From the NCBI RefSeq assembly GCF_002067135.1, contig NZ_CP020105.1, forward strand, positions 3,038,001 through 3,102,000: 64,000 nucleotides of DNA, written 5' to 3'. The position numbers and the translations under genes are program-made. Below the pieces are notes generated by a model. It was given only the letters and a program-made list of their open reading frames with translations, ran no database searches and was not told the DNA's origin. Below, in pieces: positions 1-64,000 of this stretch; within the stretch, counting starts at the first letter, position 1, and each line of letters opens with the position of its first letter. The stretch is from Spirosoma rigui. Its GTDB lineage: Bacteria; Bacteroidota; Bacteroidia; Cytophagales; Spirosomataceae.

Positions 1-112
1 TAGTGTAGTATTGTGACAAATGTCGGCTGTCGATTCCGGCTCCGTTTGTCTGGTTGGGACTTCTGTTTGTCAATTGGGGACATTACCGGCCGCTCAGTAA
101 ATAGTATGAAAA

Positions 113-143
113 AAGCCGCGATCCGGTATGGCCGGCGCGGCTT
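113..143 (-). terminator. Terminator hairpin downstream of mntH
   Basis: Eight-bp arms AAGCCGCG (113-120) and CGCGGCTT (136-143) enclose a GC-rich loop. On the minus strand the stem is followed by a run of T (complement of the A-run just before 113). It lies about 60 nt past the mntH stop codon, so it most likely ends mntH transcription. The rest of 1-201 shows no convincing gene. Confidence 0.65.
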
Positions 144-201
144 GTAAAGAGGATCTGTTTCCCCTACTGATCTGCGGAATATCGATGAAATTTCTCCGGT
201 A

Positions 202-1536
202 CTACGTAATCGTGTCCCAGAGCAGATAGGCGTTAAGGGAAATAATAATGACCGCTACGGTCCAGGAGAGAATCCGAACCCAGGCGGGGTTGACAAAGCG
301 CCCCATCTTGTATTTGTCGCTCGTGAACGAAACCAGCGGCACTACGGCGAAACTTAGCTGCAGGGACAGGATCACTTGGCTGAAGACGAGCAGGTCAGAC
401 GTTCCTTTCTCGCCGTACAGAATGGCGACCACCAGGGCCGGAACGATGGCTACCAGCCGGGTGATGAGCCGACGCAGCCAGGGCTTAATTCGCAGGTTAA
501 TGAAACCTTCCATGACGATCTGGCCCGCCAGCGTACCCGTGAGGGTCGAATTCTGACCCGATGCCAGCAGCGCGACGGCAAAGAGAATACCCGCCAGTTT
601 GACCCCCAGGATAGGATCGAGCAGCCGGTGGGCATCGGTAATATCGGCTACCTGCTGGTTGCCCGAAAAGTGAAACGCAGCCGCCGACAGCACCAGAATT
701 GCACCGTTGATAAAAAACGCGAGAAACAACGATACCGTTGAGTCGATCGTCGCGAATTTGATCGCTGTTTTCCGCCCGGCATCGTCCCGGTCGAAATCGC
801 GGGTCTGCACGATACTGGAGTGCAGATAAAGGTTGTGCGGCATGACCGTAGCCCCCAGAATCCCGATGGCGATGTAAAGCATAGCCGGGTTGGTGACAAT
901 CTCTGCGCGGGGCAGCAGACCGCCTATAACGTCGGACACGGCCGGACGCGATACCAGCAACTCGTAACCAAAACAAACGACGATCAGGAAAATCAGACTG
1001 GCTACGATCCGTTCCAGCAGTTGAAAGCCTTTGTTCTGCAGAAACAGCAGCAGCAGCACATCCAGCGCTGTAATCAGAATGCCGACAGTCAGCGGCAGGC
1101 CAAATAGTAAATTGAGCGCAATAGCCGACCCGATCACTTCGGCCAGATCGGTCGCGGCAATGGCGACTTCGGCCAGCAGCCAGAGCATGATGGCCACCGG
1201 GCGGCTGAAGTGGTCGCGGCAGGCCTGCGCCAGATCACGACCGGTGGCAATGCCGAGTTTGAGGGCCAGGTGTTGGAGAAGAATGGCAAAGAGATTGGAG
1301 ATCAGTACGACCGAGAGAAGCCGGTAGCCGAACTGCGCACCACCGGCAATGTCGGTAGCCCAGTTACCCGGGTCCATATAGCCAACGGCCACCATCATAC
1401 CGGGGCCTGCATAGGCCATCAGTGTTCTGAAGAAACCAGCATTTTTCGGCACCCGAACCGATCCATGTACCTCGGCCAGTGAATGGGCCGGGTTATCCTG
1501 CCGCCAGCCTTTCATTGAGGTATTTGTAACATCCAT
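202..1536 (-). CDS. mntH: Nramp-family Mn2+/H+ symporter MntH
   Basis: Inner-membrane Nramp transporter that imports Mn2+ (also Fe2+) with protons. The 444-aa protein has the usual length and about eleven hydrophobic segments. The two family signatures are present: DPGN at residues 55-58 in the first helix and MPHN at 232-235 in the sixth, which coordinate the metal in characterised Nramp proteins. It starts at ATG 1536 after a short cytoplasmic head. It is transcribed away from a DtxR/MntR-type regulator at 1741, and the 204-nt gap holds a perfect palindrome with a TAnnTTTG promoter element on each side. Repression by Mn-loaded regulator is therefore likely (inference from context). Preference for Mn over Fe rests on family and neighbour. 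Confidence 0.95.
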
Positions 1537-1612
1537 TGGTTAACCCAACCATTGATTTGCGTGAAAGCCACCCGACTGGAAGCCCGGTCAGATGAATACC
1601 TAAGTAACGAGA

Positions 1613-1620
1613 CAAAGATA
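1613..1620 (-). promoter_or_regulatory. Predicted -7 promoter element of mntH
   Basis: The minus strand reads TATCTTTG, an exact match to the Bacteroidota sigma-A -7 consensus TAnnTTTG. It lies 77 nt upstream of the mntH ATG and 14 nt from the palindrome at 1635-1660, which would cover the -33 region. No clear -33 TTG is visible. Confidence 0.6.
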
Positions 1621-1634
1621 AGGATTGTTGAAAT

Positions 1635-1660
1635 AAAAATTTAGGGCACTCTAAATTTTT
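1635..1660. promoter_or_regulatory. Candidate MntR operator palindrome
   Basis: A perfect inverted repeat with 10-nt arms AAAAATTTAG and CTAAATTTTT separated by GGCACT. It sits between the divergent mntH and regulator promoters, so one bound dimer could cover the -33 regions of both. TTAG/CTAA half-sites in AT-rich flanks resemble known DtxR/MntR operators. Binding itself is inferred. Confidence 0.7.
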
Positions 1661-1680
1661 AGAAAGTTTAACATAAAAAC

Positions 1681-1688
1681 TACCTTTG
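1681..1688 (+). promoter_or_regulatory. Predicted -7 promoter element of the mntR-type gene
   Basis: TACCTTTG is an exact TAnnTTTG match, 52 nt upstream of the regulator start and 20 nt downstream of the palindrome at 1635-1660. This placement predicts autoregulation of the repressor together with mntH. Confidence 0.6.
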
Positions 1689-1740
1689 CCCCCAAACTGT
1701 TTCACGTACTTTTGCCGTTTCAGTCACGTAGCCGCTCCGC

Positions 1741-2394
1741 ATGCAGTCGTTCACCGAAGAAAATTATCTGAAGACGATCTATTACCTCGCTACCCGGCAG
1801 GCGGGCGAGGTGAGCACGAACGCGCTGGCTGAGATGACGGCTACCAAGGCGGCTTCGGTGACGGATATGCTGCGTAAGCTGGCCGATAAACAGTTGATCC
1901 ATTACAAAAAATACCAGGGGGTACGCCTGACGGAAGAAGGGGAGCGTCTGGCCCTGCAAGTTATCCGGCGGCACCGGCTCTGGGAGGTGTTTCTGGTCGA
2001 AAAACTGGGGTTTGGCTGGGATGCCGTTCATGAAATAGCGGAAGAGCTGGAGCACGTTCGGTCGGAGGAATTAGTTACCCGATTGGATACGTACCTGGGC
2101 TGCCCGCAGTTTGACCCCCACGGCGACCCGATTCCAACCCCGACGGGTGATATGCCGGAGACGGGCTACCGGAAACTGTCCGAAGCCCAGGCGGGCGAAC
2201 GGGTCCGGCTGATGGCGGTGCTTGAACACTCGACCGAGTTTTTGCAGCACCTCGATCATTCGAATCTCCGGCTGGGTAGTTCGGTGACACTGTCGGAGGT
2301 CAACGCTTTCGACAAATCAGTGCTGGTAGCCGTGGAAAATGGCCGCATGGTGTTTGTCAGCCACGAGGTCGCCAGGAATTTGCTGGTCAGCTGA
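1741..2394 (+). CDS. mntR: DtxR/MntR-family metal-dependent repressor
   Basis: Cytoplasmic metal-responsive transcription factor. Residues 1-62 form the winged helix-turn-helix (SVTDMLRKLADKQLI is the recognition part). Residues 70-140 are the dimerisation and metal-binding region, where H78, E82, H97, E101 or E102 and H105 are plausible ligands by family pattern. The C-terminal part (about 150-217) looks like a FeoA/SH3-like domain, so at 217 aa this is the long DtxR/IdeR-like architecture rather than the short Bacillus MntR form. The Mn role comes from its divergent neighbour mntH and the shared operator candidate. Response to iron cannot be excluded from sequence alone. Confidence 0.88.
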   Translation: MQSFTEENYLKTIYYLATRQAGEVSTNALAEMTATKAASVTDMLRKLADKQLIHYKKYQGVRLTEEGERLALQVIRRHRLWEVFLVEKLGFGWDAVHEIAEELEHVRSEELVTRLDTYLGCPQFDPHGDPIPTPTGDMPETGYRKLSEAQAGERVRLMAVLEHSTEFLQHLDHSNLRLGSSVTLSEVNAFDKSVLVAVENGRMVFVSHEVARNLLVS

Positions 2395-2470
2395 ATCCGT
2401 CGGTAAGTCAGCCCGTAGCTGGCGCCGGTAGACTCACTCACCGACTGCCCAACTGTATTTACTACATACT

Positions 2471-3547
2471 ATGAAACTACTGGATTGGTATATTTTAAAG
2501 CGCTTTCTGCAGACCTACATTTTTGTAGTGCTGGTGATTGTGCTGGTGGTGGTGATGATCGACTACACCGAGAAAGTGGACAATTTTCATAAGCACAACG
2601 CCCCCGCCGACAAGATTCTGTTCGATTACTACCTCAATTTTGTTCCGTACTGGGCCAACTACATCAGCCCGCTGATGGTGTTCATCGCGACGGTTTTTCT
2701 CACGTCCCGGCTGGCTGCCCGTACCGAAATCATTGCCATCCTGAGTAGCGGTGTCAGTTTTATCCGGCTGCTGTTTCCCTACGTACTGGGGGCTACGGTA
2801 CTGGCCGTCGCTACGTATTTTCTGGTTAACTATATCATTCCACAGGCCAACAAAACCCGCATTGCCTTTGAGGTCAAATACATCAACGACGCCTATACGT
2901 ACTCCGGCCGTAATGTGCACCTCACGATTGCGCCCAACACGTATGCTTACATGGAAAGCTATAATAACCTGAGCAATACGGGTTACAAGTTTACCCTGGA
3001 ACGGATCGAGGGCAATCTGCTCAAGCAGAAACTCTCGGCCGACCGCATTGAGTGGGATACAAAAAAGAAGAAATGGGCGGTGTATGACTACAAGATCCGG
3101 ACGATAAACGGGTTGAAAGAAACCCTGAGTCCCGGCATCCGGCTCGACACGACCCTGAATATGAAGCCCGACGATTTCAGCTCGGACTTCAACCTCTACG
3201 AAACCTTCACCCGGCCCGAGCTGAACCGCCACATCGATCTGCTCAAGAGCCGCGGGTCGGACGGGGTGGAGATGTACCTGCTCGAAAAATACAGTCGGGA
3301 TACCCGCCCCTTCGCCATCATCATTCTGACGGTGATTGGCGTGATCATGTCGGCCCGCAAAAGCCGCCGGGGGGTAGGCTGGCAGGTGGCCCTGGGGTTC
3401 ATGCTGGCCTTTACCTACCTGCTGTTCTTTATGCTGGCCAAAGGGATTGCCGAGTCAGGCAATCTGAATCCGGTTGTGGCAGTCTGGCTACCGAATGCTA
3501 TTTTTGCAGCCGTTGGGGTGCTTTTGTACAATACCATTCCCCGATGA
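2471..3547 (+). CDS. LptF/LptG (YjgP/YjgQ) family permease
   Basis: A 358-aa inner-membrane protein with the LptF/G layout. Membrane helices lie near the N-terminus (from WYILKRFLQTY) and around residues 60-120. A soluble periplasmic beta-jellyroll-like region follows (about 130-260), then three C-terminal helices. LptF and LptG pair with the ATPase LptB to extract lipopolysaccharide from the inner membrane and pass it to the LptA bridge. Only one such gene is in this window. Bacteroidota often keep the partners at separate loci, so I do not choose between LptF and LptG. It lies 76 nt downstream of the metal regulator and 54 nt upstream of the EamA gene. Confidence 0.85.
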   Translation: MKLLDWYILKRFLQTYIFVVLVIVLVVVMIDYTEKVDNFHKHNAPADKILFDYYLNFVPYWANYISPLMVFIATVFLTSRLAARTEIIAILSSGVSFIRLLFPYVLGATVLAVATYFLVNYIIPQANKTRIAFEVKYINDAYTYSGRNVHLTIAPNTYAYMESYNNLSNTGYKFTLERIEGNLLKQKLSADRIEWDTKKKKWAVYDYKIRTINGLKETLSPGIRLDTTLNMKPDDFSSDFNLYETFTRPELNRHIDLLKSRGSDGVEMYLLEKYSRDTRPFAIIILTVIGVIMSARKSRRGVGWQVALGFMLAFTYLLFFMLAKGIAESGNLNPVVAVWLPNAIFAAVGVLLYNTIPR

Positions 3548-3554
3548 CGTGACG

Positions 3555-3595
3555 CGGACAGCCCGTCCGTTGCTCAGAGCGAACATCGCGTTCGC
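3555..3595 (+). other. Two small hairpins between the Lpt permease and EamA genes
   Basis: CGGAC/GTCCG (3555-3559 and 3565-3569) and GCGAAC/GTTCGC (3579-3584 and 3590-3595) form two short stems in the 54-nt gap. There is no T-tract. They may be a weak attenuator, an mRNA processing site, or chance in GC-rich DNA. Confidence 0.35.
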
Positions 3596-3601
3596 GATAC
3601 T

Positions 3602-4549
3602 ATGCAGACAAAGCCTTCCTTATCCGATTACGTTCAACTCCATTTCATTGTGCTGATCTGGGGGTTTACGGCCATTCTGGGCAAATTACTGGAACCGCTC
3701 GACTCGTCGGCGGTGGTGCTGTTCCGTACGCTGCTGGCCGTGCTGGGCATGGGCGTTGTGCTGCTGGCCCGCCGGCAGTCAATCCGGGTTGCTCCTCAGG
3801 ATCGGTGGCGGCTGCTGGCGACGGGGGGCGTTATTGCGCTCCACTGGGTTGCTTTTTTCCTGGCCGCCCGCGTCGCCAACGTATCAGTCTGCCTGGCTGG
3901 AATGGCCACCAGTTCGCTCTGGGCGAGTGTGCTGGAGCCGCTGATCCTGCGCCGGCGGGTACGTACCGTTGAAGTAATCCTGGGGGCGGTGGTTCTGGCG
4001 GGGTTGTACATGATCTTCCGGTTTGAGTTTGACAAGGGGGCCGGACTGGCGCTGGCCGTATTTTCGGCGCTGCTTTCCTCACTCTTTACCATCATCAACA
4101 GCCGGTTTACGCAACGGCTGGATGCCTACGTAATCTCGTTTTATGAGATGGCGGGGGCGTCGATAGGGGCCTTTCTACTGTGGCTGGGCATCCGCGCGGC
4201 CGACGCTGCGCAGGGCGGTACGGCGGTGCAGTACGTGCCGGAAAGTCTGAGCCAGTGGGGGTGGCTTCTGGTGCTGTCGCTGGTGTGTACCGTGTATGCC
4301 TACACCGTCGGGGTAAGGCTATTGCGTAAGTTTTCGCCGTACATGGCGATCTTAACCGTAAATTTGGAGCCGGTGTATGGTATACTGCTCGCCGTACTCA
4401 TTTTCGGTAACTCCGAACGCATGACGGCGGGATTCTATCTGGGTACCGTCGTGATCCTGGTGGCCGTGCTGGCCTACCCGATGCTCAACCATCGGCTCAG
4501 TCGCCCCGTGACCACCAAGTCTGCCGAAGTCATAAACGGAAACGGCTAA
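3602..4549 (+). CDS. EamA/DMT-family transporter
   Basis: Integral inner-membrane protein of 315 aa with about ten hydrophobic helices arranged as two EamA repeats (roughly residues 12-145 and 155-295), the drug/metabolite transporter layout. The first repeat opens with LIWGFTAILGKLL, typical of the family. DMT proteins export amino acids, metabolites or drugs, and some import sugars. Nothing in the sequence or neighbours fixes the substrate. It starts at ATG 3602, 54 nt after the Lpt permease, and may be co-transcribed with it. Confidence 0.85.
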   Translation: MQTKPSLSDYVQLHFIVLIWGFTAILGKLLEPLDSSAVVLFRTLLAVLGMGVVLLARRQSIRVAPQDRWRLLATGGVIALHWVAFFLAARVANVSVCLAGMATSSLWASVLEPLILRRRVRTVEVILGAVVLAGLYMIFRFEFDKGAGLALAVFSALLSSLFTIINSRFTQRLDAYVISFYEMAGASIGAFLLWLGIRAADAAQGGTAVQYVPESLSQWGWLLVLSLVCTVYAYTVGVRLLRKFSPYMAILTVNLEPVYGILLAVLIFGNSERMTAGFYLGTVVILVAVLAYPMLNHRLSRPVTTKSAEVINGNG

Positions 4550-4656
4550 CCGGGCTGGGTATATCGTCAACGTACCAGGCCACGTGGCTGTCCAACACCC
4601 GATATGTGGGTGCCTGATAACTGTTCACACCGGGCCACCAGGCCGGGTGCTACACT

Positions 4657-6150
4657 ATGAAAGAATCGTTTACCGGGCGGGTTGCCAATGCAACCGCTGT
4701 TTTTTTGTTCCTGCTGGCCTGTATTCCGCTGCTTTGCCTGTCGTTCTACAACCACCCGTCGGCCGCCGATGACTACTGTTTTGCGGATACGGCCGTTCAC
4801 TACGGGTTCTGGTCGGCCCAGAACTACTACTATAATGGATGGACGGGCCGCTATTTTTCCAACATGCTCGTTCATGCCAATCCGCTCGTGTGGGGGTGGT
4901 ATGATGGCTTCCGGCTTATTCCGGCGCTGGCTGTCACGGCCCTTCTGTCGGCGCTGTTCACGCTGGTCAGCGAACTGCTCCGGGGCGAGTCGCTGAAGAC
5001 GCGCCTGCTAACCACCAGTGTGCTCTTCTTCCTGATTGTGCTGGCGCTGCAGAGCGTTGTCGAAGCGTTTTTCTGGACGGCGGCCATTGCTACCTATACT
5101 GTACCGACCGTACTGACCATTTACCTGCTGGCGGTGATGCTGCGCTGGTACCGGAAACCGGCCGGTCCTGACAAGTGGCTGACGGTGGTCTGGGCCGGAT
5201 TTTTGGTCTTCGCCAGCATTGGCTCGGGCGAAACAAACCTGATTCTGCTGCTGCTGCTGCTGCTGGCCATTGCGGGCTACCGCCTGTTGTTTCAACGGAC
5301 GTTTGATCCATTTCTGGTATTTCTGGTCGTGGTAGCGCTGGCTTCTTCCTGGCTGCTGTTCCGGGCACCGGGCAATGCCATCCGCATGGGGGGGAACCCC
5401 CACAGTGGCGAGCTGGTAAAGTCGATGGTTTCCTCATTCGGCTGGCTGGCCCGGTCGGTAGGGGGGTGGCTCATCAAAACGCCTATTCTGCCCCTGTCGC
5501 TGCTTTACTGGCCCCTGGCCCGGCGCATCAGTCAACCCGGTGCACCCAACGCCCGCCTGTTTGCACTGCCCGCGCCCCTGCTCACTGTGGTATATGTAGG
5601 CTTGCTGGCGGCTACGATTTTTCCGTCGTACTACGGTATCGGACTGCCGCCCTTTGCCCGGACCATGAATGTGCTCTTCGTGTTCTTCACGCTAGGCTGG
5701 TTCTTTGTGCTCACCGTATGGGCGGGCCGCAACCGGTTTGCCGGTGCCGAAGCGTGGACGCCCCCCTTGGCCGGGCCGCGAAATGTGCCGGCCACTCTGC
5801 CGCTGCTGGTGGTTACGGCCGTGTGGCTGGTGGGCAGTATTGCCGTTAGCACATCGCTCAAGCAACTGTATACGGATCTGCTGGGTGGCCGGGCTGCGGT
5901 CTACAACCGGGAAATGAATGAGCGCCACCGCCAGCTTCAGCTACCGGGCGATACCCTGCGGCTGGCCCCCATCAGTGTGTACCCGCCGAGCCTGTTCGTC
6001 GAAGATATTACCCCCAACCGGACGCACTGGTGGAACCGCTGCCAGTCGGGCTATTACGACCATAAAGCCATCATTCTCGACTCTACTGTTACGACGGCGG
6101 CAATTTCCCCGGCAACGGTATCCTCGGTCGGTTTTCCCGCTAAACGCTAA
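4657..6150 (+). CDS. Polytopic membrane protein, DUF6056-like
   Basis: A 497-aa protein with many hydrophobic helices. An acidic early periplasmic loop reads ADDYCF, followed by GRYFSN, a pattern I associate with DUF6056-type membrane proteins that sit in glycan clusters. GT-C glycosyltransferases carry a similar acidic motif in their first external loop, so sugar transfer from a polyprenyl-phosphate donor is plausible but unproven. The C-terminal ~100 residues form a soluble tail. It is the first gene of the glycan block and lies 6 nt before the next GT2 gene, so the two are almost certainly co-translated. Confidence 0.6.
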   Translation: MKESFTGRVANATAVFLFLLACIPLLCLSFYNHPSAADDYCFADTAVHYGFWSAQNYYYNGWTGRYFSNMLVHANPLVWGWYDGFRLIPALAVTALLSALFTLVSELLRGESLKTRLLTTSVLFFLIVLALQSVVEAFFWTAAIATYTVPTVLTIYLLAVMLRWYRKPAGPDKWLTVVWAGFLVFASIGSGETNLILLLLLLLAIAGYRLLFQRTFDPFLVFLVVVALASSWLLFRAPGNAIRMGGNPHSGELVKSMVSSFGWLARSVGGWLIKTPILPLSLLYWPLARRISQPGAPNARLFALPAPLLTVVYVGLLAATIFPSYYGIGLPPFARTMNVLFVFFTLGWFFVLTVWAGRNRFAGAEAWTPPLAGPRNVPATLPLLVVTAVWLVGSIAVSTSLKQLYTDLLGGRAAVYNREMNERHRQLQLPGDTLRLAPISVYPPSLFVEDITPNRTHWWNRCQSGYYDHKAIILDSTVTTAAISPATVSSVGFPAKR

Positions 6151-6156
6151 TTCCGC

Positions 6157-6897
6157 ATGTCGTCAGTTTGTATGATTATTCCCTGTTACAACGAAGCCAG
6201 CCGACTTCCTGCGGATGCGTTTATCTCGTATCTGAACCGGGTCCCGTCGGTACAACTGTGTTTCGTGAACGACGGGAGTCGCGACGACACTCAGGTGGTG
6301 CTGGAGCGTTTGCAACGGCAGTATCCCCGTCAGATCGAGGTACTGAACCTTGACAAAAACCAGGGGAAAGCCGGGGCCGTCCGGGCCGGTATGCTGCACT
6401 GCTCCGGTCAGGGGTTCGATTTTCTGGGCTATCTGGATGCTGATCTGGCTACGCCCCTCGATGCTATCGGCGATTTGCAGGCGGCTCTCGACCAGAAACC
6501 CGACCTTGACCTGGTCATGGGGTCGCGTATCAAATTTCTGGGAGCCGACATCCGGCGGGACCCCTTCCGGCACTACGTAGGCCGCGTTATTGCCACCTTC
6601 ATCAGCAATATCCTGCGGCTGCCCGTTTATGATACCCAGTGCGGAGCCAAACTCTTCCGGCGGGATGTTGTAAGCGGATTGTTCAACGAACCGTTCATCA
6701 GTCCGTGGCTATTCGATGTCGAACTGCTGGCCCGGCTTATCCGCAAGCACGGGCGGGCCAACGTTCCCCTGCACGCGGCCGAGGTGCCGCTGAAGCAGTG
6801 GATCGAGCAGAGCGACTCGCGAATCAGCCCCACGTATATGTTCAAGATGTGGTATGAGTTATACCGTATCCACCAGACCTACCGCAAGGTGGGTTGA
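6157..6897 (+). CDS. GT2 glycosyltransferase, dolichyl-phosphate glucosyltransferase-like
   Basis: A 246-aa GT-A fold enzyme of family GT2. The nucleotide-binding start is MIIPCYNEASRLP, followed by VNDGSRDDT (38-45) and a DAD metal-binding motif at 94-96. A late EVPLKQW segment corresponds to the acceptor-side (Q/R)XXRW region. The lack of C-terminal membrane helices and the overall pattern resemble ALG5/DPG-synthase enzymes, which move a hexose from a nucleotide sugar to polyprenyl phosphate. Such lipid-linked sugars feed GT-C membrane transferases, and several candidates lie beside it. Donor sugar unknown. It starts 6 nt after the preceding gene. Confidence 0.82.
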   Translation: MSSVCMIIPCYNEASRLPADAFISYLNRVPSVQLCFVNDGSRDDTQVVLERLQRQYPRQIEVLNLDKNQGKAGAVRAGMLHCSGQGFDFLGYLDADLATPLDAIGDLQAALDQKPDLDLVMGSRIKFLGADIRRDPFRHYVGRVIATFISNILRLPVYDTQCGAKLFRRDVVSGLFNEPFISPWLFDVELLARLIRKHGRANVPLHAAEVPLKQWIEQSDSRISPTYMFKMWYELYRIHQTYRKVG

Positions 6898-6993
6898 TGC
6901 GGCAATTGTTCCGCAACTGATCCAGAACCGGCTGACTGACCACCGGGTAGCTAGTACTGCCTGGAAGTACAGCCCATTACTGTTAAGAAATTT

Positions 6994-8721
6994 ATGCTGA
7001 GTTCCGCTGTTTCGTCTGCCAGACCCACTCCACTCAATGGGCTACGTCGACTGGCCCCCGCGCTGATTGCCGTCCCCATTCTCTGCTACGTCATCTTGGT
7101 GCTGACATATGCAGTCAACGTGCCCTGGGTCGACGATATGGATGCCTTCCTGAGCTTTATTCTGGGTTACAACGATGCCGCAACGCTAACCGAAAAAATC
7201 GACTGGCTGCTGCGGCCTAACAACGAACACCGGATTCTGACGGCCAAGCTCAGCACGGTGCTCATGCAGGCGCTAACGGGCGAGGTCAACTTCCGCTGGC
7301 TTATTTTCGTAGCCTTTGCTTTTCTGCTGGGTACGTTTGCCCTCTTCTACCGGGTGTTTCGGTCCATGAATTTGCCGCTGCTGGCTTTTTTGCCCGTTTG
7401 CTTCATCTTCTGGCAGCCGCAGTACTACCTCACCAGTTTGTGGGCCTTAACGGGTTTACAGCACGGGGTGGCTATTTTCCTCACTCTGCTTGCCATCTAC
7501 CTCTTGTCCGGGCCGGGGCGGTACCGGTTTATGGGCGCGCTGGCAGTGCAACTGCTGGCATCGCTCTCCATGAGTAACGGCCTCTTTGGCTGGGTTGCCG
7601 GCGCGGTGGTGCTGGTACTGGCTCAGCAGTGGAAACGCCTGGGCCTGTGGGTTGGTATCGGTATTGGCACCATCGTATTTTACTTCCACGATTTTCAGAA
7701 TGCGCAGGGAAATGACAGCAGCGTTGCCTTCTTTCTGCAGTCGCCCCACATTGTCGTAGCCGCTTTCTTCACCTTTGTGGGCGCACTGCTCGATTTTGTA
7801 CCCGTCACGGACATCGTTAAACGCAGCATCCTGCCCACGCTCTTCGGGTTGGTGCTGGTGCCTACCGTGCTCTGGTTTTTGTGGCGCATGAATTGGCCCC
7901 TCTGGTCGCGGAACCGGCTGTCTGACATCACCCAGCAGCGCCGTCGGTATTTTTTCACGGGCAGCTACGCTTTTCTGTTCATCAACGCGTTCATTGTGGC
8001 CTTTCTGCGGCCCCGCTTCGGCTACGGCGTTATGCTGGTCAGTAATTACATGATCTATCCGGCCCTGCTCACGTCGCTCGTTTACCTGAATGGGCTCAGC
8101 GAACTGCGTCCGCAGCAGGCACTCAACCGCTGGATGCGTATAGGGCTGGCGTTGAGCGCTGTGGTCTGGGTTGTCTCGTACGGGTTACACTGGCCCCAGA
8201 TTGCCCAGCGCAGGCACATGCTGCTGACCTTCTCCTACAATCAACGCCATAACGACATTGGCCTGGGTCCCAACTGGGGGTCCGACTTCGCCACGATGGT
8301 GCGCCGGGTCATGCGGGACGCCGTTGGCCGCGGGATGTACCGCTACCCCGAGGGATACTTCACGCCCTACGAGGCCGCGCTGAAACCAGCCGCGCTGGCG
8401 CAGGCAAGTGTTGACCCGGATCTGGCACTGCGTATGCGCGGAGGGGGCTATGATTACATTGTGGAAACCGATTTCGACGCCTTGCCGCAACCCGTTACCG
8501 ATGCTGCCGTGGTTGTTCAGTCGGCGCAGCGTACGTACCTGTTTCCGTCGGAATCGGGTTTTCGGCCCAGCGCCTTTTTCCTGCGCCGGCCCGTCAAAAC
8601 GATCTGGGCGGAAGTCATTAATCCGGTTTTAGCCCCCGGAATCTATAAGGTGGGTATACTAACGACACCGGGTTCGGTCCAACCCATTCGTTTCAGTAAC
8701 CGGCAAATAACGATTCCGTAA
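6994..8721 (+). CDS. Large polytopic membrane protein, possible GT-C transferase
   Basis: A 575-aa protein with roughly a dozen hydrophobic segments up to about residue 400 and then a soluble C-terminal region of about 170 residues. The first external loop has an acidic VPWVDDMDAF motif followed by NNEHR. Acidic residues at this site are typical of GT-C glycosyltransferases using polyprenyl-linked donors, but I cannot name a family. It lies between two GT2 genes whose expected products would be such donors, and the next gene starts 14 nt downstream. Likely role: decoration of a surface glycan (inference). Confidence 0.5.
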   Translation: MLSSAVSSARPTPLNGLRRLAPALIAVPILCYVILVLTYAVNVPWVDDMDAFLSFILGYNDAATLTEKIDWLLRPNNEHRILTAKLSTVLMQALTGEVNFRWLIFVAFAFLLGTFALFYRVFRSMNLPLLAFLPVCFIFWQPQYYLTSLWALTGLQHGVAIFLTLLAIYLLSGPGRYRFMGALAVQLLASLSMSNGLFGWVAGAVVLVLAQQWKRLGLWVGIGIGTIVFYFHDFQNAQGNDSSVAFFLQSPHIVVAAFFTFVGALLDFVPVTDIVKRSILPTLFGLVLVPTVLWFLWRMNWPLWSRNRLSDITQQRRRYFFTGSYAFLFINAFIVAFLRPRFGYGVMLVSNYMIYPALLTSLVYLNGLSELRPQQALNRWMRIGLALSAVVWVVSYGLHWPQIAQRRHMLLTFSYNQRHNDIGLGPNWGSDFATMVRRVMRDAVGRGMYRYPEGYFTPYEAALKPAALAQASVDPDLALRMRGGGYDYIVETDFDALPQPVTDAAVVVQSAQRTYLFPSESGFRPSAFFLRRPVKTIWAEVINPVLAPGIYKVGILTTPGSVQPIRFSNRQITIP

Positions 8722-8735
8722 GAAACCGGCCCCAC

Positions 8736-9800
8736 ATGCTACCTAAAAGTCAAAAAAACGTACTTTTGTCCGTTGCCAACCGTCCGTTTAATACCGCTTT
8801 GCCAGAACCGCAGATTTCCATTGTTGCCCCCTTATACAACGAGACTGAGTCCCTTCCGCACCTGGTTGCCCGGCTAAATGGCGTCATGGAAGCATTGCCA
8901 CTACGCATTGAAGTGGTACTGATCGACGACGGAAGCCGTGACAACACGGCGGTTCAGATGCAGCAGCTGGCCCTGACCGACAGTCGGTACCACTGCGTGT
9001 TTCTGTCCCGTAACTACGGTCACCAGATTGCGCTTACCGCCGGTATGGCAGCCGCCCGGGGCACCGAAGCGCTGTTCATCATCGACGGTGATCTGCAGGA
9101 CCCGCCCGAGCTGCTGGCCGAATTTTACAGTAAGCTCCAGGAAGGGTACGACGTCGTCTACGCTGTTCGGAAAAAACGGAAAGAAAGCTGGTTCAAACGA
9201 ATTGCCTATTCAACGTTCTACCGCCTGATGCGCTCGATCTCCTACGTGGAAATTCCCCTCGACAGCGGTGACTTCTCGCTGATCAGCCGCCGGGTTGCCG
9301 ATGTGCTCAGCCAGATGCCGGAGGAAAGCCGGTTTATCCGGGGTATGCGGAGCTGGATCGGCTTCAAACAGATCGGGGTCGAGTATGAGCGGGATGCGCG
9401 CCTGGCGGGCGAGTCGAAGTATTCGTTTAAGATGCTGCGAAATCTGGCCTATAACGGTATCTTTAACTTCAGCGAGTATCCCATTAAGCTGGTGACGCGC
9501 CTGGGGATGATCACGTTTGGTATCGCCATGCTGTACCTGATCCAGACGCTCGTGAAAAAGTTTATTTATGGGGATGTACCCCAGGGATTTACGGCGCTGT
9601 TGTTCGTCATCGTGCTGTTCAGTGGTGTTCAGCTGATTGCCCTGGGTATGATTGGTGAGTATGTACTGCGTATATTTTTTCAGACGAAAGGGCGCCCGTT
9701 GTATGTTGTGCGGGAAATTATCCGGCGGCAGGAGCGCCAGACCCTGTCAGGTGCCAATACGGTAGTGCCCCCACGGGCCGAGCCACCCCAGCCCCTGTGA
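8736..9800 (+). CDS. GT2 polyprenyl-phosphate sugar transferase (GtrB/DPM1-like)
   Basis: A 354-aa enzyme with a GT2 catalytic domain (about residues 26-245) and two C-terminal membrane helices (about 248-270 and 283-310), the GtrB/ArnC architecture. Motifs: APLYNETESL, IDDGSRDNT, and the signature DGDLQDPPE at 117-125 containing the metal-binding aspartates. Enzymes of this type transfer glucose, mannose or a related sugar from UDP/GDP-sugar to undecaprenyl phosphate on the inner face of the inner membrane. Its place among polytopic GT-C candidates suggests it supplies their donor. The true start may be a little downstream of ATG 8736, because the first 25 residues are unconserved in character. 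Confidence 0.88.
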   Translation: MLPKSQKNVLLSVANRPFNTALPEPQISIVAPLYNETESLPHLVARLNGVMEALPLRIEVVLIDDGSRDNTAVQMQQLALTDSRYHCVFLSRNYGHQIALTAGMAAARGTEALFIIDGDLQDPPELLAEFYSKLQEGYDVVYAVRKKRKESWFKRIAYSTFYRLMRSISYVEIPLDSGDFSLISRRVADVLSQMPEESRFIRGMRSWIGFKQIGVEYERDARLAGESKYSFKMLRNLAYNGIFNFSEYPIKLVTRLGMITFGIAMLYLIQTLVKKFIYGDVPQGFTALLFVIVLFSGVQLIALGMIGEYVLRIFFQTKGRPLYVVREIIRRQERQTLSGANTVVPPRAEPPQPL

Positions 9801-10001
9801 ACCAGCGGCCCTGGTCGTGTGGCGGGCCACCCGCGACAGGGTCAACCGATCAAGAAGGCCGAGCCCGCCCGACAGCGGTCGTTAGTCGTCAGTAAGCCGG
9901 GTTACTATTGATTGGTCAGAGCGTATCAATAAGCCAACACGTTCCAGTAAACACACCGTTGAAATATAGCTAAAATCGCCTTGTTGATTTAGTACTTGTC
10001 T

Positions 10002-11300
10002 ATGATTTCGTTCGATACTACCTCCATCGTTAAAGTAGTCATTGTTGTCGGGCTGGCGCTGGCCTGCTGGCTGCTCTTTGCCAATCGCTACCGGCTGGGG
10101 CCCGTTTTACAACGACACGAGCGCGCTGCCACCTATCTGTCGTTTGTTCTGCTGCGGCTGGTGCCGTTTTTGTGCGTATACGTTCTGCTGAATCAGGAAC
10201 CCCGTAGTGACGTTGACTTTTTCTACCGCAAGGCGGAGGCTGCGCTGCAGGGCAAACTGGTTTACCGGGATTTCCTGTCCTACCACGCCCCCCTGTTCGG
10301 CTACCTGATCAGTTTACCCCTGCTGCTGTGGCACAACGCCCGGGTCCTGATCCTGCTTATGTCGGTAATGGAGCTGATCATTGCCAAAGCTACTCTACGC
10401 CGGTACCGGGACGGGGACGTAGCACCCGTTGTCTGGTTCGTGCTGTACTACCTGCTGCCGCTGCCGTTTGTGGCCATGGTGCTGAGTGGCGAAGAAGACA
10501 TCTGGATGTGGGGCTTCTGCCTGATGTCGCTGGCCCTGCCGCAGGGGCGTAAATTCAGCTTCCGGCTGGGGGTTTTGTGGGGCGTCGGTATGCTGGTTAT
10601 CAAGTTCATGCTCATCGTGTTCCTGATTCCGCTGTTCTTCATCGTTCCCAACCGGCTTCACTACGTAGCGGGGCTGCTGCTGATCGGCGTACCGAGTCTG
10701 GCCATTCTGTACGGACTGGTGGGGCTGGATTTCCTCATGCCTATCCAGCACTCCTCGCTGCCTATGACGCCAAACGCCGTCAGTATTCTGCGACCGATTT
10801 TAGGGACTTACTTTGAGCAGGTTCCTCTTACGTACCTGAACTGGATTGGGCTGGTTGCCACCATTGGCGGTGCTTCGTACGTGGGGAACCGATACCGGTC
10901 GGTGGGTTACCGGCGTCTGCTGCCCCTGCTGTATGTGTTCACGTTTGCCCTGTTCATGATCTGCCTGCCCAGTTCGCCGGGTTTTTACCTGTTCACCCAC
11001 ACGCTGCCCCTCGTATTCGTGATTCTGTCTACCCCGGCGGCCCGGCGTGCCTGGCCCATTTTTCTGGTATTGAACGTGCTGACGATTGTGCAGCCTATCT
11101 TATCAGTTATCTACAACCATCAGGAGCTTTTTAACAGCTGGTCATCCATCAACGGCTCGTCCGAATGGGCCGACTACCTCATTCAATGCATTGAAGTTGG
11201 TATTTTTCTGTACCTGCTGCAAGTGATTCTGGGTCAGATCCGGGCCGTCGCTGAGCAGGAACACGTAACCGAAGTACCCTCGTCGATCTCGTTGACCTGA
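10002..11300 (+). CDS. Polytopic membrane protein, GT-C-like, first of a tandem pair
   Basis: Integral membrane protein of about 432 aa with around ten helices. An external loop after the second helix carries EPRSDVDFFY, and then VYRDFLSYHAPLFGYL; acidic residues here resemble the GT-C catalytic loop. It is clearly paralogous to the next gene: LRLVPF..YVLL, EPxSDV, YRD....Y.P.FGY and YYLLPLPFV are shared in the same order. I prefer ATG 10002 over the in-frame TTG 9996. A 201-nt gap with no recognised feature precedes it, so it may have its own promoter. Product unknown; a mannosyl- or glucosyltransferase acting on lipid-linked glycan is a reasonable guess. Confidence 0.55.
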   Translation: MISFDTTSIVKVVIVVGLALACWLLFANRYRLGPVLQRHERAATYLSFVLLRLVPFLCVYVLLNQEPRSDVDFFYRKAEAALQGKLVYRDFLSYHAPLFGYLISLPLLLWHNARVLILLMSVMELIIAKATLRRYRDGDVAPVVWFVLYYLLPLPFVAMVLSGEEDIWMWGFCLMSLALPQGRKFSFRLGVLWGVGMLVIKFMLIVFLIPLFFIVPNRLHYVAGLLLIGVPSLAILYGLVGLDFLMPIQHSSLPMTPNAVSILRPILGTYFEQVPLTYLNWIGLVATIGGASYVGNRYRSVGYRRLLPLLYVFTFALFMICLPSSPGFYLFTHTLPLVFVILSTPAARRAWPIFLVLNVLTIVQPILSVIYNHQELFNSWSSINGSSEWADYLIQCIEVGIFLYLLQVILGQIRAVAEQEHVTEVPSSISLT

Positions 11301-11328
11301 GTCATTTTTTGCCCACTTACGTCAACGT

Positions 11329-12585
11329 ATGTTTATTGTTTTTGCTAAATCAGCTACCTGCCTGATACTTGGATTAGTCTTGCTGGTTGCGCTCTACAAG
11401 CGCAGCTGGCTGGAAAATCAACTGGAAAAGCCGGGTGTGCCGTGGCTGTTTTTGTTCTGGTTCGTCCTGCGGCTGCTTCCCTTTCTGGGAATCTATGTAC
11501 TGCTTAGCTATGAACCGCAGTCCGACGTACGGGATTATTATTACCCCATCGCAATGGGAGCCGGTACGGGAAAGGTGCTGTACCGGGACGTGTACTGTCC
11601 TTACTCACCATTTTTTGGTTATTACCTGGCCGTTCCCCTCTGGCTCTGGAACAGTACCCGCATGGTGGTGCTGACCATGACGGTTGTTGAAGCCCTGGGT
11701 GTGTGGCTGACTTACCGCGCCAACGACCGCAGTGAGTCCCGGGGAGAACGCCTGTTCAGAGCCCTGTTCTATTACCTGCTGCCGGTTCCGTTCGTGTTCT
11801 GCGTCATGAGTGGGCAGGAAGACGTGAGTCTATGGATTTTTGCCTTGCTTGCCGGGCAGGCTGTAGCCGGGGGGCATTCGTTCCGGGCTGGTTTGTGGTT
11901 TGGGCTGGGACTGCTGTCGACCAAAGCGGTGTTCGTCCTCCTGTTTGTTCCCTTTATTTTCCTGGTGACCAACAAAGTGCGGTTCCTGGCGGGCTGTATC
12001 GTGCTGGGGTTGCCGGTACTCATCTTCCTGTACTGGAAAACGGATCTGCTGTTTATGACCCAGCCACTGGAGGAGGGGACTTACCTCAAAGCTCCCAATA
12101 TCCGGTCGGTGCTGGCGCCGATCGTTGGCGAAGCCATCAACACCCTGGTTAAATTCGAGAACTACGCCGGGCTGTTGCTGACAATGGCAGTGACGCTGGG
12201 TGTGCTGCTGACGATGCGTACCCGGAATGTCCGCCGGTCTATTGCGCTGCTCTACGTATTGATGTTCAGCCTCACTACGGTTGTCCAGCACAACGCCATC
12301 AGCAACTACGCCTACCTGTTCATGCTGCCGCTGGTCTTCTCGATGCTGGATTTTCGGGACCGCGGGTCGTGCGTGGCGCTGATCGTGTTCAACATTGGTG
12401 CGGCCATTCATCCGTCGTACTGGTGGCGCATCGGTCAGCCTTTTTACTACGGCTTCAGTCAGCTGAACCAGCCGGCTTACTGGGCCGACTATGGTCTTGA
12501 ATTGTTTCTGGTCGCTGGCTTTGCGTACATTGCGTTCCGAGCGGCCCGCGCCCTCAAGTCAGACATGATCTTCGTTGAGCAGTAA
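11329..12585 (+). CDS. Polytopic membrane protein, GT-C-like, second of a tandem pair
   Basis: A 418-aa membrane protein paralogous to its upstream neighbour over nearly the whole length. It shares LRLLPFLGIYVLL, EPQSDVRDYYY, LYRDVYCPYSPFFGYYL and YYLLPVPFVF. Divergence is large, so the duplication is old or the two have specialised for different acceptors. The gap between the pair is 28 nt, consistent with one transcript. The acidic EPQSD loop and the glycan-cluster setting suggest a GT-C fold, but I recognise no named family. Confidence 0.55.
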   Translation: MFIVFAKSATCLILGLVLLVALYKRSWLENQLEKPGVPWLFLFWFVLRLLPFLGIYVLLSYEPQSDVRDYYYPIAMGAGTGKVLYRDVYCPYSPFFGYYLAVPLWLWNSTRMVVLTMTVVEALGVWLTYRANDRSESRGERLFRALFYYLLPVPFVFCVMSGQEDVSLWIFALLAGQAVAGGHSFRAGLWFGLGLLSTKAVFVLLFVPFIFLVTNKVRFLAGCIVLGLPVLIFLYWKTDLLFMTQPLEEGTYLKAPNIRSVLAPIVGEAINTLVKFENYAGLLLTMAVTLGVLLTMRTRNVRRSIALLYVLMFSLTTVVQHNAISNYAYLFMLPLVFSMLDFRDRGSCVALIVFNIGAAIHPSYWWRIGQPFYYGFSQLNQPAYWADYGLELFLVAGFAYIAFRAARALKSDMIFVEQ

Positions 12586-12670
12586 GGTAGCTGAACAGGG
12601 GCAAGCAGCCGTAAAACGAGCTGGCCCCGCAGCAAACTGATCTGATTTTGCACGATTACCGAACGCCTGC

Positions 12671-14200
12671 ATGTTATTTAATTCGCTACAGTTTTTACTT
12701 TTCTTCATCGTTGTTACGCTCGCTTACTTCAGCCTGAAGTGGCAGGGGCGCTGGATACTGCTGCTGCTGTCGAGCTGTTATTTCTACATGGTGCTCAAAC
12801 CGGAATACATCGTGATCCTGTTTGTGACCATCGTTATCGACTACATTGCCGGTATCTGGATCGAGAAGACGACGGGGCCGGCCCGGCGCTGGCTGCTGAT
12901 TCTGTCGCTGCTTTCCAACCTGGGCATTCTGGCGTTTTTCAAGTACCTGGGCTTCTTCACCGAGAACGTATCCTGGTTTTTTGAACAGATCCACCTGCCC
13001 GAGGTGGCTCATCAGGTCTTCAGCCTCGGCAACCGCTTGTTCGTCAAAGTCCTGCACCTGTTCGGCGAAAGCGGTATTTCATCTTTCAAAGATAACAAGA
13101 GCATACTGCCGGTTGGGCTGTCGTTCCACACCTTTCAGGCCATGAGCTATACCATCGAAGTGTACCGGGGCAATCAGAAAGCCGAGCGTCACTTTGGTAT
13201 CTATTCGCTCTACGTTATGTTCTACCCACAACTGGTAGCCGGCCCCATCGAGCGGCCCCAGAACGTACTGTGGCAGTTTCACAAAACCTTCCCCTACGAT
13301 GCTGAGAACGTCAAAGCGGGACTCATGCAAATGGCGTTCGGGCTGTTTAAGAAGCTCGTCATTGCCGACCGGCTGGCTATGCTCGTCGACTACGCCTACG
13401 CAAATCCTGGTGAGCATAACGGCCTGACGCTGCTGGCGGCAACGTTCTTCTATACCATCCAGATCTACTGCGATTTTTCGGGCTACTCCGACGTAGCCAT
13501 CGGGGCGGCCCGGGTCATGGGTTTCTCGCTCATGGAAAACTTCCGGACGCCTTATATAGCCCAGTCAGTGTCGGAATTCTGGCGTCGCTGGCACATCTCC
13601 TTGTCGACCTGGTTTCGCGATTATCTGTACATTCCCCTGGGTGGCAACCGCAAAGGTGAGGTCCGTCAGTACATCAACATGATGATCGTTTTTCTGGCCA
13701 GCGGCCTGTGGCACGGCCCCAACTGGACCTACGTGATCTGGGGCGGCCTCAATGGCTTTTATCAGATCCTGGCGGTCCTGCGCGACAAGTTGCTGGCGCG
13801 GCTGGGATTCTCATCGAAACCACCCCGCCAGATTACCTCACCTGTCCACGAGCAGAAAGCGCAGTCGCCGTTGCGGGTGGTGGGCAACGTTCTGTTCACC
13901 TTCGCGCTGATCATGCTGACGTGGGTGTTCTTCCGCGCCCGGTCTGTCGATGATGCGTTCCTGATTCTGGGCCGTATTGCTACGATGTCGCCGTTCGAGC
14001 AGATCGACAGCCCGCTCAACAGCGTCGAAATGTGGTTTAGTATGGCGCTGATTGCGTTTTTGCTGGTGAAGGAATACTTCTACCTCACCATTCCAACGGG
14101 CAATACGGCCCGCTTTGCCGTGCTCTTCGTGCTGATCACGTTTGTGACCTACCTCTTCGGTGTTTTCTCCTCCAACCAGTTTATTTATTTCCAGTTCTGA
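12671..14200 (+). CDS. MBOAT-family O-acyltransferase (AlgI/DltB-like)
   Basis: A 509-aa polytopic enzyme of the membrane-bound O-acyltransferase family. The MBOAT histidine is H348 in SGLWHGPNW, and the second conserved region is WRRWHISLSTWFRDYLYIPLGG (H308). Relatives move acetyl or other acyl groups across the inner membrane to modify exopolysaccharide (AlgI) or teichoic acid (DltB). They usually work with a periplasmic SGNH-type partner (AlgJ/AlgX/DltD), which is not present next door. It closes the glycan block, so O-acetylation of the polymer made by the upstream genes is the likely job. The start MLFNSLQFLLFF matches the usual family N-terminus. Confidence 0.9.
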   Translation: MLFNSLQFLLFFIVVTLAYFSLKWQGRWILLLLSSCYFYMVLKPEYIVILFVTIVIDYIAGIWIEKTTGPARRWLLILSLLSNLGILAFFKYLGFFTENVSWFFEQIHLPEVAHQVFSLGNRLFVKVLHLFGESGISSFKDNKSILPVGLSFHTFQAMSYTIEVYRGNQKAERHFGIYSLYVMFYPQLVAGPIERPQNVLWQFHKTFPYDAENVKAGLMQMAFGLFKKLVIADRLAMLVDYAYANPGEHNGLTLLAATFFYTIQIYCDFSGYSDVAIGAARVMGFSLMENFRTPYIAQSVSEFWRRWHISLSTWFRDYLYIPLGGNRKGEVRQYINMMIVFLASGLWHGPNWTYVIWGGLNGFYQILAVLRDKLLARLGFSSKPPRQITSPVHEQKAQSPLRVVGNVLFTFALIMLTWVFFRARSVDDAFLILGRIATMSPFEQIDSPLNSVEMWFSMALIAFLLVKEYFYLTIPTGNTARFAVLFVLITFVTYLFGVFSSNQFIYFQF

Positions 14201-14268
14201 TTTGTTAGATTTGGGTAGACCAACGACGGCGGAATAACGCAGCCGATGACGCTTTCCATCTGGAAATT

Positions 14269-14517
14269 ATGACGGCAGATGCGTTTTATTTCTTCTGCCA
14301 GGAGAATCCAGACCACTGTTTCGAGCGTGAACCAGACGGGCGCATCATTGTCATGCCTGACACAGAGGGAAAAACCGGAAACAAGAATGCCGAGATAAAC
14401 GATGATGTCATCATTTGGAATCACCGGATGAGGATGGTCTTCGACTCATCGACTGCTTTCGACAAGCCGTTCTCCGGCGAAGACGTGCTCTCCGATTTTA
14501 TTCTCCACCTGGCGTAA
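14269..14517 (+). pseudogene. Truncated Uma2-family (DUF820) endonuclease remnant
   Basis: The 82-residue reading frame looks like the N-terminal third of a Uma2/DUF820 restriction-fold protein. FCQENPD, the ER.PDG.I.VMP run, the TGNKNAEIN segment, a WN pair and VFDSSTAF follow in family order. Full-length proteins are about 180-200 aa, and the PD-(D/E)XK catalytic part should follow, but here the frame runs into unrelated sequence and stops inside the 3' end of msrB. A few residues also seem to be missing between WN and VFDSS. The frame is open back to 14209, so the original start is uncertain. Probably a decayed, non-functional fragment. Confidence 0.7.
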
Positions 14518-15010
14518 AGGTCATCGCAACGCCATTCATGCAATACCGCAGTCCGGTAGGGGCGGGGCCGTCGGTGAAGACGTGGCCCAGGTGCGCGTCG
14601 CAAACGGCGCAGCGGACTTCCGTCCGGTTGCCGTCCGGTTCGGTATACACGGCGTTGGAAACGACCGGGGCGTAGAAACTTGGCCAGCCGGTATGGGATT
14701 CAAACTTGGTGTTCGAGGAAAACAGCGGGTTGCGGCAACTGGCACAGACGTAGCTACCCGTTCCGTGTTCGTGGTTGAGGGGACTGCTGTTGGGCCATTC
14801 GGTGTCACGCCCGCGCATGACGTTGTACTGCGACCGGGTTAGCTGCGCGCGCCATTCATCATCCGTCTTTTCAACCCGTCGATTACCCGGCGACGTAGCA
14901 CCCGCCGGCCGCCGATGGGGTGGGCGCGGGGTGCCGAAGTAAGTACGGTACACCCACAAGCTACCCGCGAGCAGCAGCGCAACGAGCAAAAAAACGTGTG
15001 TTTGTCTCAT
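14498..15010 (-). CDS. msrB: Peptide-methionine (R)-S-oxide reductase MsrB, membrane-anchored or exported
   Basis: Reduces methionine-R-sulfoxide in oxidised proteins. The 170-aa protein has an N-terminal hydrophobic segment (residues 6-21), so it is probably periplasmic or membrane-tethered rather than cytoplasmic. The MsrB domain covers about 48-168. The zinc-binding pairs are C89/C92 (CASC) and C134/C137 (CAVC), and the catalytic cysteine is C157 in RYCMN. It lies 31 nt downstream of moxR on the same strand and overlaps the end of the Uma2 remnant by 20 nt on the opposite strand. Confidence 0.93.
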   Translation of the reverse strand: MRQTHVFLLVALLLAGSLWVYRTYFGTPRPPHRRPAGATSPGNRRVEKTDDEWRAQLTRSQYNVMRGRDTEWPNSSPLNHEHGTGSYVCASCRNPLFSSNTKFESHTGWPSFYAPVVSNAVYTEPDGNRTEVRCAVCDAHLGHVFTDGPAPTGLRYCMNGVAMTFTPGGE

Positions 15011-15041
15011 ACGAATGAAACATCAACCAGTACCCTGCCGT

Positions 15042-16019
15042 TCATCGACCAATGGCTACCTTCCGCAGGATGGAGTCAATGACCTGTAGGGTGGTCACTC
15101 CGTCGGCTTCGGCTTCGTAGTTGAGCATGATGCGATGGTTGAAGACATCGGGGGCTACTTCCTTGATGTCTTCGGGCAGGACGTAGTCGCGCCGGTCGAA
15201 GTAGGCAAGGGCTTTGGCCGCCAGGTTCAGGTTGATACTGGCGCGGGGCGATACGCCGTACTGAATATACCGCGCTTCGTCGCGCAGGTTGTAGTCCATC
15301 GGTTTGCGCGTGGCAAACACCAGTTCAATGATGTAGCGTTCGAGGGTTTCGGAGATGGTGATGCCGTTGATCTCATCCCGAATGGCGACCAGATCTTCGC
15401 GACCCAATACCGGCTGTACCTCGTAGTCGAAGTTCATGTTCGACATCCGGCGCATCACGGCCAGCTCGTCTTCCCGGTTGAGGTAATCCACGAACACCTT
15501 CATCATAAACCGGTCGACCTGGGCTTCGGGCAGGGGGTAGGTACCTTCCTGCTCCACGGGATTCTGGGTAGCGAGCACCAGAAACGGACGGTCGAGTACA
15601 AACGTCTCCTCGCCGATGGTCACCTGCCGCTCCTGCATGGCTTCGAGGAGGGCCGCCTGTACCTTGGCGGGAGAGCGGTTAACTTCATCGGCCAGAATCA
15701 GGTTGGCAAAAATGGGTCCCTGCTTCACCTCGAACTCGCTGGTCTTCTGGTTGAAAATCATCGTGCCGATCAGGTCGGCGGGGAGCAGATCGGGCGTGAA
15801 CTGAATCCGCTGAAAGTCCAGCTCCAGTACCTTCGCCAGCGTATTGATGGTCAGTGTCTTGGCTAGTCCCGGGACCCCTTCCAGCAGGATATGCCCACCC
15901 GTGAATAGTCCAATCAGGAGCCGGTTGAGCAGGCGGTCCTGTCCCACAACGACCTGACTCATCTCGCTGAACACATCCCGGATTTTGGTATGGTAGGTAA
16001 AGGAAGTAGTAGCTTGCAT
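15042..16019 (-). CDS. MoxR-family AAA+ ATPase
   Basis: A 325-aa MoxR ATPase. Walker A is GVPGLAKT (48-55), Walker B LILADE (107-112), and sensor 1 ATQNP (150-154); the EQEGTYPLPEAQVDRF segment is diagnostic of the MoxR family. MoxR proteins act as chaperone-like ATPases that mature or regulate other proteins, usually with VWA- and DUF58-domain partners encoded just downstream. Here the downstream gene is msrB and the upstream one prmC, and no DUF58 or VWA gene is in the window. Partners must lie elsewhere or be different. Confidence 0.92.
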   Translation of the reverse strand: MQATTSFTYHTKIRDVFSEMSQVVVGQDRLLNRLLIGLFTGGHILLEGVPGLAKTLTINTLAKVLELDFQRIQFTPDLLPADLIGTMIFNQKTSEFEVKQGPIFANLILADEVNRSPAKVQAALLEAMQERQVTIGEETFVLDRPFLVLATQNPVEQEGTYPLPEAQVDRFMMKVFVDYLNREDELAVMRRMSNMNFDYEVQPVLGREDLVAIRDEINGITISETLERYIIELVFATRKPMDYNLRDEARYIQYGVSPRASINLNLAAKALAYFDRRDYVLPEDIKEVAPDVFNHRIMLNYEAEADGVTTLQVIDSILRKVAIGR

Positions 16020-16104
16020 AGTAATGAGTCGTAGTCGTCGAAGTCCTGCGTAGTGAATCGAACGTTTTTTGCCTTACGTCCACTACGATTTACGACTTCT
16101 TTTT

Positions 16105-16953
16105 TTAAAACGTTGCCCGGATGCTGCGGTCTTTGCCGTGGATGTCTTTGTAGACCTGAATGTTACCAAACCCGCGGTCGGCAAATACCTGGCGCGTGGC
16201 TTCGCCGAAGCGCTCATTTATCTCCACGTAGCAGGCGCCGTCTTTGGTCAGATGGCGGACGCAGAAATCGGCGACGGCTTTGTAGAAAACCAGCGGGTCA
16301 TTGTCTTCCACGAACAGGGCCAGCCCCGGCTCGTAATCCAGCACGTTGCGGTCCATGCCAGCGGCTTCGGAGCGGGTGACGTAAGGCGGATTGCTCACCA
16401 CGCAGTCGAACTTACTGACGAGGTCGGTTGGTACGTTCAGGATATCCTGAATGGCAAACGTAACGTCGGCGTTGAGTTGCCGGGCGTTGCGACGGGCCAG
16501 CGTCAGGGCTTCTTCCGATACATCCCAGCCAGTAACGACCGACTGGGGCAGAAAACGCGCCAGGGTAATGGCAATGCAGCCGCTGCCGGTACCAATGTCC
16601 ACGATGGGAACGGTGTCCGTCCGATCGGCGAAGTCGTGCATAATGAGCCGAACCAGGTCTTCGGTTTCGGGGCGGGGAATGAGTACCGCCGGTGACACGT
16701 CAAACTCCAGTCCGCAAAAGATGGTTGTGCCAATGACGTGCTGGATGGGTTCCTGCCGGTTCAGGCGTTCGAGGATCTTGAACCAGTCGGGTTCCGTGCG
16801 GTTGGGTGGCAGAGGTTTATCGGTCAATACGTCGGTTTTGCGCAGGCCAAAGTAATGGTCGAGCATCATGAACGCCATCTCCCGTGCTTCTTCGGGGGGG
16901 TAGGCTGTGATGTTTTTGCTGAGTCGTTCGTATAGCGGTTTGGCCGTTGCCAT
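16105..16953 (-). CDS. prmC: Release factor glutamine N5-methyltransferase PrmC
   Basis: A cytoplasmic SAM-dependent methyltransferase that methylates the glutamine of the GGQ motif in release factors RF1/RF2. The 282-aa protein has an N-terminal helical domain (1-85) that binds the release factor and a Rossmann methyltransferase domain. The SAM-binding motif is DIGTGSGC (119-126), and the catalytic NPPY is at 188-191. It starts at ATG 16953 and is divergent from ribD across 122 nt. moxR follows 85 nt downstream; that gap contains imperfect inverted repeats (CGTAGTG/CACTACG) and T-runs that might act as an internal terminator. Confidence 0.95.
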   Translation of the reverse strand: MATAKPLYERLSKNITAYPPEEAREMAFMMLDHYFGLRKTDVLTDKPLPPNRTEPDWFKILERLNRQEPIQHVIGTTIFCGLEFDVSPAVLIPRPETEDLVRLIMHDFADRTDTVPIVDIGTGSGCIAITLARFLPQSVVTGWDVSEEALTLARRNARQLNADVTFAIQDILNVPTDLVSKFDCVVSNPPYVTRSEAAGMDRNVLDYEPGLALFVEDNDPLVFYKAVADFCVRHLTKDGACYVEINERFGEATRQVFADRGFGNIQVYKDIHGKDRSIRATF

Positions 16954-17075
16954 TGGATTTCGGTAGAGTAATTTTGTGTAAAATTAAGCAAGTTTACGGT
17001 TTACGGCCCGTAAATGGCCAATCGTATTGGCTAGGCCAGCCAAAAAAGGGTAACCGTACGCCCAAATAACAACAA

Positions 17076-18116
17076 ATGAATTCATATATGCGTCGGGCGC
17101 TTGACCTGGCTACCCTCGGCCGGGGCCATGTCAGCCCCAACCCGATGGTGGGGTGTGTCATCGTTCACAATCCCAGCCAGCGAATCCTGGGCGAAGGGTG
17201 GCATCAGCGCTATGGCGAAGCACATGCCGAGCGGAACGCCCTGCTGGCCGTACGACCCGACGATGAACGGCTTCTGCCCGAAAGCACCGCCTACGTAACG
17301 CTTGAACCCTGTTCTCACTACGGCAAGCAACCCCCCTGTGCCGATCTGCTCATCGACAAACGGATCGGACGGGTGGTGTGCTGTAACGACGACCCGAATC
17401 CACTGGTTGGCGGGCAGGGATTTCAGAAACTCCGCGATGCCGGTATCACCGTCGAAACGGGCCTGCTAAACGGGGAAGGCCGGTCGCTCAATGCCCGTTT
17501 TTTTACCTTCATGGAAAAGAAACGGCCTTACATCATCCTCAAATGGGCCGAAACCAACGATGGCTACATTGCCGGAGCCAACGGGCAACCTATTCAGATC
17601 AGCGGCCCGCTGAGTCAGCGGCTGGTGCACCGCTGGCGGGCCGAGGAAGATGCCATTATGGTAGGTACCACTACCGCCCGCACCGACAACCCCCGGCTAA
17701 ATGTCCGGCTGGTTCCCGGCGAATTCAGCAATCCCACCCGTCTGGTCATCGATAAGCACCTTATGCTGAGTCCCGATCTAAACCTGTTTGACGATTCACA
17801 GCCGACGCTGCGCTACAACTACGTAAGGTCGGATACCAGTGGGCAAACGACGCTGGTCCGGCTCGACCCCGACCAGCCTTTTCTCTCCCAACTGCTGGCC
17901 GATCTGTACCAGCGCCGGATTCAGTCGGTGCTGGTTGAAGGAGGAACGACGCTGCTGAACTCGTTACTGGATGCGGGTTTGTGGGACGAAATGCGGGTGT
18001 TCCGGAGCCCAATGATGCTGGATAACATACAGGGGGTGAAAGCGCCAACCGTTCGGGGGCGACTCATCAGCCGGCAGACGATAGATGCCGACGAACTGAG
18101 TATCTACCAGCCCTGA
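17076..18116 (+). CDS. ribD: Bifunctional riboflavin biosynthesis deaminase/reductase RibD
   Basis: Catalyses two successive steps of riboflavin synthesis: deamination of the diaminopyrimidine and NADPH-dependent reduction of the ribosyl side chain. The N-terminal zinc deaminase domain (about 1-145) shows HAE at 50-52, with H50 as ligand and E52 as proton shuttle, and the zinc cysteines C79 in EPCSH and C88 in PPCAD. The reductase domain begins near RPYIILKWAET (about residue 150). Length 346 aa is normal. It starts at ATG 17076. No other rib gene is adjacent, which is common in this phylum. Confidence 0.96.
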   Translation: MNSYMRRALDLATLGRGHVSPNPMVGCVIVHNPSQRILGEGWHQRYGEAHAERNALLAVRPDDERLLPESTAYVTLEPCSHYGKQPPCADLLIDKRIGRVVCCNDDPNPLVGGQGFQKLRDAGITVETGLLNGEGRSLNARFFTFMEKKRPYIILKWAETNDGYIAGANGQPIQISGPLSQRLVHRWRAEEDAIMVGTTTARTDNPRLNVRLVPGEFSNPTRLVIDKHLMLSPDLNLFDDSQPTLRYNYVRSDTSGQTTLVRLDPDQPFLSQLLADLYQRRIQSVLVEGGTTLLNSLLDAGLWDEMRVFRSPMMLDNIQGVKAPTVRGRLISRQTIDADELSIYQP

Positions 18117-18140
18117 CACCAGTACTACCCTAATAAAAAA

Positions 18141-18170
18141 TCCCGCAGCGGGCTGGATGCCGCTGCGGGA
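18141..18170 (-). terminator. Intrinsic terminator of the lone TonB receptor gene
   Basis: An 11-bp perfect stem TCCCGCAGCGG / CCGCTGCGGGA with an 8-nt loop. The A-run at 18135-18140 becomes a T-run immediately after the stem on the minus strand. It lies 30 nt past the stop of the receptor gene. It may also slow readthrough from ribD, which ends at 18116 on the other strand. Confidence 0.85.
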
Positions 18171-18200
18171 GGTGGTTAGCAAGAGGAGAGGGCAAGCCGA

Positions 18201-21194
18201 TTAAAACTGGAAGTTCATGCGGGCGTAGTAATAGGCACCCTGGAAACCCATCTGGTAATTGTCGTAAGCGAACCGGCCCGAATCCGTCAGGTCAGCCCGG
18301 GTGCGGGTGGGATAGGTGTTCGTTACGTTATCGCCACCGACCGAGATGCGCATGGCTTTCAGCAACTGGTAGCCAACGCTCAGATCCAGCGTTGTTCGCG
18401 GGGCCAGGCTGTAATCGGCATAGGGCGACGTAATATCGTCGGTTTCGTGGTAGTTGCTGTAGTATTGCACCCCACCGTAGTAGATAACCCGGGCCATAGC
18501 CGAGAACGGCCCTTTCTGGTATACTACCGAACCGATGTATTTCTGGCGGGGGCTACCGTGCTCAAAGCTACCGCGTGAGTTACGGTTCAGGTAAATGTCC
18601 GACAGGTACTGCGCCCGCAGGGTAGCATCGGTTGGCAACTGGTTGTCGGCACCAATGTTTAGGTTGGCGGGGTAGACGCGGGTGAACGCTACGGTATTCC
18701 AGTTGGCCGCCAGCGAGTAGGTCAGCTGGCCCGATCCGGCGCGGGTCCGGTAGTTGGCCACAAAGTCGATACCCTTGGTTTCCACGTCGGCCGCGTTGGT
18801 GAAGAACTGGGCGATACCGTCGGCGGTGATCACGTTTTTCAATCCGCCCCCGATGTCGCTGCCCGAGAAACCACCCGTCTGGATGATCTTGTCGCGTATT
18901 TTGATATAATACGCGTCAGCCGTGATTTCAAGTCCCTGCATGGGCTGGGTCGTCATCCCGAAGCTCATGTTGGTCGACCGTTCCTGTTTCAGACGGGGAA
19001 TACCCAGGGCTTTGGCCGCTGTGCTGGTGTTGGTAAAGTACCCCTGATCGAAGGGGACACCACCCGGCGTGAACCCCGTTGAGGTCTGGGCATAGTATAA
19101 CTCCTGAAGGCTGGGAGCGCGGAAACCCGTGCTGATTGATCCGCGCAGGGCGAGTACGTCGGGAATGATGGAGTAGCGCGTGGCAAACTTACCGGTCAGT
19201 ACGTTGCCGAAATCACTGTAGTTCTCGAACCGGGCGGCTAGTCCGATCATGAACCGCTTCGTAATGTCAATTTCAACATCGGCATACCCCGCCATTACCG
19301 AGCGGAACGCGCTGGCCTGCTGGTCGGGCGCAAACCCCCGGAAACACTGGCAGTTGGGCGAGTAACCTTTAATGTCGACCGTACCGCCCCGGTAGGGAAT
19401 AATCAAATCCACGTAAGTCGTCGACTGTGTGCCGTCGGGATTGGTAACGACCTTTTCGGTCTTCACGTCCTTGTTGACGCGCTGGGTGTAGTTGAAGTTG
19501 TCTTCCGGGGCTGTAAATGTACCGTAGGTGCCTTTAGTGTAGGATTCGACCTGACCAGGCAGAATCTGGTAATTTTCGACCCGCATCTCGGCCCCGAAAG
19601 CTACGTTCATGCTTTTCAGCATACCACCCATCGGCTCGCTGTATAGCCGGCTCAGGGCAATGTTCGTTGTGTTCTGGGTGAAGTTATTGTCGCCGAGCCG
19701 CATCGTGGTTGGCGTGGCCGGACCGTAGGATGCGTTCATGGTGTTGACCATGCCGTAGGCGAACTTACTCGAGCCGAAGCTGTTGCTGAAATCCACGTCG
19801 AAGCCACCTGCCTTGCTGCGAACGCCTACCGTGATGGATTTATCGGAAATGTTGGACGTCAGCTGGGGCAGGAAACCGTTGGGATACAGCTCGTTCAGGA
19901 AGCGGTCCTGCTGGCGGGGAAAGCGGTAGTAACAGCCACTGAGGGTGTTGCGGTAGTTAAGACCGCCGAAAGCGTAGAACTCGCCCCCCTTGGGACCTAG
20001 TGGGATGCCCATATTCATGAATACCGATCCATTATCGACCTGGCTGAGACCATTGATCATCTCGAAGCTCTTGGGCGTCAGGCCCCGGGCGGCCTGTAGT
20101 CCTTTGTCGGTACGCAGGGCCGCATTGTCGGGGCTGGCGATGGCTTCGGGGTTAGTGATGATGGGGACGCCATCGGCCGTTTTGCGCGTGTTATTGAGGT
20201 AGGAAGCATCAAATACCGTTCCGCTGTAACCACCTTTAGGAACCCGGCTGGTGTGGCCCTGCTTGCTCAGTTCGAAGGTCAGGTTGATAAAGCCGCCCTT
20301 GTCGCCCAGGGCAAACCCGTAGTTGCCCATGAACTGCTGGAGCCGGCCGTCGGTGCCGAAGTTGTCGATGTCTTTGTTCTTCGCCAGCCCTACGTTGGCA
20401 TACAGGCCGGTGTTGTACATGCCGGTAAAGACACCTACGGTCTTTTTTAATTCCATATTCACCACACCGGCAATGGCGTCGGAGCCGTACTGGGCCGCAG
20501 CACCGTCGCGCAGGATTTCAACCCGCTCAACGGCGGCCAGCGGAATCGTGCGCATATCGACCGTCGTGGACGGCCCCGCGTTGTTGGCGACCAGCAGCAG
20601 CGCCGACGTATGGCGACGTTTGCCGTTCAGAAGGACCAACGTCTGGTTGGGCGGCTGGTTCCGCAGTTGCACCGCATCAACGTGGGATGCCAGGTCGGCA
20701 CCCGGTACTTTGAGGGAGTTGAAGGATGGCGCAATCTGTTTCAGCAACTGCGATAGTTCGGTCTGGGGCATGGTCTGCGCCAGCTTCGATACGGCAATTA
20801 CATCCACCGGTGCGGGGGTGTCGAGCTTGGTCCGGCTGCTGTTTCGCGAGCCGATGACCACCAGTTCGGCGAGTTGCTTGGTGTCGGCGATCATTGTAAT
20901 GTCCAGTTTGGTCAGCGTACCAACGGCTACTTCCCGCGTGGCAAACCCAATGAAGGAGAAGGTCAGCGTCTTGCCCTCACCGGGTACGGTCAGGGAGTAG
21001 TCCCCGTTGGCATCGGTGGCGGCCCCCGTCGTTGTTCCTTTGATGATGATGTTAACGCCCGTAATGGGTTTGCCGTCTTCTTCGGCTGTTACGCGGCCAC
21101 TGATTACCCGTTGCTGAGCCAGTGCCGGGCGCGTGAGTAGCCCAACGAGTACGAAAGACAGATGCAGGATGCGTTTGTATATAGATCGTCTCAT
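18201..21194 (-). CDS. TonB-dependent outer-membrane receptor with CarboxypepD-like N-domain, no SusD partner
   Basis: A 997-aa outer-membrane receptor for TonB-driven uptake. A signal peptide ends near ALAQQ (about residue 27). A carboxypeptidase-regulatory-like beta-sandwich follows (about 29-118: SGRVTAEEDGKPITGVNII). Then come a plug domain (about 130-260, with VERVEILRDGAAAQYGSDAI) and a 22-strand-type barrel ending in an aromatic residue (NFQF). The plug lacks the SusC-type VVDG signature and no susD gene is adjacent, so it is not a standard SusC; the substrate is unknown. The CQC pair within SPNCQCFRG lies in a probable extracellular loop. A long structured leader precedes it. Confidence 0.9.
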   Translation of the reverse strand: MRRSIYKRILHLSFVLVGLLTRPALAQQRVISGRVTAEEDGKPITGVNIIIKGTTTGAATDANGDYSLTVPGEGKTLTFSFIGFATREVAVGTLTKLDITMIADTKQLAELVVIGSRNSSRTKLDTPAPVDVIAVSKLAQTMPQTELSQLLKQIAPSFNSLKVPGADLASHVDAVQLRNQPPNQTLVLLNGKRRHTSALLLVANNAGPSTTVDMRTIPLAAVERVEILRDGAAAQYGSDAIAGVVNMELKKTVGVFTGMYNTGLYANVGLAKNKDIDNFGTDGRLQQFMGNYGFALGDKGGFINLTFELSKQGHTSRVPKGGYSGTVFDASYLNNTRKTADGVPIITNPEAIASPDNAALRTDKGLQAARGLTPKSFEMINGLSQVDNGSVFMNMGIPLGPKGGEFYAFGGLNYRNTLSGCYYRFPRQQDRFLNELYPNGFLPQLTSNISDKSITVGVRSKAGGFDVDFSNSFGSSKFAYGMVNTMNASYGPATPTTMRLGDNNFTQNTTNIALSRLYSEPMGGMLKSMNVAFGAEMRVENYQILPGQVESYTKGTYGTFTAPEDNFNYTQRVNKDVKTEKVVTNPDGTQSTTYVDLIIPYRGGTVDIKGYSPNCQCFRGFAPDQQASAFRSVMAGYADVEIDITKRFMIGLAARFENYSDFGNVLTGKFATRYSIIPDVLALRGSISTGFRAPSLQELYYAQTSTGFTPGGVPFDQGYFTNTSTAAKALGIPRLKQERSTNMSFGMTTQPMQGLEITADAYYIKIRDKIIQTGGFSGSDIGGGLKNVITADGIAQFFTNAADVETKGIDFVANYRTRAGSGQLTYSLAANWNTVAFTRVYPANLNIGADNQLPTDATLRAQYLSDIYLNRNSRGSFEHGSPRQKYIGSVVYQKGPFSAMARVIYYGGVQYYSNYHETDDITSPYADYSLAPRTTLDLSVGYQLLKAMRISVGGDNVTNTYPTRTRADLTDSGRFAYDNYQMGFQGAYYYARMNFQF

Positions 21195-21489
21195 AGTTGT
21201 TAATATGTTTAGATAGAATAAAGAGTATGCGGCAGAATTGGGTAATAGCGTAGCTGACAGCCGGTTTTACGGCTTGCGGGTACTATAAAAAAGGTTTCAT
21301 GGATGGACGGATCAGGAAAGCGGGACCTTATTGTTCCGCTTCCTGGATGCTCGTCACTTTATAGATTCACTACGTTCTTCGTGCGCACGAAACGAGGAAA
21401 TTATTTTGCTGTACTTTGTCAAATTTGCCAATTATAATAACGCAATGCAAGTTGTATGTAGAATATAATACTGTATTATTAAATTAATG
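21195..21489 (-). other. Structured leader of the lone TonB receptor
   Basis: This gene-free stretch has two hairpins on the minus strand. The first is a perfect 14-nt palindrome TTCGTGCGCACGAA (21378-21391) inside an outer CTCGT/ACGAG pairing (21350-21354 with 21392-21396). The second is a long imperfect stem around AGGAAGCGG (arms about 21311-21326 and 21333-21348). They are followed on the minus strand by CCTTTTTT (about 21287-21294), a T-run that could serve a terminator. I recognise no known riboswitch core. Regulatory function is inferred only from structure and position. Confidence 0.5.
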
Positions 21490-21497
21490 CAAAAGTA
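21490..21497 (-). promoter_or_regulatory. Possible -7 promoter element of the TonB receptor leader
   Basis: The minus strand reads TACTTTTG, an exact TAnnTTTG match about 295 nt upstream of the receptor ATG, just after the end of nagA. If used, the transcript would include both hairpins of the leader. A single 8-nt match in AT-rich DNA is weak evidence. Confidence 0.4.
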
Positions 21498-21510
21498 AAT
21501 AGTTGTATTG

Positions 21511-22704
21511 CTATTGGGCGGTATTTGTAGGGGAAGGGAGCTGCAACCCGCTGGCCCACACGCTTATGGGCGTCAGCGACCGGTTTAGCCGCAGCAGATT
21601 CGCCACGTAGCCCGGCCGGATGGCTCCCAGCTGATCACCAAGGCCGATAATGTCGGCCGGAATGGTGCTGGCCATCCGCAGCGCGTCGGTAAGGGACAGC
21701 TCCACGCGGTCCACACATACCCGGACACAGTCGATTAACGTAATGGCCGACCCGGCCAGCTTGCCTTCGTCGTTGACGTAGCAGCCCGGCCGCTGGGGGT
21801 TGCTATCGGCTTCGTAGTGGACTACGAACTGACCCAGGGTGAATTCGGGACGGGGCGGGTTGGCAAAGAGCGCGTCTGAAATCAGGAACAGCCGCTCGCC
21901 GAGCTGCTTATGCGCAATCCGGATGGCCGCCAGGTCGCAGTGGTAGCCGTCAGCGATGATACTCGCCCGGACATCGGGGTGATCGAATACCGCACCCACA
22001 ACGCCCGGTTCCCGGCTTTCGAACCCGCGCATGGCATTATACAGGTGGGTCGCGAGGGGAATAAAGCCCGTATTGAAGGCATCGGTAGCCTGCTGGTAGG
22101 TGGCGTTGGAATGCCCGAGCGACAACAGGGTATGGTCGTGTTTACGGTTCTTGATGGTGGTTAGCTGATCGGGCGTCAGGATCTCGGGGGCCAGCGTCAG
22201 AATGCGGATCGCGTCGGCGTTGGTACTGAAGAGTGCTTCGAGTTCACCCTCGGCGGGTGTCCGGACGTAGGCCGTACTATGGGCTCCGCGTTTGATGGGG
22301 TTGAAATAAGGGCCTTCGATGTGCAGGCCGGGTACCCCGTACGGATTCTCCGACCGGACGACCTGCACGGCGGCCATAGCCTGTTGCATCACCTCCAGCG
22401 AGGTCGAGTGAATGGTAGGTAGCAGGGTGGTGGTACCGTTGCGGGAGTGGGTACCGTAAATATGCCGGACCGTATCGGGGGTGGGTTGCTCGTTAAGGAA
22501 CCAGGTTGAGCCGCCGTACAACTGCAGGTCGATCAGGCCGGGAACGAGGTAGTCGCCCTGAAAATCGATAACAGTGTCGGTTTCGTTGTTTCCTTCGAAC
22601 GGAGTTGGCAGAACGGATTGAATGCGGCCATCGGCGATGCCTACCGATGCGTTTTCCAGCCACTCGGTACCGGTGAAAACGGTGGCGTTGATGCAATAAA
22701 TCAT
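21511..22704 (-). CDS. nagA: N-acetylglucosamine-6-phosphate deacetylase NagA
   Basis: Removes acetate from GlcNAc-6-phosphate during amino-sugar and cell-wall recycling. A 397-aa amidohydrolase. The first-strand site reads DLQLYGG where two-metal amidohydrolases have HxH, so this is the E. coli-like one-metal type. The metal ligands are E130 in HIEGP, H198 in GHSNA and H220 in THLYNAM; H255 binds substrate, and D277 in SDA is the catalytic acid/base. No nagB or transporter is adjacent. It starts at ATG 22704, 164 nt from the divergent aroA. Confidence 0.93.
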   Translation of the reverse strand: MIYCINATVFTGTEWLENASVGIADGRIQSVLPTPFEGNNETDTVIDFQGDYLVPGLIDLQLYGGSTWFLNEQPTPDTVRHIYGTHSRNGTTTLLPTIHSTSLEVMQQAMAAVQVVRSENPYGVPGLHIEGPYFNPIKRGAHSTAYVRTPAEGELEALFSTNADAIRILTLAPEILTPDQLTTIKNRKHDHTLLSLGHSNATYQQATDAFNTGFIPLATHLYNAMRGFESREPGVVGAVFDHPDVRASIIADGYHCDLAAIRIAHKQLGERLFLISDALFANPPRPEFTLGQFVVHYEADSNPQRPGCYVNDEGKLAGSAITLIDCVRVCVDRVELSLTDALRMASTIPADIIGLGDQLGAIRPGYVANLLRLNRSLTPISVWASGLQLPSPTNTAQ

Positions 22705-22868
22705 GCGTATGAGTGAGGTCTGATTGGTTCTGACGCGTTACCGGCGGAGTAGCGCCGGGCGACGCATGGACAAATTGTCCGTAACGGATCAAGGGATAAA
22801 TGGCCGTAATCTACCAGTAATTTCGTTTTTTTGCAGACTAATTCGAGCCATTACCCAATCCCTGTCTT

Positions 22869-24125
22869 TTGAACGCCGTTCGTTTACTACCTCCTCCCGG
22901 CCCATCGCCCGATCGTCCTGTCCAGGCCACCATTCCACTCGCATCGTCGAAAAGTGAAAGCAACCGTGCCCTTATTATCGACGCCCTGACGAGTTTTCGC
23001 TGCGACCTGCAAAACCTCTCCACGGCCCGCGATACGCAAACGATGATTCGTCTGCTGCAATCGACCGACGCTACGGCCGACGTGCTGGATGCCGGAACGA
23101 CGATGCGCTTTCTAACGGCTTATTTCGCCGTGACCGGCCAGACAAAGACCATGACGGGAACTCCGCGCATGTGCGAACGGCCCATTGGTATTCTGGTCGA
23201 CGCGCTCCGCACGCTGGGTGCCGACATTACCTATCTGAAAAATGACGGATATCCGCCCCTGCAGCTGAACGGATTCAAGGCAGCGGGTCAGAACCAGGTG
23301 AGCATCCGGGGCGACGTGAGCAGTCAGTACATATCGGCCCTGCTGATGATTGCTCCCCAGTTACCGCAGGGATTAACGCTGACCCTGACCGGCCCTATCG
23401 GATCGCGTCCGTATATCGAAATGACGATTGCCCAGATGGTTTACTTCGGTGCCGAAGTAGCGGCCAACTGGGATGCGCGCACCATTACGGTAGCGCCTAA
23501 ACCCTACACGCCTAAACCGTACCAGATCGAGTCCGACTGGTCGGGAGCCAGCTACTGGTATAGCATAGCGGCCCTGTCCCGCGACGAAAATACGCACATT
23601 GAACTGCTGGGGCTGAAACCCAAATCCCTGCAGGGCGACAGCGCTATTGTTGAGATCATGCAAGCTATGGGCGTCGTGAGTACGTTCTCCGACCGGGGTG
23701 TTACCCTAACCAAGGGTCCGGCTCAGGCGTCGCTGGCGTGGGACTTCACCGACTGCCCGGATCTGGCGCAGACTGTTGCCGTATGTGCCGCCGTGAACGG
23801 TGTTGCGCTGACGCTGACGGGTATTGAAAGTCTCAAGATCAAGGAAACCGACCGCGTACTGGCGCTGCAAACGGAGTTGCAGAAAATTGGGGCCGAACTG
23901 GTTGAAGTGGAAATGAACCACCGGTATGAGGTTCGTCAGCGGACCGATGCCATATCAGCCGTTGCCACCATCGCGACCTACGACGATCACCGGATGGCAA
24001 TGGCGTTTGCACCGGTTGCCATGCAGCGGGACATCATCATCGAAGAGCCGGGCGTCGTTGCCAAGTCGTACCCTTCCTTCTGGGGTGATATGGCGCGGGT
24101 TGTCACCGTCGAGCCGGTTGAGTAA
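22869..24125 (+). CDS. aroA: 3-phosphoshikimate 1-carboxyvinyltransferase (EPSP synthase) AroA
   Basis: Joins phosphoenolpyruvate to shikimate-3-phosphate in the sixth step of the shikimate pathway, giving aromatic amino acids. The 418-aa protein is of normal length. It shows SKSESNRA near residue 27 (substrate and PEP binding), LDAGTTMRFL near 73, RGDVSSQYISALL near 147, KETDR near 325 and YDDHRMAMAF near the C-terminus. The start is inferred to be the TTG at 22869: the first in-frame ATG would remove about 58 residues including the SKS motif. A perfect hairpin follows its stop. Confidence 0.94.
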   Translation: MNAVRLLPPPGPSPDRPVQATIPLASSKSESNRALIIDALTSFRCDLQNLSTARDTQTMIRLLQSTDATADVLDAGTTMRFLTAYFAVTGQTKTMTGTPRMCERPIGILVDALRTLGADITYLKNDGYPPLQLNGFKAAGQNQVSIRGDVSSQYISALLMIAPQLPQGLTLTLTGPIGSRPYIEMTIAQMVYFGAEVAANWDARTITVAPKPYTPKPYQIESDWSGASYWYSIAALSRDENTHIELLGLKPKSLQGDSAIVEIMQAMGVVSTFSDRGVTLTKGPAQASLAWDFTDCPDLAQTVAVCAAVNGVALTLTGIESLKIKETDRVLALQTELQKIGAELVEVEMNHRYEVRQRTDAISAVATIATYDDHRMAMAFAPVAMQRDIIIEEPGVVAKSYPSFWGDMARVVTVEPVE

Positions 24126-24154
24126 AGCCGTCGATAGGTCATAAATTGCCCTGA

Positions 24155-24208
24155 AAGCCTTCATTTGTAAACCTCACCCGTTGGTTTGACGTTTACAAAT
24201 GAAGGCTT
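24155..24208 (+). terminator. Long-stem terminator after aroA
   Basis: An 18-bp perfect inverted repeat AAGCCTTCATTTGTAAAC (24155-24172) with its complement at 24191-24208, and an 18-nt loop. It is followed by CTTTGTTT. Position after the aroA stop and a T-rich tail support termination. The TTTACAAAYGAA core also occurs in the hairpin at 50218-50291. Confidence 0.75.
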
Positions 24209-24275
24209 CTTTGTTTATTGATGCTACACGTACTCAAAGGCTGAATGAATAAAAAACGACTGATCTCCCGCATAG

Positions 24276-24800
24276 ATGCCTAAACCAGCTGGCCTGTCCA
24301 CCCAACCGTTCGACGTTATAATTGTGCTGGGTAACCCTGCCAATCCGGACGGGAGTCCGGGTATTTTGATGGCTTCACGGGTGGAGAAAGCCGTCCAGAT
24401 ACTCAAAAGCGGTCAGGCCAACCGACTGCTGATGACGGGGGGCGGGGTATACAACTCATTCGTCGAAGCGGAGGTGATGGCCGAGTACGCCCGGCAGCTG
24501 GGCATCGATCCATCGGTCGTCTTTATGGAGAGTCAGGCCCGCGATACGTACCAGAACGCCCGTCTGGCCGCGCAACTATGTCGTGAGCAGGGCTGGAACC
24601 GGGTGATCGTCGTTACGTCACGGTTTCACATTGCCCGGGCCCGGCGTATATTCCGGCGTGAGTCGCTGCAATGCACCTTCGTGGGTGCGGCTACCCCCCG
24701 CGCGTTGCCCTGGTACCTGCGTTTGGTTTACTACGGCTGGGAGTTTTTGCTGGATATGAAGCTGGCCATTTTTGGCGACAAGCGGTTTGCGGTCGGCTAA
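24276..24800 (+). CDS. YdcF/ElyC-like DUF218 domain protein
   Basis: A 174-aa protein made almost entirely of a DUF218 domain. FDVIIVLGNPANPDG, MTGGG, EAEVMAEYA, an SQARDTYQNA region and VVTSRFHIARARRIF appear in family order. Members such as ElyC, SanA and YdcF affect envelope integrity, and their biochemical activity is not settled. Most relatives have an N-terminal membrane anchor; this one has none, so it may be cytoplasmic or the anchor has been lost. It starts at ATG 24276. Confidence 0.85.
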   Translation: MPKPAGLSTQPFDVIIVLGNPANPDGSPGILMASRVEKAVQILKSGQANRLLMTGGGVYNSFVEAEVMAEYARQLGIDPSVVFMESQARDTYQNARLAAQLCREQGWNRVIVVTSRFHIARARRIFRRESLQCTFVGAATPRALPWYLRLVYYGWEFLLDMKLAIFGDKRFAVG

Positions 24801-24908
24801 GCGATCAGCGCTTTTTTCGTAATTCGTCACTCCATTTTCATCATACGTCAGCAGCCGCCTGGTCCAGCTGCCGACCTTTGTTGTGTACTAATCAGACGCT
24901 CATTCGTC

Positions 24909-25901
24909 ATGAACACAACGACTATGCCAGGCCCGGTTAATGTACTCGTTCTGGGTGCTACCGGAAGCATCGGCTACGCAGTAACGGCTAACTTACTAGC
25001 CCGTCAGTTGCCCGTTACAATACTGGTTCGCAACCGGATCAAAGCCAGCGCCCTCTTTCCTGACGCTCCAACCCTGACGATCGTGGAGGGCGATGCGCAG
25101 GACGCCGATCTGCTCAACCGTACGGCTGCTAACAAGACCCATATCTTTCACGGTATCAACTACCCCTATAATGAATGGTTCGGAAACATGGATACGGTGA
25201 CCGGGAAGGTAATCGATGCAGCTGCTTTCGGCGCAAACGGTAAAGCAACGATCGTCTTTCCGGGTAATGTCTACAACTTCGGCAACACACGCGAGCTAAT
25301 CCGCGAAGACAGCCGCCCCAACCCGACTACCCGCAAGGGTAAGCTGCGGGTTGATCTGGAAGCCATGCTGGAGCAGGCCGCAGAGGCTGGCAAGTGCCAG
25401 GTGATCAACGTTCGGCTGCCGGATTTTTGGGGACCTAACGTATTGAACGCGGGCGTCAAACCAATTTTCGAAAACGCGCTGACGGGAAAAGCGTTGCCCT
25501 GGTTGCTTACCGTTGATATTCCGCACCAGGCGGTGTACACAACCGACGCGGCCGAGATCATTGTCCGGCTCATGCTGCAGCCTGGTCGCTCGGGGGGATA
25601 TACCGTCTGGAATTACGGCGGAACAACGCACACATCCATCCGGTCGTGGTTCGGGCAGATCAGCGCGCTCACCGGTTACCCACTGAAGGTTCGGGTCTAT
25701 GGCCGCTTCATCCTGTCGGTGCTGGGCTTATTCGTGCCCGTCATGCGCGAAGTGAACGAGATGCTGTATCTCTACGAACATACCATCCTGCTCGACGACC
25801 GCCGGGTACGGACCCTGTTTCCCGACTTCCGGGAAACGCCCATGCAACAAGCGTTGACCACTACGTTAACCTGGTTCGCTGAGCACCAACGTAACCGCTG
25901 A
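24909..25901 (+). CDS. NAD(P)-dependent epimerase/dehydratase-like SDR protein
   Basis: A 330-aa extended short-chain dehydrogenase. The N-terminal Rossmann fold has the dinucleotide motif GATGSIG (16-22) and the substrate half follows. A clear YxxxK catalytic pair is not obvious at the usual place (VFPGNVYNFGN is the nearest equivalent), so it may be an atypical SDR of the NAD-binding or NmrA type rather than a sugar epimerase. It starts at ATG 24909; ATG 24924 is a possible alternative. It lies 108 nt upstream of a DUF4260 gene and converges on an AraC regulator that might control both. Confidence 0.75.
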   Translation: MNTTTMPGPVNVLVLGATGSIGYAVTANLLARQLPVTILVRNRIKASALFPDAPTLTIVEGDAQDADLLNRTAANKTHIFHGINYPYNEWFGNMDTVTGKVIDAAAFGANGKATIVFPGNVYNFGNTRELIREDSRPNPTTRKGKLRVDLEAMLEQAAEAGKCQVINVRLPDFWGPNVLNAGVKPIFENALTGKALPWLLTVDIPHQAVYTTDAAEIIVRLMLQPGRSGGYTVWNYGGTTHTSIRSWFGQISALTGYPLKVRVYGRFILSVLGLFVPVMREVNEMLYLYEHTILLDDRRVRTLFPDFRETPMQQALTTTLTWFAEHQRNR

Positions 25902-26009
25902 GGACCTGCCAGTGGGTTAAGCCCCGGGAAGCGGTTAATGCATCTTATTTTTCACCAGCCACTACCAGGGCTTTTGAGCCACCGGCAGGGCATTCACAAC
26001 ATCAAATCC

Positions 26010-26354
26010 ATGAAAACACTGTTGACAACCGAAGAATTAGCCCAGTTTCTGGGATCTGTTTACCTGTTCTCGCTGCTGAAATTTGCCTGGTGGTGGTTTC
26101 CAGCCCTGCTGTTGTTACCCGATCTGAGTATGGTTGGCTACCTGATCAACCCCGCCGTCGGGGCTGTGTGCTACAATTTTGTGCACCACAAAGGCTTGGG
26201 TATCGTCGTCGGCCTGGTTGGGCTGGCGATGGGCAATCAGACCCTCATGCTGGCGGGTATTATCCTGTATGCGCATGCCAGCATGGACCGCGTGGCTGGC
26301 TACGGCCTGAAATACGTCGACAGCTTCAAGCACACCAGCCTGGGATCGCTGTAA
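26010..26354 (+). CDS. DUF4260 family small membrane protein
   Basis: A 114-aa protein with four short hydrophobic segments and the DUF4260-like run LPDLSMVGYLINPAVGAVCYN, then a C-terminal HASMDRVAGYGLKY. The function of DUF4260 proteins is not known to me. The frame is open further upstream, but ATG 26010 (MKTLLTTEEL) gives the expected family start. It follows the SDR gene on the same strand and converges with the AraC gene. Confidence 0.75.
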   Translation: MKTLLTTEELAQFLGSVYLFSLLKFAWWWFPALLLLPDLSMVGYLINPAVGAVCYNFVHHKGLGIVVGLVGLAMGNQTLMLAGIILYAHASMDRVAGYGLKYVDSFKHTSLGSL

Positions 26355-26364
26355 CCTATCACGG

Positions 26365-26401
26365 ACTTCAGTCCGCCTGTTGCAAGAAAGCAACCTGAAG
26401 T
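26365..26401. terminator. Nested hairpin between convergent genes
   Basis: ACTTCAG (26365-26371) pairs with CTGAAGT (26395-26401), enclosing a second stem GTTGC/GCAAC. It sits in the 57-nt gap between the convergent DUF4260 and AraC genes. It has no strong T-tract on either side, so termination is only moderately supported. Confidence 0.45.
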
Positions 26402-26411
26402 AGGCCGTACG

Positions 26412-27437
26412 TTACAGGGATGGACTGAACTCGGCGGTCCGGTAAGCACCCGGTGTTTGCCCGGTCCACTTTTTGAACGAGCGGAAAAATACACTGGGTT
26501 CCGCGAAGCCGAGCAGGTAGGCAATATCGGTGGTGCTGAGGTGTTGATCGCGCAGGTGTTTTAGGGCCAAATCCTTACGAATATCGTCCAGCAGCAGTTG
26601 ATACGTAGTGCCTTCTTCTTTCAGATGGAGCTGCAGCGTCCGGATACCCATCGCCAGCCGGTCGGCTACGGTGGCCAGGGTTGGTTCTTCGCCCTTCATC
26701 AGCGCCACGATCTCGGTCCGGACGCGACTGGTAAGGGTAGGGGCCTGAAGTTGTTTCAGCAGATCGTCGGCATGCCGCTCAAACAGAGCAAACAGACTTT
26801 GGCTGGCGTTCAGTACGGGTATATCGAGCAGGGTCGCATCGAGGACCATGGCCGTTTCAGAAGCGTCGAAGACCACCCGGGCCGGGGCAAACACGCGTTC
26901 ATGTTCGCGGGTAACGGCCGGTCGGGGATAGGCAAATCGAATTTCGCGGGCCGACAATGGCTGTCCCGTCATAGCCCGGATAGCGGACAGATAGATCGAC
27001 AGTTCTGAATTGACGGCGTAGGCCGGAACGATAATGTCGGGGCTTGTAATGGCCAGGGATAATACGAACGTATCACCATCCCGCCGACCCGTGGTTCGGA
27101 TGGCGTTGCAGACGATATCCTGATACTGACATAATCTGGCAAAGGCCCCGCCCAGCGTCGGGCTGTGCATCATAACATAAGCCAGCACACCCACGGCTAC
27201 CGGGTTGATCATCTCGCCAATCCTGAGCGAAATATCGGGATCTCCCGTGGCTTCCACGACACCGTACCAGAGTTCCTGCATTTGCCGGACCGATATCCGC
27301 CCGTCCGGGTCAAGCAGTCGATCGGCATTGATCCCAACGGATTGCGCCAGTAAATCCGTGTCGACTCCGCACTGCCTGGCCGCAAACAGCACCAGGTTAG
27401 CCGCGCCAATGGAAAGGGTATGTTGAGTGGCAGTCAT
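26412..27437 (-). CDS. AraC-family transcriptional regulator with Arabinose_bd-type N-domain
   Basis: A 341-aa regulator. Residues about 20-205 match the arabinose-binding-like domain found in OruR/ArgR-type AraC proteins. The C-terminal ~90 residues carry two helix-turn-helix motifs: LATVADRLAMGIRTLQLHLKE, and then TDIAYLLGFAEPSVFFRSFKK ending in GQTPGAYR. The effector is unknown. Its start codon overlaps the stop of the upstream gene by 4 nt (ATGA at 27434-27437), so the two are translationally coupled. It may regulate the convergent SDR/DUF4260 genes, its own operon, or both. Confidence 0.88.
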   Translation of the reverse strand: MTATQHTLSIGAANLVLFAARQCGVDTDLLAQSVGINADRLLDPDGRISVRQMQELWYGVVEATGDPDISLRIGEMINPVAVGVLAYVMMHSPTLGGAFARLCQYQDIVCNAIRTTGRRDGDTFVLSLAITSPDIIVPAYAVNSELSIYLSAIRAMTGQPLSAREIRFAYPRPAVTREHERVFAPARVVFDASETAMVLDATLLDIPVLNASQSLFALFERHADDLLKQLQAPTLTSRVRTEIVALMKGEEPTLATVADRLAMGIRTLQLHLKEEGTTYQLLLDDIRKDLALKHLRDQHLSTTDIAYLLGFAEPSVFFRSFKKWTGQTPGAYRTAEFSPSL

Positions 27438-28174
27438 AGTGAAAGTTCGTTACGCAAGTTCCTAAAATAATCGCCCGCCCGCAACAACCGGCTTCCGTAC
27501 CACGAGAACAGCTCACCATCTATCACCAACGCCCGCGCCGAGGGGCAAATAGACGCCATTTCCGTCAAGTGCTTCTCGGCAAACGGGTACGGCTCCGACG
27601 ACAGGAAGATCAGATCCGGCCGGGTGTCGCGTAGCTCGTCGGGCGTAACTTCAGGATAGCGTGACTGCCCGGCGAAGGCGTTCCGAAATCCGGCCACGGC
27701 GAGCATGGCGTCGATAAACGTATCGCCCGCTGCCACCATGTAGGGCTTCCGCCAGATGAAATAGGCAACGGAAGGGGGGGAGGAGGAAGGGGATAAAATG
27801 AGGGAGGTGGCGATCTGTTGTGCCATTTCGTCGGCTTCGTCGGCCTTGCCAACCAGCGTTCCCACGGTGCGGATCATGGCCAGGGCATCGGGCAAGGTAT
27901 TGACATCGGTGACATGAACGGGGAAGTGCTCCTGCAATGCTTCGATCTGCTCACGGGTATTTTCTTCTTTGTTAGCCAGAATCAGGTCGGGCCGGAGGGC
28001 GTGGATCTGCTCGAGGTTCAGCGTTTTGGTGCCGCCAACGCGGGTCTTGTTTTTGACCTTGTCGGCGGGGTGAATACAGAATTTAGTGATACCGATAAGT
28101 TCCCGATCCAGGCCGAGGTCGAAGAGCAACTCTGTTTGCGACGGAACGACGGAAATAATGCGTTGGGGAGTCAT
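27434..28174 (-). CDS. BtuF/FepB-like helical-backbone metal receptor without signal peptide
   Basis: A 246-aa protein of the periplasmic-binding fold used for cobalamin, heme and Fe-siderophores (COG0614 type). RIISVVPSQTELLFDLGL opens the first lobe, HPADKVKNKTRVGGTKT and LEQIHALRPDLILAN follow, and DELRDTRPDLIFLSSEPYP marks the second lobe. I chose ATG 28174; the longer frame uses TTG 28195. Neither start gives a signal peptide or lipobox, so the protein should stay in the cytoplasm, unlike transport-linked relatives. No ABC permease or ATPase is nearby. Coupling to an AraC gene suggests a sensing or storage role (speculative). Confidence 0.75.
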   Translation of the reverse strand: MTPQRIISVVPSQTELLFDLGLDRELIGITKFCIHPADKVKNKTRVGGTKTLNLEQIHALRPDLILANKEENTREQIEALQEHFPVHVTDVNTLPDALAMIRTVGTLVGKADEADEMAQQIATSLILSPSSSPPSVAYFIWRKPYMVAAGDTFIDAMLAVAGFRNAFAGQSRYPEVTPDELRDTRPDLIFLSSEPYPFAEKHLTEMASICPSARALVIDGELFSWYGSRLLRAGDYFRNLRNELSL

Positions 28175-28294
28175 ATGCGTGTGTTCGGCAACCAAAAACG
28201 GGCATTCGTCAGGGCGTTAACGTCTTTTAAGAAATTACAATCCCCGGAGCAGGATATTTGTGCAACATTCACAAAACGATTCACTCCTTCTGTC

Positions 28295-29173
28295 ATGAAA
28301 CGACCAGCACATTTATTCATACTCGCCGGGCTTCTTACCAGCACCCTGACGCTGGCGCAGACCCCGACCTCGGGCAAAATTACGTACGAAGGCATGCGCC
28401 AGATCGACCGTTCCCAGATGCGGATGGTTATTAACGGACAGGAAGTACGGCCCGGAAGCCCCGGTGCGCCCGACGCCCCCGAAGGGTTGCCCGACGTGAT
28501 GTCGTTCACGCAAAAGCTCGTATTTTCGGGTACGATGGCGAAAGAAGAGCGTGACCGGCCCCAGAACATGATGGTACGCCGGACAATGGGCGGTGACGGA
28601 ACCGAACGAAGCGGCCCGCCCCGCGAAACCCGGCTGTCGCCCCCGTTTGAGCAAACAACATTTCTGGACCTGGCCAACCGGCAGCGCATCGACGTCATGA
28701 CGATCAAAAATGATTCGGTCAGTACCACGTATCGAACCGAGCGCCCCATGCCCAGCGCCGAAAACTGGCAGCCTTCCGACAAGACCAAAAAAATAGCCGG
28801 TTACCTCTGCCACAAAGCAACGGCAACGGCCAGCATCGGGCGGCAGCGGATGGGAAATCGGCAGGGTGGGGCGGCTCCCGCGCCGGGTAAAACCGAAACC
28901 TACACCGTTTGGTACACTACCGATCTGCCCTTTACCTACTCGCCCGTTGCAGCACTGACCCCCGAAAAAGGCGTTGTGTTGCAAATCGAATCCGATAATG
29001 AGTCCTACAAAGCCACCAGTGTATCGACCGAAGCCGTTGCCGCCAGCGCCGTTCAGCCACCTGCCGACGCCAAAGCCGTTTCGACGGATGATATGGAACA
29101 GATTCGCCGAAAAGCCATGGCCGATTTTCGCCAGAAGATGATGAGCCAGTCGCCCTTTCCCGGCCGTAACTGA
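28295..29173 (+). CDS. GLPGLI family secreted protein
   Basis: A 292-aa secreted protein with a signal peptide ending near TLAQ (about residue 21). It has the general GLPGLI layout: an early GKITYEG strand, a middle KTKKIAGYLCHKA segment, and a late YTVWYTTDLPFTYSP segment that resembles the conserved WYT..I....GP region. The literal GLPGLI string is not present. The C-terminal 40 residues are low-complexity and charged. The frame is open far upstream, but ATG 28295 is chosen because the signal peptide starts there. It lies 58 nt before an outer-membrane barrel gene, a pairing seen widely in the phylum. Confidence 0.8.
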   Translation: MKRPAHLFILAGLLTSTLTLAQTPTSGKITYEGMRQIDRSQMRMVINGQEVRPGSPGAPDAPEGLPDVMSFTQKLVFSGTMAKEERDRPQNMMVRRTMGGDGTERSGPPRETRLSPPFEQTTFLDLANRQRIDVMTIKNDSVSTTYRTERPMPSAENWQPSDKTKKIAGYLCHKATATASIGRQRMGNRQGGAAPAPGKTETYTVWYTTDLPFTYSPVAALTPEKGVVLQIESDNESYKATSVSTEAVAASAVQPPADAKAVSTDDMEQIRRKAMADFRQKMMSQSPFPGRN

Positions 29174-29231
29174 AACAAGCGGCCCGGAGGCTGGTAACCC
29201 TACCGGTGGTTGAACTGATGACAGGTAACGC

Positions 29232-32162
29232 ATGAAACGACTCCTTTTTTACTCGCTGTTTATACTTTTCTGTTCGCTGGTATCGGCGCGGGCGCAGGCG
29301 CAACCGGGCATCGTCCGGGGAGCGGTCGTGGATTCGCTGACGCGTAAGCCGCTGCTCGAAGCATCGGTGTCGCTGCTGCTGGCCCGTGATTCGTCGCTGG
29401 TAACGTTTGGGATTACCGACGGCGACGGCCGCTTCGAGTTTCCCAAAGTAGCCGAGGGACAATACCGGGTGCTGGTTACCTACGTGGGCTACCGGGGCAA
29501 GGCACGGCGCGTGAACGTCACGGCCGACAACCTCACGCCGGATGCGGTCACGATTGATCTGGTGGCTACGTCGGAAACGCTCGTGGAGGTGCAGGTACAA
29601 GGTGAACGGGCACCGGTGGCCGTTAAAGGCGATACACTGGAGTTCAATGCCGGTTCATTTAAGACCCGGCCCAATTCTCAGGTAGAAGATCTGCTCAAGA
29701 AACTCCCCGGTGTTGAAGTCAGCACCGATGGTACGGTGAAAGCACAAGGGCAGGAAGTAAAAAAAGTGCTGGTCGACGGGAAGCCATTCTTCGGCAACGA
29801 TCCTAAAATGGCCACCCGCAACCTGCCCGCCGATATTATCGACAAAATTCAGCTCTACGATCAGTCATCCGAGCAGTCGCAGTTTTCGGGTGTCGACGAT
29901 GGCGACCGCGAGAAAACGATCAATATCACCACCAAGAAAGATAAGCGGAAAGGTACCTTCGGGCAGCAGTCCATCGGAGCCGGTCCGCAGCCCGGCGAAG
30001 ATCTCCGGTATTCGGCCCGCGCCAGTGTCAGCCATTTTAACAACGACCGGCAGATTTCGGTCCTGGGGATGGCCAATAACATCAACCAGCAGGGCTTCAC
30101 GGCGCAGGATCTGGACCTGGGTAACAACTTCAGCGGTAGTGGTGGTGGCGGGCGTCAGGGCAACACGCGGGGCGGTGCGCCGGGCGGCAATACGGGTATG
30201 GTGGGTAACAACGCCATTACCCAATCGTGGGCAGCCGGCCTGAACTACCGCGATACGTGGGGTAAGAAGATCGACGTAACGGGCAGCTACAACGCCAGCA
30301 ATACCAACACCTTCATTGATCAGAGCAGCCGTCGGGAAAATGTACTGCCCGGTGGGGTGTCTGGCAGCAGCCGGTCGGACTCCGCGTTTGTGACCAATCG
30401 GACAAACGGTTCCAACAACAGCAATACCAACCAACGGTTCAATCTGCGGCTCGACTACCGAATCGATTCGCTCACCACGATTCGGGTCATCCCGAATCTG
30501 TCGTGGCTTAATTCTGCGTATCAAACCACCAGTTCTGCCGCTACGCTCAGCGGGCAGGGGGTGCCGGTCAACACCAGTACTACGAACTATAACTCGACGG
30601 GTGATGGCGTTACGGGTAACAACACGGTGTTGCTGTTTCGTAAGTTTCAGAAGCGGGGCCGTACTTTCTCGCTGAACTGGACTACGGCCATGAATAACCA
30701 GACCAGTGTAGGGATCAACCAGTCGGTGAACACGTTCGCGCAGGGTAACGCCCCCATTTCTACCACGGGGGTAACCGGCCCCAACAGCCAGACGGCCGTT
30801 TTTGAGCAGGTCATCAACCAGCGCAACGACCAGCGGACGCGCTCCATGACCAACAGCATCAACGTAAGTTACACCGAGCCGCTGTCCATGCGTCAGACGC
30901 TTGAGTTTCACTACAACCTGTCGAACAACAACAATACCTCGAACCGCTTCGTCAATAACTTCAACGAAGCAACGGGGCAGTACGACCAGCTCAACAGTCA
31001 GCTCAGCAACCGGTTTCTCAACACGTTTGTAACCAACCGGGGCGGTATCACCTGGCAAACCCGGCGACTCAAGTACAACTACGCCCTGGGCTTCGATGCG
31101 CAGCAGGCCAGCCTGGAATCGGACAACATTACCCGGGATACCAGCTTCACCCGTACGTTTACCAACCTGCTGCCCAACGCGCTTTTTACCTATAACTTCG
31201 GGAAGAGTCGCACGCTGCGGGTACAGTACCGGACCCGCATCAATGCCCCCAGCGTGAGCCAGCTCCAGCCCGTACCCGACAATACCAATCCGCTGAACAT
31301 CCGGCTCGGTAACCCGAATCTGCAACCGGAGTACAGCCATAACATTTCGCTCAATTTCAACCGGTTTCAGCCTACTACGTATCGGAGCCTGTTTGCCCTG
31401 CTGAACCTGAGCCGAACCGATAACAAGATCGTGAATGCTACGTCGTTCGACCGGTCGGGTGCGCAGATCACCCAGCCCATCAACACCAACGGATACTACA
31501 CCGCCAATGGCTCGCTGGTGCTGGGTCAGCCCATTAAACTGGGTGAACAAAAGGCGAACCTAAACCTGACAACCAACCTGACTTACAACCGGGGAACGAG
31601 TTTCGTGAACCAGCAGGCGAACCTGGCCAACAACTGGCTGGTGGGACAGGGGGTGAGTATCAGCTCCAACTTTACTGAAAAACTGGATCTGAATCTGGCA
31701 GGAAATATCAACTACCAGTCGGCGCGCTACTCGCTACAGCCGCAGCAGAATACGTCCTTCCTGAACCAGACCGTAACGCTCGACGCGTTCTATCAGCTGC
31801 CGGGTAAGTTCACGCTGTCGACCAACGTGTATTACAATCACTACGGTGGGTCGGCGGGTAGTTTTAACCAGTCGTTCACGCTCTGGAACGCCATGCTGAC
31901 GAAGCAGCTGTTCAAGCAAAAACAGGGCGAAATCCGGTTTCAGGCGTTTGACCTGCTGAACCAGAACCAGAGCATCGTTCGGAACGTCACCGACACCTAT
32001 ACCGAGGAAGTGCAGAGCCGCGTTCTGAACCGCTATTTCATGGTCAGCTTCGTGTATAACCTACGGAACTTCGTGGGTAGCGCACCGACCACGAATCCGT
32101 TCGGGCAACCTGGCGGGCGGGGCAACGGCACCCGGACGGGTGGTGGCCGGCGAAACGGGTAA
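29232..32162 (+). CDS. Outer-membrane beta-barrel protein with CarboxypepD-like and plug regions
   Basis: A 976-aa outer-membrane protein. It has a signal peptide (about 1-23), a carboxypeptidase-regulatory-like domain (about 27-110), a plug-like segment (VEDLLKKLPGVEVSTDGTVK, about 150-215) and a long barrel of the OMP_b-brl_3 type. The barrel is rich in asparagine, threonine and glycine, and the tail is a glycine/arginine-rich stretch rather than a terminal aromatic residue. It resembles TonB-receptor-like proteins of Bacteroidota whose ligand is unknown. It is very likely co-transcribed with the GLPGLI gene upstream. Confidence 0.88.
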   Translation: MKRLLFYSLFILFCSLVSARAQAQPGIVRGAVVDSLTRKPLLEASVSLLLARDSSLVTFGITDGDGRFEFPKVAEGQYRVLVTYVGYRGKARRVNVTADNLTPDAVTIDLVATSETLVEVQVQGERAPVAVKGDTLEFNAGSFKTRPNSQVEDLLKKLPGVEVSTDGTVKAQGQEVKKVLVDGKPFFGNDPKMATRNLPADIIDKIQLYDQSSEQSQFSGVDDGDREKTINITTKKDKRKGTFGQQSIGAGPQPGEDLRYSARASVSHFNNDRQISVLGMANNINQQGFTAQDLDLGNNFSGSGGGGRQGNTRGGAPGGNTGMVGNNAITQSWAAGLNYRDTWGKKIDVTGSYNASNTNTFIDQSSRRENVLPGGVSGSSRSDSAFVTNRTNGSNNSNTNQRFNLRLDYRIDSLTTIRVIPNLSWLNSAYQTTSSAATLSGQGVPVNTSTTNYNSTGDGVTGNNTVLLFRKFQKRGRTFSLNWTTAMNNQTSVGINQSVNTFAQGNAPISTTGVTGPNSQTAVFEQVINQRNDQRTRSMTNSINVSYTEPLSMRQTLEFHYNLSNNNNTSNRFVNNFNEATGQYDQLNSQLSNRFLNTFVTNRGGITWQTRRLKYNYALGFDAQQASLESDNITRDTSFTRTFTNLLPNALFTYNFGKSRTLRVQYRTRINAPSVSQLQPVPDNTNPLNIRLGNPNLQPEYSHNISLNFNRFQPTTYRSLFALLNLSRTDNKIVNATSFDRSGAQITQPINTNGYYTANGSLVLGQPIKLGEQKANLNLTTNLTYNRGTSFVNQQANLANNWLVGQGVSISSNFTEKLDLNLAGNINYQSARYSLQPQQNTSFLNQTVTLDAFYQLPGKFTLSTNVYYNHYGGSAGSFNQSFTLWNAMLTKQLFKQKQGEIRFQAFDLLNQNQSIVRNVTDTYTEEVQSRVLNRYFMVSFVYNLRNFVGSAPTTNPFGQPGGRGNGTRTGGGRRNG

Positions 32163-32233
32163 ACGAACCATTCGTTCGGTTCACTGAGTAGTCGGACGTC
32201 CTGATTGGCTTACTGCTAAAACGGATGTTCACC

Positions 32234-32839
32234 ATGAAAACGACTGTCTTCGCTATTGCCCTATCAACCCTGGCCGTTTCTACGCTGGCCCAGACGTCTG
32301 CGGTTCCGACTGCCGATGTGCAGATAAAAACGGCGGTGCTGGCCGCTCCTGCCGATAAACAGGCGGGGGCTATGGTCTACGGCTACTCCGACAAAAATGA
32401 GTTTGTCGTACTGCGGAAGGGAACAAACGAGTTAGTGTGCCTGGCCGACGACCCCGCGCAGAAGGGCTTGAGCGTTTCGTGCTACCACCGCGATCTGGAA
32501 CCATTTATGAAGCGGGGCCGGGAGCTGAAACAGCAGGGCAAAACGACAAAAGAGATTCAGGAAATTCGCGAGCAGGAAGCGAAGTCGAAAAAGCTGGTCA
32601 TGCCCACGCATCCGTCATCGCTGTTTTCCTACACGGCTAAAGACGAAAATTATACGGCCGCTACCGGCGAAGTCAAGGATGGCTACCTGCGCTACGTAGT
32701 CTACATTCCCTACGCCACGGCCGAAAGCACCGGGCTGCCCCTGAAACCCGAAGCGCCCGGTATGCCCTGGATCATGGACCCCGGTACCCACCGCGCCCAT
32801 ATCATGATCAACCCGCCCGCATCAACGACGGCTAAATAA
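32234..32839 (+). CDS. Secreted protein of unknown function
   Basis: A 201-aa protein with a clear signal peptide (MKTTVFAIALSTLAVSTLAQ). The mature part has a central charged helix-like stretch with many K and E residues (about residues 93-120), two cysteines that could form a disulphide (in LVCLADD and SVSCYHRD), and a proline-rich C-terminus ending HIMINPPAS. I do not recognise the family. ATG 32234 is preferred over ATG 32225 because it begins the signal peptide. A strong hairpin follows the stop. Confidence 0.7.
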   Translation: MKTTVFAIALSTLAVSTLAQTSAVPTADVQIKTAVLAAPADKQAGAMVYGYSDKNEFVVLRKGTNELVCLADDPAQKGLSVSCYHRDLEPFMKRGRELKQQGKTTKEIQEIREQEAKSKKLVMPTHPSSLFSYTAKDENYTAATGEVKDGYLRYVVYIPYATAESTGLPLKPEAPGMPWIMDPGTHRAHIMINPPASTTAK

Positions 32840-32859
32840 GACAGCCCGGTATGAATACA

Positions 32860-32897
32860 AGCAAGGCCCGACCGGTTTGATCCGGTCGGGCCTTGCT
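32860..32897. terminator. Bidirectional terminator hairpin between convergent genes
   Basis: A 16-bp perfect stem AGCAAGGCCCGACCGG / CCGGTCGGGCCTTGCT with a 6-nt loop. It lies between the stop of the secreted-protein gene (32839) and that of the convergent lipoprotein gene (32921). T-tracts are short on both sides, but the stem is very strong. Confidence 0.75.
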
Positions 32898-32920
32898 ATT
32901 GGGTATCGTTGACTCCGTTT

Positions 32921-34543
32921 CTAGTTTTTACAGGCTATCGTGTTCGATTTCAGGACGTAGTTGAGCGAATGCTCGGAGTCGGCGCTGCCGGAGTTGAAAT
33001 TGACGCTGAAGCTGCCTTCGTAATAAACAGTGGCGGTGTAGTTCGTATTGGGCTTGAGGCCGGTCAGGTCGCCTTTGCCGTTGGCGAACGTAGCCACGCC
33101 ACCGCCGGTCTTGCCCGTTTCGGTGTAGAACACGCTAACCGTCGGGTAGACCTCAAAATTCTTGCCGTTTTCGCATACCGCCCGTACCGTGAAGGCTGCC
33201 TTGAGCCGGCCCGTGGGCGGGGCATAGGTGACGTCGGTAGTGCTGTTGCTGGTGTTGCTGAGGATCGTTGAGCCAAGCGGTGTTAGATCGACCGGGTCGT
33301 AAACCGTCAGGCGGTAGCTGCCCACGGGCAGATTGAACGAAAGCGTATTGCTGGTGCTGCTGGCGCGCTGGATCTCGGTACCCTGCCCGTCGGCTCCCTG
33401 ATCGAACCGGTACAGCGAATAGACATAAGCGGTGCCAACCGGTAGATTACGAACGGTAAAGGAAGTCTGGAAGGTTTCTGAGTCCATCGGTGTCGTCAGC
33501 GCGTAGTAGGACAGGTGTGTAATGGGAACATCGGCCAGAAATCCGTTCGATGCCTGGCGCACGGCTACGTTCCGCTCGTATGTCCAGGACCCTGTCAACT
33601 CGTCGTAACTGTATACTTCTAACTGGTCATTGGCTTTGATCCGCTGGCCAGTCGACGAGTTAAACGTAGTAGCCGGAACGCCCATCTGAATGGATGCCGG
33701 CTGGCTGAACGTCGATACCAGCTGACCTGTCGGGTTCCGCATCTCGATGGCCGCAAAGCTCACCGGGCTGAAAAGTCCTTTTACGTCACGTTTGCCCTGG
33801 GCATTTTTGGCCAGCGGTGCCAGTAAACCGCCGGGAAAGGCCTGCCGCGCGTCCGGAGACTGCCCATTAAACGCCATCACCGAAGTCGTTACGTTACCGC
33901 TCACCGGTGCGCCTTTGCTGTCTTTCAGCGTCGTATTGGCGGGGATGGTGACGGTCAGGGGCATGGCCGCCATGGAGCCGCTGGCTGCCGTCGTTACCTC
34001 AACCACGCGCTGGGTGGTCAGGATGCCCGATGCCGACGCTGGGGTCGACAGAGCACTCGACGCGACGCCCGCCGGGGGCGCATCGAACTTGGCCAGACGG
34101 ATCTGGAAGGGGTCGTTCAGGCTCTTGGTAATCGACAGGTTTATGCTGGACGCTGCGTACCCGTCTGCGTCGACCACCACGCGAATGTCGGCGGGGGAGG
34201 CCTGGGTTGGCTCAACGCCCGTCAGCCCGATGAAAATATCGCCTTTAGGTGCCTTGTAGGTCGTAAGCGCTTTGCCCTCGAACGTGATGGCGCGGCCGGC
34301 ATCTTTACCGCCGATCGTTACCTGGATGGGAATTTGCAGGGGAAGGCCGGTTTTGGCATCGACCACCAGACCCTGGAGCTGGGTTTTGGCGGGCTGGTAG
34401 TTCAGTTTAAAGATTACATCTTTCAACGGATCGATGTTCTGAATGTCTTTTATCGTCTGGCAGCCCACGACCAGGCCGAGGGTGGTGGAAAGGACCACCG
34501 CCTTGATCAGGGAGTTCGGGGAGCGTTGTGTCAGGTTTTTCAT
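32921..34543 (-). CDS. Large lipoprotein of unknown function with carboxypeptidase-regulatory-like start
   Basis: A 540-aa exported lipoprotein. The lipobox LVVGC puts the lipidated cysteine at C28. After it, a segment LQGLVVDAKTGLPLQIPI looks like a carboxypeptidase-regulatory-like or Ig-like beta domain. Several further beta-sandwich-like regions follow, rich in serine, threonine and glycine, and the C-terminus holds a single cysteine (IACKN). No enzyme motif is visible. It lies 30 nt downstream of a small outer-membrane barrel gene and is probably in the same operon, so the two may form a surface complex. Confidence 0.75.
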   Translation of the reverse strand: MKNLTQRSPNSLIKAVVLSTTLGLVVGCQTIKDIQNIDPLKDVIFKLNYQPAKTQLQGLVVDAKTGLPLQIPIQVTIGGKDAGRAITFEGKALTTYKAPKGDIFIGLTGVEPTQASPADIRVVVDADGYAASSINLSITKSLNDPFQIRLAKFDAPPAGVASSALSTPASASGILTTQRVVEVTTAASGSMAAMPLTVTIPANTTLKDSKGAPVSGNVTTSVMAFNGQSPDARQAFPGGLLAPLAKNAQGKRDVKGLFSPVSFAAIEMRNPTGQLVSTFSQPASIQMGVPATTFNSSTGQRIKANDQLEVYSYDELTGSWTYERNVAVRQASNGFLADVPITHLSYYALTTPMDSETFQTSFTVRNLPVGTAYVYSLYRFDQGADGQGTEIQRASSTSNTLSFNLPVGSYRLTVYDPVDLTPLGSTILSNTSNSTTDVTYAPPTGRLKAAFTVRAVCENGKNFEVYPTVSVFYTETGKTGGGVATFANGKGDLTGLKPNTNYTATVYYEGSFSVNFNSGSADSEHSLNYVLKSNTIACKN

Positions 34544-34573
34544 AAGCTAGCAATCAACCGGGGCAAGAGGAAA

Positions 34574-35284
34574 TTATAAGTTGTAGGATGCGCCGAGGGT
34601 AATGATCGGGTAATATTTCAGGGGGCTTAGGTTGCGCTGGATGATCGGCCCCTGGTCGGACGAAGGGGTTAGCAACCCTGTTGTTACAAATGAAATGGTC
34701 GGCGACTGCTGGTAGAAGAAACCAACATCGGCCATGAACTTGAGCCGGCCGCGGGTGTAGGGATTGCCGAAACCCAGGCCGATGTAAGGCGCAAACTTGT
34801 TGAAAGTGGCTTTGCCGTCGAGCGTACCCACCTCGTCCACGGTAAAAGTGATATCGTTGAACGACACATCCTTGACGGGCTTACCGAAGAAGCTGATCTG
34901 GTTGAGGTTGTAGAACGCCCCGCCTGTCAGCCGGAAGCCCGACTGGCTGAACGGGTAGTAATCGAACAGGAGGTTGGTTGTTTTCAGCTTAAGCGTATAG
35001 TCGAAGCCGATCTGAAGATTATCCGTATCCTTGCCACTTTTTAGCGTACCCGAGTACGTAAACAGATTGACTCCCAGCCGGGCCGCCAGTTTGCGGTTGA
35101 TCGAATGGCCAACGGCAACACCACCCCCTGCAGTGCCGGCCGAGAGCATGAGGGCAAAGCCCGGTCGATACGGTGGTAAGGACCGGGCTGTTCTGCTGGC
35201 TGGTCCCTGATCGGACGTTGCATCGGACTGACCATATGCAGATAGCGATGTGGCCAGTAGGAGCAAGATATGCCTGTATTTCAT
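34574..35284 (-). CDS. Small outer-membrane beta-barrel protein
   Basis: A 236-aa protein with a signal peptide (cleavage near SAYGQ, about residue 19). A mature barrel of alternating polar and hydrophobic strands follows, rich in Gly, Tyr and Phe: FALMLSAGTAGGGVAVG, FDYTLKLKTTNLLFDYYPF, FAPYIGLGFGNPYTRG. The C-terminus ASYNL fits a barrel end. It resembles OmpA-like or OmpW-like small barrels, but I cannot assign a family. First gene of a two-gene operon with the lipoprotein at 32921-34543. Confidence 0.75.
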   Translation of the reverse strand: MKYRHILLLLATSLSAYGQSDATSDQGPASRTARSLPPYRPGFALMLSAGTAGGGVAVGHSINRKLAARLGVNLFTYSGTLKSGKDTDNLQIGFDYTLKLKTTNLLFDYYPFSQSGFRLTGGAFYNLNQISFFGKPVKDVSFNDITFTVDEVGTLDGKATFNKFAPYIGLGFGNPYTRGRLKFMADVGFFYQQSPTISFVTTGLLTPSSDQGPIIQRNLSPLKYYPIITLGASYNL

Positions 35285-35475
35285 GGTTTTAATTTATATT
35301 AGCATTTATTTGGTAACAATATTGATTTATTTATTACTGTTAATTTATTTATATTTACTAAGAGGTATAGAATACTATCTGGGGGTAGCAAGCGTATACG
35401 GCAACGCTGGCAGGCAGTGCCCTTCTTCCCTGTTGTCAGATGCTCGTTGATGGTCGAACAGGACGGTATAAACCG

Positions 35476-35511
35476 CGAAAGGGAGCCAGACAATTGCCCG
35501 GCTCCCTTTCG
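35476..35511 (-). terminator. Terminator hairpin downstream of the M42 peptidase gene
   Basis: A 12-bp perfect stem CGAAAGGGAGCC (35476-35487) with GGCTCCCTTTCG (35500-35511) and a 12-nt loop, 33 nt past the peptidase stop on the minus strand. The T-rich 3' side is modest. The remaining gap up to 35285 is AT-rich and shows nothing else recognisable. Confidence 0.65.
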
Positions 35512-35543
35512 TCACTAATTCTGTCTGGTAGTCTGCGACCCTC

Positions 35544-36614
35544 TTACTTGATATAGCGGAAATCTTCGTTGCCTTTCAGGGCCAAGAGGGTTTCGTACAT
35601 GAGCCGGATCACGTTCTGAACATCATCCTTGTGCACGGTCTCGACGGTCGTGTGCATGTATTTCAGGGGTAGCGAGATCAGTGCCGACGCGATCCCTTCG
35701 GTTGCGTAGGCAAAAGCGTCGGTGTCGGTACCAGTTGACCGGCTGACGGCTTGCCGCTGGAAGGCAATGTTCTGCTGCTCGGCCACACCGATCAGGAAGT
35801 CGAGTACATTGTTCTGCACGGCTGGCCCGTAGCACAGCACCGGACCACCCCCGCATTTAAGATCACCCTGTTCCTTTTTGTCGTACTTCGGCGACTGCGT
35901 ATCGTGCGTAACGTCGGTGCAGATGGCCAGATTCGGTTTCAGTCGGCGGGCTATCATTTCGGCCCCGCGCAGTCCAATCTCTTCCTGAACCGCGTTGACA
36001 ACATACAGCGTGAAAGGTAACGTCACGTTATTCTCTTTAAGCAAGCGCGCTACTTCGGCAATCATAAAGCCGCCCATGCGGTTGTCGAGTGCCCGGCCTA
36101 CGTAGTATCGGTCATTCAACTCCGTCAGCCCATCGGTAAAGGTTGCGACGGTACCAACGTGAATCCCCATCTCTTCCACTTCCTGCTTCGTTGCCGCCCC
36201 AACATCAATGGTAAGGTCGGTCACTTTGGGGGCTACGTCCTTAGCCAGATCCCGAACGTGGATGGCTGGCCAGCCAAACACACCGTCTACAGGTCCTTTT
36301 TTGGTGTGGAGGTGAACCCGCATGGAAGGCGCAATCAGCGCATCAGAGCCACCATTGCGCCGGACATAGATGTAGCCATCGTCGGAGATGTAATTGACGA
36401 ACCACGAAATTTCGTCGGAGTGGGCTTCAATAACGACGCTGTAGTCCTTGCCGGGGCCGATGACGCCCACAGCCGTGCCGTAGGTATCGACGATGTACTC
36501 ATCGGTATAGGGTTTCAGGTAGTCGAGCCAGATTTGCTGTCCCGACGATTCAAAGCCGGTTGGCGACGCATTATTGAGGTACTTGTACAGGAATTTTTTA
36601 CTTTGTTCGTTCAT
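35544..36614 (-). CDS. M42-family metallo-aminopeptidase
   Basis: A 356-aa cytosolic dimetal aminopeptidase of the glutamyl-aminopeptidase/endoglucanase M family, usually forming large tetrahedral complexes that trim peptides. Likely metal and catalytic residues by family pattern: H65 and D67 (AHSDE), D178 (ALDNRMGG), E211/E212 (VQEEIGLRGA), D234 (CTDVTHD), and a C-terminal histidine in KYMHTTVETV. ATG 36614 is preferred over an upstream TTG at 36629. An exact TAnnTTTG promoter match lies 53 nt upstream. Confidence 0.92.
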   Translation of the reverse strand: MNEQSKKFLYKYLNNASPTGFESSGQQIWLDYLKPYTDEYIVDTYGTAVGVIGPGKDYSVVIEAHSDEISWFVNYISDDGYIYVRRNGGSDALIAPSMRVHLHTKKGPVDGVFGWPAIHVRDLAKDVAPKVTDLTIDVGAATKQEVEEMGIHVGTVATFTDGLTELNDRYYVGRALDNRMGGFMIAEVARLLKENNVTLPFTLYVVNAVQEEIGLRGAEMIARRLKPNLAICTDVTHDTQSPKYDKKEQGDLKCGGGPVLCYGPAVQNNVLDFLIGVAEQQNIAFQRQAVSRSTGTDTDAFAYATEGIASALISLPLKYMHTTVETVHKDDVQNVIRLMYETLLALKGNEDFRYIK

Positions 36615-36666
36615 GCAGGTAGAAAACAAGCGCTCGCCGGAGCAAGCCGTTCATCGGTAAAACGGT

Positions 36667-36674
36667 CAAATATA
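36667..36674 (-). promoter_or_regulatory. Predicted -7 promoter element of the M42 peptidase gene
   Basis: The minus strand reads TATATTTG, an exact TAnnTTTG match. It would give a leader of about 45 nt before ATG 36614. No well-placed -33 TTG is visible. Confidence 0.5.
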
Positions 36675-36841
36675 AGTAATCCGGCTGGTAACGCGGGCGC
36701 AAAACGGTTGCTCATTCCGGACAATTTCTCCGCCGAAAAGACGTATCCGGCAGCGGTAGCCTGGCCGCTTGGATGAGCCGTTATCGACCGGTAATCCGAC
36801 CGACTCAACCTGTCTTCATCCCAATAATACCGTTTGATGCC

Positions 36842-38743
36842 TTACAGCCCTACCCGCAGACCCGCTTGCCAGCCAATCCAGCCGGACCATTCGTGCCGGT
36901 CATTGCCAGGGCCAGCGGAAGTTGTCGGCAGAGCCGGCAGGTTAACCGAAGCCAGTGGGTTGTGAGACAGGTCATCTGCATAATAGGCATTCAGTGTAGG
37001 GCCGACCGACAGGCCCATGCGGGAGCCCAGCCTTTTTACCACGAGGGGGTTGAGCCGAAGCAGGAGATTGAGGGCCTGAACACCTTCGCTGGTGCGGTTA
37101 AGCTGATGCGCAAGCCCTTCCACGGCCAGCGACCAGGTCCGGCGCTCGCTGGTTTCGGTGCCCAGGCCGTAGCCGTAGCTCCACGTGTGGGTAGCCGGAT
37201 TCAGACCAGCAGTGAAGATGTTATAAAACGCACGGACACCTGTACGGAACGTGGCATTGATCGTTGTGACTTCGTTCGCTGATACGTCCAGATTCCGGTA
37301 ACCGTTCGTGTGGACGTAGCTAAAAAACCCGATGGGCGCTTTTTCCGACGAGTGGGCTACGTTCAGAAACCCGATTTGGCGACCGCTCACCACAGCCTGA
37401 GCGACGTTCAGAAATCCGCTAAGCTGATAGCCCGTGAGCTGACTGCGGGCGATGTTGGTGAACCCCGCTACCTGCCAGCCCACTATGTTGCCACCGGCCA
37501 CGTTGGCAAACCCCGCCAGCTGCATACCCTGCACGGTTTTCAGATTGGTATTCAGGAACCCGGCCACCTGCAGACCGTTCAGATTTCCGCCCACCGCGTT
37601 GAGAAACCCCGCTGCCTGTATGCCGTGGACAGTACCGGCGACTGTATTGACGAAGCCTGCCGCCTGCACGGGGCCCACATCACCGCGGTTGGTGTTGACG
37701 AAGCCCCCCAGCTGAACGCCCCGCGTGGTGCCGCCAACAAGATTGCCGAAGCCACCCAGCTGCACACCGGCCATGTCTCCGCGAACGAGGTTCAGGAAGC
37801 CACCCACTTCCAGTTTTCGCACGCCCAGCGAATACCCGATCAGGGCATTGACCGAATAGTCATTGATGATTCGTCCGCCCAGTACGCCGTTTGTGCCGAT
37901 GCCCGGCAGCAGCGATACCTGCCACGTTCGGTAAAGCGTATCACGGTCGAGGTTAATATCGGTTATCAGCTGTTTGGTGGACAGCGCCCACCGACCAATT
38001 GTCCGGCGGCTGCGGTCCAGAAACGACGGAGTCGCCGGGAGGCTGGCCGAGTCGGCGGAGGCAAACACGACCGGGCGCTCAGTCAGAACCGATCGGGTTC
38101 GGCTGGCCGAGTCGATGGGTAGCGGCCGGGTGTCCAGCGGGCTGACCGGTACGGGACGGGTCGATGGGCGGTCGGTTACGGCCGTGAGGTAGATGTTCTG
38201 CGGGTGCGAACGGCGGGAAGGTATCGTGAGCGATTGGCTGAGGTAGGCCTGTCGCCGGACCTCGAGTCTGATCTGAGGCAGGTCGGCGGGGAGTTTAAGC
38301 CGGTAGTATCCATATTCGTTCGACGTCGCCGACCGGAGGGATGTCTTTTCGAAGAGACTTACCGACCCGATACGTTCTGCTGATTGCCCGTCAATGACGT
38401 AGCCATCCAAGATGAAATCGCTGGCTTTTTCGGGTTCATCGGCCCGTAGCAGAATGACATGGTTACCGCGTGAACGCAGCCGGACTGACCCGCCAAATAC
38501 CTGTCCCAGCACGTCCCGAACGGGCCGGTTTGTGACCCGTATCGTCACCGGTTTGGTTTGGGACAGAAGAGCGGGATTATAGGAGAAGCTGAATTTGCCG
38601 GCCCGGCTGATGGCGGTTAGTGTCTGGGTCAGTGGTTCGTTGCGAACGTCGAGCGAAATCAATCGTTCGAGGGGCGGCAGGGATTGGGCCGCCAGCCCGC
38701 CCGACAGGCACAGGAAAAGGAAGAGTATTCGAATTGTGGCCAT
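36842..38743 (-). CDS. STN-domain surface protein with tandem 16-residue repeats
   Basis: A 633-aa exported protein. Signal peptide 1-20; STN domain about 23-100, the small domain that contacts FecR-type anti-sigma factors in TonB receptors; carboxypeptidase-regulatory-like domain about 110-190; a Ser/Pro/Arg-rich linker; then nine contiguous 16-residue repeats (314-457) of the form aGFxNxxxGxxxGxQx. The C-terminal ~150 residues look like beta strands. The repeat type recalls the LA_2272-like surface repeats (from memory). It is the last gene of a sigma-FecR-STN cluster and replaces the usual SusC-type receptor. ATG 38743 begins the signal peptide; upstream residues of the open frame are not needed. 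Confidence 0.8.
   Translation of the reverse strand: MATIRILFLFLCLSGGLAAQSLPPLERLISLDVRNEPLTQTLTAISRAGKFSFSYNPALLSQTKPVTIRVTNRPVRDVLGQVFGGSVRLRSRGNHVILLRADEPEKASDFILDGYVIDGQSAERIGSVSLFEKTSLRSATSNEYGYYRLKLPADLPQIRLEVRRQAYLSQSLTIPSRRSHPQNIYLTAVTDRPSTRPVPVSPLDTRPLPIDSASRTRSVLTERPVVFASADSASLPATPSFLDRSRRTIGRWALSTKQLITDINLDRDTLYRTWQVSLLPGIGTNGVLGGRIINDYSVNALIGYSLGVRKLEVGGFLNLVRGDMAGVQLGGFGNLVGGTTRGVQLGGFVNTNRGDVGPVQAAGFVNTVAGTVHGIQAAGFLNAVGGNLNGLQVAGFLNTNLKTVQGMQLAGFANVAGGNIVGWQVAGFTNIARSQLTGYQLSGFLNVAQAVVSGRQIGFLNVAHSSEKAPIGFFSYVHTNGYRNLDVSANEVTTINATFRTGVRAFYNIFTAGLNPATHTWSYGYGLGTETSERRTWSLAVEGLAHQLNRTSEGVQALNLLLRLNPLVVKRLGSRMGLSVGPTLNAYYADDLSHNPLASVNLPALPTTSAGPGNDRHEWSGWIGWQAGLRVGL
37373..37804 (-). 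repeat. Nine tandem 48-nt coding repeats (16 residues each)
   Basis: Inside the STN protein, residues 314-457 consist of nine uninterrupted 16-residue units, each opening with GGF, AGF or SGF plus xN and closing with GxQ(L/A/V/I) or a variant. Conserved Gly, Phe, Asn and Gln recur every 48 nt, while other positions and the third codon bases vary, so the array is old. A tenth partial unit (GFLNVAH) follows. Confidence 0.9.
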
Positions 38744-38805
38744 GATGCGTGTGTACGTTTGCCTGATGACCGGCCAGATGGCCAATACCCCCACGCTGTT
38801 TTCGT

Positions 38806-39843
38806 TCACCGGCAACCGTCGCCCGTCAGTATGCGGGCTTCGCCTTCGCGCTGAACGGTTAATGACAGCGTCTCGGCTACCACCGCCAGAATCGCGTCGA
38901 TGGATTCCTGGCCGAAATCGGCCGTCAGCCGGCAGCGGCCCAGCGTGGGTGCCGACAGCCGGATGTCCGTATCGTACACGTCGCGCAAGATCAGTACCAC
39001 TTCGGCCAGCGACGTATTGGAAAACGATAGTTTACCGGTCTGGTAGGCGAGCCGGTTGGCGTTAAGGGCTACGGGGCGCCGGATGGTATCAGTCGTCGCG
39101 AGGTAAGTTGCCTGCTGGTTAGGCGTCAGCACAACGGTCTGGCGGGGAGTGGCCAGCTGTACTTTGCCCGTTCGCACCGCCACCTGCACGCTGTCGCCCC
39201 TGGTCTGTACATTGAAGGAGGTACCCAGTACCCGCACGACTACGCCACCGGCCCGCACCCGGAAGGGATGCCGGGCGTCATGGGCCACCTCGAAGAACGC
39301 TTCCCCCGTCAGCGCTACGTCGCGGCTACTGTCGGCAAACGTTGCCGGATACGTCAGCCGGCTGTGGCGGTTGAGCAACACCTGCGACCCATCGGGCAGA
39401 GTCAGCTGCCGGGTGGCGTTTGTGCTGCTGGCCGATAGGCGCGCAACCGAAGGTGAGGAGTCGGCGGAGCGCGTATATCGCCAGACGGATACCCCTGCCA
39501 GTATAATCAGGGTAAGCATGGCCGCTACCCGGCCGTAGGTGCGCCAGGCGGTGCGGGTGGGTATTTGGGTCAAGGGAAGAGGGCTGTTGGCTGACGGAGC
39601 GACCGTTGTGTTGTTGTGCATTTGGGTTTTTACCCGCTGCCAGGCGGCTTCGGTATTGACCCGTTCGGGGCTGTTGAGGTGGGTGGCCGTGTGCCAGATG
39701 CGGGAAAAACGGTCAAACTCACGCTGGTTGGCCGGGTTGGTCAGCCAATGGCGTACCCGCTCGCCTTCGGCCTGAGAGGCTTCGCCCGCCAGGTATTTGC
39801 CCAGCAGGGCATCGTCGATCGGTGATTGCGGTTCGGTTGCCAT
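38806..39843 (-). CDS. FecR-family anti-sigma factor
   Basis: A 345-aa inner-membrane regulator. The cytoplasmic N-domain (1-100) holds the sigma factor. A single membrane helix lies near 104-123, then comes the periplasmic FecR domain (about 146-241, LPDGSQVLLNRHS and LTGEAFFEVAHD) and a C-terminal DUF4974-type domain (about 270-340). In known systems an STN domain of an outer-membrane protein signals to FecR, which then releases or activates the ECF sigma. ATG 39843 shares one base with the TAA stop of the sigma gene, so the two are translationally coupled. The STN gene starts 62 nt downstream. Confidence 0.92.
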   Translation of the reverse strand: MATEPQSPIDDALLGKYLAGEASQAEGERVRHWLTNPANQREFDRFSRIWHTATHLNSPERVNTEAAWQRVKTQMHNNTTVAPSANSPLPLTQIPTRTAWRTYGRVAAMLTLIILAGVSVWRYTRSADSSPSVARLSASSTNATRQLTLPDGSQVLLNRHSRLTYPATFADSSRDVALTGEAFFEVAHDARHPFRVRAGGVVVRVLGTSFNVQTRGDSVQVAVRTGKVQLATPRQTVVLTPNQQATYLATTDTIRRPVALNANRLAYQTGKLSFSNTSLAEVVLILRDVYDTDIRLSAPTLGRCRLTADFGQESIDAILAVVAETLSLTVQREGEARILTGDGCR

Positions 39844-40505
39844 TATGCCCCGGCCCCTCCGGCCAGCAAAAGTAAAAGTGGTAGATAGTCGCTTAACTCG
39901 GTGCGCAGGATACGGAGTGCTTTCCCGATCTGGTTTTCCACGGTTTTGGTCGCAATGCCCAGCCGCCCGGCAATATCTTTGTACGACAGCTCCTCGAAAC
40001 GGCTCAGTTCGAACGCCCGCCGGCACTGCTCCGGCAACTGGCCGATGGCCCGCTGTAGCCGACTGCTCAGTTCATCGGCCAGCAGGGACTGGCTCGGGCT
40101 GGTTGCCTGGCTGTATAGTTCGGCAGCGGCCTGCTCGCGGTGGGTCGCCTGGATGGACTGCTGACTGATTCGGTTGAGGCAACGGTTATGCACGGCCCGG
40201 TAGAGGTAGGCTTTCAGCGATGTTGTGATCAGCAGGGATTCACGCCGTTCCCAGATCGCCAGGAAAACGCTCTGGACAACTTCTTCGGCTTCGTCAGCAT
40301 CGCCCAGCAGGGGAGTTACATACCGGCATAAGGGGCTATAGTACTGACGGAATACGGTCTCAAACACCGCTTCGTTGCCGATGCGGATCTCGCCGATCAG
40401 GGATTCGTCCGGAGTCGTCTGCACAAAAGGAGCCGTTGTTGTCAGTGTCGTTGCGTGTTTTCGGTGATTTTTTGTGAAGACCACCGAAGCGGGATATACC
40501 CCCAC
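39843..40505 (-). CDS. FecI-like ECF RNA polymerase sigma factor
   Basis: A sigma-70 factor of the ECF class, up to 220 aa. Region 2 lies near residues 45-110 (AFE-like VFETVFRQYYSPLCRYV, DADEAEEVVQSVFLAIWE) and region 4 near 150-205 (LPEQCRRAFELSRFEELSY with its helix-turn-helix). The start is uncertain: the long frame begins at GTG 40505, but GTG 40424 (just before TTPDESLIGEI) fits the usual ECF start better. It has an unusual hydrophobic tail LPLLLLLAGGAGA. It probably directs transcription of its own cluster. Confidence 0.9.
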   Translation of the reverse strand: MGVYPASVVFTKNHRKHATTLTTTAPFVQTTPDESLIGEIRIGNEAVFETVFRQYYSPLCRYVTPLLGDADEAEEVVQSVFLAIWERRESLLITTSLKAYLYRAVHNRCLNRISQQSIQATHREQAAAELYSQATSPSQSLLADELSSRLQRAIGQLPEQCRRAFELSRFEELSYKDIAGRLGIATKTVENQIGKALRILRTELSDYLPLLLLLAGGAGA

Positions 40506-40624
40506 GCAAAGATGAAAAAAAATAAGGCGCTCCTCTATCGCCGATCTGTTCCCTGATTATTCGGCTACCCGTGAGCGTATGTATGTGCTGAAAAAGCGGT
40601 ACCGATTTCGCTCACAGGATTCGC

Positions 40625-41038
40625 TTAAAACCCGATTCGCTCCCGGCTCTGGCTGATGCCCATAGCTCGGGCCAGTTCCAGCGCAATGCGGTCGTCGTAC
40701 CGGCGCTTGTAAACCTCGGCTTCGAGCCGTAGCTTGTCCAGTTCCACCTGCTGTTTCTCCACCGTCAATCGCAATGTTTCCAGCTCGTGGTGCATCAGCT
40801 CATGCGACTGGTTATCAACGACCTGAGCCGATACGGCATCGTCGGTCATGAGCGTAACGGGCGATACATCGAGCACACTGGCGATCTGCGACAGGCGGGA
40901 GAGGGTAAGGTCGGTTTTGCCGCGCTCGATGTCGCCATAGGCCGTTGTCGAGAGACTAAGCAGATCGGCCATGTTCTCCTGCGACAGACCGCGCTGGAGC
41001 CGCTGCAACCGGATTCGTTCGGGGAGTGACTGTTTCAT
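40625..41038 (-). CDS. Xre/Cro-type helix-turn-helix regulator with C-terminal coiled coil
   Basis: A 137-aa DNA-binding protein. The HTH_3 domain covers residues 6-65 (LSQENMADLLSLSTTAYGDIERGKT is the helix-turn-helix, split here: LSQENMADLLSL then STTAYGDIERGKT). Residues about 78-125 are a charged heptad-like helix (HHELETLRLTVEKQQVELDK), probably for dimerisation. It is divergent from clpP across 242 nt. The target genes are unknown; autoregulation or control of clpP is possible by position. Confidence 0.82.
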   Translation of the reverse strand: MKQSLPERIRLQRLQRGLSQENMADLLSLSTTAYGDIERGKTDLTLSRLSQIASVLDVSPVTLMTDDAVSAQVVDNQSHELMHHELETLRLTVEKQQVELDKLRLEAEVYKRRYDDRIALELARAMGISQSRERIGF

Positions 41039-41280
41039 ATCAAGTCAAACTGATAATTTCTAAACGGAGACTGACAGGGTTTTTCAGTTGGATAACGCAA
41101 TTTTGTGCCGTTCGGTGCACAATAGTCGTCAGCACCCGAAGTCGGTTCTCCGGGTGTCCGGCGCAACGGCTGTTTTCCGGCGGGCGGTTTAAATTCGCCG
41201 TATTACATAAAACCTGTCTATAAAAAACCGAAACTTACACCACCTAATCATCGTTTTAAACCAAAGCGTAAAACCAAGAT

Positions 41281-41973
41281 ATGAATCTTCAGAACGAATT
41301 CCGCAAATTTGCCGTGCACCATATGGGCTTAAACGGCCTGACGGTGGATGGCTACGTGAACCACACGATCAATAACCACCACACCGTTGAGAACATGACC
41401 CGTTCGGTCATCGAAGAGCGTCCGATGAATTTCCGGGAGGTCGACGTGTTCTCCCGTCTGATGGCCGACCGGATTATTTTTATGGGTTTGCCGGTCGACG
41501 ACAACATCGCGAACATCATCGTTGCCCAGCTCCTGTTTTTGGAGTCGGCCGATCCGAAGAAAGATATCCTGATGTACCTCAACAGTCCCGGCGGCTCGGT
41601 CTATGCCGGTCTGGGTATCTACGATACCATGCAGTATGTACGGCCTGACGTTGCTACGGTTTGCACAAGCCTGGCGGCTTCGATGGGTGCTGTACTGCTG
41701 GCCGGTGGTGCAGCCGGTAAGCGTTCGGCGCTGCCCCACGCCCGGGTTATGATCCACCAGCCATCGGGCGGTGCGCAGGGACAGTCGGTTGATATGGAGA
41801 TCACCGTTCGGGAGATCGTAAAACTGCGTCAGGAGCTGTACGAAATTCTGGCGCACCATACCGGCCAGACCGTTGAACAGATTGAACTGGATTCGAACCG
41901 CGATAACTGGATGCGGGCCGAAGAGGCAAGAGCCTACGGGCTGATCGACGAAGTGCTGCGTCGGGAGAAATAG
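41281..41973 (+). CDS. clpP: ATP-dependent Clp protease proteolytic subunit ClpP
   Basis: Serine protease subunit that forms the two-ring barrel of ClpXP. The 230-aa protein has the catalytic triad S134 (in SLAASMGA), H159 (in MIHQPSGG) and D208 (in DSNRDNW). The N-terminal extension before the mature-like core (about 37 residues) is longer than in E. coli and may be a propeptide. It lies 305 nt upstream of clpX with its own terminator between, so the two genes can be expressed separately although they encode partners. Confidence 0.96.
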
Positions 41974-41995
41974 TACCGGCGCTGTTGCCCGGACC

Positions 41996-42032
41996 AAGCG
42001 CGGAGGCACCCTGGGTGCTTCCGCGCTTTTTT
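41996..42032 (+). terminator. Intrinsic terminator of clpP
   Basis: A 15-bp stem AAGCGCGGAGGCACC / GGTGCTTCCGCGCTT with one G-T wobble and a 3-nt loop, followed by a run of six T. A classic rho-independent terminator 22 nt past the clpP stop. Confidence 0.9.
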
Positions 42033-42113
42033 GTGAAGCGCCGGCTGCGCGCGTACAGCATTGCCAGCTACACTATAGGGGCAAATACGTTTCCTGCTTA
42101 CCTTACCGATGAA

Positions 42114-42121
42114 TAACTTTG
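42114..42121 (+). promoter_or_regulatory. Predicted -7 promoter element of clpX
   Basis: TAACTTTG, an exact TAnnTTTG match, lies in the clpP-clpX gap after the clpP terminator. It would give clpX its own transcript with a leader of about 150 nt. No clear -33 TTG. Nothing else recognisable is seen in the rest of 42033-42278. Confidence 0.45.
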
Positions 42122-42278
42122 TCGTTACCTATCCGGCCACCCGCCGTTAGATATATCGGTTTATGAGCGATATTTACTTAACAAACACCGTTCAATAAAC
42201 GTTAAACAAACTCGGCAATGCCGCGTAAAACCGACTGCATCAACCGACTTAAACTATCTATTTACTCTGCAACCATTC

Positions 42279-43511
42279 ATGCCACAAATCAGTTGCTCGT
42301 TCTGCGGAAGGCGTAAAAACGAGGTGATGCTCTTGCTATCAGGTATCGATGCGCATATCTGTAACTACTGCATCGAACAGGGCCACCAGGTGGTTTTGGA
42401 AGAAATGCGCCCGCGAAAAAGTGAGCCTACGGAGGTCAAAATAAACCTGATCAAGCCCATCGACATGAAGCGTCACCTCGATCAGTACGTGATCGGGCAG
42501 GATGACGCCAAAAAGTCGATCACCGTGGCTGTATATAATCACTACAAGCGATTGATGCAGCCCAAGACCGATGACGATGTCACGATCGAAAAATCGAACA
42601 TTATCATGGTCGGTGAAACGGGGACGGGTAAGACCTACCTCGCCCGCTCCATTGCCAAGATACTTGAAGTTCCCTTCTGCATTGCCGATGCAACGGTGAT
42701 CACCGAGGCTGGCTACGTAGGTGAAGACGTGGAAACGATTCTGACCCGGCTCCTGCAGGCGGCCGATTACAACGTTGAAGCGGCCGAGCGGGGAATCGTA
42801 TACATCGACGAAATTGACAAAATTGCCCGTAAGGCCGACAACCCCAGCATCACGCGCGACGTGAGTGGGGAGGGGGTTCAGCAGGCGTTGTTGAAACTGC
42901 TCGAAGGGTCGGTGGTGAACGTGCCGCCCCAGGGTGGCCGCAAGCATCCGGACCAGCGGCTGATCTCGCTCAACACCGAGAATATCCTGTTCATCTGTGG
43001 TGGTGCATTCGACGGTATCGAGCGGCATATTACCAAGCGGATCAACACCCGGCCCATTGGTTTCTCGGGTGGCCGTCAGTTGAATGATACCTTGGAAAAA
43101 GGGCACCTGATGCGTTACATATCGGCCCTAGATCTGAAATCGTTCGGTTTGATTCCGGAACTGATTGGTCGGTTGCCTGTGCTCACGCACCTCGAAGCTC
43201 TGGACCGCGAAGCCCTGATGAAGATTCTGACCGAGCCCAAAAACGCCATCACCAAGCAGTACGATAAATTGTTCCAGATGGAGGGGGTAACCCTCACCTG
43301 GGATGCCAGCGCCCTGAACTACATCGTGGATCAGGCCCTGCAATACGGGCTGGGTGCGCGCGGACTCCGCTCCATCTGCGAGTCGATCATTACGGATGCC
43401 ATGTTTGAAGTACCCTCGCAAAGCAGCCTTAAAGAGTTGACGATCAGTTTGGAATATGCCCGCGAGAAGTTTGGTAAAACGGCTACGTATGAGCTGCGTT
43501 CGGCAGCCTGA
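42279..43511 (+). CDS. clpX: Clp protease ATP-binding unfoldase ClpX
   Basis: AAA+ unfoldase that recognises tagged proteins and feeds them to ClpP. A 410-aa protein with an N-terminal zinc-binding domain (C6, C9, C28, C31), Walker A GETGTGKT (112-119), pore loop GYVGED (145-150), Walker B IVYIDE (174-179), and the sensor and C-terminal AAA domain ending [15 protein letters not shown]. Length and motif order are normal. A terminator hairpin follows the stop. Confidence 0.97.
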
Positions 43512-43564
43512 ACCACTGTATGACGTTAGGGGTTGACCGATGAATGGAATCGGCAAGTCCCGGC

Positions 43565-43606
43565 ACGGCAAAAGCCCGATTTCGGATGAAGTCGGGCTTT
43601 TGCCGT
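43565..43606 (+). terminator. Intrinsic terminator of clpX
   Basis: A 15-bp perfect stem ACGGCAAAAGCCCGA (43565-43579) with TCGGGCTTTTGCCGT (43592-43606). The CGGGCTTTT run inside the 3' arm means a shorter A-stem-T terminator form is also possible, as is usual in this phylum. It lies 54 nt past the clpX stop. Confidence 0.82.
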
Positions 43607-43709
43607 TATAAATAGAGTAACTCGCTGGGCGGGGCGCCAACAAAGCAGTTGGCGGGTGGTTGATAGGCTGATAACTGTTTGTTCAACGCGTATCAATTCG
43701 CATTACGTC

Positions 43710-44303
43710 ATGAAAAAAAGTACTTCTCCGTTCGTCGTTGCATTACTCGTGCCGGTGCTCTTTGCCGCCTGTAGTCGCCCGGTGGCTTACGTTCAGAAAG
43801 GCCAGCGGGAAACGTTCGCCGTCACTGCGTCGCCCGCTCCGGTCGCCGTAGTAGCTGCCGATACTGAGTTGCCTGATCCCGACGCGCCCGTAGCTATGCC
43901 GACAGCCGCTGCGGTTTTAACACCAGCGGCTACGCTTGATCAGGTTGAGGCTCTGGTACGAAACGATCGGAATTTCTCGGCCGACCGGACCATTCAGAAG
44001 CGGCTCAACCGGGTGCGTTCACTGCTGGCAACGTCCGGATCGGCTATCAATGCATCGATACCCGCCGGAACGGTCAGAAAGGCCGGTTTGATGGAACGGG
44101 CAATGACAAAAAAGATTGACCGGCAGATCACAAAGAAATTTTCTCCTCAAAAACCAGCCCTCAATTCGGGTACGCTGGCTACGGGAGCTGTGCTGGTGAT
44201 CGTCGGCCTGCTGTTGCTGATTCTAACAACAGGTACGGCGGCTACCATAGGGCTAATTGCCTTATTAATAGGCGTAATAGCGTTGCTGCTCGGTCTGCTC
44301 TAG
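43710..44303 (+). CDS. Lipoprotein of unknown function with C-terminal hydrophobic hairpin, first of a tandem pair
   Basis: A 197-aa lipoprotein with lipobox FAAC (C21), then CSRPVAYVQKGQ. The middle is low-complexity Ala/Val/Pro (about 45-85). A helical, basic region follows (VEALVRNDRNFSADRTIQKR). The last ~50 residues form two strongly hydrophobic segments separated by a Gly/Thr turn. It is paralogous to the next gene (CSRPVAY, the VRND segment, KKIDRQI/KKIDKQI, hydrophobic end). I do not know the family. ATG 43710 is chosen for the signal peptide; the frame is open upstream. Confidence 0.75.
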   Translation: MKKSTSPFVVALLVPVLFAACSRPVAYVQKGQRETFAVTASPAPVAVVAADTELPDPDAPVAMPTAAAVLTPAATLDQVEALVRNDRNFSADRTIQKRLNRVRSLLATSGSAINASIPAGTVRKAGLMERAMTKKIDRQITKKFSPQKPALNSGTLATGAVLVIVGLLLLILTTGTAATIGLIALLIGVIALLLGLL

Positions 44304-44333
44304 GCTATAGTCAGGAAGATCAATGTCACCAAA

Positions 44334-44367
44334 AATAGCCCGGCTATGTCGTCATAGCCGGGCTATT
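44334..44367 (+). terminator. Terminator hairpin between the paralogous lipoprotein genes
   Basis: A 15-bp perfect stem AATAGCCCGGCTATG / CATAGCCGGGCTATT with a TCGT loop, 30 nt past the first lipoprotein stop. The A-run before and weak T-run after suit the A-stem-T style. It separates the transcripts of the two paralogues. Confidence 0.75.
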
Positions 44368-44494
44368 CTGCTATATACGGCCTTATACGTTCGCTCGGAT
44401 TTATCCACTATTTTCATTTATGAGATAACAATCCATAAGGTAGCCTGTTGTGTGGATGTTAACTCAATGTCTTACCATCAAAAAACAGTGATCT

Positions 44495-45133
44495 ATGAGC
44501 AACACATTCACCAAACACATCTACGCTGCCCTGTTGGGTGTAGCCGTTTTATCTTCTTGCAGCCGTCCGGTAGCCTATTTCCAACGGGGACCCGTTCAGC
44601 ATTATAATACACCAACCACCGAAACGGTAGCCGTTGCTACGCCAATCGAAACGGCTCAGCCGGCAGAAGCCGTTGTAGCTGCTCCGGTAGCGGTAGAAGC
44701 GGCACCAGTTGCCGTTGCTCCGGCAACCCCAGCTGCGCAGGTGGCACAAGCCAACGCGACGATGTCGCAAATCGAAGCATACGTTCGTAACGACAGCAAA
44801 CTGGCTGCCGACAAGAAGCTCAACAAGCGCATGGACCGCGTGAAGAGCATGCTGGCTTCGGCTGAAACGAAATCGTCACTGGCTTCGACCAGCACGACGA
44901 CCACGAAAAAAGCGAACCTGCTGGAGCGTATGGCTACCAAGAAAATCGACAAGCAGATCAAGCACAAACTGTCGCCTGAGCGGACGATGGCTAAATCGCT
45001 GCTGACGATTGGTCTGATCGTTGCCGTTGCCGGTCTTATCCTGCTGCTGGTAGGTGGTACGGGCTTAGGTGCTCTGGGTGGCATCGCGCTGGTAGTTGGT
45101 CTGGTGCTGATCCTGATCGATCTGCTGCGATAA
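44495..45133 (+). CDS. Lipoprotein of unknown function with C-terminal hydrophobic hairpin, second of a tandem pair
   Basis: A 212-aa lipoprotein with lipobox LSSC (C22), then CSRPVAYFQRGP. The middle is an Ala/Val/Pro-rich stretch (about 45-90), followed by IEAYVRNDSKLAADKKLNKR, a short Ser/Thr patch and MATKKIDKQIKHKLSPER. Two hydrophobic segments (about 165-211) contain GGTGLGALGGIALVVG. Such a tail on a lipoprotein could anchor it in a membrane a second time or drive oligomerisation. Function unknown. The alpha/beta hydrolase gene starts 16 nt downstream, suggesting one transcript. Confidence 0.78.
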   Translation: MSNTFTKHIYAALLGVAVLSSCSRPVAYFQRGPVQHYNTPTTETVAVATPIETAQPAEAVVAAPVAVEAAPVAVAPATPAAQVAQANATMSQIEAYVRNDSKLAADKKLNKRMDRVKSMLASAETKSSLASTSTTTTKKANLLERMATKKIDKQIKHKLSPERTMAKSLLTIGLIVAVAGLILLLVGGTGLGALGGIALVVGLVLILIDLLR

Positions 45134-45149
45134 GTAGAAAACATACCAG

Positions 45150-45881
45150 ATGATGAGTGACCAATTCACCATCGTTCTGATTCACGGACACGGCGTAGAT
45201 GCTTCCATCTGGAAGGACATCTACGCCGGTCTAGTATCAGACGGTCCTGTTCTGAAACCGGACTTCGCGCGGCTCACCCAGTATACTACCATCGAGGGGT
45301 ATGCTGGCGAACTCTATGACCGCCTGCAGCAGGAAGGCGTCCGGAATGTCGTCCTGGTGGGCCATTCGATGGGTGGCTATCTGGCGCTGGCTTTTGCTGA
45401 GCGGCATCCCGAAATGGTACGGGGTCTGTGCCTGTTTCACTCAACGGCCTTTGCCGATGATGAAACCAAAAAAATACAGCGGCAACAGATCATTAACAAC
45501 CTGAGTCTGACCGGGAGCCGGCCATTTCTGGAAACGGCCATTACCAATATGTTCGCGCCCGACAACCGCGAACGGATGAGCACCCAAAAACAGGCGCTGA
45601 TCGATCAGTACAGCAGCCTTCCGCCCGATGCGCTGCAGGCTGGTATCCGTGCTATCATGAGCCGCCCCGACCGGGCTGCGGTCGTTCGGGAAGCCCCATT
45701 TCCGGTGTTACTCGTAGCGGGTCGGCACGACCAGCTGGTGCCTCTCGAAAAGAATCAGGAACTGGCCGACACTGCCCCCGGTGTTGACCTGGTCGTGCTC
45801 GATTCGTCCGGGCATCTGGGCATGATTGAGCAACCCGAGCAGGCGTTACAGGCGCTGCACACGTTTATAGCGCGGCTTTAG
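45150..45881 (+). CDS. Alpha/beta-fold hydrolase
   Basis: A 243-aa alpha/beta hydrolase. The nucleophile elbow is GHSMGG in VLVGHSMGGYLALAFAE; the acid is probably D in AGRHDQLVP, and the base H in DSSGHLGMIEQPE. An oxyanion region HGHGVD is near the N-terminus. No signal peptide, so cytoplasmic. Substrate unknown: esterases, haloperoxidase-like and MenH-like enzymes share this pattern. It follows a lipoprotein gene by 16 nt and ends at a clear terminator. Confidence 0.86.
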   Translation: MMSDQFTIVLIHGHGVDASIWKDIYAGLVSDGPVLKPDFARLTQYTTIEGYAGELYDRLQQEGVRNVVLVGHSMGGYLALAFAERHPEMVRGLCLFHSTAFADDETKKIQRQQIINNLSLTGSRPFLETAITNMFAPDNRERMSTQKQALIDQYSSLPPDALQAGIRAIMSRPDRAAVVREAPFPVLLVAGRHDQLVPLEKNQELADTAPGVDLVVLDSSGHLGMIEQPEQALQALHTFIARL

Positions 45882-45906
45882 CCGGTCGGTTATGGCGGGC
45901 AGGAGA

Positions 45907-45929
45907 GGAGGCCATCAGGCTTCCTTTTT
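45907..45929 (+). terminator. Intrinsic terminator after the alpha/beta hydrolase gene
   Basis: A 7-bp stem GGAGGCC / GGCTTCC with an ATCA loop and one wobble pair, followed immediately by TTTTT. It lies 25 nt past the stop codon. Confidence 0.8.
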
Positions 45930-46049
45930 GTGTTTTCCCCCCTTTTTCGCTGGATTATCCGTAAACTTGCACTCGTTTCTGTTACGTCGATGCCGGAGGG
46001 CGTTCATCGCCTTTTTGCATGGTGTTCGTACTTTTTCCCTTGCGAATCA

Positions 46050-47183
46050 ATGGCCCAACTTTTTGACGTTTATCCGCTCTACGACATCGAACCCGTTCGG
46101 GCGCAGGGTAGCTACCTCTGGGATGCCAACGGCACCCGTTATCTGGATCTGTACGGCGGCCATGCCGTAATTTCGGTTGGTCACACACATCCCCGCTACG
46201 TACAGGCACTAACCAACCAGCTCAACAAGATCTCGTTCTATTCCAACTCGGTCCATATTCCGCAGCAGCAGGAGCTGGCCGACAAGCTGGGCGCTACCTC
46301 GGGCCATTCCGATTACGCCCTGTTTTTGTGCAACTCGGGGGCCGAAGCCAACGAGAATGCGCTTAAGCTGGCGTCGTTTCATAACGGGCGGACAAAGGTA
46401 GTTGCCTTCACCAAGGCTTTCCACGGCCGGACGGCGGGTGCGGTTGCGGCTACCGATAACCGGTCTATTGTAGCGCCCATCAACTATAGCCAGCACGTTC
46501 AGTTTCTTCCCTACAATGACGTTGAAGCAGCGCTGACCGGTATCACCGACGAGACCTGCGCCGTTATTATCGAAGGTATTCAGGGTGTGGGTGGTATTCA
46601 TGTGGCCACCGATGCCTTTTTACAGGCCCTGCGTCGTCGTTGCGACGAAACCGGCGCGGTGCTGATTCTGGACGGGGTACAGTGCGGCTACGGCCGGTCG
46701 GGTAAGTTCTTCTCGCACCAGTTCAGCGGGATCGGGGCGGATATTATCTCGATGGCGAAAGGTATGGGCAATGGCTTTCCCATTGGCGGTATCCTGATCT
46801 CGCCCAAATTCAAAGCGAGTTACGGCCTCCTCGGTACGACCTTCGGGGGTAACCACCTGGCCTGTATAGCGGCCATTGCGGTGCTCGACATCATGAATGA
46901 TGAAGGCTTGATTGAGAATGCAATCCGCATGGGCGACTATTTCATGGACGGTATCCGGCAGATCGGCGGCTACAAAGACCTGCGGGGGCGGGGGCTTATG
47001 ATCGGGATCGAATACGATTTTCCAGTCGATGCGCTCCGCAAATCGCTCCTCTTTACGCATAAACAGTTTACGGGCGTAGCGGGCAAGAATATCATTCGGC
47101 TGCTGCCGTCGCTGGCAATCGGTGTCGACGAAGCCGATCAGTTCCTCGAAGCGTTACAGAAGGAAGTTAGGCAGACGGCCTGA
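46050..47183 (+). CDS. argD: Acetylornithine/succinylornithine aminotransferase ArgD
   Basis: PLP-dependent class III aminotransferase converting the acylated glutamate semialdehyde to acylornithine in arginine synthesis. 377 aa. The PLP lysine is K237 in SMAKGMGNG; the aspartate that bonds the pyridine nitrogen is D208. The phosphate-binding SGAEANE is at 96-102. The residue after D208 is glycine (LDGVQCGYGRSGKFF), where the family normally has glutamate (DEVQ or DEIQ). The frame is open upstream, but ATG 46050 (MAQLFDVYPLYDIEPV) matches the usual start. The transcarbamylase gene follows by 55 nt. Confidence 0.92.
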   Translation: MAQLFDVYPLYDIEPVRAQGSYLWDANGTRYLDLYGGHAVISVGHTHPRYVQALTNQLNKISFYSNSVHIPQQQELADKLGATSGHSDYALFLCNSGAEANENALKLASFHNGRTKVVAFTKAFHGRTAGAVAATDNRSIVAPINYSQHVQFLPYNDVEAALTGITDETCAVIIEGIQGVGGIHVATDAFLQALRRRCDETGAVLILDGVQCGYGRSGKFFSHQFSGIGADIISMAKGMGNGFPIGGILISPKFKASYGLLGTTFGGNHLACIAAIAVLDIMNDEGLIENAIRMGDYFMDGIRQIGGYKDLRGRGLMIGIEYDFPVDALRKSLLFTHKQFTGVAGKNIIRLLPSLAIGVDEADQFLEALQKEVRQTA

Positions 47184-47238
47184 TCCGGCCGCTGCCAACG
47201 CCCCGTCCAACAATCCCGTTTTTCTGTGTTCCAAACGA

Positions 47239-48213
47239 ATGACTAATTTCCTATCCCTTGCCGACGTCACGGACCTCGACGCGCTGATTCAATCCGGCCT
47301 TGCCGCCAAAGCCAACCCGTTCGCCGACCAACACCTCGGCAAGAACAAAACGATTGGCCTGATCTTTTTCAATTCCAGTCTGCGCACGCGCCTGAGTACG
47401 CAGAAGGCCGCTCAGAACCTGGGCCTCAATGTCATGATGATGAATGTGGGGCAGGATAGCTGGGGACTGGAAATGGAGGAAGGTGTACTGATGAACGGCG
47501 ACAAAGCCGAACACATCCGCGAGGCAGCCGCCGTCATTGGCCGGTACTGCGACATCATTGGTATCCGGGCTTTCGCCGAACTGAAGGACCGCGATAAAGA
47601 CTACCGCGAACAGGTGATGAACCAGTTCGCTAAATACGCTCGGGTCCCCATTGTCAACCTTGAGTCGGCCACGCGGCATCCGTTGCAGTCGCTGGCCGAC
47701 TGCATCACCATTGAAGAAGCCAAGGATGCTTCGGCCGTGATTCCCGCCCGTCCGAAAGTAGTACTCACGTGGCTTCCCCATTTTAAACCGTTGCCGCAGG
47801 CCGTTGCCAACTCGTTCTGCGAATGGATGAACGCCCGCGCCCGATCCGGTGATGTCGACTTTGTAGTCACCCATCCGGAGGGGTATGAACTGGCTCCCGA
47901 ATTCGTGGGCAACGCGCCCGTCATCTACAACCAGACCGAAGCGTTTGCCGGTGCCGATTTCATTTACGGCAAAAACTGGTCATCGTATACGCACTACGGT
48001 CAGGTGCTGACGCAGGACCCCAGCTGGGCCGTCACGATGGACGACATGAACCTGACTAATCAGGGTAAGTTCATGCACTGCCTGCCCGTTCGGCGTAATT
48101 TGAAAGTGTCTGACGCTGTTCTCGACAGTCCGCAGTCGCTGGTCATTGAGCAGGCGGCCAACCGTGAATGGTCGGCTCAGGCGGTACTGAAAGAAATTCT
48201 GACCCGGGCCTGA
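47239..48213 (+). CDS. argF': N-succinylornithine/N-acetylornithine carbamoyltransferase
   Basis: Carbamoylates N-acylornithine, a variant arginine pathway of Bacteroidota and Xanthomonas. 324 aa. The carbamoyl-phosphate motif is SLRTR (47-51) and HPLQ is at 147-150; the C-terminal HCLPVRRN is typical of this branch rather than of ordinary OTCase. Position 90, which decides acetyl (Glu) versus succinyl (Pro) preference in the known pair, is alanine here (MNGDKAEH). Published substitutions of that Glu by small or Pro residues gave succinylornithine activity, so succinyl is more likely. ATG 47239 is chosen; the open frame upstream overlaps argD. Confidence 0.9.
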   Translation: MTNFLSLADVTDLDALIQSGLAAKANPFADQHLGKNKTIGLIFFNSSLRTRLSTQKAAQNLGLNVMMMNVGQDSWGLEMEEGVLMNGDKAEHIREAAAVIGRYCDIIGIRAFAELKDRDKDYREQVMNQFAKYARVPIVNLESATRHPLQSLADCITIEEAKDASAVIPARPKVVLTWLPHFKPLPQAVANSFCEWMNARARSGDVDFVVTHPEGYELAPEFVGNAPVIYNQTEAFAGADFIYGKNWSSYTHYGQVLTQDPSWAVTMDDMNLTNQGKFMHCLPVRRNLKVSDAVLDSPQSLVIEQAANREWSAQAVLKEILTRA

Positions 48214-48381
48214 AGCGTACGGGATCAGTGAAAGCCGGGCAACTGGCGTGCAAGCTGCGTGTGGTGGTCTTGTGTTCGGTTATCCCACCGCGCGGCTAAA
48301 CCGGCGCAGGCTGCCCCGCTTTGAAATGCCGTAGTCTGGATACGTAGTCAGCAACTGGAACAGGATCAAATCACCCAACGC

Positions 48382-49356
48382 ATGCAGCGTCATTTCTTCT
48401 TTCTTTTGCCGAGTTTGTTGATGTGCCTTTGGGGGCGGCAGGGCTGTGCGCAGACGAAGCTACACACGGAAGACCTACCCCGATTTTACCAGGCCTTCGA
48501 TAGTGTCATGACCACTACTGATACCGTCCGGCAACTGGACTTCATTCAGCGACTGTACGTTGACAGGGCCAGTACGGGTCTGAAGGAGTTTATGGAACTG
48601 CGGGGGGGCAACACCCACGAATGGCGGAAATTTATCGAAGCGAGTAAAGCCGCTCTGGTAGCGAAAAGACCGCACATTCTTGCTGTCCTTACTCAGGAGC
48701 CGGAGATACTGAGACGAATCAAGCTGTTCAGATCCCTGTATCCTAACTTTCGCGAAGGGGATATATACTTCTGCGTGGGTATTAATAATTCGGGGGGGAC
48801 CATACGGGACAAAACGGTATATATCGGAACGGAAGTGGCCGCCGGGAACACCCCGGACTGGTCTGTTTACCTGGTCATGCATGAGTTTGTGCATACCCAG
48901 CAGTGGATGCAGCGCAATGTGAACAGGCTGCTGAAGGATGAGAAAGCCCTGCAGGCGTACGCGACTACCCATACCGGGTTGCTGGCCCAGTGTATTGTCG
49001 AAGGGATGGCCGACTTTGTGGCTGAACTGGTACTGGGCGAATCGCTGGCCAGTCGACAGCCGGACGGATACATCGCCTTCGGACAAAAGCACGAAGAGCA
49101 GGTTTGGGCAGCGTTTAAGAACGATATAGATCAGTCGCTCGATCAGCAGAAGGGGTGGCTGTATGGCGAACGAACCATTGATGGAAAACCGGTTCGTGAT
49201 CTGGGCTACTACGTCGGTTACCAGCTCTGCAAACACTATTACGTCAGGGCCAGGGACAAGCCCAGGGCTCTGACCTACATGATTGAACTGGACCTTACCG
49301 ATGAGAATGCCCGGGCGTTTCTGGCAGCTTCCGGTTACGATGGGCAGAAAAAATGA
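48382..49356 (+). CDS. Secreted HExxH metalloprotease-like protein
   Basis: A 324-aa exported protein with a signal peptide ending near CAQ (about residue 24). It has a zinc-protease motif HEFVH (167-171) and a downstream glutamate in VEGMADFVAE (E208), the gluzincin pattern HExxH...E. The layout resembles the DUF2268-type putative Zn-dependent proteases. Target unknown. It lies between the transcarbamylase gene and argB with 168 and 55 nt gaps, but nothing links it to arginine synthesis, so it may be an insertion into an older arg operon. Confidence 0.75.
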   Translation: MQRHFFFLLPSLLMCLWGRQGCAQTKLHTEDLPRFYQAFDSVMTTTDTVRQLDFIQRLYVDRASTGLKEFMELRGGNTHEWRKFIEASKAALVAKRPHILAVLTQEPEILRRIKLFRSLYPNFREGDIYFCVGINNSGGTIRDKTVYIGTEVAAGNTPDWSVYLVMHEFVHTQQWMQRNVNRLLKDEKALQAYATTHTGLLAQCIVEGMADFVAELVLGESLASRQPDGYIAFGQKHEEQVWAAFKNDIDQSLDQQKGWLYGERTIDGKPVRDLGYYVGYQLCKHYYVRARDKPRALTYMIELDLTDENARAFLAASGYDGQKK

Positions 49357-49411
49357 TGTCCACCTCCGTCAGCCGGTGAATTTATTGACTTTAATGCGCT
49401 AATACGCCTTT

Positions 49412-50194
49412 ATGAACAACCTTACAGTAATCAAGATTGGTGGTAATGTCATCGACAACCCTGACGCATTAACGCGGTTTCTGGCATCTTTTGCCGCGCT
49501 GGCCGGCCCCCGGCTGCTGGTACACGGGGGGGGGAAAGTGGCGACGCAGGTTGCCGAAAAACTTGGAGTACCAACCACGATGGTCGACGGCCGGCGGATT
49601 ACCGATCAGGCCATGCTCGATGTGGTCACGATGGTCTACGGTGGCTTGGTCAATAAGCAGATCGTTGCGAAACTACAGGCGCTGGAAATCAATGCCATCG
49701 GTATGACGGGCGCCGATGCCGGTACGGTGCTCGCGCATAAGCGCCCGGTCAGGGAAATCGACTACGGTATGGTGGGCGATATTGACGAAGTGGATTCGGG
49801 ACAGATCCAGTTTTTTCTCCGGCAGGAGCTGACGCCGGTTTTCGCCCCGATTACGTACAGCACAACTGGCGAGCTGTTCAATACCAATGCCGACACGATG
49901 GCTTCTGCTATTGCGGTGGATATGGTTCGTCATAATGAGGTGACGCTAGTCTACTGTTTCGAGAAAAAAGGCGTACTCGCCAATCCCGATGATGACAACA
50001 GCGTTATTGCAACCCTCACGCCCGAAGTCTACGCCGAACACAAAGCGGCTGGCACGATCAACAAGGGGATGATTCCAAAATTAGACAACGCCTTTGCGGC
50101 CATCCGGAATGGCGTATCGCGGGTAATCATCTGCCACGCCGACGAGTTAGTAGCTGCCGTTGCGCAGGGAGCCGGAACCACGCTGGTGCTGTAG
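49412..50194 (+). CDS. argB: Acetylglutamate kinase ArgB
   Basis: Phosphorylates N-acetyl- (or N-succinyl-) glutamate in the second step of arginine synthesis. A 260-aa amino-acid kinase. IKIGGN near the N-terminus and HGGGK are the phosphate-binding glycine loops. MTGADAG, FNTNADTMASAIA and KGMIPKLDNAFAA are the substrate and nucleotide regions. Length is normal for the short feedback-insensitive form, with no N-terminal helix as in arginine-inhibited enzymes. A very long terminator hairpin follows the stop. Confidence 0.95.
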   Translation: MNNLTVIKIGGNVIDNPDALTRFLASFAALAGPRLLVHGGGKVATQVAEKLGVPTTMVDGRRITDQAMLDVVTMVYGGLVNKQIVAKLQALEINAIGMTGADAGTVLAHKRPVREIDYGMVGDIDEVDSGQIQFFLRQELTPVFAPITYSTTGELFNTNADTMASAIAVDMVRHNEVTLVYCFEKKGVLANPDDDNSVIATLTPEVYAEHKAAGTINKGMIPKLDNAFAAIRNGVSRVIICHADELVAAVAQGAGTTLVL

Positions 50195-50217
50195 GAGCTG
50201 CTGTGTTGACCGTTCAG

Positions 50218-50291
50218 CGGGCTTCTGAATCCTTTACAAACGAAAAGCGGGCTTGTGCCCGCTTTTCGTTTGTAAAGGATTCAGAAGCCCG
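50218..50291 (+). terminator. Exceptionally long perfect inverted repeat, terminator of argB
   Basis: Arms of 35 nt (50218-50252 and 50257-50291) are exactly complementary around a TTGT loop, followed by TTTTGTT. The inner part AAAAGCGGGC/GCCCGCTTTT is a complete terminator by itself; the outer 25 bp extend it. It lies between convergent argB and the NlpC/P60 gene and could stop both. Confidence 0.85.
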
Positions 50292-50296
50292 TTTTG

Positions 50297-50833
50297 TTAT
50301 TTCTCGGCCAGCATCGTGACAACGCGACGAACACCTACGAACCGGCGCTGGTAATAGTCGGCGTGGAGATAGTCGTAGCGAACGCCCCCGTTCCAGGCCG
50401 AATGAATGAATTTGATCCGGTCGCCAATGACTTCGGTGATGAGCCCGACGTGGCCAATTTGCGAGCCGCTGGCGCTATGACCTTTAAAAAGTATCAAATC
50501 GCCGGGTTGTGCATCGTCTTTGTCGACGGCTTCGCCAACGTGGCCCTGGGCTGCACTTGAATGGGGGAGGGATATACCAAACCGACTAAAACAGAAACGC
50601 GTGAAACCGGAGCAATCGAAACCGTGGGTTGTGGTGCCACCGGAGCGGTAGCGAATAGAGAGATGTTTCCGGGCGTACTCGATAACGTTGCTTACCAGGG
50701 GAATTTCGTCGTAGAAACTTTTTTGAGTGGAAGAAACGGTGGGTTTACTATCAGTTACGGTGGGCTTGGTTTGGGCTTGAACGATGCCAAACGAGACAGC
50801 AAAAAACGCTGTCAGGAGCATTTTCATCTTCAT
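50297..50833 (-). CDS. NlpC/P60 family cell-wall hydrolase
   Basis: An exported C40 cysteine peptidase that cuts peptidoglycan stem peptides. 178 aa: signal peptide 1-20 (IVQAQ), a Ser/Thr/Lys linker, and a catalytic domain from about residue 48. The catalytic cysteine is C74 in HGFDCSGF, the base is H128 in QIGHVGLI, and the third polar residue is probably H144 in FIHSAWNGG. ATG 50827 is a possible alternative start to 50833. It is convergent with argB. Confidence 0.93.
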   Translation of the reverse strand: MKMKMLLTAFFAVSFGIVQAQTKPTVTDSKPTVSSTQKSFYDEIPLVSNVIEYARKHLSIRYRSGGTTTHGFDCSGFTRFCFSRFGISLPHSSAAQGHVGEAVDKDDAQPGDLILFKGHSASGSQIGHVGLITEVIGDRIKFIHSAWNGGVRYDYLHADYYQRRFVGVRRVVTMLAEK

Positions 50834-51072
50834 AAGAATAGGTCAAATCCAGGTTCGGTTACATAAAAGTAGTCAAGTGGGGTGTTTTTGCCAAATAAAT
50901 GTGGAATTCATTCTACAATATTGATGGGCCTTTTAGCGTGCCAGATTCTGCAACGCATTGACAATAAGTGCGGTAAGGGAGGGTATTAAAACATATTAAA
51001 TTTTGATAACATGACTCAGTGGTCCCTGATCAGTTCAAGTTCGTTTACAATCATCAGTGGGGTACAACTAAA
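50834..51072. other. Gene-free stretch between divergently read minus-strand genes
   Basis: About 240 nt upstream of the NlpC/P60 gene. It is AT-richer than its surroundings (51000-51060 region). The minus strand has TGGATTTG near 50850, a five-of-six match to TAnnTTTG that may be the NlpC promoter. I see no gene, repeat or RNA signature otherwise. Confidence 0.4.
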
Positions 51073-51124
51073 AACCGGTCACTGCGCAGCGCCCTGTGTT
51101 GGGCCTCTCACGCAGTGACCGGTT
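51073..51124 (-). terminator. Terminator hairpin downstream of the small membrane protein gene
   Basis: A 14-bp perfect stem AACCGGTCACTGCG (51073-51086) with CGCAGTGACCGGTT (51111-51124). On the minus strand it is followed by a short T-run. It lies 27 nt past the stop of the gene at 51152-51586. Confidence 0.75.
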
Positions 51125-51151
51125 GGTCAACAGAAATTGGTATTGAGCGGC

Positions 51152-51586
51152 TTAGAACCAGCCGGCGCCAGGAATACGGAATGGCCAGGGAATAGACGCC
51201 AGAATCAGCAACAGACCGATGCCATAGAAAATACCGATCAGGCGCTGTTTGGTGACGGCTTCACTGGCGCGTTTTGAACGGGAATAGCCAATCGTGATGA
51301 GGATGATGGCAATGAGCATCCCGGTGGTGTGCTCTACGGTATAGAACCGGTATAGCTTATCGCTCATCTGGCTGAAATCTACTTTCGGGCTGATGAAGTA
51401 CAATACCAGGCCAATGAGTAGCTGCGTGTGGACAGCGATCAGCGTAAACAGATACAGTTTGCGGTTGCCATCGGTGTAGCCGCTGCGGCCCTGCCATTTG
51501 CCAATGGCAACAACCACGGCGGCTACTAACAGGACAAGGGCAATCCAGCGAAGCCCCGAGTGAGCGTGTACTAATCCGGAATACAT
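51152..51586 (-). CDS. Small four-helix membrane protein, possibly cytochrome b-like
   Basis: A 144-aa integral membrane protein with four hydrophobic helices. Histidines H7, H9, H53 and H86 lie at helix ends, as could suit heme ligation in a cytochrome b561-like bundle, but no family is certain. The C-terminus is PWPFRIPGAGWF. ATG 51586 (MYSGLVHAHSGLRW) is preferred; upstream residues of the open frame are basic and non-conserved in character. It is divergent from the DUF4286 gene, 92 nt apart. Confidence 0.65.
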   Translation of the reverse strand: MYSGLVHAHSGLRWIALVLLVAAVVVAIGKWQGRSGYTDGNRKLYLFTLIAVHTQLLIGLVLYFISPKVDFSQMSDKLYRFYTVEHTTGMLIAIILITIGYSRSKRASEAVTKQRLIGIFYGIGLLLILASIPWPFRIPGAGWF

Positions 51587-51678
51587 ACGGTAAAAAGTTT
51601 TTAGCGAACGAATTGGTTTATGGGGCAAAGAAACAACCAAAAGGCCAACTTACACCGACAATTGGTTGTTTGCCCTGT

Positions 51679-51981
51679 ATGATTCTTTACAATACGACCT
51701 ATAGCGTAGCCATTGAAACGGGTCCAGACTGGCTGCGGTGGATGAAAACATTCCAGATGCCTGCCGTTATGGCAACCGGCCTTCCCGTAAGCCATAAAAT
51801 CCGGCGGCTGCTGACCGAAATCGACAACGGGGGGGTAACCTATTCGGTACAACTCGATTTTCATACCCTGGCCGACTACGAAGCCTACCAGCAACACCAC
51901 GCCGATGCGCTTCAGCAACGTATACACCGTCGTTTCGGTGGTCAGTTTGTTTCGTTCGATACAGTATTGGAAGATGTATAA
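51679..51981 (+). CDS. DUF4286 family protein
   Basis: A 100-aa cytoplasmic protein with a ferredoxin-like alpha/beta pattern: it opens MILYNTTYSVA, has a helix WLRWMKTFQMPAVMATGL, and ends in a YSVQLDFHTLADYEAY strand-helix. This matches DUF4286 as I know it, a small family common in Bacteroidota with unknown function. ATG 51679 is chosen over the longer frame. A hairpin with 10-bp arms follows immediately. Confidence 0.78.
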   Translation: MILYNTTYSVAIETGPDWLRWMKTFQMPAVMATGLPVSHKIRRLLTEIDNGGVTYSVQLDFHTLADYEAYQQHHADALQQRIHRRFGGQFVSFDTVLEDV

Positions 51982-51985
51982 TGCG

Positions 51986-52025
51986 GTGGCGCGGTACCGG
52001 GCGTTTTCGGGTATGACCGCGCCAC
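51986..52025 (+). terminator. Terminator-like hairpin after the DUF4286 gene
   Basis: A 10-bp perfect stem GTGGCGCGGT (51986-51995) with ACCGCGCCAC (52016-52025) and a 20-nt loop. It begins 5 nt after the stop codon. A short T-rich run follows. Confidence 0.65.
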
Positions 52026-52358
52026 TGATTTTGGCCCTTTGACTGGATCAGGATGCAGTGGATGACGTCGATCCGGCAATTACCCAGCACAAACAAAAAA
52101 GGGGAGCGAGCACCATGCCCGATTAAAGAACCATTAAGCGTACGGCTTGTTGGGTCAATATATCAATATATTGTATTGTAAAAATGATGTTTTAGGGGAG
52201 AAAATTTGTTTTCGCTCCCTCAGTTTGCTATTGCACGCATGATTAGAGGGGTTTGACCAAACAAAACGGGTGGTGTTTAGTTTTAACTGAGTATTACTAA
52301 GCGGTGGATATAGATTACAAACCGCCCGACTAGTAAATTCTGATAGACTACTCGACCC
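52026..52358 (+). other. Leader region of the GT4 glycosyltransferase gene
   Basis: About 330 nt without a gene. The middle (52150-52200) is AT-rich with overlapping CAATATATTG-type palindromic words (TCAATATATCAATATATTG). These could be a promoter or operator region for the gene at 52359. No exact TAnnTTTG element is seen, and the function is not established. Confidence 0.4.
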
Positions 52359-54740
52359 ATGAAAACACCTACCATTCGTATTGGAGCCGCATCGGAAAAC
52401 CGGACTACGGCGAGACAGCTGGATCATCATGAATCGGATGCTGCTCTCTGGAAGCACAATCCAAAGAACGTAGCTTTCATTGGTGACTATCTGCCCCGGC
52501 AATGCGGAATTGCAACCTTTACGTCTGATCTGTATAAATCCTACGATACATTTATTACTGACTCTAACGCGCTGGTTGTGTCGGTCAATGATACGCCTGA
52601 TGGCTACGACTACCCTAGCGAGGTTCGGTACGATTTTTACCAGCACGACCAGGAGGCTTACCGTAAAGCCGCCGAATTTCTGAATTCGAAAGACACTGAT
52701 GTTGTCTGCCTTCAGCACGAATACGGTATTTACGGCGGACCGGCGGGCAGCTACATCCTGACACTGCTGCGGAATCTGACGATGCCTATTGTCACGACGT
52801 TCCATACCATTCTGAAAACACCCAATGAAGATCAGCTGCTGGTGCTGAAGAGCATCGCTGACCTGTCGTCGCGGGTGATTTGTATGTCGGAGAAGGGACG
52901 TGATTTCCTGATCAACATCTACGAAATACCCGAAGACAAGATCGATCTTATCCCCCACGGTATTCCCGACATGCCATTTGTCGACCCTCATTTTTACAAA
53001 GACAAATTTGGTATGGAAGGCAAGCAGACACTGCTGACATTCGGTCTGCTGTCGCCCAACAAAGGCATCGAGAACGTCATCAAGGCATTACCCCGCATTG
53101 TGGAGCAGTTTCCCAACGTAGTCTACATGGTGTTGGGCGCTACGCACCCTCACCTGTTGAAACACGAAGGAGAAGCGTACCGTGACAGTCTCAAAAAGTT
53201 GGCCGCCGACTGTGGCGTGCGGGATAATGTCCGGTTCTACAACCAGTTCGTTGAACTCGACGATTTACTTGAGTACCTGGGATCGGCTGATATTTACATC
53301 ACGCCCTACATGAACCCGGCTCAAATCACGTCTGGAACTTTATCATACGCGTTCGGTTGCGGTAAGGCTGTGGTATCGACACCTTACTGGCACGCCGAGG
53401 AACTCCTGGCCGACGGTCGTGGAGTGCTCGTGCCGTTCGGTGACTCTGAAGCAGTGGCTGATCAGATCATCAACCTGCTCGTCGATGAGCCTGTTCGCCA
53501 CGCCATGCGGAAGCGGGCGTACATGATGGGTCGCGAAATGATCTGGGAGCACGTCATTCAACTCTATGCCGACTCATTTGCGCAGGCGCGGCAGGAGCGG
53601 ATGAGCACTATCAACAACCAGTCGCCCTACGTAATGGGCGGCCACGGCAGTGCTGCGTTCAAACTTCCTGCCCTGCGGCTGGACCACCTGTTCCGGTTGA
53701 CTGACTCGACGGGTATTGTGCAGCACGCCCGTCACCACCTGCCTTTTTACGAAGAAGGTTACTGCGCCGATGATAACGCCAGGGCACTGATTCTAGCCCT
53801 TGTCCTGCAGGAGACGGGGCTAGGCGACCGGAAGCTGGCGCAGGCTGCCGACAATTATTGCGCATTCATCAACCACGCTTATACCGAAGAGCATCGCCGT
53901 TTTCGCAACTTCATGAGCTATGACCGGCGCTGGCTGGAAGAGTTTGGGTCGGACGACAGCACGGGTCGCACCCTTTGGGCGCTGGGTACCTGCATTGGCC
54001 GCGCTACCGACCGCAATACCGTAACCTGGGCTATGGGCCTGCTGGAAAAAGTATTGCCGAGCGTAGTCCACATGAGTTCACCCCGTTCGTGGGCCTTTGC
54101 CCTGCTGGGTATCTATGAATACCAGAAAAAATTCAACGACGATCGGTTGGCCAAGAACATCCAGCGGCAACTGCTTGACAAGCTCATGTTCTGTTATACC
54201 GAGTCTGCTACGGAAGACTGGCCCTGGTTTGAAACCATACTTTCGTACGACAACGCTGTTCTGGCTCACGTACTGATCCGGTCGGGCGACGAGCGGCTGG
54301 TACAAATTGGTCTGAACTCCCTGCGCTGGCTCATTAAGCTGCAAACCGCCGAACGGGGGCATTTTCAGCCCATTGGCTCCGACGGGTTCTACCGTAAAGG
54401 CCAGCCCCGTGCTTACTTTGATCAGCAGCCGCTGGAAGCCCAAAGCACCGTATCGGCCTGCCTGGCAGCACTGGAAATGACCGGCGACATGGAATGGCAC
54501 CGGATTGCTATTCGGGTATTCAAGTGGTTCACCGGACTGAACGATCTGGGTCTGCCTCTGTATGACCAGCAGACGGGCGGGTGCCGTGATGGATTGCACA
54601 TTGACCGGGTTAACAAAAACCAGGGGGCCGAATCGACGCTTTCGTACCTGCTGGCACTGGCTGAACTCTACAATACCCAGAAGCAACGTACCGAAACCAA
54701 ACCGGTTAACGTAACGCTATCAACGCTGGTTGAAGGATAA
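52359..54740 (+). CDS. GT4 glycosyltransferase fused to an alpha-helical C-terminal domain
   Basis: A 793-aa two-part protein. Residues about 25-410 are a GT-B fold of family GT4: NVAFIGDYLPRQCGIATFT, QHEYGIYGGPAG, the FGLLSPNKGIE turn and a late E7-type motif around YMNPAQITSGTLSYAFGCGK. Residues about 430-780 are helical with repeated aromatic and acidic residues (YEEGYCADDNARALILAL, FRNFMSYDRRW, EDWPWFETILSYDNA), like an (alpha/alpha)6 barrel of glycoside-processing enzymes. No signal peptide, so cytosolic. It sits 157 nt before a GH130 gene. The pair likely makes and turns over a mannose-containing glycan (inference). Confidence 0.82.
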   Translation: MKTPTIRIGAASENRTTARQLDHHESDAALWKHNPKNVAFIGDYLPRQCGIATFTSDLYKSYDTFITDSNALVVSVNDTPDGYDYPSEVRYDFYQHDQEAYRKAAEFLNSKDTDVVCLQHEYGIYGGPAGSYILTLLRNLTMPIVTTFHTILKTPNEDQLLVLKSIADLSSRVICMSEKGRDFLINIYEIPEDKIDLIPHGIPDMPFVDPHFYKDKFGMEGKQTLLTFGLLSPNKGIENVIKALPRIVEQFPNVVYMVLGATHPHLLKHEGEAYRDSLKKLAADCGVRDNVRFYNQFVELDDLLEYLGSADIYITPYMNPAQITSGTLSYAFGCGKAVVSTPYWHAEELLADGRGVLVPFGDSEAVADQIINLLVDEPVRHAMRKRAYMMGREMIWEHVIQLYADSFAQARQERMSTINNQSPYVMGGHGSAAFKLPALRLDHLFRLTDSTGIVQHARHHLPFYEEGYCADDNARALILALVLQETGLGDRKLAQAADNYCAFINHAYTEEHRRFRNFMSYDRRWLEEFGSDDSTGRTLWALGTCIGRATDRNTVTWAMGLLEKVLPSVVHMSSPRSWAFALLGIYEYQKKFNDDRLAKNIQRQLLDKLMFCYTESATEDWPWFETILSYDNAVLAHVLIRSGDERLVQIGLNSLRWLIKLQTAERGHFQPIGSDGFYRKGQPRAYFDQQPLEAQSTVSACLAALEMTGDMEWHRIAIRVFKWFTGLNDLGLPLYDQQTGGCRDGLHIDRVNKNQGAESTLSYLLALAELYNTQKQRTETKPVNVTLSTLVEG

Positions 54741-54755
54741 GAGATAAACTGAACA

Positions 54756-54813
54756 GTCGATGAGTCAGTCAGAACAGCTGGACGCTGGTTACTGGCTGAC
54801 TCATCGACTTTTT
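54756..54813 (+). terminator. Intrinsic terminator after the GT4 gene
   Basis: A 17-bp stem AGTCGATGAGTCAGTCA (54756-54772) with TGGCTGACTCATCGACT (54793-54809), containing one wobble pair, followed by TTTTT. It starts 15 nt past the stop and partly insulates the GH130 gene from GT4 readthrough. Confidence 0.85.
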
Positions 54814-54897
54814 AACGGAATTCCTTTCATTCTATCTTGTTTTCGGCCTTATCGTCGTTCTACTTTGTACTACGAAAAAACGTCGTAATTGAAACTG

Positions 54898-56379
54898 ATG
54901 AGTATAAAAGCTACCCGGACGGGTATTGTTCTCCGGCCTGATCCAACCCGAGTGCTGTTTCGCCCCTTTGAATTTGGCAGCACGACGCGTACCCTTAAAA
55001 TTATTGCCCGGGTTGGCGCGATGTCTGACGACGAAGCGGTTCATAAACTTGATGAAGTTATTCGGGAATTCGGTGGTCGTCACCATAAACTGGAACGGTT
55101 TCTACTGCAACGGTTTGAACAGATCAAGCCGAATCTGCTAACCGATGAGCCACTCACGACCGAGCGTAAGTTGCTGCTGGGCGCTTATTTCACTATGGAA
55201 TATTCGCTTGAGTCAGCCGCGCTGTTCAATCCGTCCATGATCTGGCACCCCGACCAAACCAATGTTCCCCCCGGCTACAGACGGTTTATCCTGAGTCTGC
55301 GGGCGACGGGGGAGGGGCACATCTCGTCCATCTCTTTCCGGATGGGCTACATTGACGAAGAAGGTAAGATTGTTCTTCGCAAGCCATCCCGCTACGTCAC
55401 CTCGCCCGAAATTGTGCAGAACCATCGGTTCAATCGCGTTCAGTTCGAGCGCAAACTCTATGAACTGCGACTGGAGAACAGCATTCAGGAAAAGATGATG
55501 ACGGGGCTGGGCGATGAGTTCAGCCTGCCTGAGCTGGAGGCTCAGATTAAGCGCGTGTCGGCGCAGTTCCGCTACAATGCAGAGTACGAAACCATTGCCA
55601 GCGGACTGATCGCGCTGGCAAAATCGAATTACGAAATTAACTTCGATGACGACCAGAGTCTGGACGAGCGGTGTATTTTTCCAACCTCGCCCAACGAAAC
55701 GAACGGCATTGAAGATGCCCGCTTTGTGCAGTTTACGGATGACGACGGGGAGGTAACGTACTACGCGACCTATACGGCTTATAATGGCAAGGTCACCTTT
55801 CCGCAATTGCTGGAAACCAAGGATTTCACCCATTTCAGCGTCAGCACGCTGAACGGGGCGGAGGTGTCCAACAAGGGTATGGCATTGTTTCCGCGTAAAA
55901 TCAACGGGAAATACGTCATGATTTCGCGGCAGGACGGGGAAAATATCTACCTCATGTATTCCGATGACCTGTACTTCTGGCAAACCAAAGAACTGATTCT
56001 GAAGCCAACGTACCACTGGGAATACGTACAACTGGGTAACTGCGGCTCCCCCATCGAAACCGAAGCGGGGTGGCTTGTACTCAGCCACGGCGTCGGACCC
56101 ATGCGTAAATACGCTATCGGGGCTTTTCTGCTCGATCTAAACGATCCCAGCAAGGTTATCGGGAGAACCGTAGAGCCAATCCTGAGTCCCGACGAAAACG
56201 AGCGGGAAGGGTACGTTCCCAACGTAGTCTATAGTTGCGGAGGGCTGGTAAGTGGCAACGAGCTTATTATTCCGTATGCAATGGCTGATTATGCCAGTAG
56301 CTTCGCCACTGTTAATGTGGGCGAACTTCTGGCTGAACTCACCCAGCAGCGCGAAGCTGTCGATGTCAGTATCCAATAA
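54898..56379 (+). CDS. GH130 family glycoside phosphorylase or hydrolase
   Basis: A 493-aa five-bladed beta-propeller enzyme of family GH130, which acts on beta-mannosides. The hallmark NGIEDARFV is followed by YYATYTAYNG; later blades contain NKGMALFPRKINGKYVMISR, GNCGSPIETEAGWLVLSHG and EREGYVPNVVYSCGG. Residues 1-120 and an inserted helical segment (about 190-270) make it longer than the ~300-350 aa of well-studied members. Phosphorylase versus hydrolase depends on phosphate-binding residues I cannot align here. No signal peptide. ATG 54898 is preferred over TTG 54889. Confidence 0.85.
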   Translation: MSIKATRTGIVLRPDPTRVLFRPFEFGSTTRTLKIIARVGAMSDDEAVHKLDEVIREFGGRHHKLERFLLQRFEQIKPNLLTDEPLTTERKLLLGAYFTMEYSLESAALFNPSMIWHPDQTNVPPGYRRFILSLRATGEGHISSISFRMGYIDEEGKIVLRKPSRYVTSPEIVQNHRFNRVQFERKLYELRLENSIQEKMMTGLGDEFSLPELEAQIKRVSAQFRYNAEYETIASGLIALAKSNYEINFDDDQSLDERCIFPTSPNETNGIEDARFVQFTDDDGEVTYYATYTAYNGKVTFPQLLETKDFTHFSVSTLNGAEVSNKGMALFPRKINGKYVMISRQDGENIYLMYSDDLYFWQTKELILKPTYHWEYVQLGNCGSPIETEAGWLVLSHGVGPMRKYAIGAFLLDLNDPSKVIGRTVEPILSPDENEREGYVPNVVYSCGGLVSGNELIIPYAMADYASSFATVNVGELLAELTQQREAVDVSIQ

Positions 56380-56392
56380 TACAGGAAGAGTT

Positions 56393-56452
56393 TTGTCTAT
56401 AAACGCAACGAACCGATGGGCCGGCCCATCGGTTCGTTGCGTTTATAGACAA
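56393..56452. repeat. Perfect 60-bp gapless palindrome after the GH130 gene
   Basis: The 30 nt at 56393-56422 and the 30 nt at 56423-56452 are exact reverse complements with no spacer; the centre is GGGCCGGCCC. It starts 14 nt past the GH130 stop. It should fold into a very stable hairpin in RNA and could extrude as a cruciform in DNA. There is no T-tract after it on the plus strand, so it is an atypical terminator, or an mRNA 3'-end stabiliser. Confidence 0.85.
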
Positions 56453-56859
56453 GCCGGTATTTGGTGACAACTTTCTGAATACTATAAAAATATCTCCAAA
56501 TAATTATAGTTATAAATACTTAGTGAATTGAGTAAGTAAATATAACTAATTTAATTTTTCAAGAATTTAAATAGCATCATTTATTCGTGTAAAATCATTT
56601 GATTATTAACGAAATGTTAAAAATATATTAAGAAGATTTTTTCGAAGTTAACAGTGTAAGAATCAGTGGTATTATTTATAATTATTTGACAGTCAGGGAT
56701 TTATTTTGATACTTTTATAATCATTGGTTTTTTGCTTTAATCATTCCTGATAATTCGGCAGAACGATTAGACGGCAAAAGTTTGTGGTGTAGAAAATTTT
56801 GCACAATTTTGATATTAGTTCCATTGTATAACTAAACGTTTATCAACAAACACCCATTT
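56453..56859 (+). other. AT-rich leader of the first SusC gene
   Basis: About 400 nt of strongly AT-rich DNA with no reading frame of note. The segment around 56628-56690 (TTTTTT...GTTAAC...AATCAG..TATTATTT) resembles one at 61803-61852 before the second SusC gene. Near-matches to the -7 element (AATTTTG words at about 56795-56812) lie 50-65 nt before the ATG. Likely promoter and regulator region. Confidence 0.55.
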
Positions 56860-59800
56860 ATGAGAAAACTTTTAATGGTTCAGTTTGTACTGTTCCTATT
56901 CAGTTTTCCGGTGCTGGCGCAGGATGTCGCTATCACGGGTACGGTTACATCGGCGGAAGACGGATCAGTCCTTCCCGGTGTCAACATCGCAGTAAAAGGT
57001 ACGTCGCGCGGGACGAGTTCAGGCGCAAACGGAACCTACCAGCTCAACGCACCAGCGGGCTCAACGCTGGTTTTTAGCTTCATAGGTTTCACCACACAGG
57101 AGGTAGCCACTGGCAACCGTACGACTATCGACGTTCGCCTGGCAACAGATGCGGCCCAATTACAGGAAGTTGTTGTAACGGCGCTCGGTATCAAGCGCGA
57201 CGCCAAGTCAGTTTCGTTTGCTACGCAGCAGATTAGTCAGGAACAGCTTCAGGTTGTTCGTCAGCCGGACGCAGGTAACGCACTGGCTGGTAAAGTCGCT
57301 GGTTTGCAGGTGCTTAGTCAGGCCGGTTCCAAGCTTGGTTCGGGCGCGGTTGTTCGTATCCGGGGCGCGGCTTCGCTGGTCGACAAGAACCCCCTCTACG
57401 TTGTTGATGGTACGCCGTTGACGGGGGATTCGGGTACGCCACCCACCCTCGACATTAACCCCGACGACATTGAGACAATGTCGGTACTGAAAGGACCAAA
57501 CGCAACGGCGCTGTATGGTCAGCGGGGTGACGCGGGTGTGATCGTGATCACGACCAAGAAAGGAATCGCCCGCAAAGGGATTGGCGTCGACATCAACAGC
57601 ACGACGACCTTCGATCAGGTGAACATCATTCCAAAGTATCAGAACGAGTATGGCGGTGGTGGTGCGTCGGAGTGGCGCACGTTCACGTGGGCGGCCGGCA
57701 ACCCGGTTGAATGGCAGGCTCTGAACGGCAAGCGTTACCACGATTACTCGGATGATGCTTCGTGGGGACCCCGGATTGATGGGGGGGAATATATCCCCTG
57801 GTATGCCTGGTATCCGGGAACGACGGCCAATCCGAACCCTTATGCGTTCAAAACGGCTCCTTATACGGCTCAGCCCAACAACGTGCGGGATTATTACAAT
57901 ACGGGCCGTACGCTCAACAACGGCGTCAGCCTGCGGGCGGGTGGCAACGGCTACACAACCCGACTGTCGTTCAACAACGTCAACCAGACGGGTGTGTTAC
58001 CCAACACGTCGTTGAAGCGCTATTACATGACTACGGCTACGACCTTCGATCTGGGCAAGAACCTGACCGCCGGTATTAACCTGAACTACACGACGGAACG
58101 GCTAGGTGGCGAGTTTGACGATGATTACTCGAACCTATCGGGCTCAGGCTCGTTCAACCAATGGTTCCACCGGGATCTGGACATGAGCAAGCTGCGCGAA
58201 CTCCGCGACCTGCGGACACCAACGGGTGCACTGGCCAGCTGGAACCACAATAACCCAACGGCAACGACCAATTTCTCGACGGTCAACTTTAACCGGGCTA
58301 ACTACTGGTACAACTGGTATTCGTACCTGGATAATATTAATTTCCAGACCAACCGCGACCGGCTTTTTGGTGATGTGAACCTGGCTTACAAGATCAACGA
58401 CCACTTCCGGGTGCAGGGTTGGGTACGTCGCAACCAGCGCAATACGAACTACGAAAACAAAACGCCAAATATCCTGGAAACCAGCGCAGCCCAAACGGGT
58501 GTCAAAGCTGAGTACACAACGGGTCAGATCAGCGAGCGGGAAGACAACTACGAATTCCTGGGAAGCTACGACGATACATTCGGTGATTTCTCGCTGAATG
58601 CCAACGTAGGGGGTAACATCCGCGACAACCGGTACACGCGGGTCGACCTGGCTACAACGGGTGGTCTGTTCGTGCCGGACCTGTACACCATCGGTAACTC
58701 GATCGGAACGGCCAGCCAGACAAACACCCGCGCCAGCAAAACCGTACGTAGTCTCTACGGCCGGGCATCGCTGGGCTGGCGCGACCTGGTATTCCTGGAA
58801 GTAACGGGACGTAACGACTGGAGTTCGGCCCTGCCTGCCAACAATAACTCTTACTTCTACCCATCGGTAGGGGGTAGCTTCGTCTTTTCTGAGCTCACAC
58901 GTGATGCGCTGCCATTCCTGTCGTTTGGTAAGTTGCGCGGTAGCTGGGCGCAGGTTGGTTCTGACCTGAACCCGTATCAGCTGGCCCTGACCTATCAGGT
59001 CAACCAGTTCAAATACGGCAACACGAACAGCCTGATCACCACGCCCAACCTGCTGACCAACGCGAACATCATTCCGTCGCTGTCGTCGGCCTTCGAAGCC
59101 GGGGTTGATCTCCGGTTCCTGAAGAACCGGGCCGGTCTGGCGTTTACGTACTACCGGGAGAACAAGATCAACGAAATTCTTAACGTTGACGTAACCTCGG
59201 TGAGCGGTTTCACCCAGCAGGTGATTAACGCGGGCCGGATTGAGCGGGACGGTATTGAAATCCAGCTGGACGGCAAGCCCGTAGTCGGTAAAGATTTCAA
59301 CTGGGACATGACCCTGAACTTTGCCCGCAACAACTCGCGCATCGTTAGTCTCGCCCCCGGTATCAATTCCATCCAGGCTACGTCGGCTACACCATTCGGA
59401 GCCAGCGGTCAGTCGTTCACGACGAATGATGCTTTCGGCTACGCCTACGTTATTCACTCGACAGGTGCCGACAACGGCGGCAATAACCGCTGGGGCCAGC
59501 TGCGCGGTAACGGTATCGTGTACAACAACGGTCAGCCCGTGCTGAACGAAGATGGCACCTACCAGTTCGAGACGAACAAATACTTTGGCTCGGTACTGCC
59601 CGATTTCACCGGTGGTTTTGTGAATACCCTACGTTACAAAAGCTTCTCGCTGGGGCTGAGCCTCGACTTCCAGAAAGGCGGCAAATACTTCTCGCTGTCG
59701 AACTTCTGGGGTACCTACTCGGGTCTGTATGCTGAAACGGCCGCTGTCAATGACAAAGGCAAAAACGTTCGCGACGACGTAGCCGACGGTGGTGGTGTTC

Positions 59801-60135
59801 ACGTTAAAGGCGTAAGCCCAACCGGGGAAACCATCGATACCTACGTAGCTGCCTACGATTACTACCACCAGTTCGGTAACAACAGCATCATCGATAATTC
59901 GGTGTTCAGCGCGTCGTATATCAAACTGCGGGAAGTTAGCCTCGGCTACTCACTGCCCATCCGGGCCAACAAATACATCCAGGGTGTAAACCTGAGTGTT
60001 GTGGCGCGTAACCCCTGGTTGATCTACGCGGCAAACCGCAACATCGATCCATCGGAGCTCTCGCAACGGTTTGGTGAGAATGGCCAGCAGCCCGGAACGC
60101 GTTCGCTAGGCTTCAATGTTCGCTTAAGTTTCTAA
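56860..60135 (+). CDS. SusC/RagA-family TonB-linked outer-membrane protein
   Basis: A 1091-aa outer-membrane transporter. Signal peptide 1-20 (VLAQ), carboxypeptidase-regulatory-like domain about 22-105, then a plug with the SusC signature VRIRGAASLVDKNPLYVVDG, and a C-terminal barrel ending LGFNVRLSF with the terminal aromatic residue. It pairs with the SusD lipoprotein 50 nt downstream; together they take up a large solute, often a glycan or peptide, powered by TonB. No glycoside hydrolase of a typical PUL is next to them except the GH130 upstream, so the substrate is open. Confidence 0.95.
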   Translation: MRKLLMVQFVLFLFSFPVLAQDVAITGTVTSAEDGSVLPGVNIAVKGTSRGTSSGANGTYQLNAPAGSTLVFSFIGFTTQEVATGNRTTIDVRLATDAAQLQEVVVTALGIKRDAKSVSFATQQISQEQLQVVRQPDAGNALAGKVAGLQVLSQAGSKLGSGAVVRIRGAASLVDKNPLYVVDGTPLTGDSGTPPTLDINPDDIETMSVLKGPNATALYGQRGDAGVIVITTKKGIARKGIGVDINSTTTFDQVNIIPKYQNEYGGGGASEWRTFTWAAGNPVEWQALNGKRYHDYSDDASWGPRIDGGEYIPWYAWYPGTTANPNPYAFKTAPYTAQPNNVRDYYNTGRTLNNGVSLRAGGNGYTTRLSFNNVNQTGVLPNTSLKRYYMTTATTFDLGKNLTAGINLNYTTERLGGEFDDDYSNLSGSGSFNQWFHRDLDMSKLRELRDLRTPTGALASWNHNNPTATTNFSTVNFNRANYWYNWYSYLDNINFQTNRDRLFGDVNLAYKINDHFRVQGWVRRNQRNTNYENKTPNILETSAAQTGVKAEYTTGQISEREDNYEFLGSYDDTFGDFSLNANVGGNIRDNRYTRVDLATTGGLFVPDLYTIGNSIGTASQTNTRASKTVRSLYGRASLGWRDLVFLEVTGRNDWSSALPANNNSYFYPSVGGSFVFSELTRDALPFLSFGKLRGSWAQVGSDLNPYQLALTYQVNQFKYGNTNSLITTPNLLTNANIIPSLSSAFEAGVDLRFLKNRAGLAFTYYRENKINEILNVDVTSVSGFTQQVINAGRIERDGIEIQLDGKPVVGKDFNWDMTLNFARNNSRIVSLAPGINSIQATSATPFGASGQSFTTNDAFGYAYVIHSTGADNGGNNRWGQLRGNGIVYNNGQPVLNEDGTYQFETNKYFGSVLPDFTGGFVNTLRYKSFSLGLSLDFQKGGKYFSLSNFWGTYSGLYAETAAVNDKGKNVRDDVADGGGVHVKGVSPTGETIDTYVAAYDYYHQFGNNSIIDNSVFSASYIKLREVSLGYSLPIRANKYIQGVNLSVVARNPWLIYAANRNIDPSELSQRFGENGQQPGTRSLGFNVRLSF

Positions 60136-60148
60136 CAGAACGTATCAA

Positions 60149-60174
60149 GTGTAACCCAATCCGTTGGGTTACAC
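60149..60174 (+). promoter_or_regulatory. Intercistronic hairpin between susC and susD
   Basis: A perfect 11-bp stem GTGTAACCCAA / TTGGGTTACAC with a TCCG loop in the 50-nt gap. It has no T-tract, so full termination is unlikely. It may set the SusC:SusD ratio through partial attenuation or mRNA processing (inference). Confidence 0.6.
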
Positions 60175-60185
60175 GACCAATTCAT

Positions 60186-61679
60186 ATGCAAATGACTAAC
60201 GTTAAAAATAAATTACTGACGCTCAGCCTGCTGACTGGACTGGGCTTTATGGCAGGGTGCAGTGACTTCGGGGATCAGAACATCAACCCGAATGCTGCCG
60301 TCACGCCAGTAACGTCGGCGTTGTTGACAGAGGCCATACTGGGCGTTCCGCCAACGACCGCTACGGGTGCGTTGCTGGAAGGGATTGGCGGCCGGCTCAC
60401 CGTATTGGCTCCCGAAACCCGGCTGTTCGCGCAGTACTGGTCGGAAAGCCAGTATCCGGAAAACTCGCTGTATGCAACGACCTACGCCGACTGGTCGCGT
60501 TACTACGCCGTAACGCTGCAGGATCTGCAAACGATCATCGACTACAACAACGATCCGGCGACGAAGGACTATGTGGCGCAGTTTGGTTCGAACAACAACC
60601 AGCTGGCCATTGCCCGGATCCTGAAGGCGTATATTTACTCGGTCATTACCGATCAGTGGGGTGACGTGCCATACTTCAACGCGCTGAAGAAGAATACGCA
60701 GGTTACCTACGACCCACAGCAGGCTATCTACGCCGATCTGTTCAAGGAACTGAAGGAAGCCAGTGCCCAGTTCGACAATGGTAAAGTATTCGATGGAGAC
60801 ATCGTTTACGCGGGTAGCGCAGCGAAATGGAAGAAGTTCGCTAACTCGTTGCGGATGATTCTGGCCCTGCGGTTGACCAAAGTTGACCCAACGACGGCTA
60901 AGAATGAATTCACCGCGGCTTATTCCGACGCGGCTGGTTACATTGCGACCAATACCGACAATGCTATCATCAAGTTCACCGACGTCAACCAGTTCCGTAA
61001 CCCCGATAACGCCCTGTTCGACGGACGGAGTGATTACGGCGTCAGTGACGTACTGGTGAACAAGCTGAAGGCGCTGAGCGATCCACGTTTGCCTGCCTAC
61101 GCAGCACCAATAGAAGATGGTTCGTACCAGGGACTGCCTTACGGCCTGACCCGCGACCTGCTGATTCAGTACACAAACGACAACGATTATTCGCTGCCGA
61201 GTGCCAAGGTGTTGTCAAAAACGCAACCCAGCTACGTAATTACGGCAGCGCAGATGTTGCTGGCCAAGTCAGAAGCGGCTGCCCGTACCTGGATCAGCGC
61301 CGACGCTACTACGGCCTACAACGATGCTATCCGTGCATCATGGGAGCAGTGGGGTGTGTATGACGCGGCTAAGTTCACGGCTTACACGACCAGTGCGGCT
61401 GTGGCGCCAACGGCGGCCAACATCCTGGCCCGGATTGGGGACCAGCGCTGGATTGCCCTGTATCCAAACGGAACCGAAGCCTGGATCGAATGGCGCCGGA
61501 CGGGTTATCCCGATCTGAAGCCTACTGCAAATGCAGTCAACGAAAGCAAACAGATTCCCCGTCGGTACGGCTACCCGAACACGGAGCCTACCCTGAACAC
61601 AGCCGCCTATCAGGAGGCTGCCGGGCGCTTGACGAACGGCGACAAAACGAGCTCGCGTGTCTGGTGGGATAAACAGTAA
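60186..61679 (+). CDS. SusD/RagB-family surface lipoprotein
   Basis: A 497-aa lipoprotein with lipobox FMAGC (C25). It has the SusD-like helical TPR framework: NPNAAVTPVTSALLTEAILG near the start, SVITDQWGDVPYFNA near residue 155, AKWKKFANSLRMILALRL near 215, and a C-terminal half with DQRWIALYPNGTEAWIEWRRTGYPDL. This is the SusD-like type 2 pattern. It caps the SusC barrel on the cell surface and helps capture substrate. ATG 60186 gives a good lipoprotein signal. An intrinsic terminator follows. Confidence 0.94.
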   Translation: MQMTNVKNKLLTLSLLTGLGFMAGCSDFGDQNINPNAAVTPVTSALLTEAILGVPPTTATGALLEGIGGRLTVLAPETRLFAQYWSESQYPENSLYATTYADWSRYYAVTLQDLQTIIDYNNDPATKDYVAQFGSNNNQLAIARILKAYIYSVITDQWGDVPYFNALKKNTQVTYDPQQAIYADLFKELKEASAQFDNGKVFDGDIVYAGSAAKWKKFANSLRMILALRLTKVDPTTAKNEFTAAYSDAAGYIATNTDNAIIKFTDVNQFRNPDNALFDGRSDYGVSDVLVNKLKALSDPRLPAYAAPIEDGSYQGLPYGLTRDLLIQYTNDNDYSLPSAKVLSKTQPSYVITAAQMLLAKSEAAARTWISADATTAYNDAIRASWEQWGVYDAAKFTAYTTSAAVAPTAANILARIGDQRWIALYPNGTEAWIEWRRTGYPDLKPTANAVNESKQIPRRYGYPNTEPTLNTAAYQEAAGRLTNGDKTSSRVWWDKQ

Positions 61680-61700
61680 TCGATCAATATTGTGAGTAAA

Positions 61701-61731
61701 AAGCCTGCCCCATAGAAGGGGTAGGCTTTTT
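61701..61731 (+). terminator. Intrinsic terminator of the susCD operon
   Basis: An 11-bp stem AAGCCTGCCCC / GGGGTAGGCTT with one wobble pair and an ATAGAA loop, followed by TTTTTGTTTT. It begins 21 nt past the susD stop. Confidence 0.88.
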
Positions 61732-61979
61732 GTTTTATACGTATATTTTTAGGAGTAATTGAGTATAAATACATAGTTGTATACGGGTACATTAAATAAA
61801 TATTAACAAATTTTTTAAGAGGTTAAAAGGATAACAATCAGAATATTATTTTAAAAATAGACGTATTTTTTGTGCTGATTGTATCATATGTATGAAGGGG
61901 CAAAATTTAATTTCCGCAAAACGTGTAGTTTTGTAACCGTTTATTTGTAGACACTACATCTTAACCTAAACATCATCTT
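61732..61979 (+). other. AT-rich leader of the second SusC gene
   Basis: A gene-free AT-rich stretch of about 250 nt. It shares an ordered set of words with the leader of the first SusC gene: AATTGAGTA, then TTAAcAAaTTTTTT, GTTAA, AATCAG and TATTATTT. This suggests a duplicated susC unit or a common regulator-binding region. Confidence 0.55.
61926..61933 (+). promoter_or_regulatory. Predicted -7 promoter element of the second SusC gene
   Basis: TAGTTTTG is an exact TAnnTTTG match 46 nt before the ATG, giving a leader of about 40 nt. The -33 TTG is not clear in the AT-rich stretch upstream. Confidence 0.6.
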
Positions 61980-64000
61980 ATGCGTAAATTTCTACTAGCG
62001 CAGTTTTTACTGTGTTTGTTTGCTGTGCCTTTGTTTGCCCAGACCCAGGCAATCAGTGGCAAGGTCACTTCATCGGAAGATGGCTCCAGCTTACCCGGTG
62101 TTACCGTCGTTGTGAAGGGGACCAACCAGGGAACCACGACCAACTCCGATGGTATGTTCCAGATCAATGCGTCGCGGGGAGCCACGCTGCAGATTAGCTT
62201 CATCGGGTTTGCAACCCAGAGCGTACCCGTAGCCAGCCAATCGACGATTAACGTTGTCCTGAAGCCCGATGCCTCCCAACTCCAGGAGATCGTTGTAACA
62301 GCGCAGGGCATTCGGAAAAGTCAGCGCGAAATTGGTTATGCCATTTCCAAGGTAGAAACCGAAGACGTAACGGTTGGCCGCTCGCCCCAGTTAGCCCAGG
62401 CGCTGTCGGGTAAGGTTACCGGCCTGGCCGTGTATAACGTCAACAACAGTGTCGATCCAGCCGTTAAAGTCGTTCTTCGGGGATACCGCTCCCTGACGGG
62501 TAATAACGAAGCACTGGTTGTTCTGGATGGTATGCAAACCACGTCGACGATTCTGGCAACCATCAACCCCAACGACATCGAGAGCGTATCGATTTTGAAA
62601 GGTGGTCAGGCAGCTACTCTCTACGGATCAGCCGGTATCAACGGTGCCCTGATCATCACCACTAAAAAAGGGGTGCGGGGGAAACTGAAAGTATCGTATT
62701 CCAACAGCACCAACTTTGAGCAGATCAGCTTCCTGCCCCAGACACAGGACAAATACGGCTCGGGTTCGCACTATTACCAGTCGTTCGGTACGGCGGGTTA
62801 CAGCAGTGATTATCTGACCCGCATGAAAGCTAACTGGCGCTCGTATGAGAACCAGCAGTATGGCGATCAGTTCGATGGTTCACTGCGGATTCAGGGCCGG
62901 ACCGCTGAAGATGGCAGCCAGCTCATTATCCCGTATTCGGCCATCCCGAACGCGCGCCGGAAAGCCTTCAACACGGGCGTGTCGATGAACAACCAGGTTA
63001 ACTTCCAGGGTGGCGACGAGACAAGTTCGTTCTACATGTCGTTCGAGAACCAGAAGATCGCCGGTATCGTCCCCAACGACAAAAGTGAGCGGACGGGTAC
63101 CCGCCTGTCGGCTACCAAAGAATACGGCAAACTGACGGCGAGCTTCAACGCGGCTTATACGCAGGCCGCCTATGACCGTACCTCGTCCGATTTTTACAAC
63201 AACGTCCTCAACCAGCCTGCTAACTTACCGTTGAGCGACCTGCGCGACTGGCGGAACAACCCGCTGGCTAACCCCAACGGTTTCTACAACGATTACTACA
63301 ACAACCCGTACTTCGAAGCAGATAACAACCGTCTGAAGTACAAGGATGCCAACCTGAACGGTAACCTGAACCTGAATTTCAAGCCTACGCCCTGGCTGAT
63401 GGTTACGGAGCGGATCGGGGTGATGAACAACTCGCGGACGGGTAAGAACACCACGGGCAAGTTCCTGTACTCGGACTGGGCCAAATCCAAGTCATTCATT
63501 CCGGCGCCTTTCTACAATGATGGCGATGGTACGGGTATTTACCGCGCCATCACCGACATTCTGGGTGGCGTACTCGATTACTCCGGCACGGAAAACGTAG
63601 TCAACAATGAATTTCAGGTGCACTTGAGCAAAGACTTCGGTCCGTTTGCCAACAAGCTGATCCTGGGTAACAGCGTATACCAACGCACGACGAAGAACAT
63701 CGCCGTTGGCTCGAGCTCCATTGTGGTGCCGGACGTATACAACGTATCGAACCGCCAGGGTGAGTTAACCGGCGGTGAAGCAACCACGCAGGAGCGCCGG
63801 TATGGCTACTACGCCGACTTCACGTCGAACTACAAAAACTGGCTGATCCTGAACGGTACATTCCGTTTCGACGCAACGTCCCGTTTCTACAAGTCATACC
63901 GTCCGGCTAATACGTGGTCGTATCCGTACTACGGGGCTGCTCTGTCGTTTGTGGCTACCGACGCGTTCCCGGCTATCCGGAGTTCGTTCCTGAACTACGC
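61980..64000 (+). CDS. SusC/RagA-family TonB-linked outer-membrane protein (5' part, cut by window end)
   Basis: About 673 residues are visible; the frame stays open to the end of the window, so the C-terminal barrel strands are missing. Signal peptide 1-21 (PLFAQ), carboxypeptidase-regulatory-like domain about 24-105 (SGKVTSSEDGSSLPGVTVVV), and a plug with VVLRGYRSLTGNNEALVVLD, a SusC signature with VVLDG instead of VVDG. It is paralogous to the SusC at 56860 in its N-terminal domain and shares leader words with it. A susD partner is expected just beyond the window. Confidence 0.92.
   Translation, partial: MRKFLLAQFLLCLFAVPLFAQTQAISGKVTSSEDGSSLPGVTVVVKGTNQGTTTNSDGMFQINASRGATLQISFIGFATQSVPVASQSTINVVLKPDASQLQEIVVTAQGIRKSQREIGYAISKVETEDVTVGRSPQLAQALSGKVTGLAVYNVNNSVDPAVKVVLRGYRSLTGNNEALVVLDGMQTTSTILATINPNDIESVSILKGGQAATLYGSAGINGALIITTKKGVRGKLKVSYSNSTNFEQISFLPQTQDKYGSGSHYYQSFGTAGYSSDYLTRMKANWRSYENQQYGDQFDGSLRIQGRTAEDGSQLIIPYSAIPNARRKAFNTGVSMNNQVNFQGGDETSSFYMSFENQKIAGIVPNDKSERTGTRLSATKEYGKLTASFNAAYTQAAYDRTSSDFYNNVLNQPANLPLSDLRDWRNNPLANPNGFYNDYYNNPYFEADNNRLKYKDANLNGNLNLNFKPTPWLMVTERIGVMNNSRTGKNTTGKFLYSDWAKSKSFIPAPFYNDGDGTGIYRAITDILGGVLDYSGTENVVNNEFQVHLSKDFGPFANKLILGNSVYQRTTKNIAVGSSSIVVPDVYNVSNRQGELTGGEATTQERRYGYYADFTSNYKNWLILNGTFRFDATSRFYKSYRPANTWSYPYYGAALSFVATDAFPAIRSSFLNY

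Follow-up and report, generated by a model that had tools for sequence, protein, structure and literature searches.

Cell-surface signalling through anti-sigma factors of the FecR type is usually ascribed to TonB-dependent receptors. In the VreA-VreR-VreI system of Pseudomonas aeruginosa (PUMA3), the protein bearing the STN domain is no TonB receptor; VreA harbors a TolA/TonB-like C-domain, has no barrel and is mostly soluble, according to its description (PMC2729926). The Dma family of Bacteroidota comprises dual membrane-spanning anti-sigma factors associated with ECF21 sigma factors, in which a disordered tether and a C-terminal outer-membrane barrel are coupled to anti-sigma function within one chain (PMC13088901).

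Here we investigated a locus of Spirosoma rigui within a 64,000-nucleotide stretch of contig NZ_CP020105.1 (positions 3,038,001 to 3,102,000; hereafter the window). It probably represents an autoregulated FecI-FecR-type module in which a small non-transporter barrel serves as the partner in the outer membrane. The domains, the co-inheritance of the genes, two promoter-like sites of the module and its link to a DUF2807 gene were established by computation. The module is a variant of FecI-FecR signalling with affinities to both VreA and the Dma family. The designation as an “undescribed system” in an earlier note on this DNA was too strong, because both VreA and the one-chain Dma proteins are in print; an STN-beta-helix-barrel partner of FecR was not recognised in the titles and abstract openings of the literature surveyed.

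Organization of the locus

The order FecI-like sigma factor, fecR and STN gene noted previously was confirmed, and the three genes are consecutive on the minus strand. The features are as follows (coordinates of the window):

40477..40504, minus strand: promoter-like site 5' of the sigma gene, strict pattern TRGGGGTA-N14-B-GTC-N-T
39843..40424, minus strand: FecI-like ECF sigma gene (TIGR02985), from open frame and profile match; start position inferred
38806..39843, minus strand: fecR, anti-sigma factor of 345 aa, from Pfam, AF2 model and PupR fold match
38766..38793, minus strand: promoter-like site 5' of the STN gene, same strict pattern, 22 nt before the ATG
36842..38743, minus strand: STN-NTE-beta-helix-barrel gene, 633 aa from its ATG, from Pfam, AF2 model and fold matches
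38426..38668, minus strand: STN domain, aa 26-106, PF07660 33.8 bits and 6ovk_B fold match
38165..38422, minus strand: NTE/carboxypeptidase-regulatory-like domain, aa 108-193, from fold matches of the AF2 model
38024..38164, minus strand: linker, aa 194-240, mostly pLDDT <50 in the AF2 model
37304..37948, minus strand: parallel beta-helix of 16-residue repeats, about aa 266-480, from alignment, model and folds
36845..37303, minus strand: eight-stranded outer-membrane barrel, aa 481-633, from AF2 model and fold matches

The reported one-base overlap is likewise present, as the sigma frame ends at position 39843, where the ATG of fecR lies. The open frame of the sigma gene begins at GTG 40505 and abuts the promoter-like site at 40477-40504, so that the true start is probably GTG 40424, giving a protein of 193 aa; in the relative L313 our script chose the equivalent start.

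The sigma factor belongs to the FecI-like ECF type (TIGR02985, 174.6 bits; cut-off 126.4), and FecR matches PF04773 (73.7 bits) and PF16344 (38.3 bits), both above cut-off. The AF2 model of FecR comprises a helical N-domain (aa 11-77), a transmembrane-like helix (100-126), a beta domain (about 133-248) and an STN-like domain (270-343), which is the domain set expected in FecI-FecR signalling. Its periplasmic part superimposes on PupR (6ovk_R; Z 23.0, rmsd 2.5, 204 aligned).

Domain architecture of the sensor protein

The STN domain proposed for the 633-aa protein exceeds the profile cut-off (28.4 bits) and resembles the signalling domain of PupB (6ovk_B; Z 9.4, rmsd 3.0, 79 aligned). FecR and the STN domain thus match two chains of one and the same solved complex. 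An N-terminal helix (2-19) was judged by eye to be a signal peptide; the partner gene hence combines an STN domain with an export signal, as known from FecI-FecR systems. The modelled protein (mean pLDDT 89) is arranged as STN domain, SusC-type NTE, disordered linker, beta-helix and eight-stranded barrel, and a plug is absent. The carboxypeptidase-like domain of the earlier note fell short as a profile match (CarbopepD_reg_2, 21.0 bits; cut-off 32.2), but the fold of aa 108-193 supports it, since the modelled segment resembles the SusC NTE and transthyretin-like domains with Z 12-13 (9hfj: Z 12.3, rmsd 2.4, 80 aligned; 5aq0_B: Z 12.8, rmsd 1.6, 79 aligned). The linker contains two stretches with pLDDT <50 (193-209 and 211-235).

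The period of 16 residues is real: modelled strands recur every 16 residues, and the spacing of conserved glutamines is retained across relatives, with Q at 328, 344, 360, 408, 424, 440 and 456 (nearly) invariant among 43 of them. TRF detected no tandem DNA array for the repeats, which indicates that the copies have diverged. The best fold match of the beta-helix is 3p4g_B (Z 19.7, rmsd 2.3, 219 aligned), an RTX-type calcium beta-helix. The mark of this type is a GGxGxD-type motif; inspection by eye found none in the repeats, and the match was therefore taken as one of shape only. A repeat of the same kind is found in the LA_2272/VC2662 surface-repeat proteins (NF047436, NF047437). Four proteins of relatives (P0001, P0002, L140, L147) score above the NF047436 cut-off of 25 bits, whereas the window protein reaches 13.5 bits; LA_2272 was not mentioned among the literature matches listed.

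The C-terminal eight-stranded barrel had been overlooked. It matches OprF (4rlc; Z 13.7, rmsd 3.0, 124 aligned), NspA (1p4t; Z 13.2, rmsd 2.6, 132 aligned) and OmpA (1bxw; Z 12.7, rmsd 2.7, 130 aligned). A plain Foldseek search gave no match at E <=0.001. Plug or TonB barrel domains were not found in the protein at E up to 0.1, and the partner accordingly lacks the plug and large barrel of a TonB-dependent transporter. The loops between the modelled strands are short with one exception of about 28 residues (590-617), and we infer which side they face. Input had been proposed to enter through surface-exposed repeats, which was not borne out. Even-stranded barrels generally have both ends facing the periplasm, the beta-helix lies before strand 1, and the STN domain must be periplasmic to reach FecR. 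Since the repeats precede the barrel, they are probably located in the periplasm together with the STN domain rather than exposed on the surface.

Comparison with described systems

The locus shares with FecI-FecR-FecA systems (FoxI/FoxR/FoxA, PupR/PupB) the sigma factor family, a FecR with transmembrane helix and PupR-like periplasmic fold, an STN domain on the partner and a promoter-like site before the sensor gene. It differs in that the STN domain resides on a beta-helix and an eight-stranded barrel instead of a plugged TonB transporter. With VreA it has in common an STN domain free of TonB receptor parts, but its C-terminal part is modelled as a beta-helix and outer-membrane barrel and shows no TolA/TonB-like domain.

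With Dma the window protein shares a disordered tether and a C-terminal outer-membrane barrel, here putatively linked to anti-sigma control through FecR. The likeness to Dma is extended by seven loci of relatives (L085, L097, L099, L251-L253, L262), in which the same beta-helix-barrel is fused to a Dma-like anti-sigma N-terminus and encoded immediately downstream of an ECF sigma gene; the two open frames overlap in six of them and are 241 nt apart in L262. Such an N-terminus was found exclusively in these fusion loci. The window protein instead has a signal-like helix and STN/NTE domains in place of an anti-sigma domain and transmembrane helix, and it would connect to FecR non-covalently. In the tree, the fusion-locus sigma factors group as a distinct, long-branched clade (SH-aLRT 100) whose placement is unsure, and the window sigma factor (TIGR02985) stands apart from them. 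The occurrence of the same beta-helix-barrel in the Dma-like fusions suggests that two classes of anti-sigma factors may share one outer-membrane input.

Conservation and co-inheritance of the module

A survey for FecI-FecR loci with plug-less STN proteins, as called for by the earlier note, revealed a conserved unit in many relatives. Of 108 fetched loci, 67 contain both an STN-repeat-barrel gene and a fecR gene; this count does not reflect independent events, because the loci were hand-chosen from sensor-protein matches rather than randomly sampled, and close relatives are among them (L065/L066; L047/L360). Within these selected loci (n=87 repeat-barrel ORFs), FecR adjoins 51 of 57 ORFs with an STN domain versus none of 30 without, a contrast that was submitted to Fisher's test. 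Sigma factor, FecR and STN-repeat-barrel ORFs follow each other in this order at all eight loci of a scan of named genomes. There are exceptions: a sigma gene was undetected in 8 of the 51 STN-FecR loci; six of the 57 STN proteins have no adjoining FecR (only L082 is cut by a contig end); and in L263 FecR and sigma factor lie beside a repeat-barrel ORF without an STN profile match. Of 148 genomes from the order, 71 contain a match to the sensor protein, and in at least three of these 71 (G012, G110, G115) the match is confined to STN/NTE. A broader count of 136 of 345 genomes was not used as a prevalence, because it includes TonB receptors that match solely in STN and NTE.

In the FecR tree (n=109, after two of 111 distinct FecRs had been dropped for short profile matches), 52 of 53 sequences with a repeat-barrel partner fall into one group of 57 (SH-aLRT 94), the FecRs with TonB partners being sampled from few genomes; the remaining repeat-type FecR is that of L098. 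FecR and repeat-barrel distances of 43 modules are correlated (r 0.66; reached by none of 2000 permutations), and the two trees have 18 of 40 splits in common (at most 1 in 200 relabellings). A Pfam scan of part of the FecR neighbours labelled “STN_other” or “none” identified plug-bearing proteins in L166, L159 and L171. The FecRs of L166 and L171 belong to the repeat-type group and are followed by plug-bearing STN proteins, thus indicating that partners have been swapped. The neighbour in L156, the same place as L270, gave weak DUF5686 matches (24.6 and 22.6 bits; cut-off 39.2).

A promoter-like motif and the DUF2807 link

The motif GGGGTA-N15-GTC is located upstream of both the sigma and the STN gene. 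In its strict form it occurs three times in the genome, namely before the sigma gene, the STN gene and a DUF2807 gene. Because a reversed control also gives matches (3 versus 2 sites in the window genome; 32 versus 11 in eleven relatives, 30 of the 32 lying in fetched loci and inspected), single distant sites are weak. A relaxed form precedes 19 of 43 repeat-type sigma genes, compared with 0.23 expected from letter shuffles, and has no match upstream of the other 24; in 1.0 Mb of fetched loci a relaxed form yields 64 sites versus 26 for its reversed control. A version of the motif is also present upstream of two of five TonB-type sigma genes and is hence not private to the STN-barrel module.

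A DUF2807 gene that carries the motif or lies divergently next to the sigma gene was found in 10 of the 12 family genomes examined (9 of 11 relatives), including L306 (G114), whose site was assigned to a DUF2807 gene by the family search. DUF2807-like ORFs are present in 21 of 67 module loci versus none of 41 other loci, a few of these 21 by construction, as the profile was built from the same kind of loci (L314 is the gene in L048).

Proposed mechanism and competing explanations

Linkage, shared tree structure and the sigma-type site agree with the earlier proposal that FecR pairs with the STN protein, which has neither TonB plug nor transporter barrel and is likely its partner. In the mechanism that we favor, the barrel (aa 481-633) would anchor the STN protein in the outer membrane, and the putatively periplasmic beta-helix and disordered linker would project the NTE and STN domains in the direction of FecR. 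The STN-like C-domain of FecR may serve as docking site for the STN domain, and the sigma factor would be retained by FecR at the inner membrane. A changed state of the outer-membrane part, conceivably failed assembly, ligand binding or outer-membrane loss, would alter this contact and lead to degradation of FecR, by analogy with FoxA/FoxR of Pseudomonas. The freed sigma factor would then transcribe its own gene with fecR, the sensor gene and the DUF2807 (head-GIN) gene.

The sigma-type site before the sensor gene itself would also suit a homeostatic loop, in which nothing external is sensed and the STN domain reports the level or correct outer-membrane assembly of the sensor protein itself, so that the amounts of beta-helix-barrel proteins and of the DUF2807 protein are held constant. 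Sigma-type sites before repeat-only paralogues in L071, L075, L138 and L268 and the shortness of the modelled loops, the stretch 590-617 aside, point in the same direction. Autoregulation is, however, normal in ligand-driven systems too and therefore does not tell the two apart, and we regard such a loop as somewhat unlikely. A serious rival input is an STN-less CPD/TonB-like receptor of about 790 aa, at which ligand binding or transport would occur and whose signal the STN-beta-helix-barrel protein would relay. Such an ORF is present in 21 of 67 module loci versus two of 41 others, although four of the 21 (L357, L358, L360, L363) supplied the profile and count by construction. By a frame-based check, 7 of the 24 listed matches have the motif in front of them, two of the seven being from one genome (L047, L360); the same holds for Spirosoma L358, in which the site had been hidden by a longer frame. 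The one receptor scanned with Pfam (L084) has a CPD domain (66.4 bits) and a plug score of 21.4, just below the threshold of 23.9. Yet the ORF is absent from the fetched stretch of 46 of the 67 module loci, and its best match in the window genome is far off (C1:3629944, 44% identity), a place where no strict motif site of the genome is located. We regard a relay function as unlikely.

It is highly improbable that the linkage of the STN gene is accidental and that FecR takes its signal from a TonB receptor whose gene lies elsewhere. The plug-bearing neighbours of two repeat-type FecRs make partner swaps possible. Moreover, the genome has five other FecR loci, and at three of them the adjacent TonB protein has no Pfam STN domain over cut-off (two of five do), so that STN is not the sole sign of a partner. 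However, each of these five FecRs already has a neighbouring protein of its own in which plug and TonB barrel exceed the cut-off, and the linkage, tree and promoter data speak for the pairing of STN protein and FecR.

Implications for signalling in Bacteroidota

Beyond this pairing, we tentatively suggest, with more doubt than confidence, that one periplasmic beta-helix/eight-stranded-barrel sensor of Bacteroidota feeds two unrelated sigma/anti-sigma classes, the split STN-FecR and the one-chain Dma-like one, that its signal is the condition of the outer membrane, or how this is attached to the inner one, instead of a transported ligand, and that DUF2807 surface proteins are driven by it. If true, STN/FecR signalling would be a general periplasmic plug-and-socket that accepts different outer-membrane barrels; the STN-NTE protein of L270 with its weak DUF5686 match may be another example. 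The current study provides partners that can be tested, together with a promoter and a candidate regulon. The module could also serve as a natural model for the way in which an STN domain gets across the periplasm to FecR, a point that PMC11637429 describes as unclear for FoxA. Sharing of the barrel with Dma-like single-chain proteins would link FecR signalling to the recently described outer-membrane control exerted by Dma. A widespread module with its STN domain on a non-transporter barrel would uncouple signalling from transport, and the sensor may thus report the state of the envelope rather than an incoming nutrient.

Locus and sensor architecture

The window lies in a genome of 5.83 Mb on a single contig, and the closest named relatives of its STN protein are found in Spirosoma and Fibrella. 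The order FecI-like sigma, fecR and STN-domain gene on the minus strand, the single base shared by sigma and fecR and the sensor length of 633 aa were all confirmed. The GTG at 40505, where the stretch given in the earlier note ends, is probably not the sigma start because a promoter-like site abuts this codon; GTG 40424 is probably the better fit.

Up to 40424 (-): FecI-like sigma gene, probable start GTG 40424
38806-39843 (-): fecR
36842-38743 (-): STN-repeat-barrel (sensor) gene
34577-35284 (-): neighbouring ORF, weak CarO-like outer-membrane barrel match (30.4 bits, cut-off 300)
32924-34543 (-): neighbouring ORF, 540-aa protein, weak fn3 match (22.9 bits, cut-off 25)

The AlphaFold2 model of the sensor (alignment of 43 sequences) has a mean pLDDT of 89, with 97-98 across most of the repeat region, and was compared with known structures by VIA-align.

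Structural matches of the sensor model
Residues 26-106: STN domain, like 6ovk_B, the signalling domain of PupB (Z 9.4, rmsd 3.0, 79 aligned)
Residues 108-193: like domains of the SusC NTE and transthyretin-like kinds, 9hfj (Z 12.3, rmsd 2.4, 80 aligned) and 5aq0_B (Z 12.8, rmsd 1.6, 79 aligned)
Residues 248-506: like parallel beta-helix 3p4g_B (Z 19.7, rmsd 2.3, 219 aligned)
Residues 480-633: like eight-stranded outer-membrane barrels 4rlc (Z 13.7), 1p4t (Z 13.2) and 1bxw (Z 12.7)

Since plain Foldseek gave no match at E <=0.001, these matches indicate likeness of fold and are no proof of common descent. The proposal of an STN domain without a transporter barrel was upheld, as a Pfam scan up to E 0.1 found neither plug nor TonB barrel. 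The modelled beta-helix is most likely periplasmic, because all parts preceding the barrel should sit in the same compartment as the STN domain.

In the FecR model (40 sequences, mean pLDDT 88.4), an N-domain of helices is joined by a TM-like helix at 100-126 to a beta domain, and an STN-like domain forms the C-terminus. Its periplasmic part resembles PupR 6ovk_R (Z 23.0, rmsd 2.5, 204 aligned) and 4m0n, an anti-sigma factor from Parabacteroides (Z 23.5, rmsd 3.7, 208 aligned). Each of the two putative partners thus matches one chain of PupR-PupB, a complex of known structure. Among the genome's six FecR loci, only that of the window lacks a TonB protein adjoining FecR; behind each of the five other FecRs comes a protein of 1109-1239 aa in which plug and TonB barrel exceed the cut-off, and in two of these five Pfam STN does so too.

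Conservation and co-inheritance

Within the order, 71 of 148 genomes and 43 of 79 genera have a match to the sensor, a few of these through STN/NTE alone. Our census of the window and 80 fetched loci (the five other FecR loci plus 75 chosen from the matches) contained 87 repeat-barrel ORFs, 57 with and 30 without STN. FecR adjoins 51 of the former, 43 of them also with sigma, versus none of the latter, where sigma adjoins three (Fisher p ~1e-17 for STN versus FecR adjacency in these chosen, non-independent loci). Six STN-bearing ORFs have neither gene adjacent; among them L082 is cut by a contig end and L072 has 1.4 kb of upstream sequence. One exception beyond this count, L263, has FecR and sigma next to a repeat-barrel ORF to which the STN profile built here gave no match. 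A scan of named genomes found all three genes in 8/8 loci.

The FecR tree (109 rows, of which the 47 TonB-labelled ones come largely from few genomes) placed 52 of 53 repeat-type FecRs within one group of 57 rows (SH-aLRT 94); the remaining one, L098, is located outside on a long branch. The other five rows are labelled 'none' or 'STN_other', and the group is impure because L166 and L171 have STN neighbours in which Pfam shows a plug. For the 43 complete modules, FecR and repeat-barrel trees have 18 of 40 splits in common (at most 1 in 200 relabellings) and their distances correlate at 0.66 (reached by 0/2000 permutations), an agreement that is partly species history.

Nine module loci (L058, L060, L064, L071, L075, L088, L133, L135, L138) additionally harbor repeat-only paralogues of 349-410 aa without STN; these may be candidate sigma targets, since the motif described below precedes those of L071, L075 and L138. 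Stand-alone repeat-barrel proteins occur in genomes outside the class (L143-L150), with no sigma or FecR match within the fetched stretches.

Promoter motif and candidate regulon

The upstream regions of related sigma genes have GGGGTA-N15-GTC in common. Its relaxed form precedes 19 of 43 repeat-type sigma genes, versus 0.23 expected from letter shuffles, and two of five TonB-type ones. The strict form occurs three times in the whole S. rigui genome, versus two for the reversed control.

Strict motif sites in S. rigui
Site 1: upstream of the module sigma gene
Site 2: 22 nt upstream of the STN gene
Site 3: 82 nt upstream of a DUF2807 (head-GIN) gene (PF10988, 98.7 bits), whose product, judged by eye, looks like a lipoprotein

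Eleven relatives chosen among genomes known to carry the module yielded 32 strict sites versus 11 for the reversed control. Among the 30 sites with a locus, 13 precede the module sigma or STN gene, spread over 10 of the 11 genomes, and six precede DUF2807 genes. Including one relaxed site (G548) and two genomes whose divergent neighbour of sigma is DUF2807 (G010, G500), a DUF2807 gene is tied to the module in 10 of the 12 genomes examined, with no such link in G045 and G555. The strict motif also lies upstream of a second, different ECF sigma gene in L298 (G562) and L325 (G100), which suggests a sigma cascade in these two genomes.

Related systems

In seven loci (L085, L097, L099, L251, L252, L253, L262) with neither STN nor FecR, a single protein directly behind an ECF sigma gene starts with a short N-domain and a hydrophobic segment recognized by eye, from which a linker leads to the repeat-barrel domain. 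Sigma and fusion frames overlap in six of these loci, and a gap of 241 nt separates them in L262; L086 is similar but cut by a contig end. The sigma factors of these fusions group as a single clade with a long branch (SH-aLRT 100), the position of which within the tree is uncertain. An N-domain profile retrieved three of the fusions and 19 further proteins from 79 genomes, and an ECF sigma gene lies directly upstream of all but L280 and L291 of the latter. The remaining 17 (L274-L279, L281-L290, L292), all from this bacterial order, have an anti-sigma-like N-domain and, by eye, a hydrophobic segment, some with a PF13568 barrel; four of nine N-domain proteins scanned with Pfam have an outer-membrane barrel above cut-off. 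In layout, these proteins match the Dma family, which PMC13088901 describes from Bacteroides. The seven fusions would be candidate Dma-like forms joining the same repeat-barrel input to another anti-sigma type.

In a further sigma-FecR-STN-NTE set (L270:3337-5715, the same place as L156), the 793-aa STN protein matches DUF5686 weakly (22.6 bits, cut-off 39.2) and shows no plug up to E 0.1; it, too, may be an STN sensor of non-TonB type. The LA_2272 repeat family takes its name from a Leptospira locus tag. According to PMC12155086, Leptospira has a sigma/FecR-like pair, and none of its TonB receptors bears the N-terminal extension, as cited there. A possible link between this pair and the repeat family deserves a look.

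Proposed mechanism

In FoxA/FoxR, as stated in PMC11637429, the signalling domain binds FoxR in the absence of signal and shields it from proteolysis. By analogy, the window module would work with a non-transporter barrel as anchor, and loss or alteration of the outer-membrane part would expose FecR. The short loops of the model, the parallel with Dma and the DUF2807 output agree with a reading in which the signal is the envelope state. With profiles derived from a small number of loci of the counted type, a DUF2807-like ORF was found in 21/67 module loci versus 0/41 others, and an STN-less receptor-like protein of ~790 aa in 21/67 versus 2/41; an adaptor role of the sensor for the latter protein is a real rival to the envelope-state reading. 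The signal is the least supported part of the proposal, and architecture, linkage and promoter are the best supported. The module is real and widespread, and represents a variant within known FecI-FecR-type signalling.
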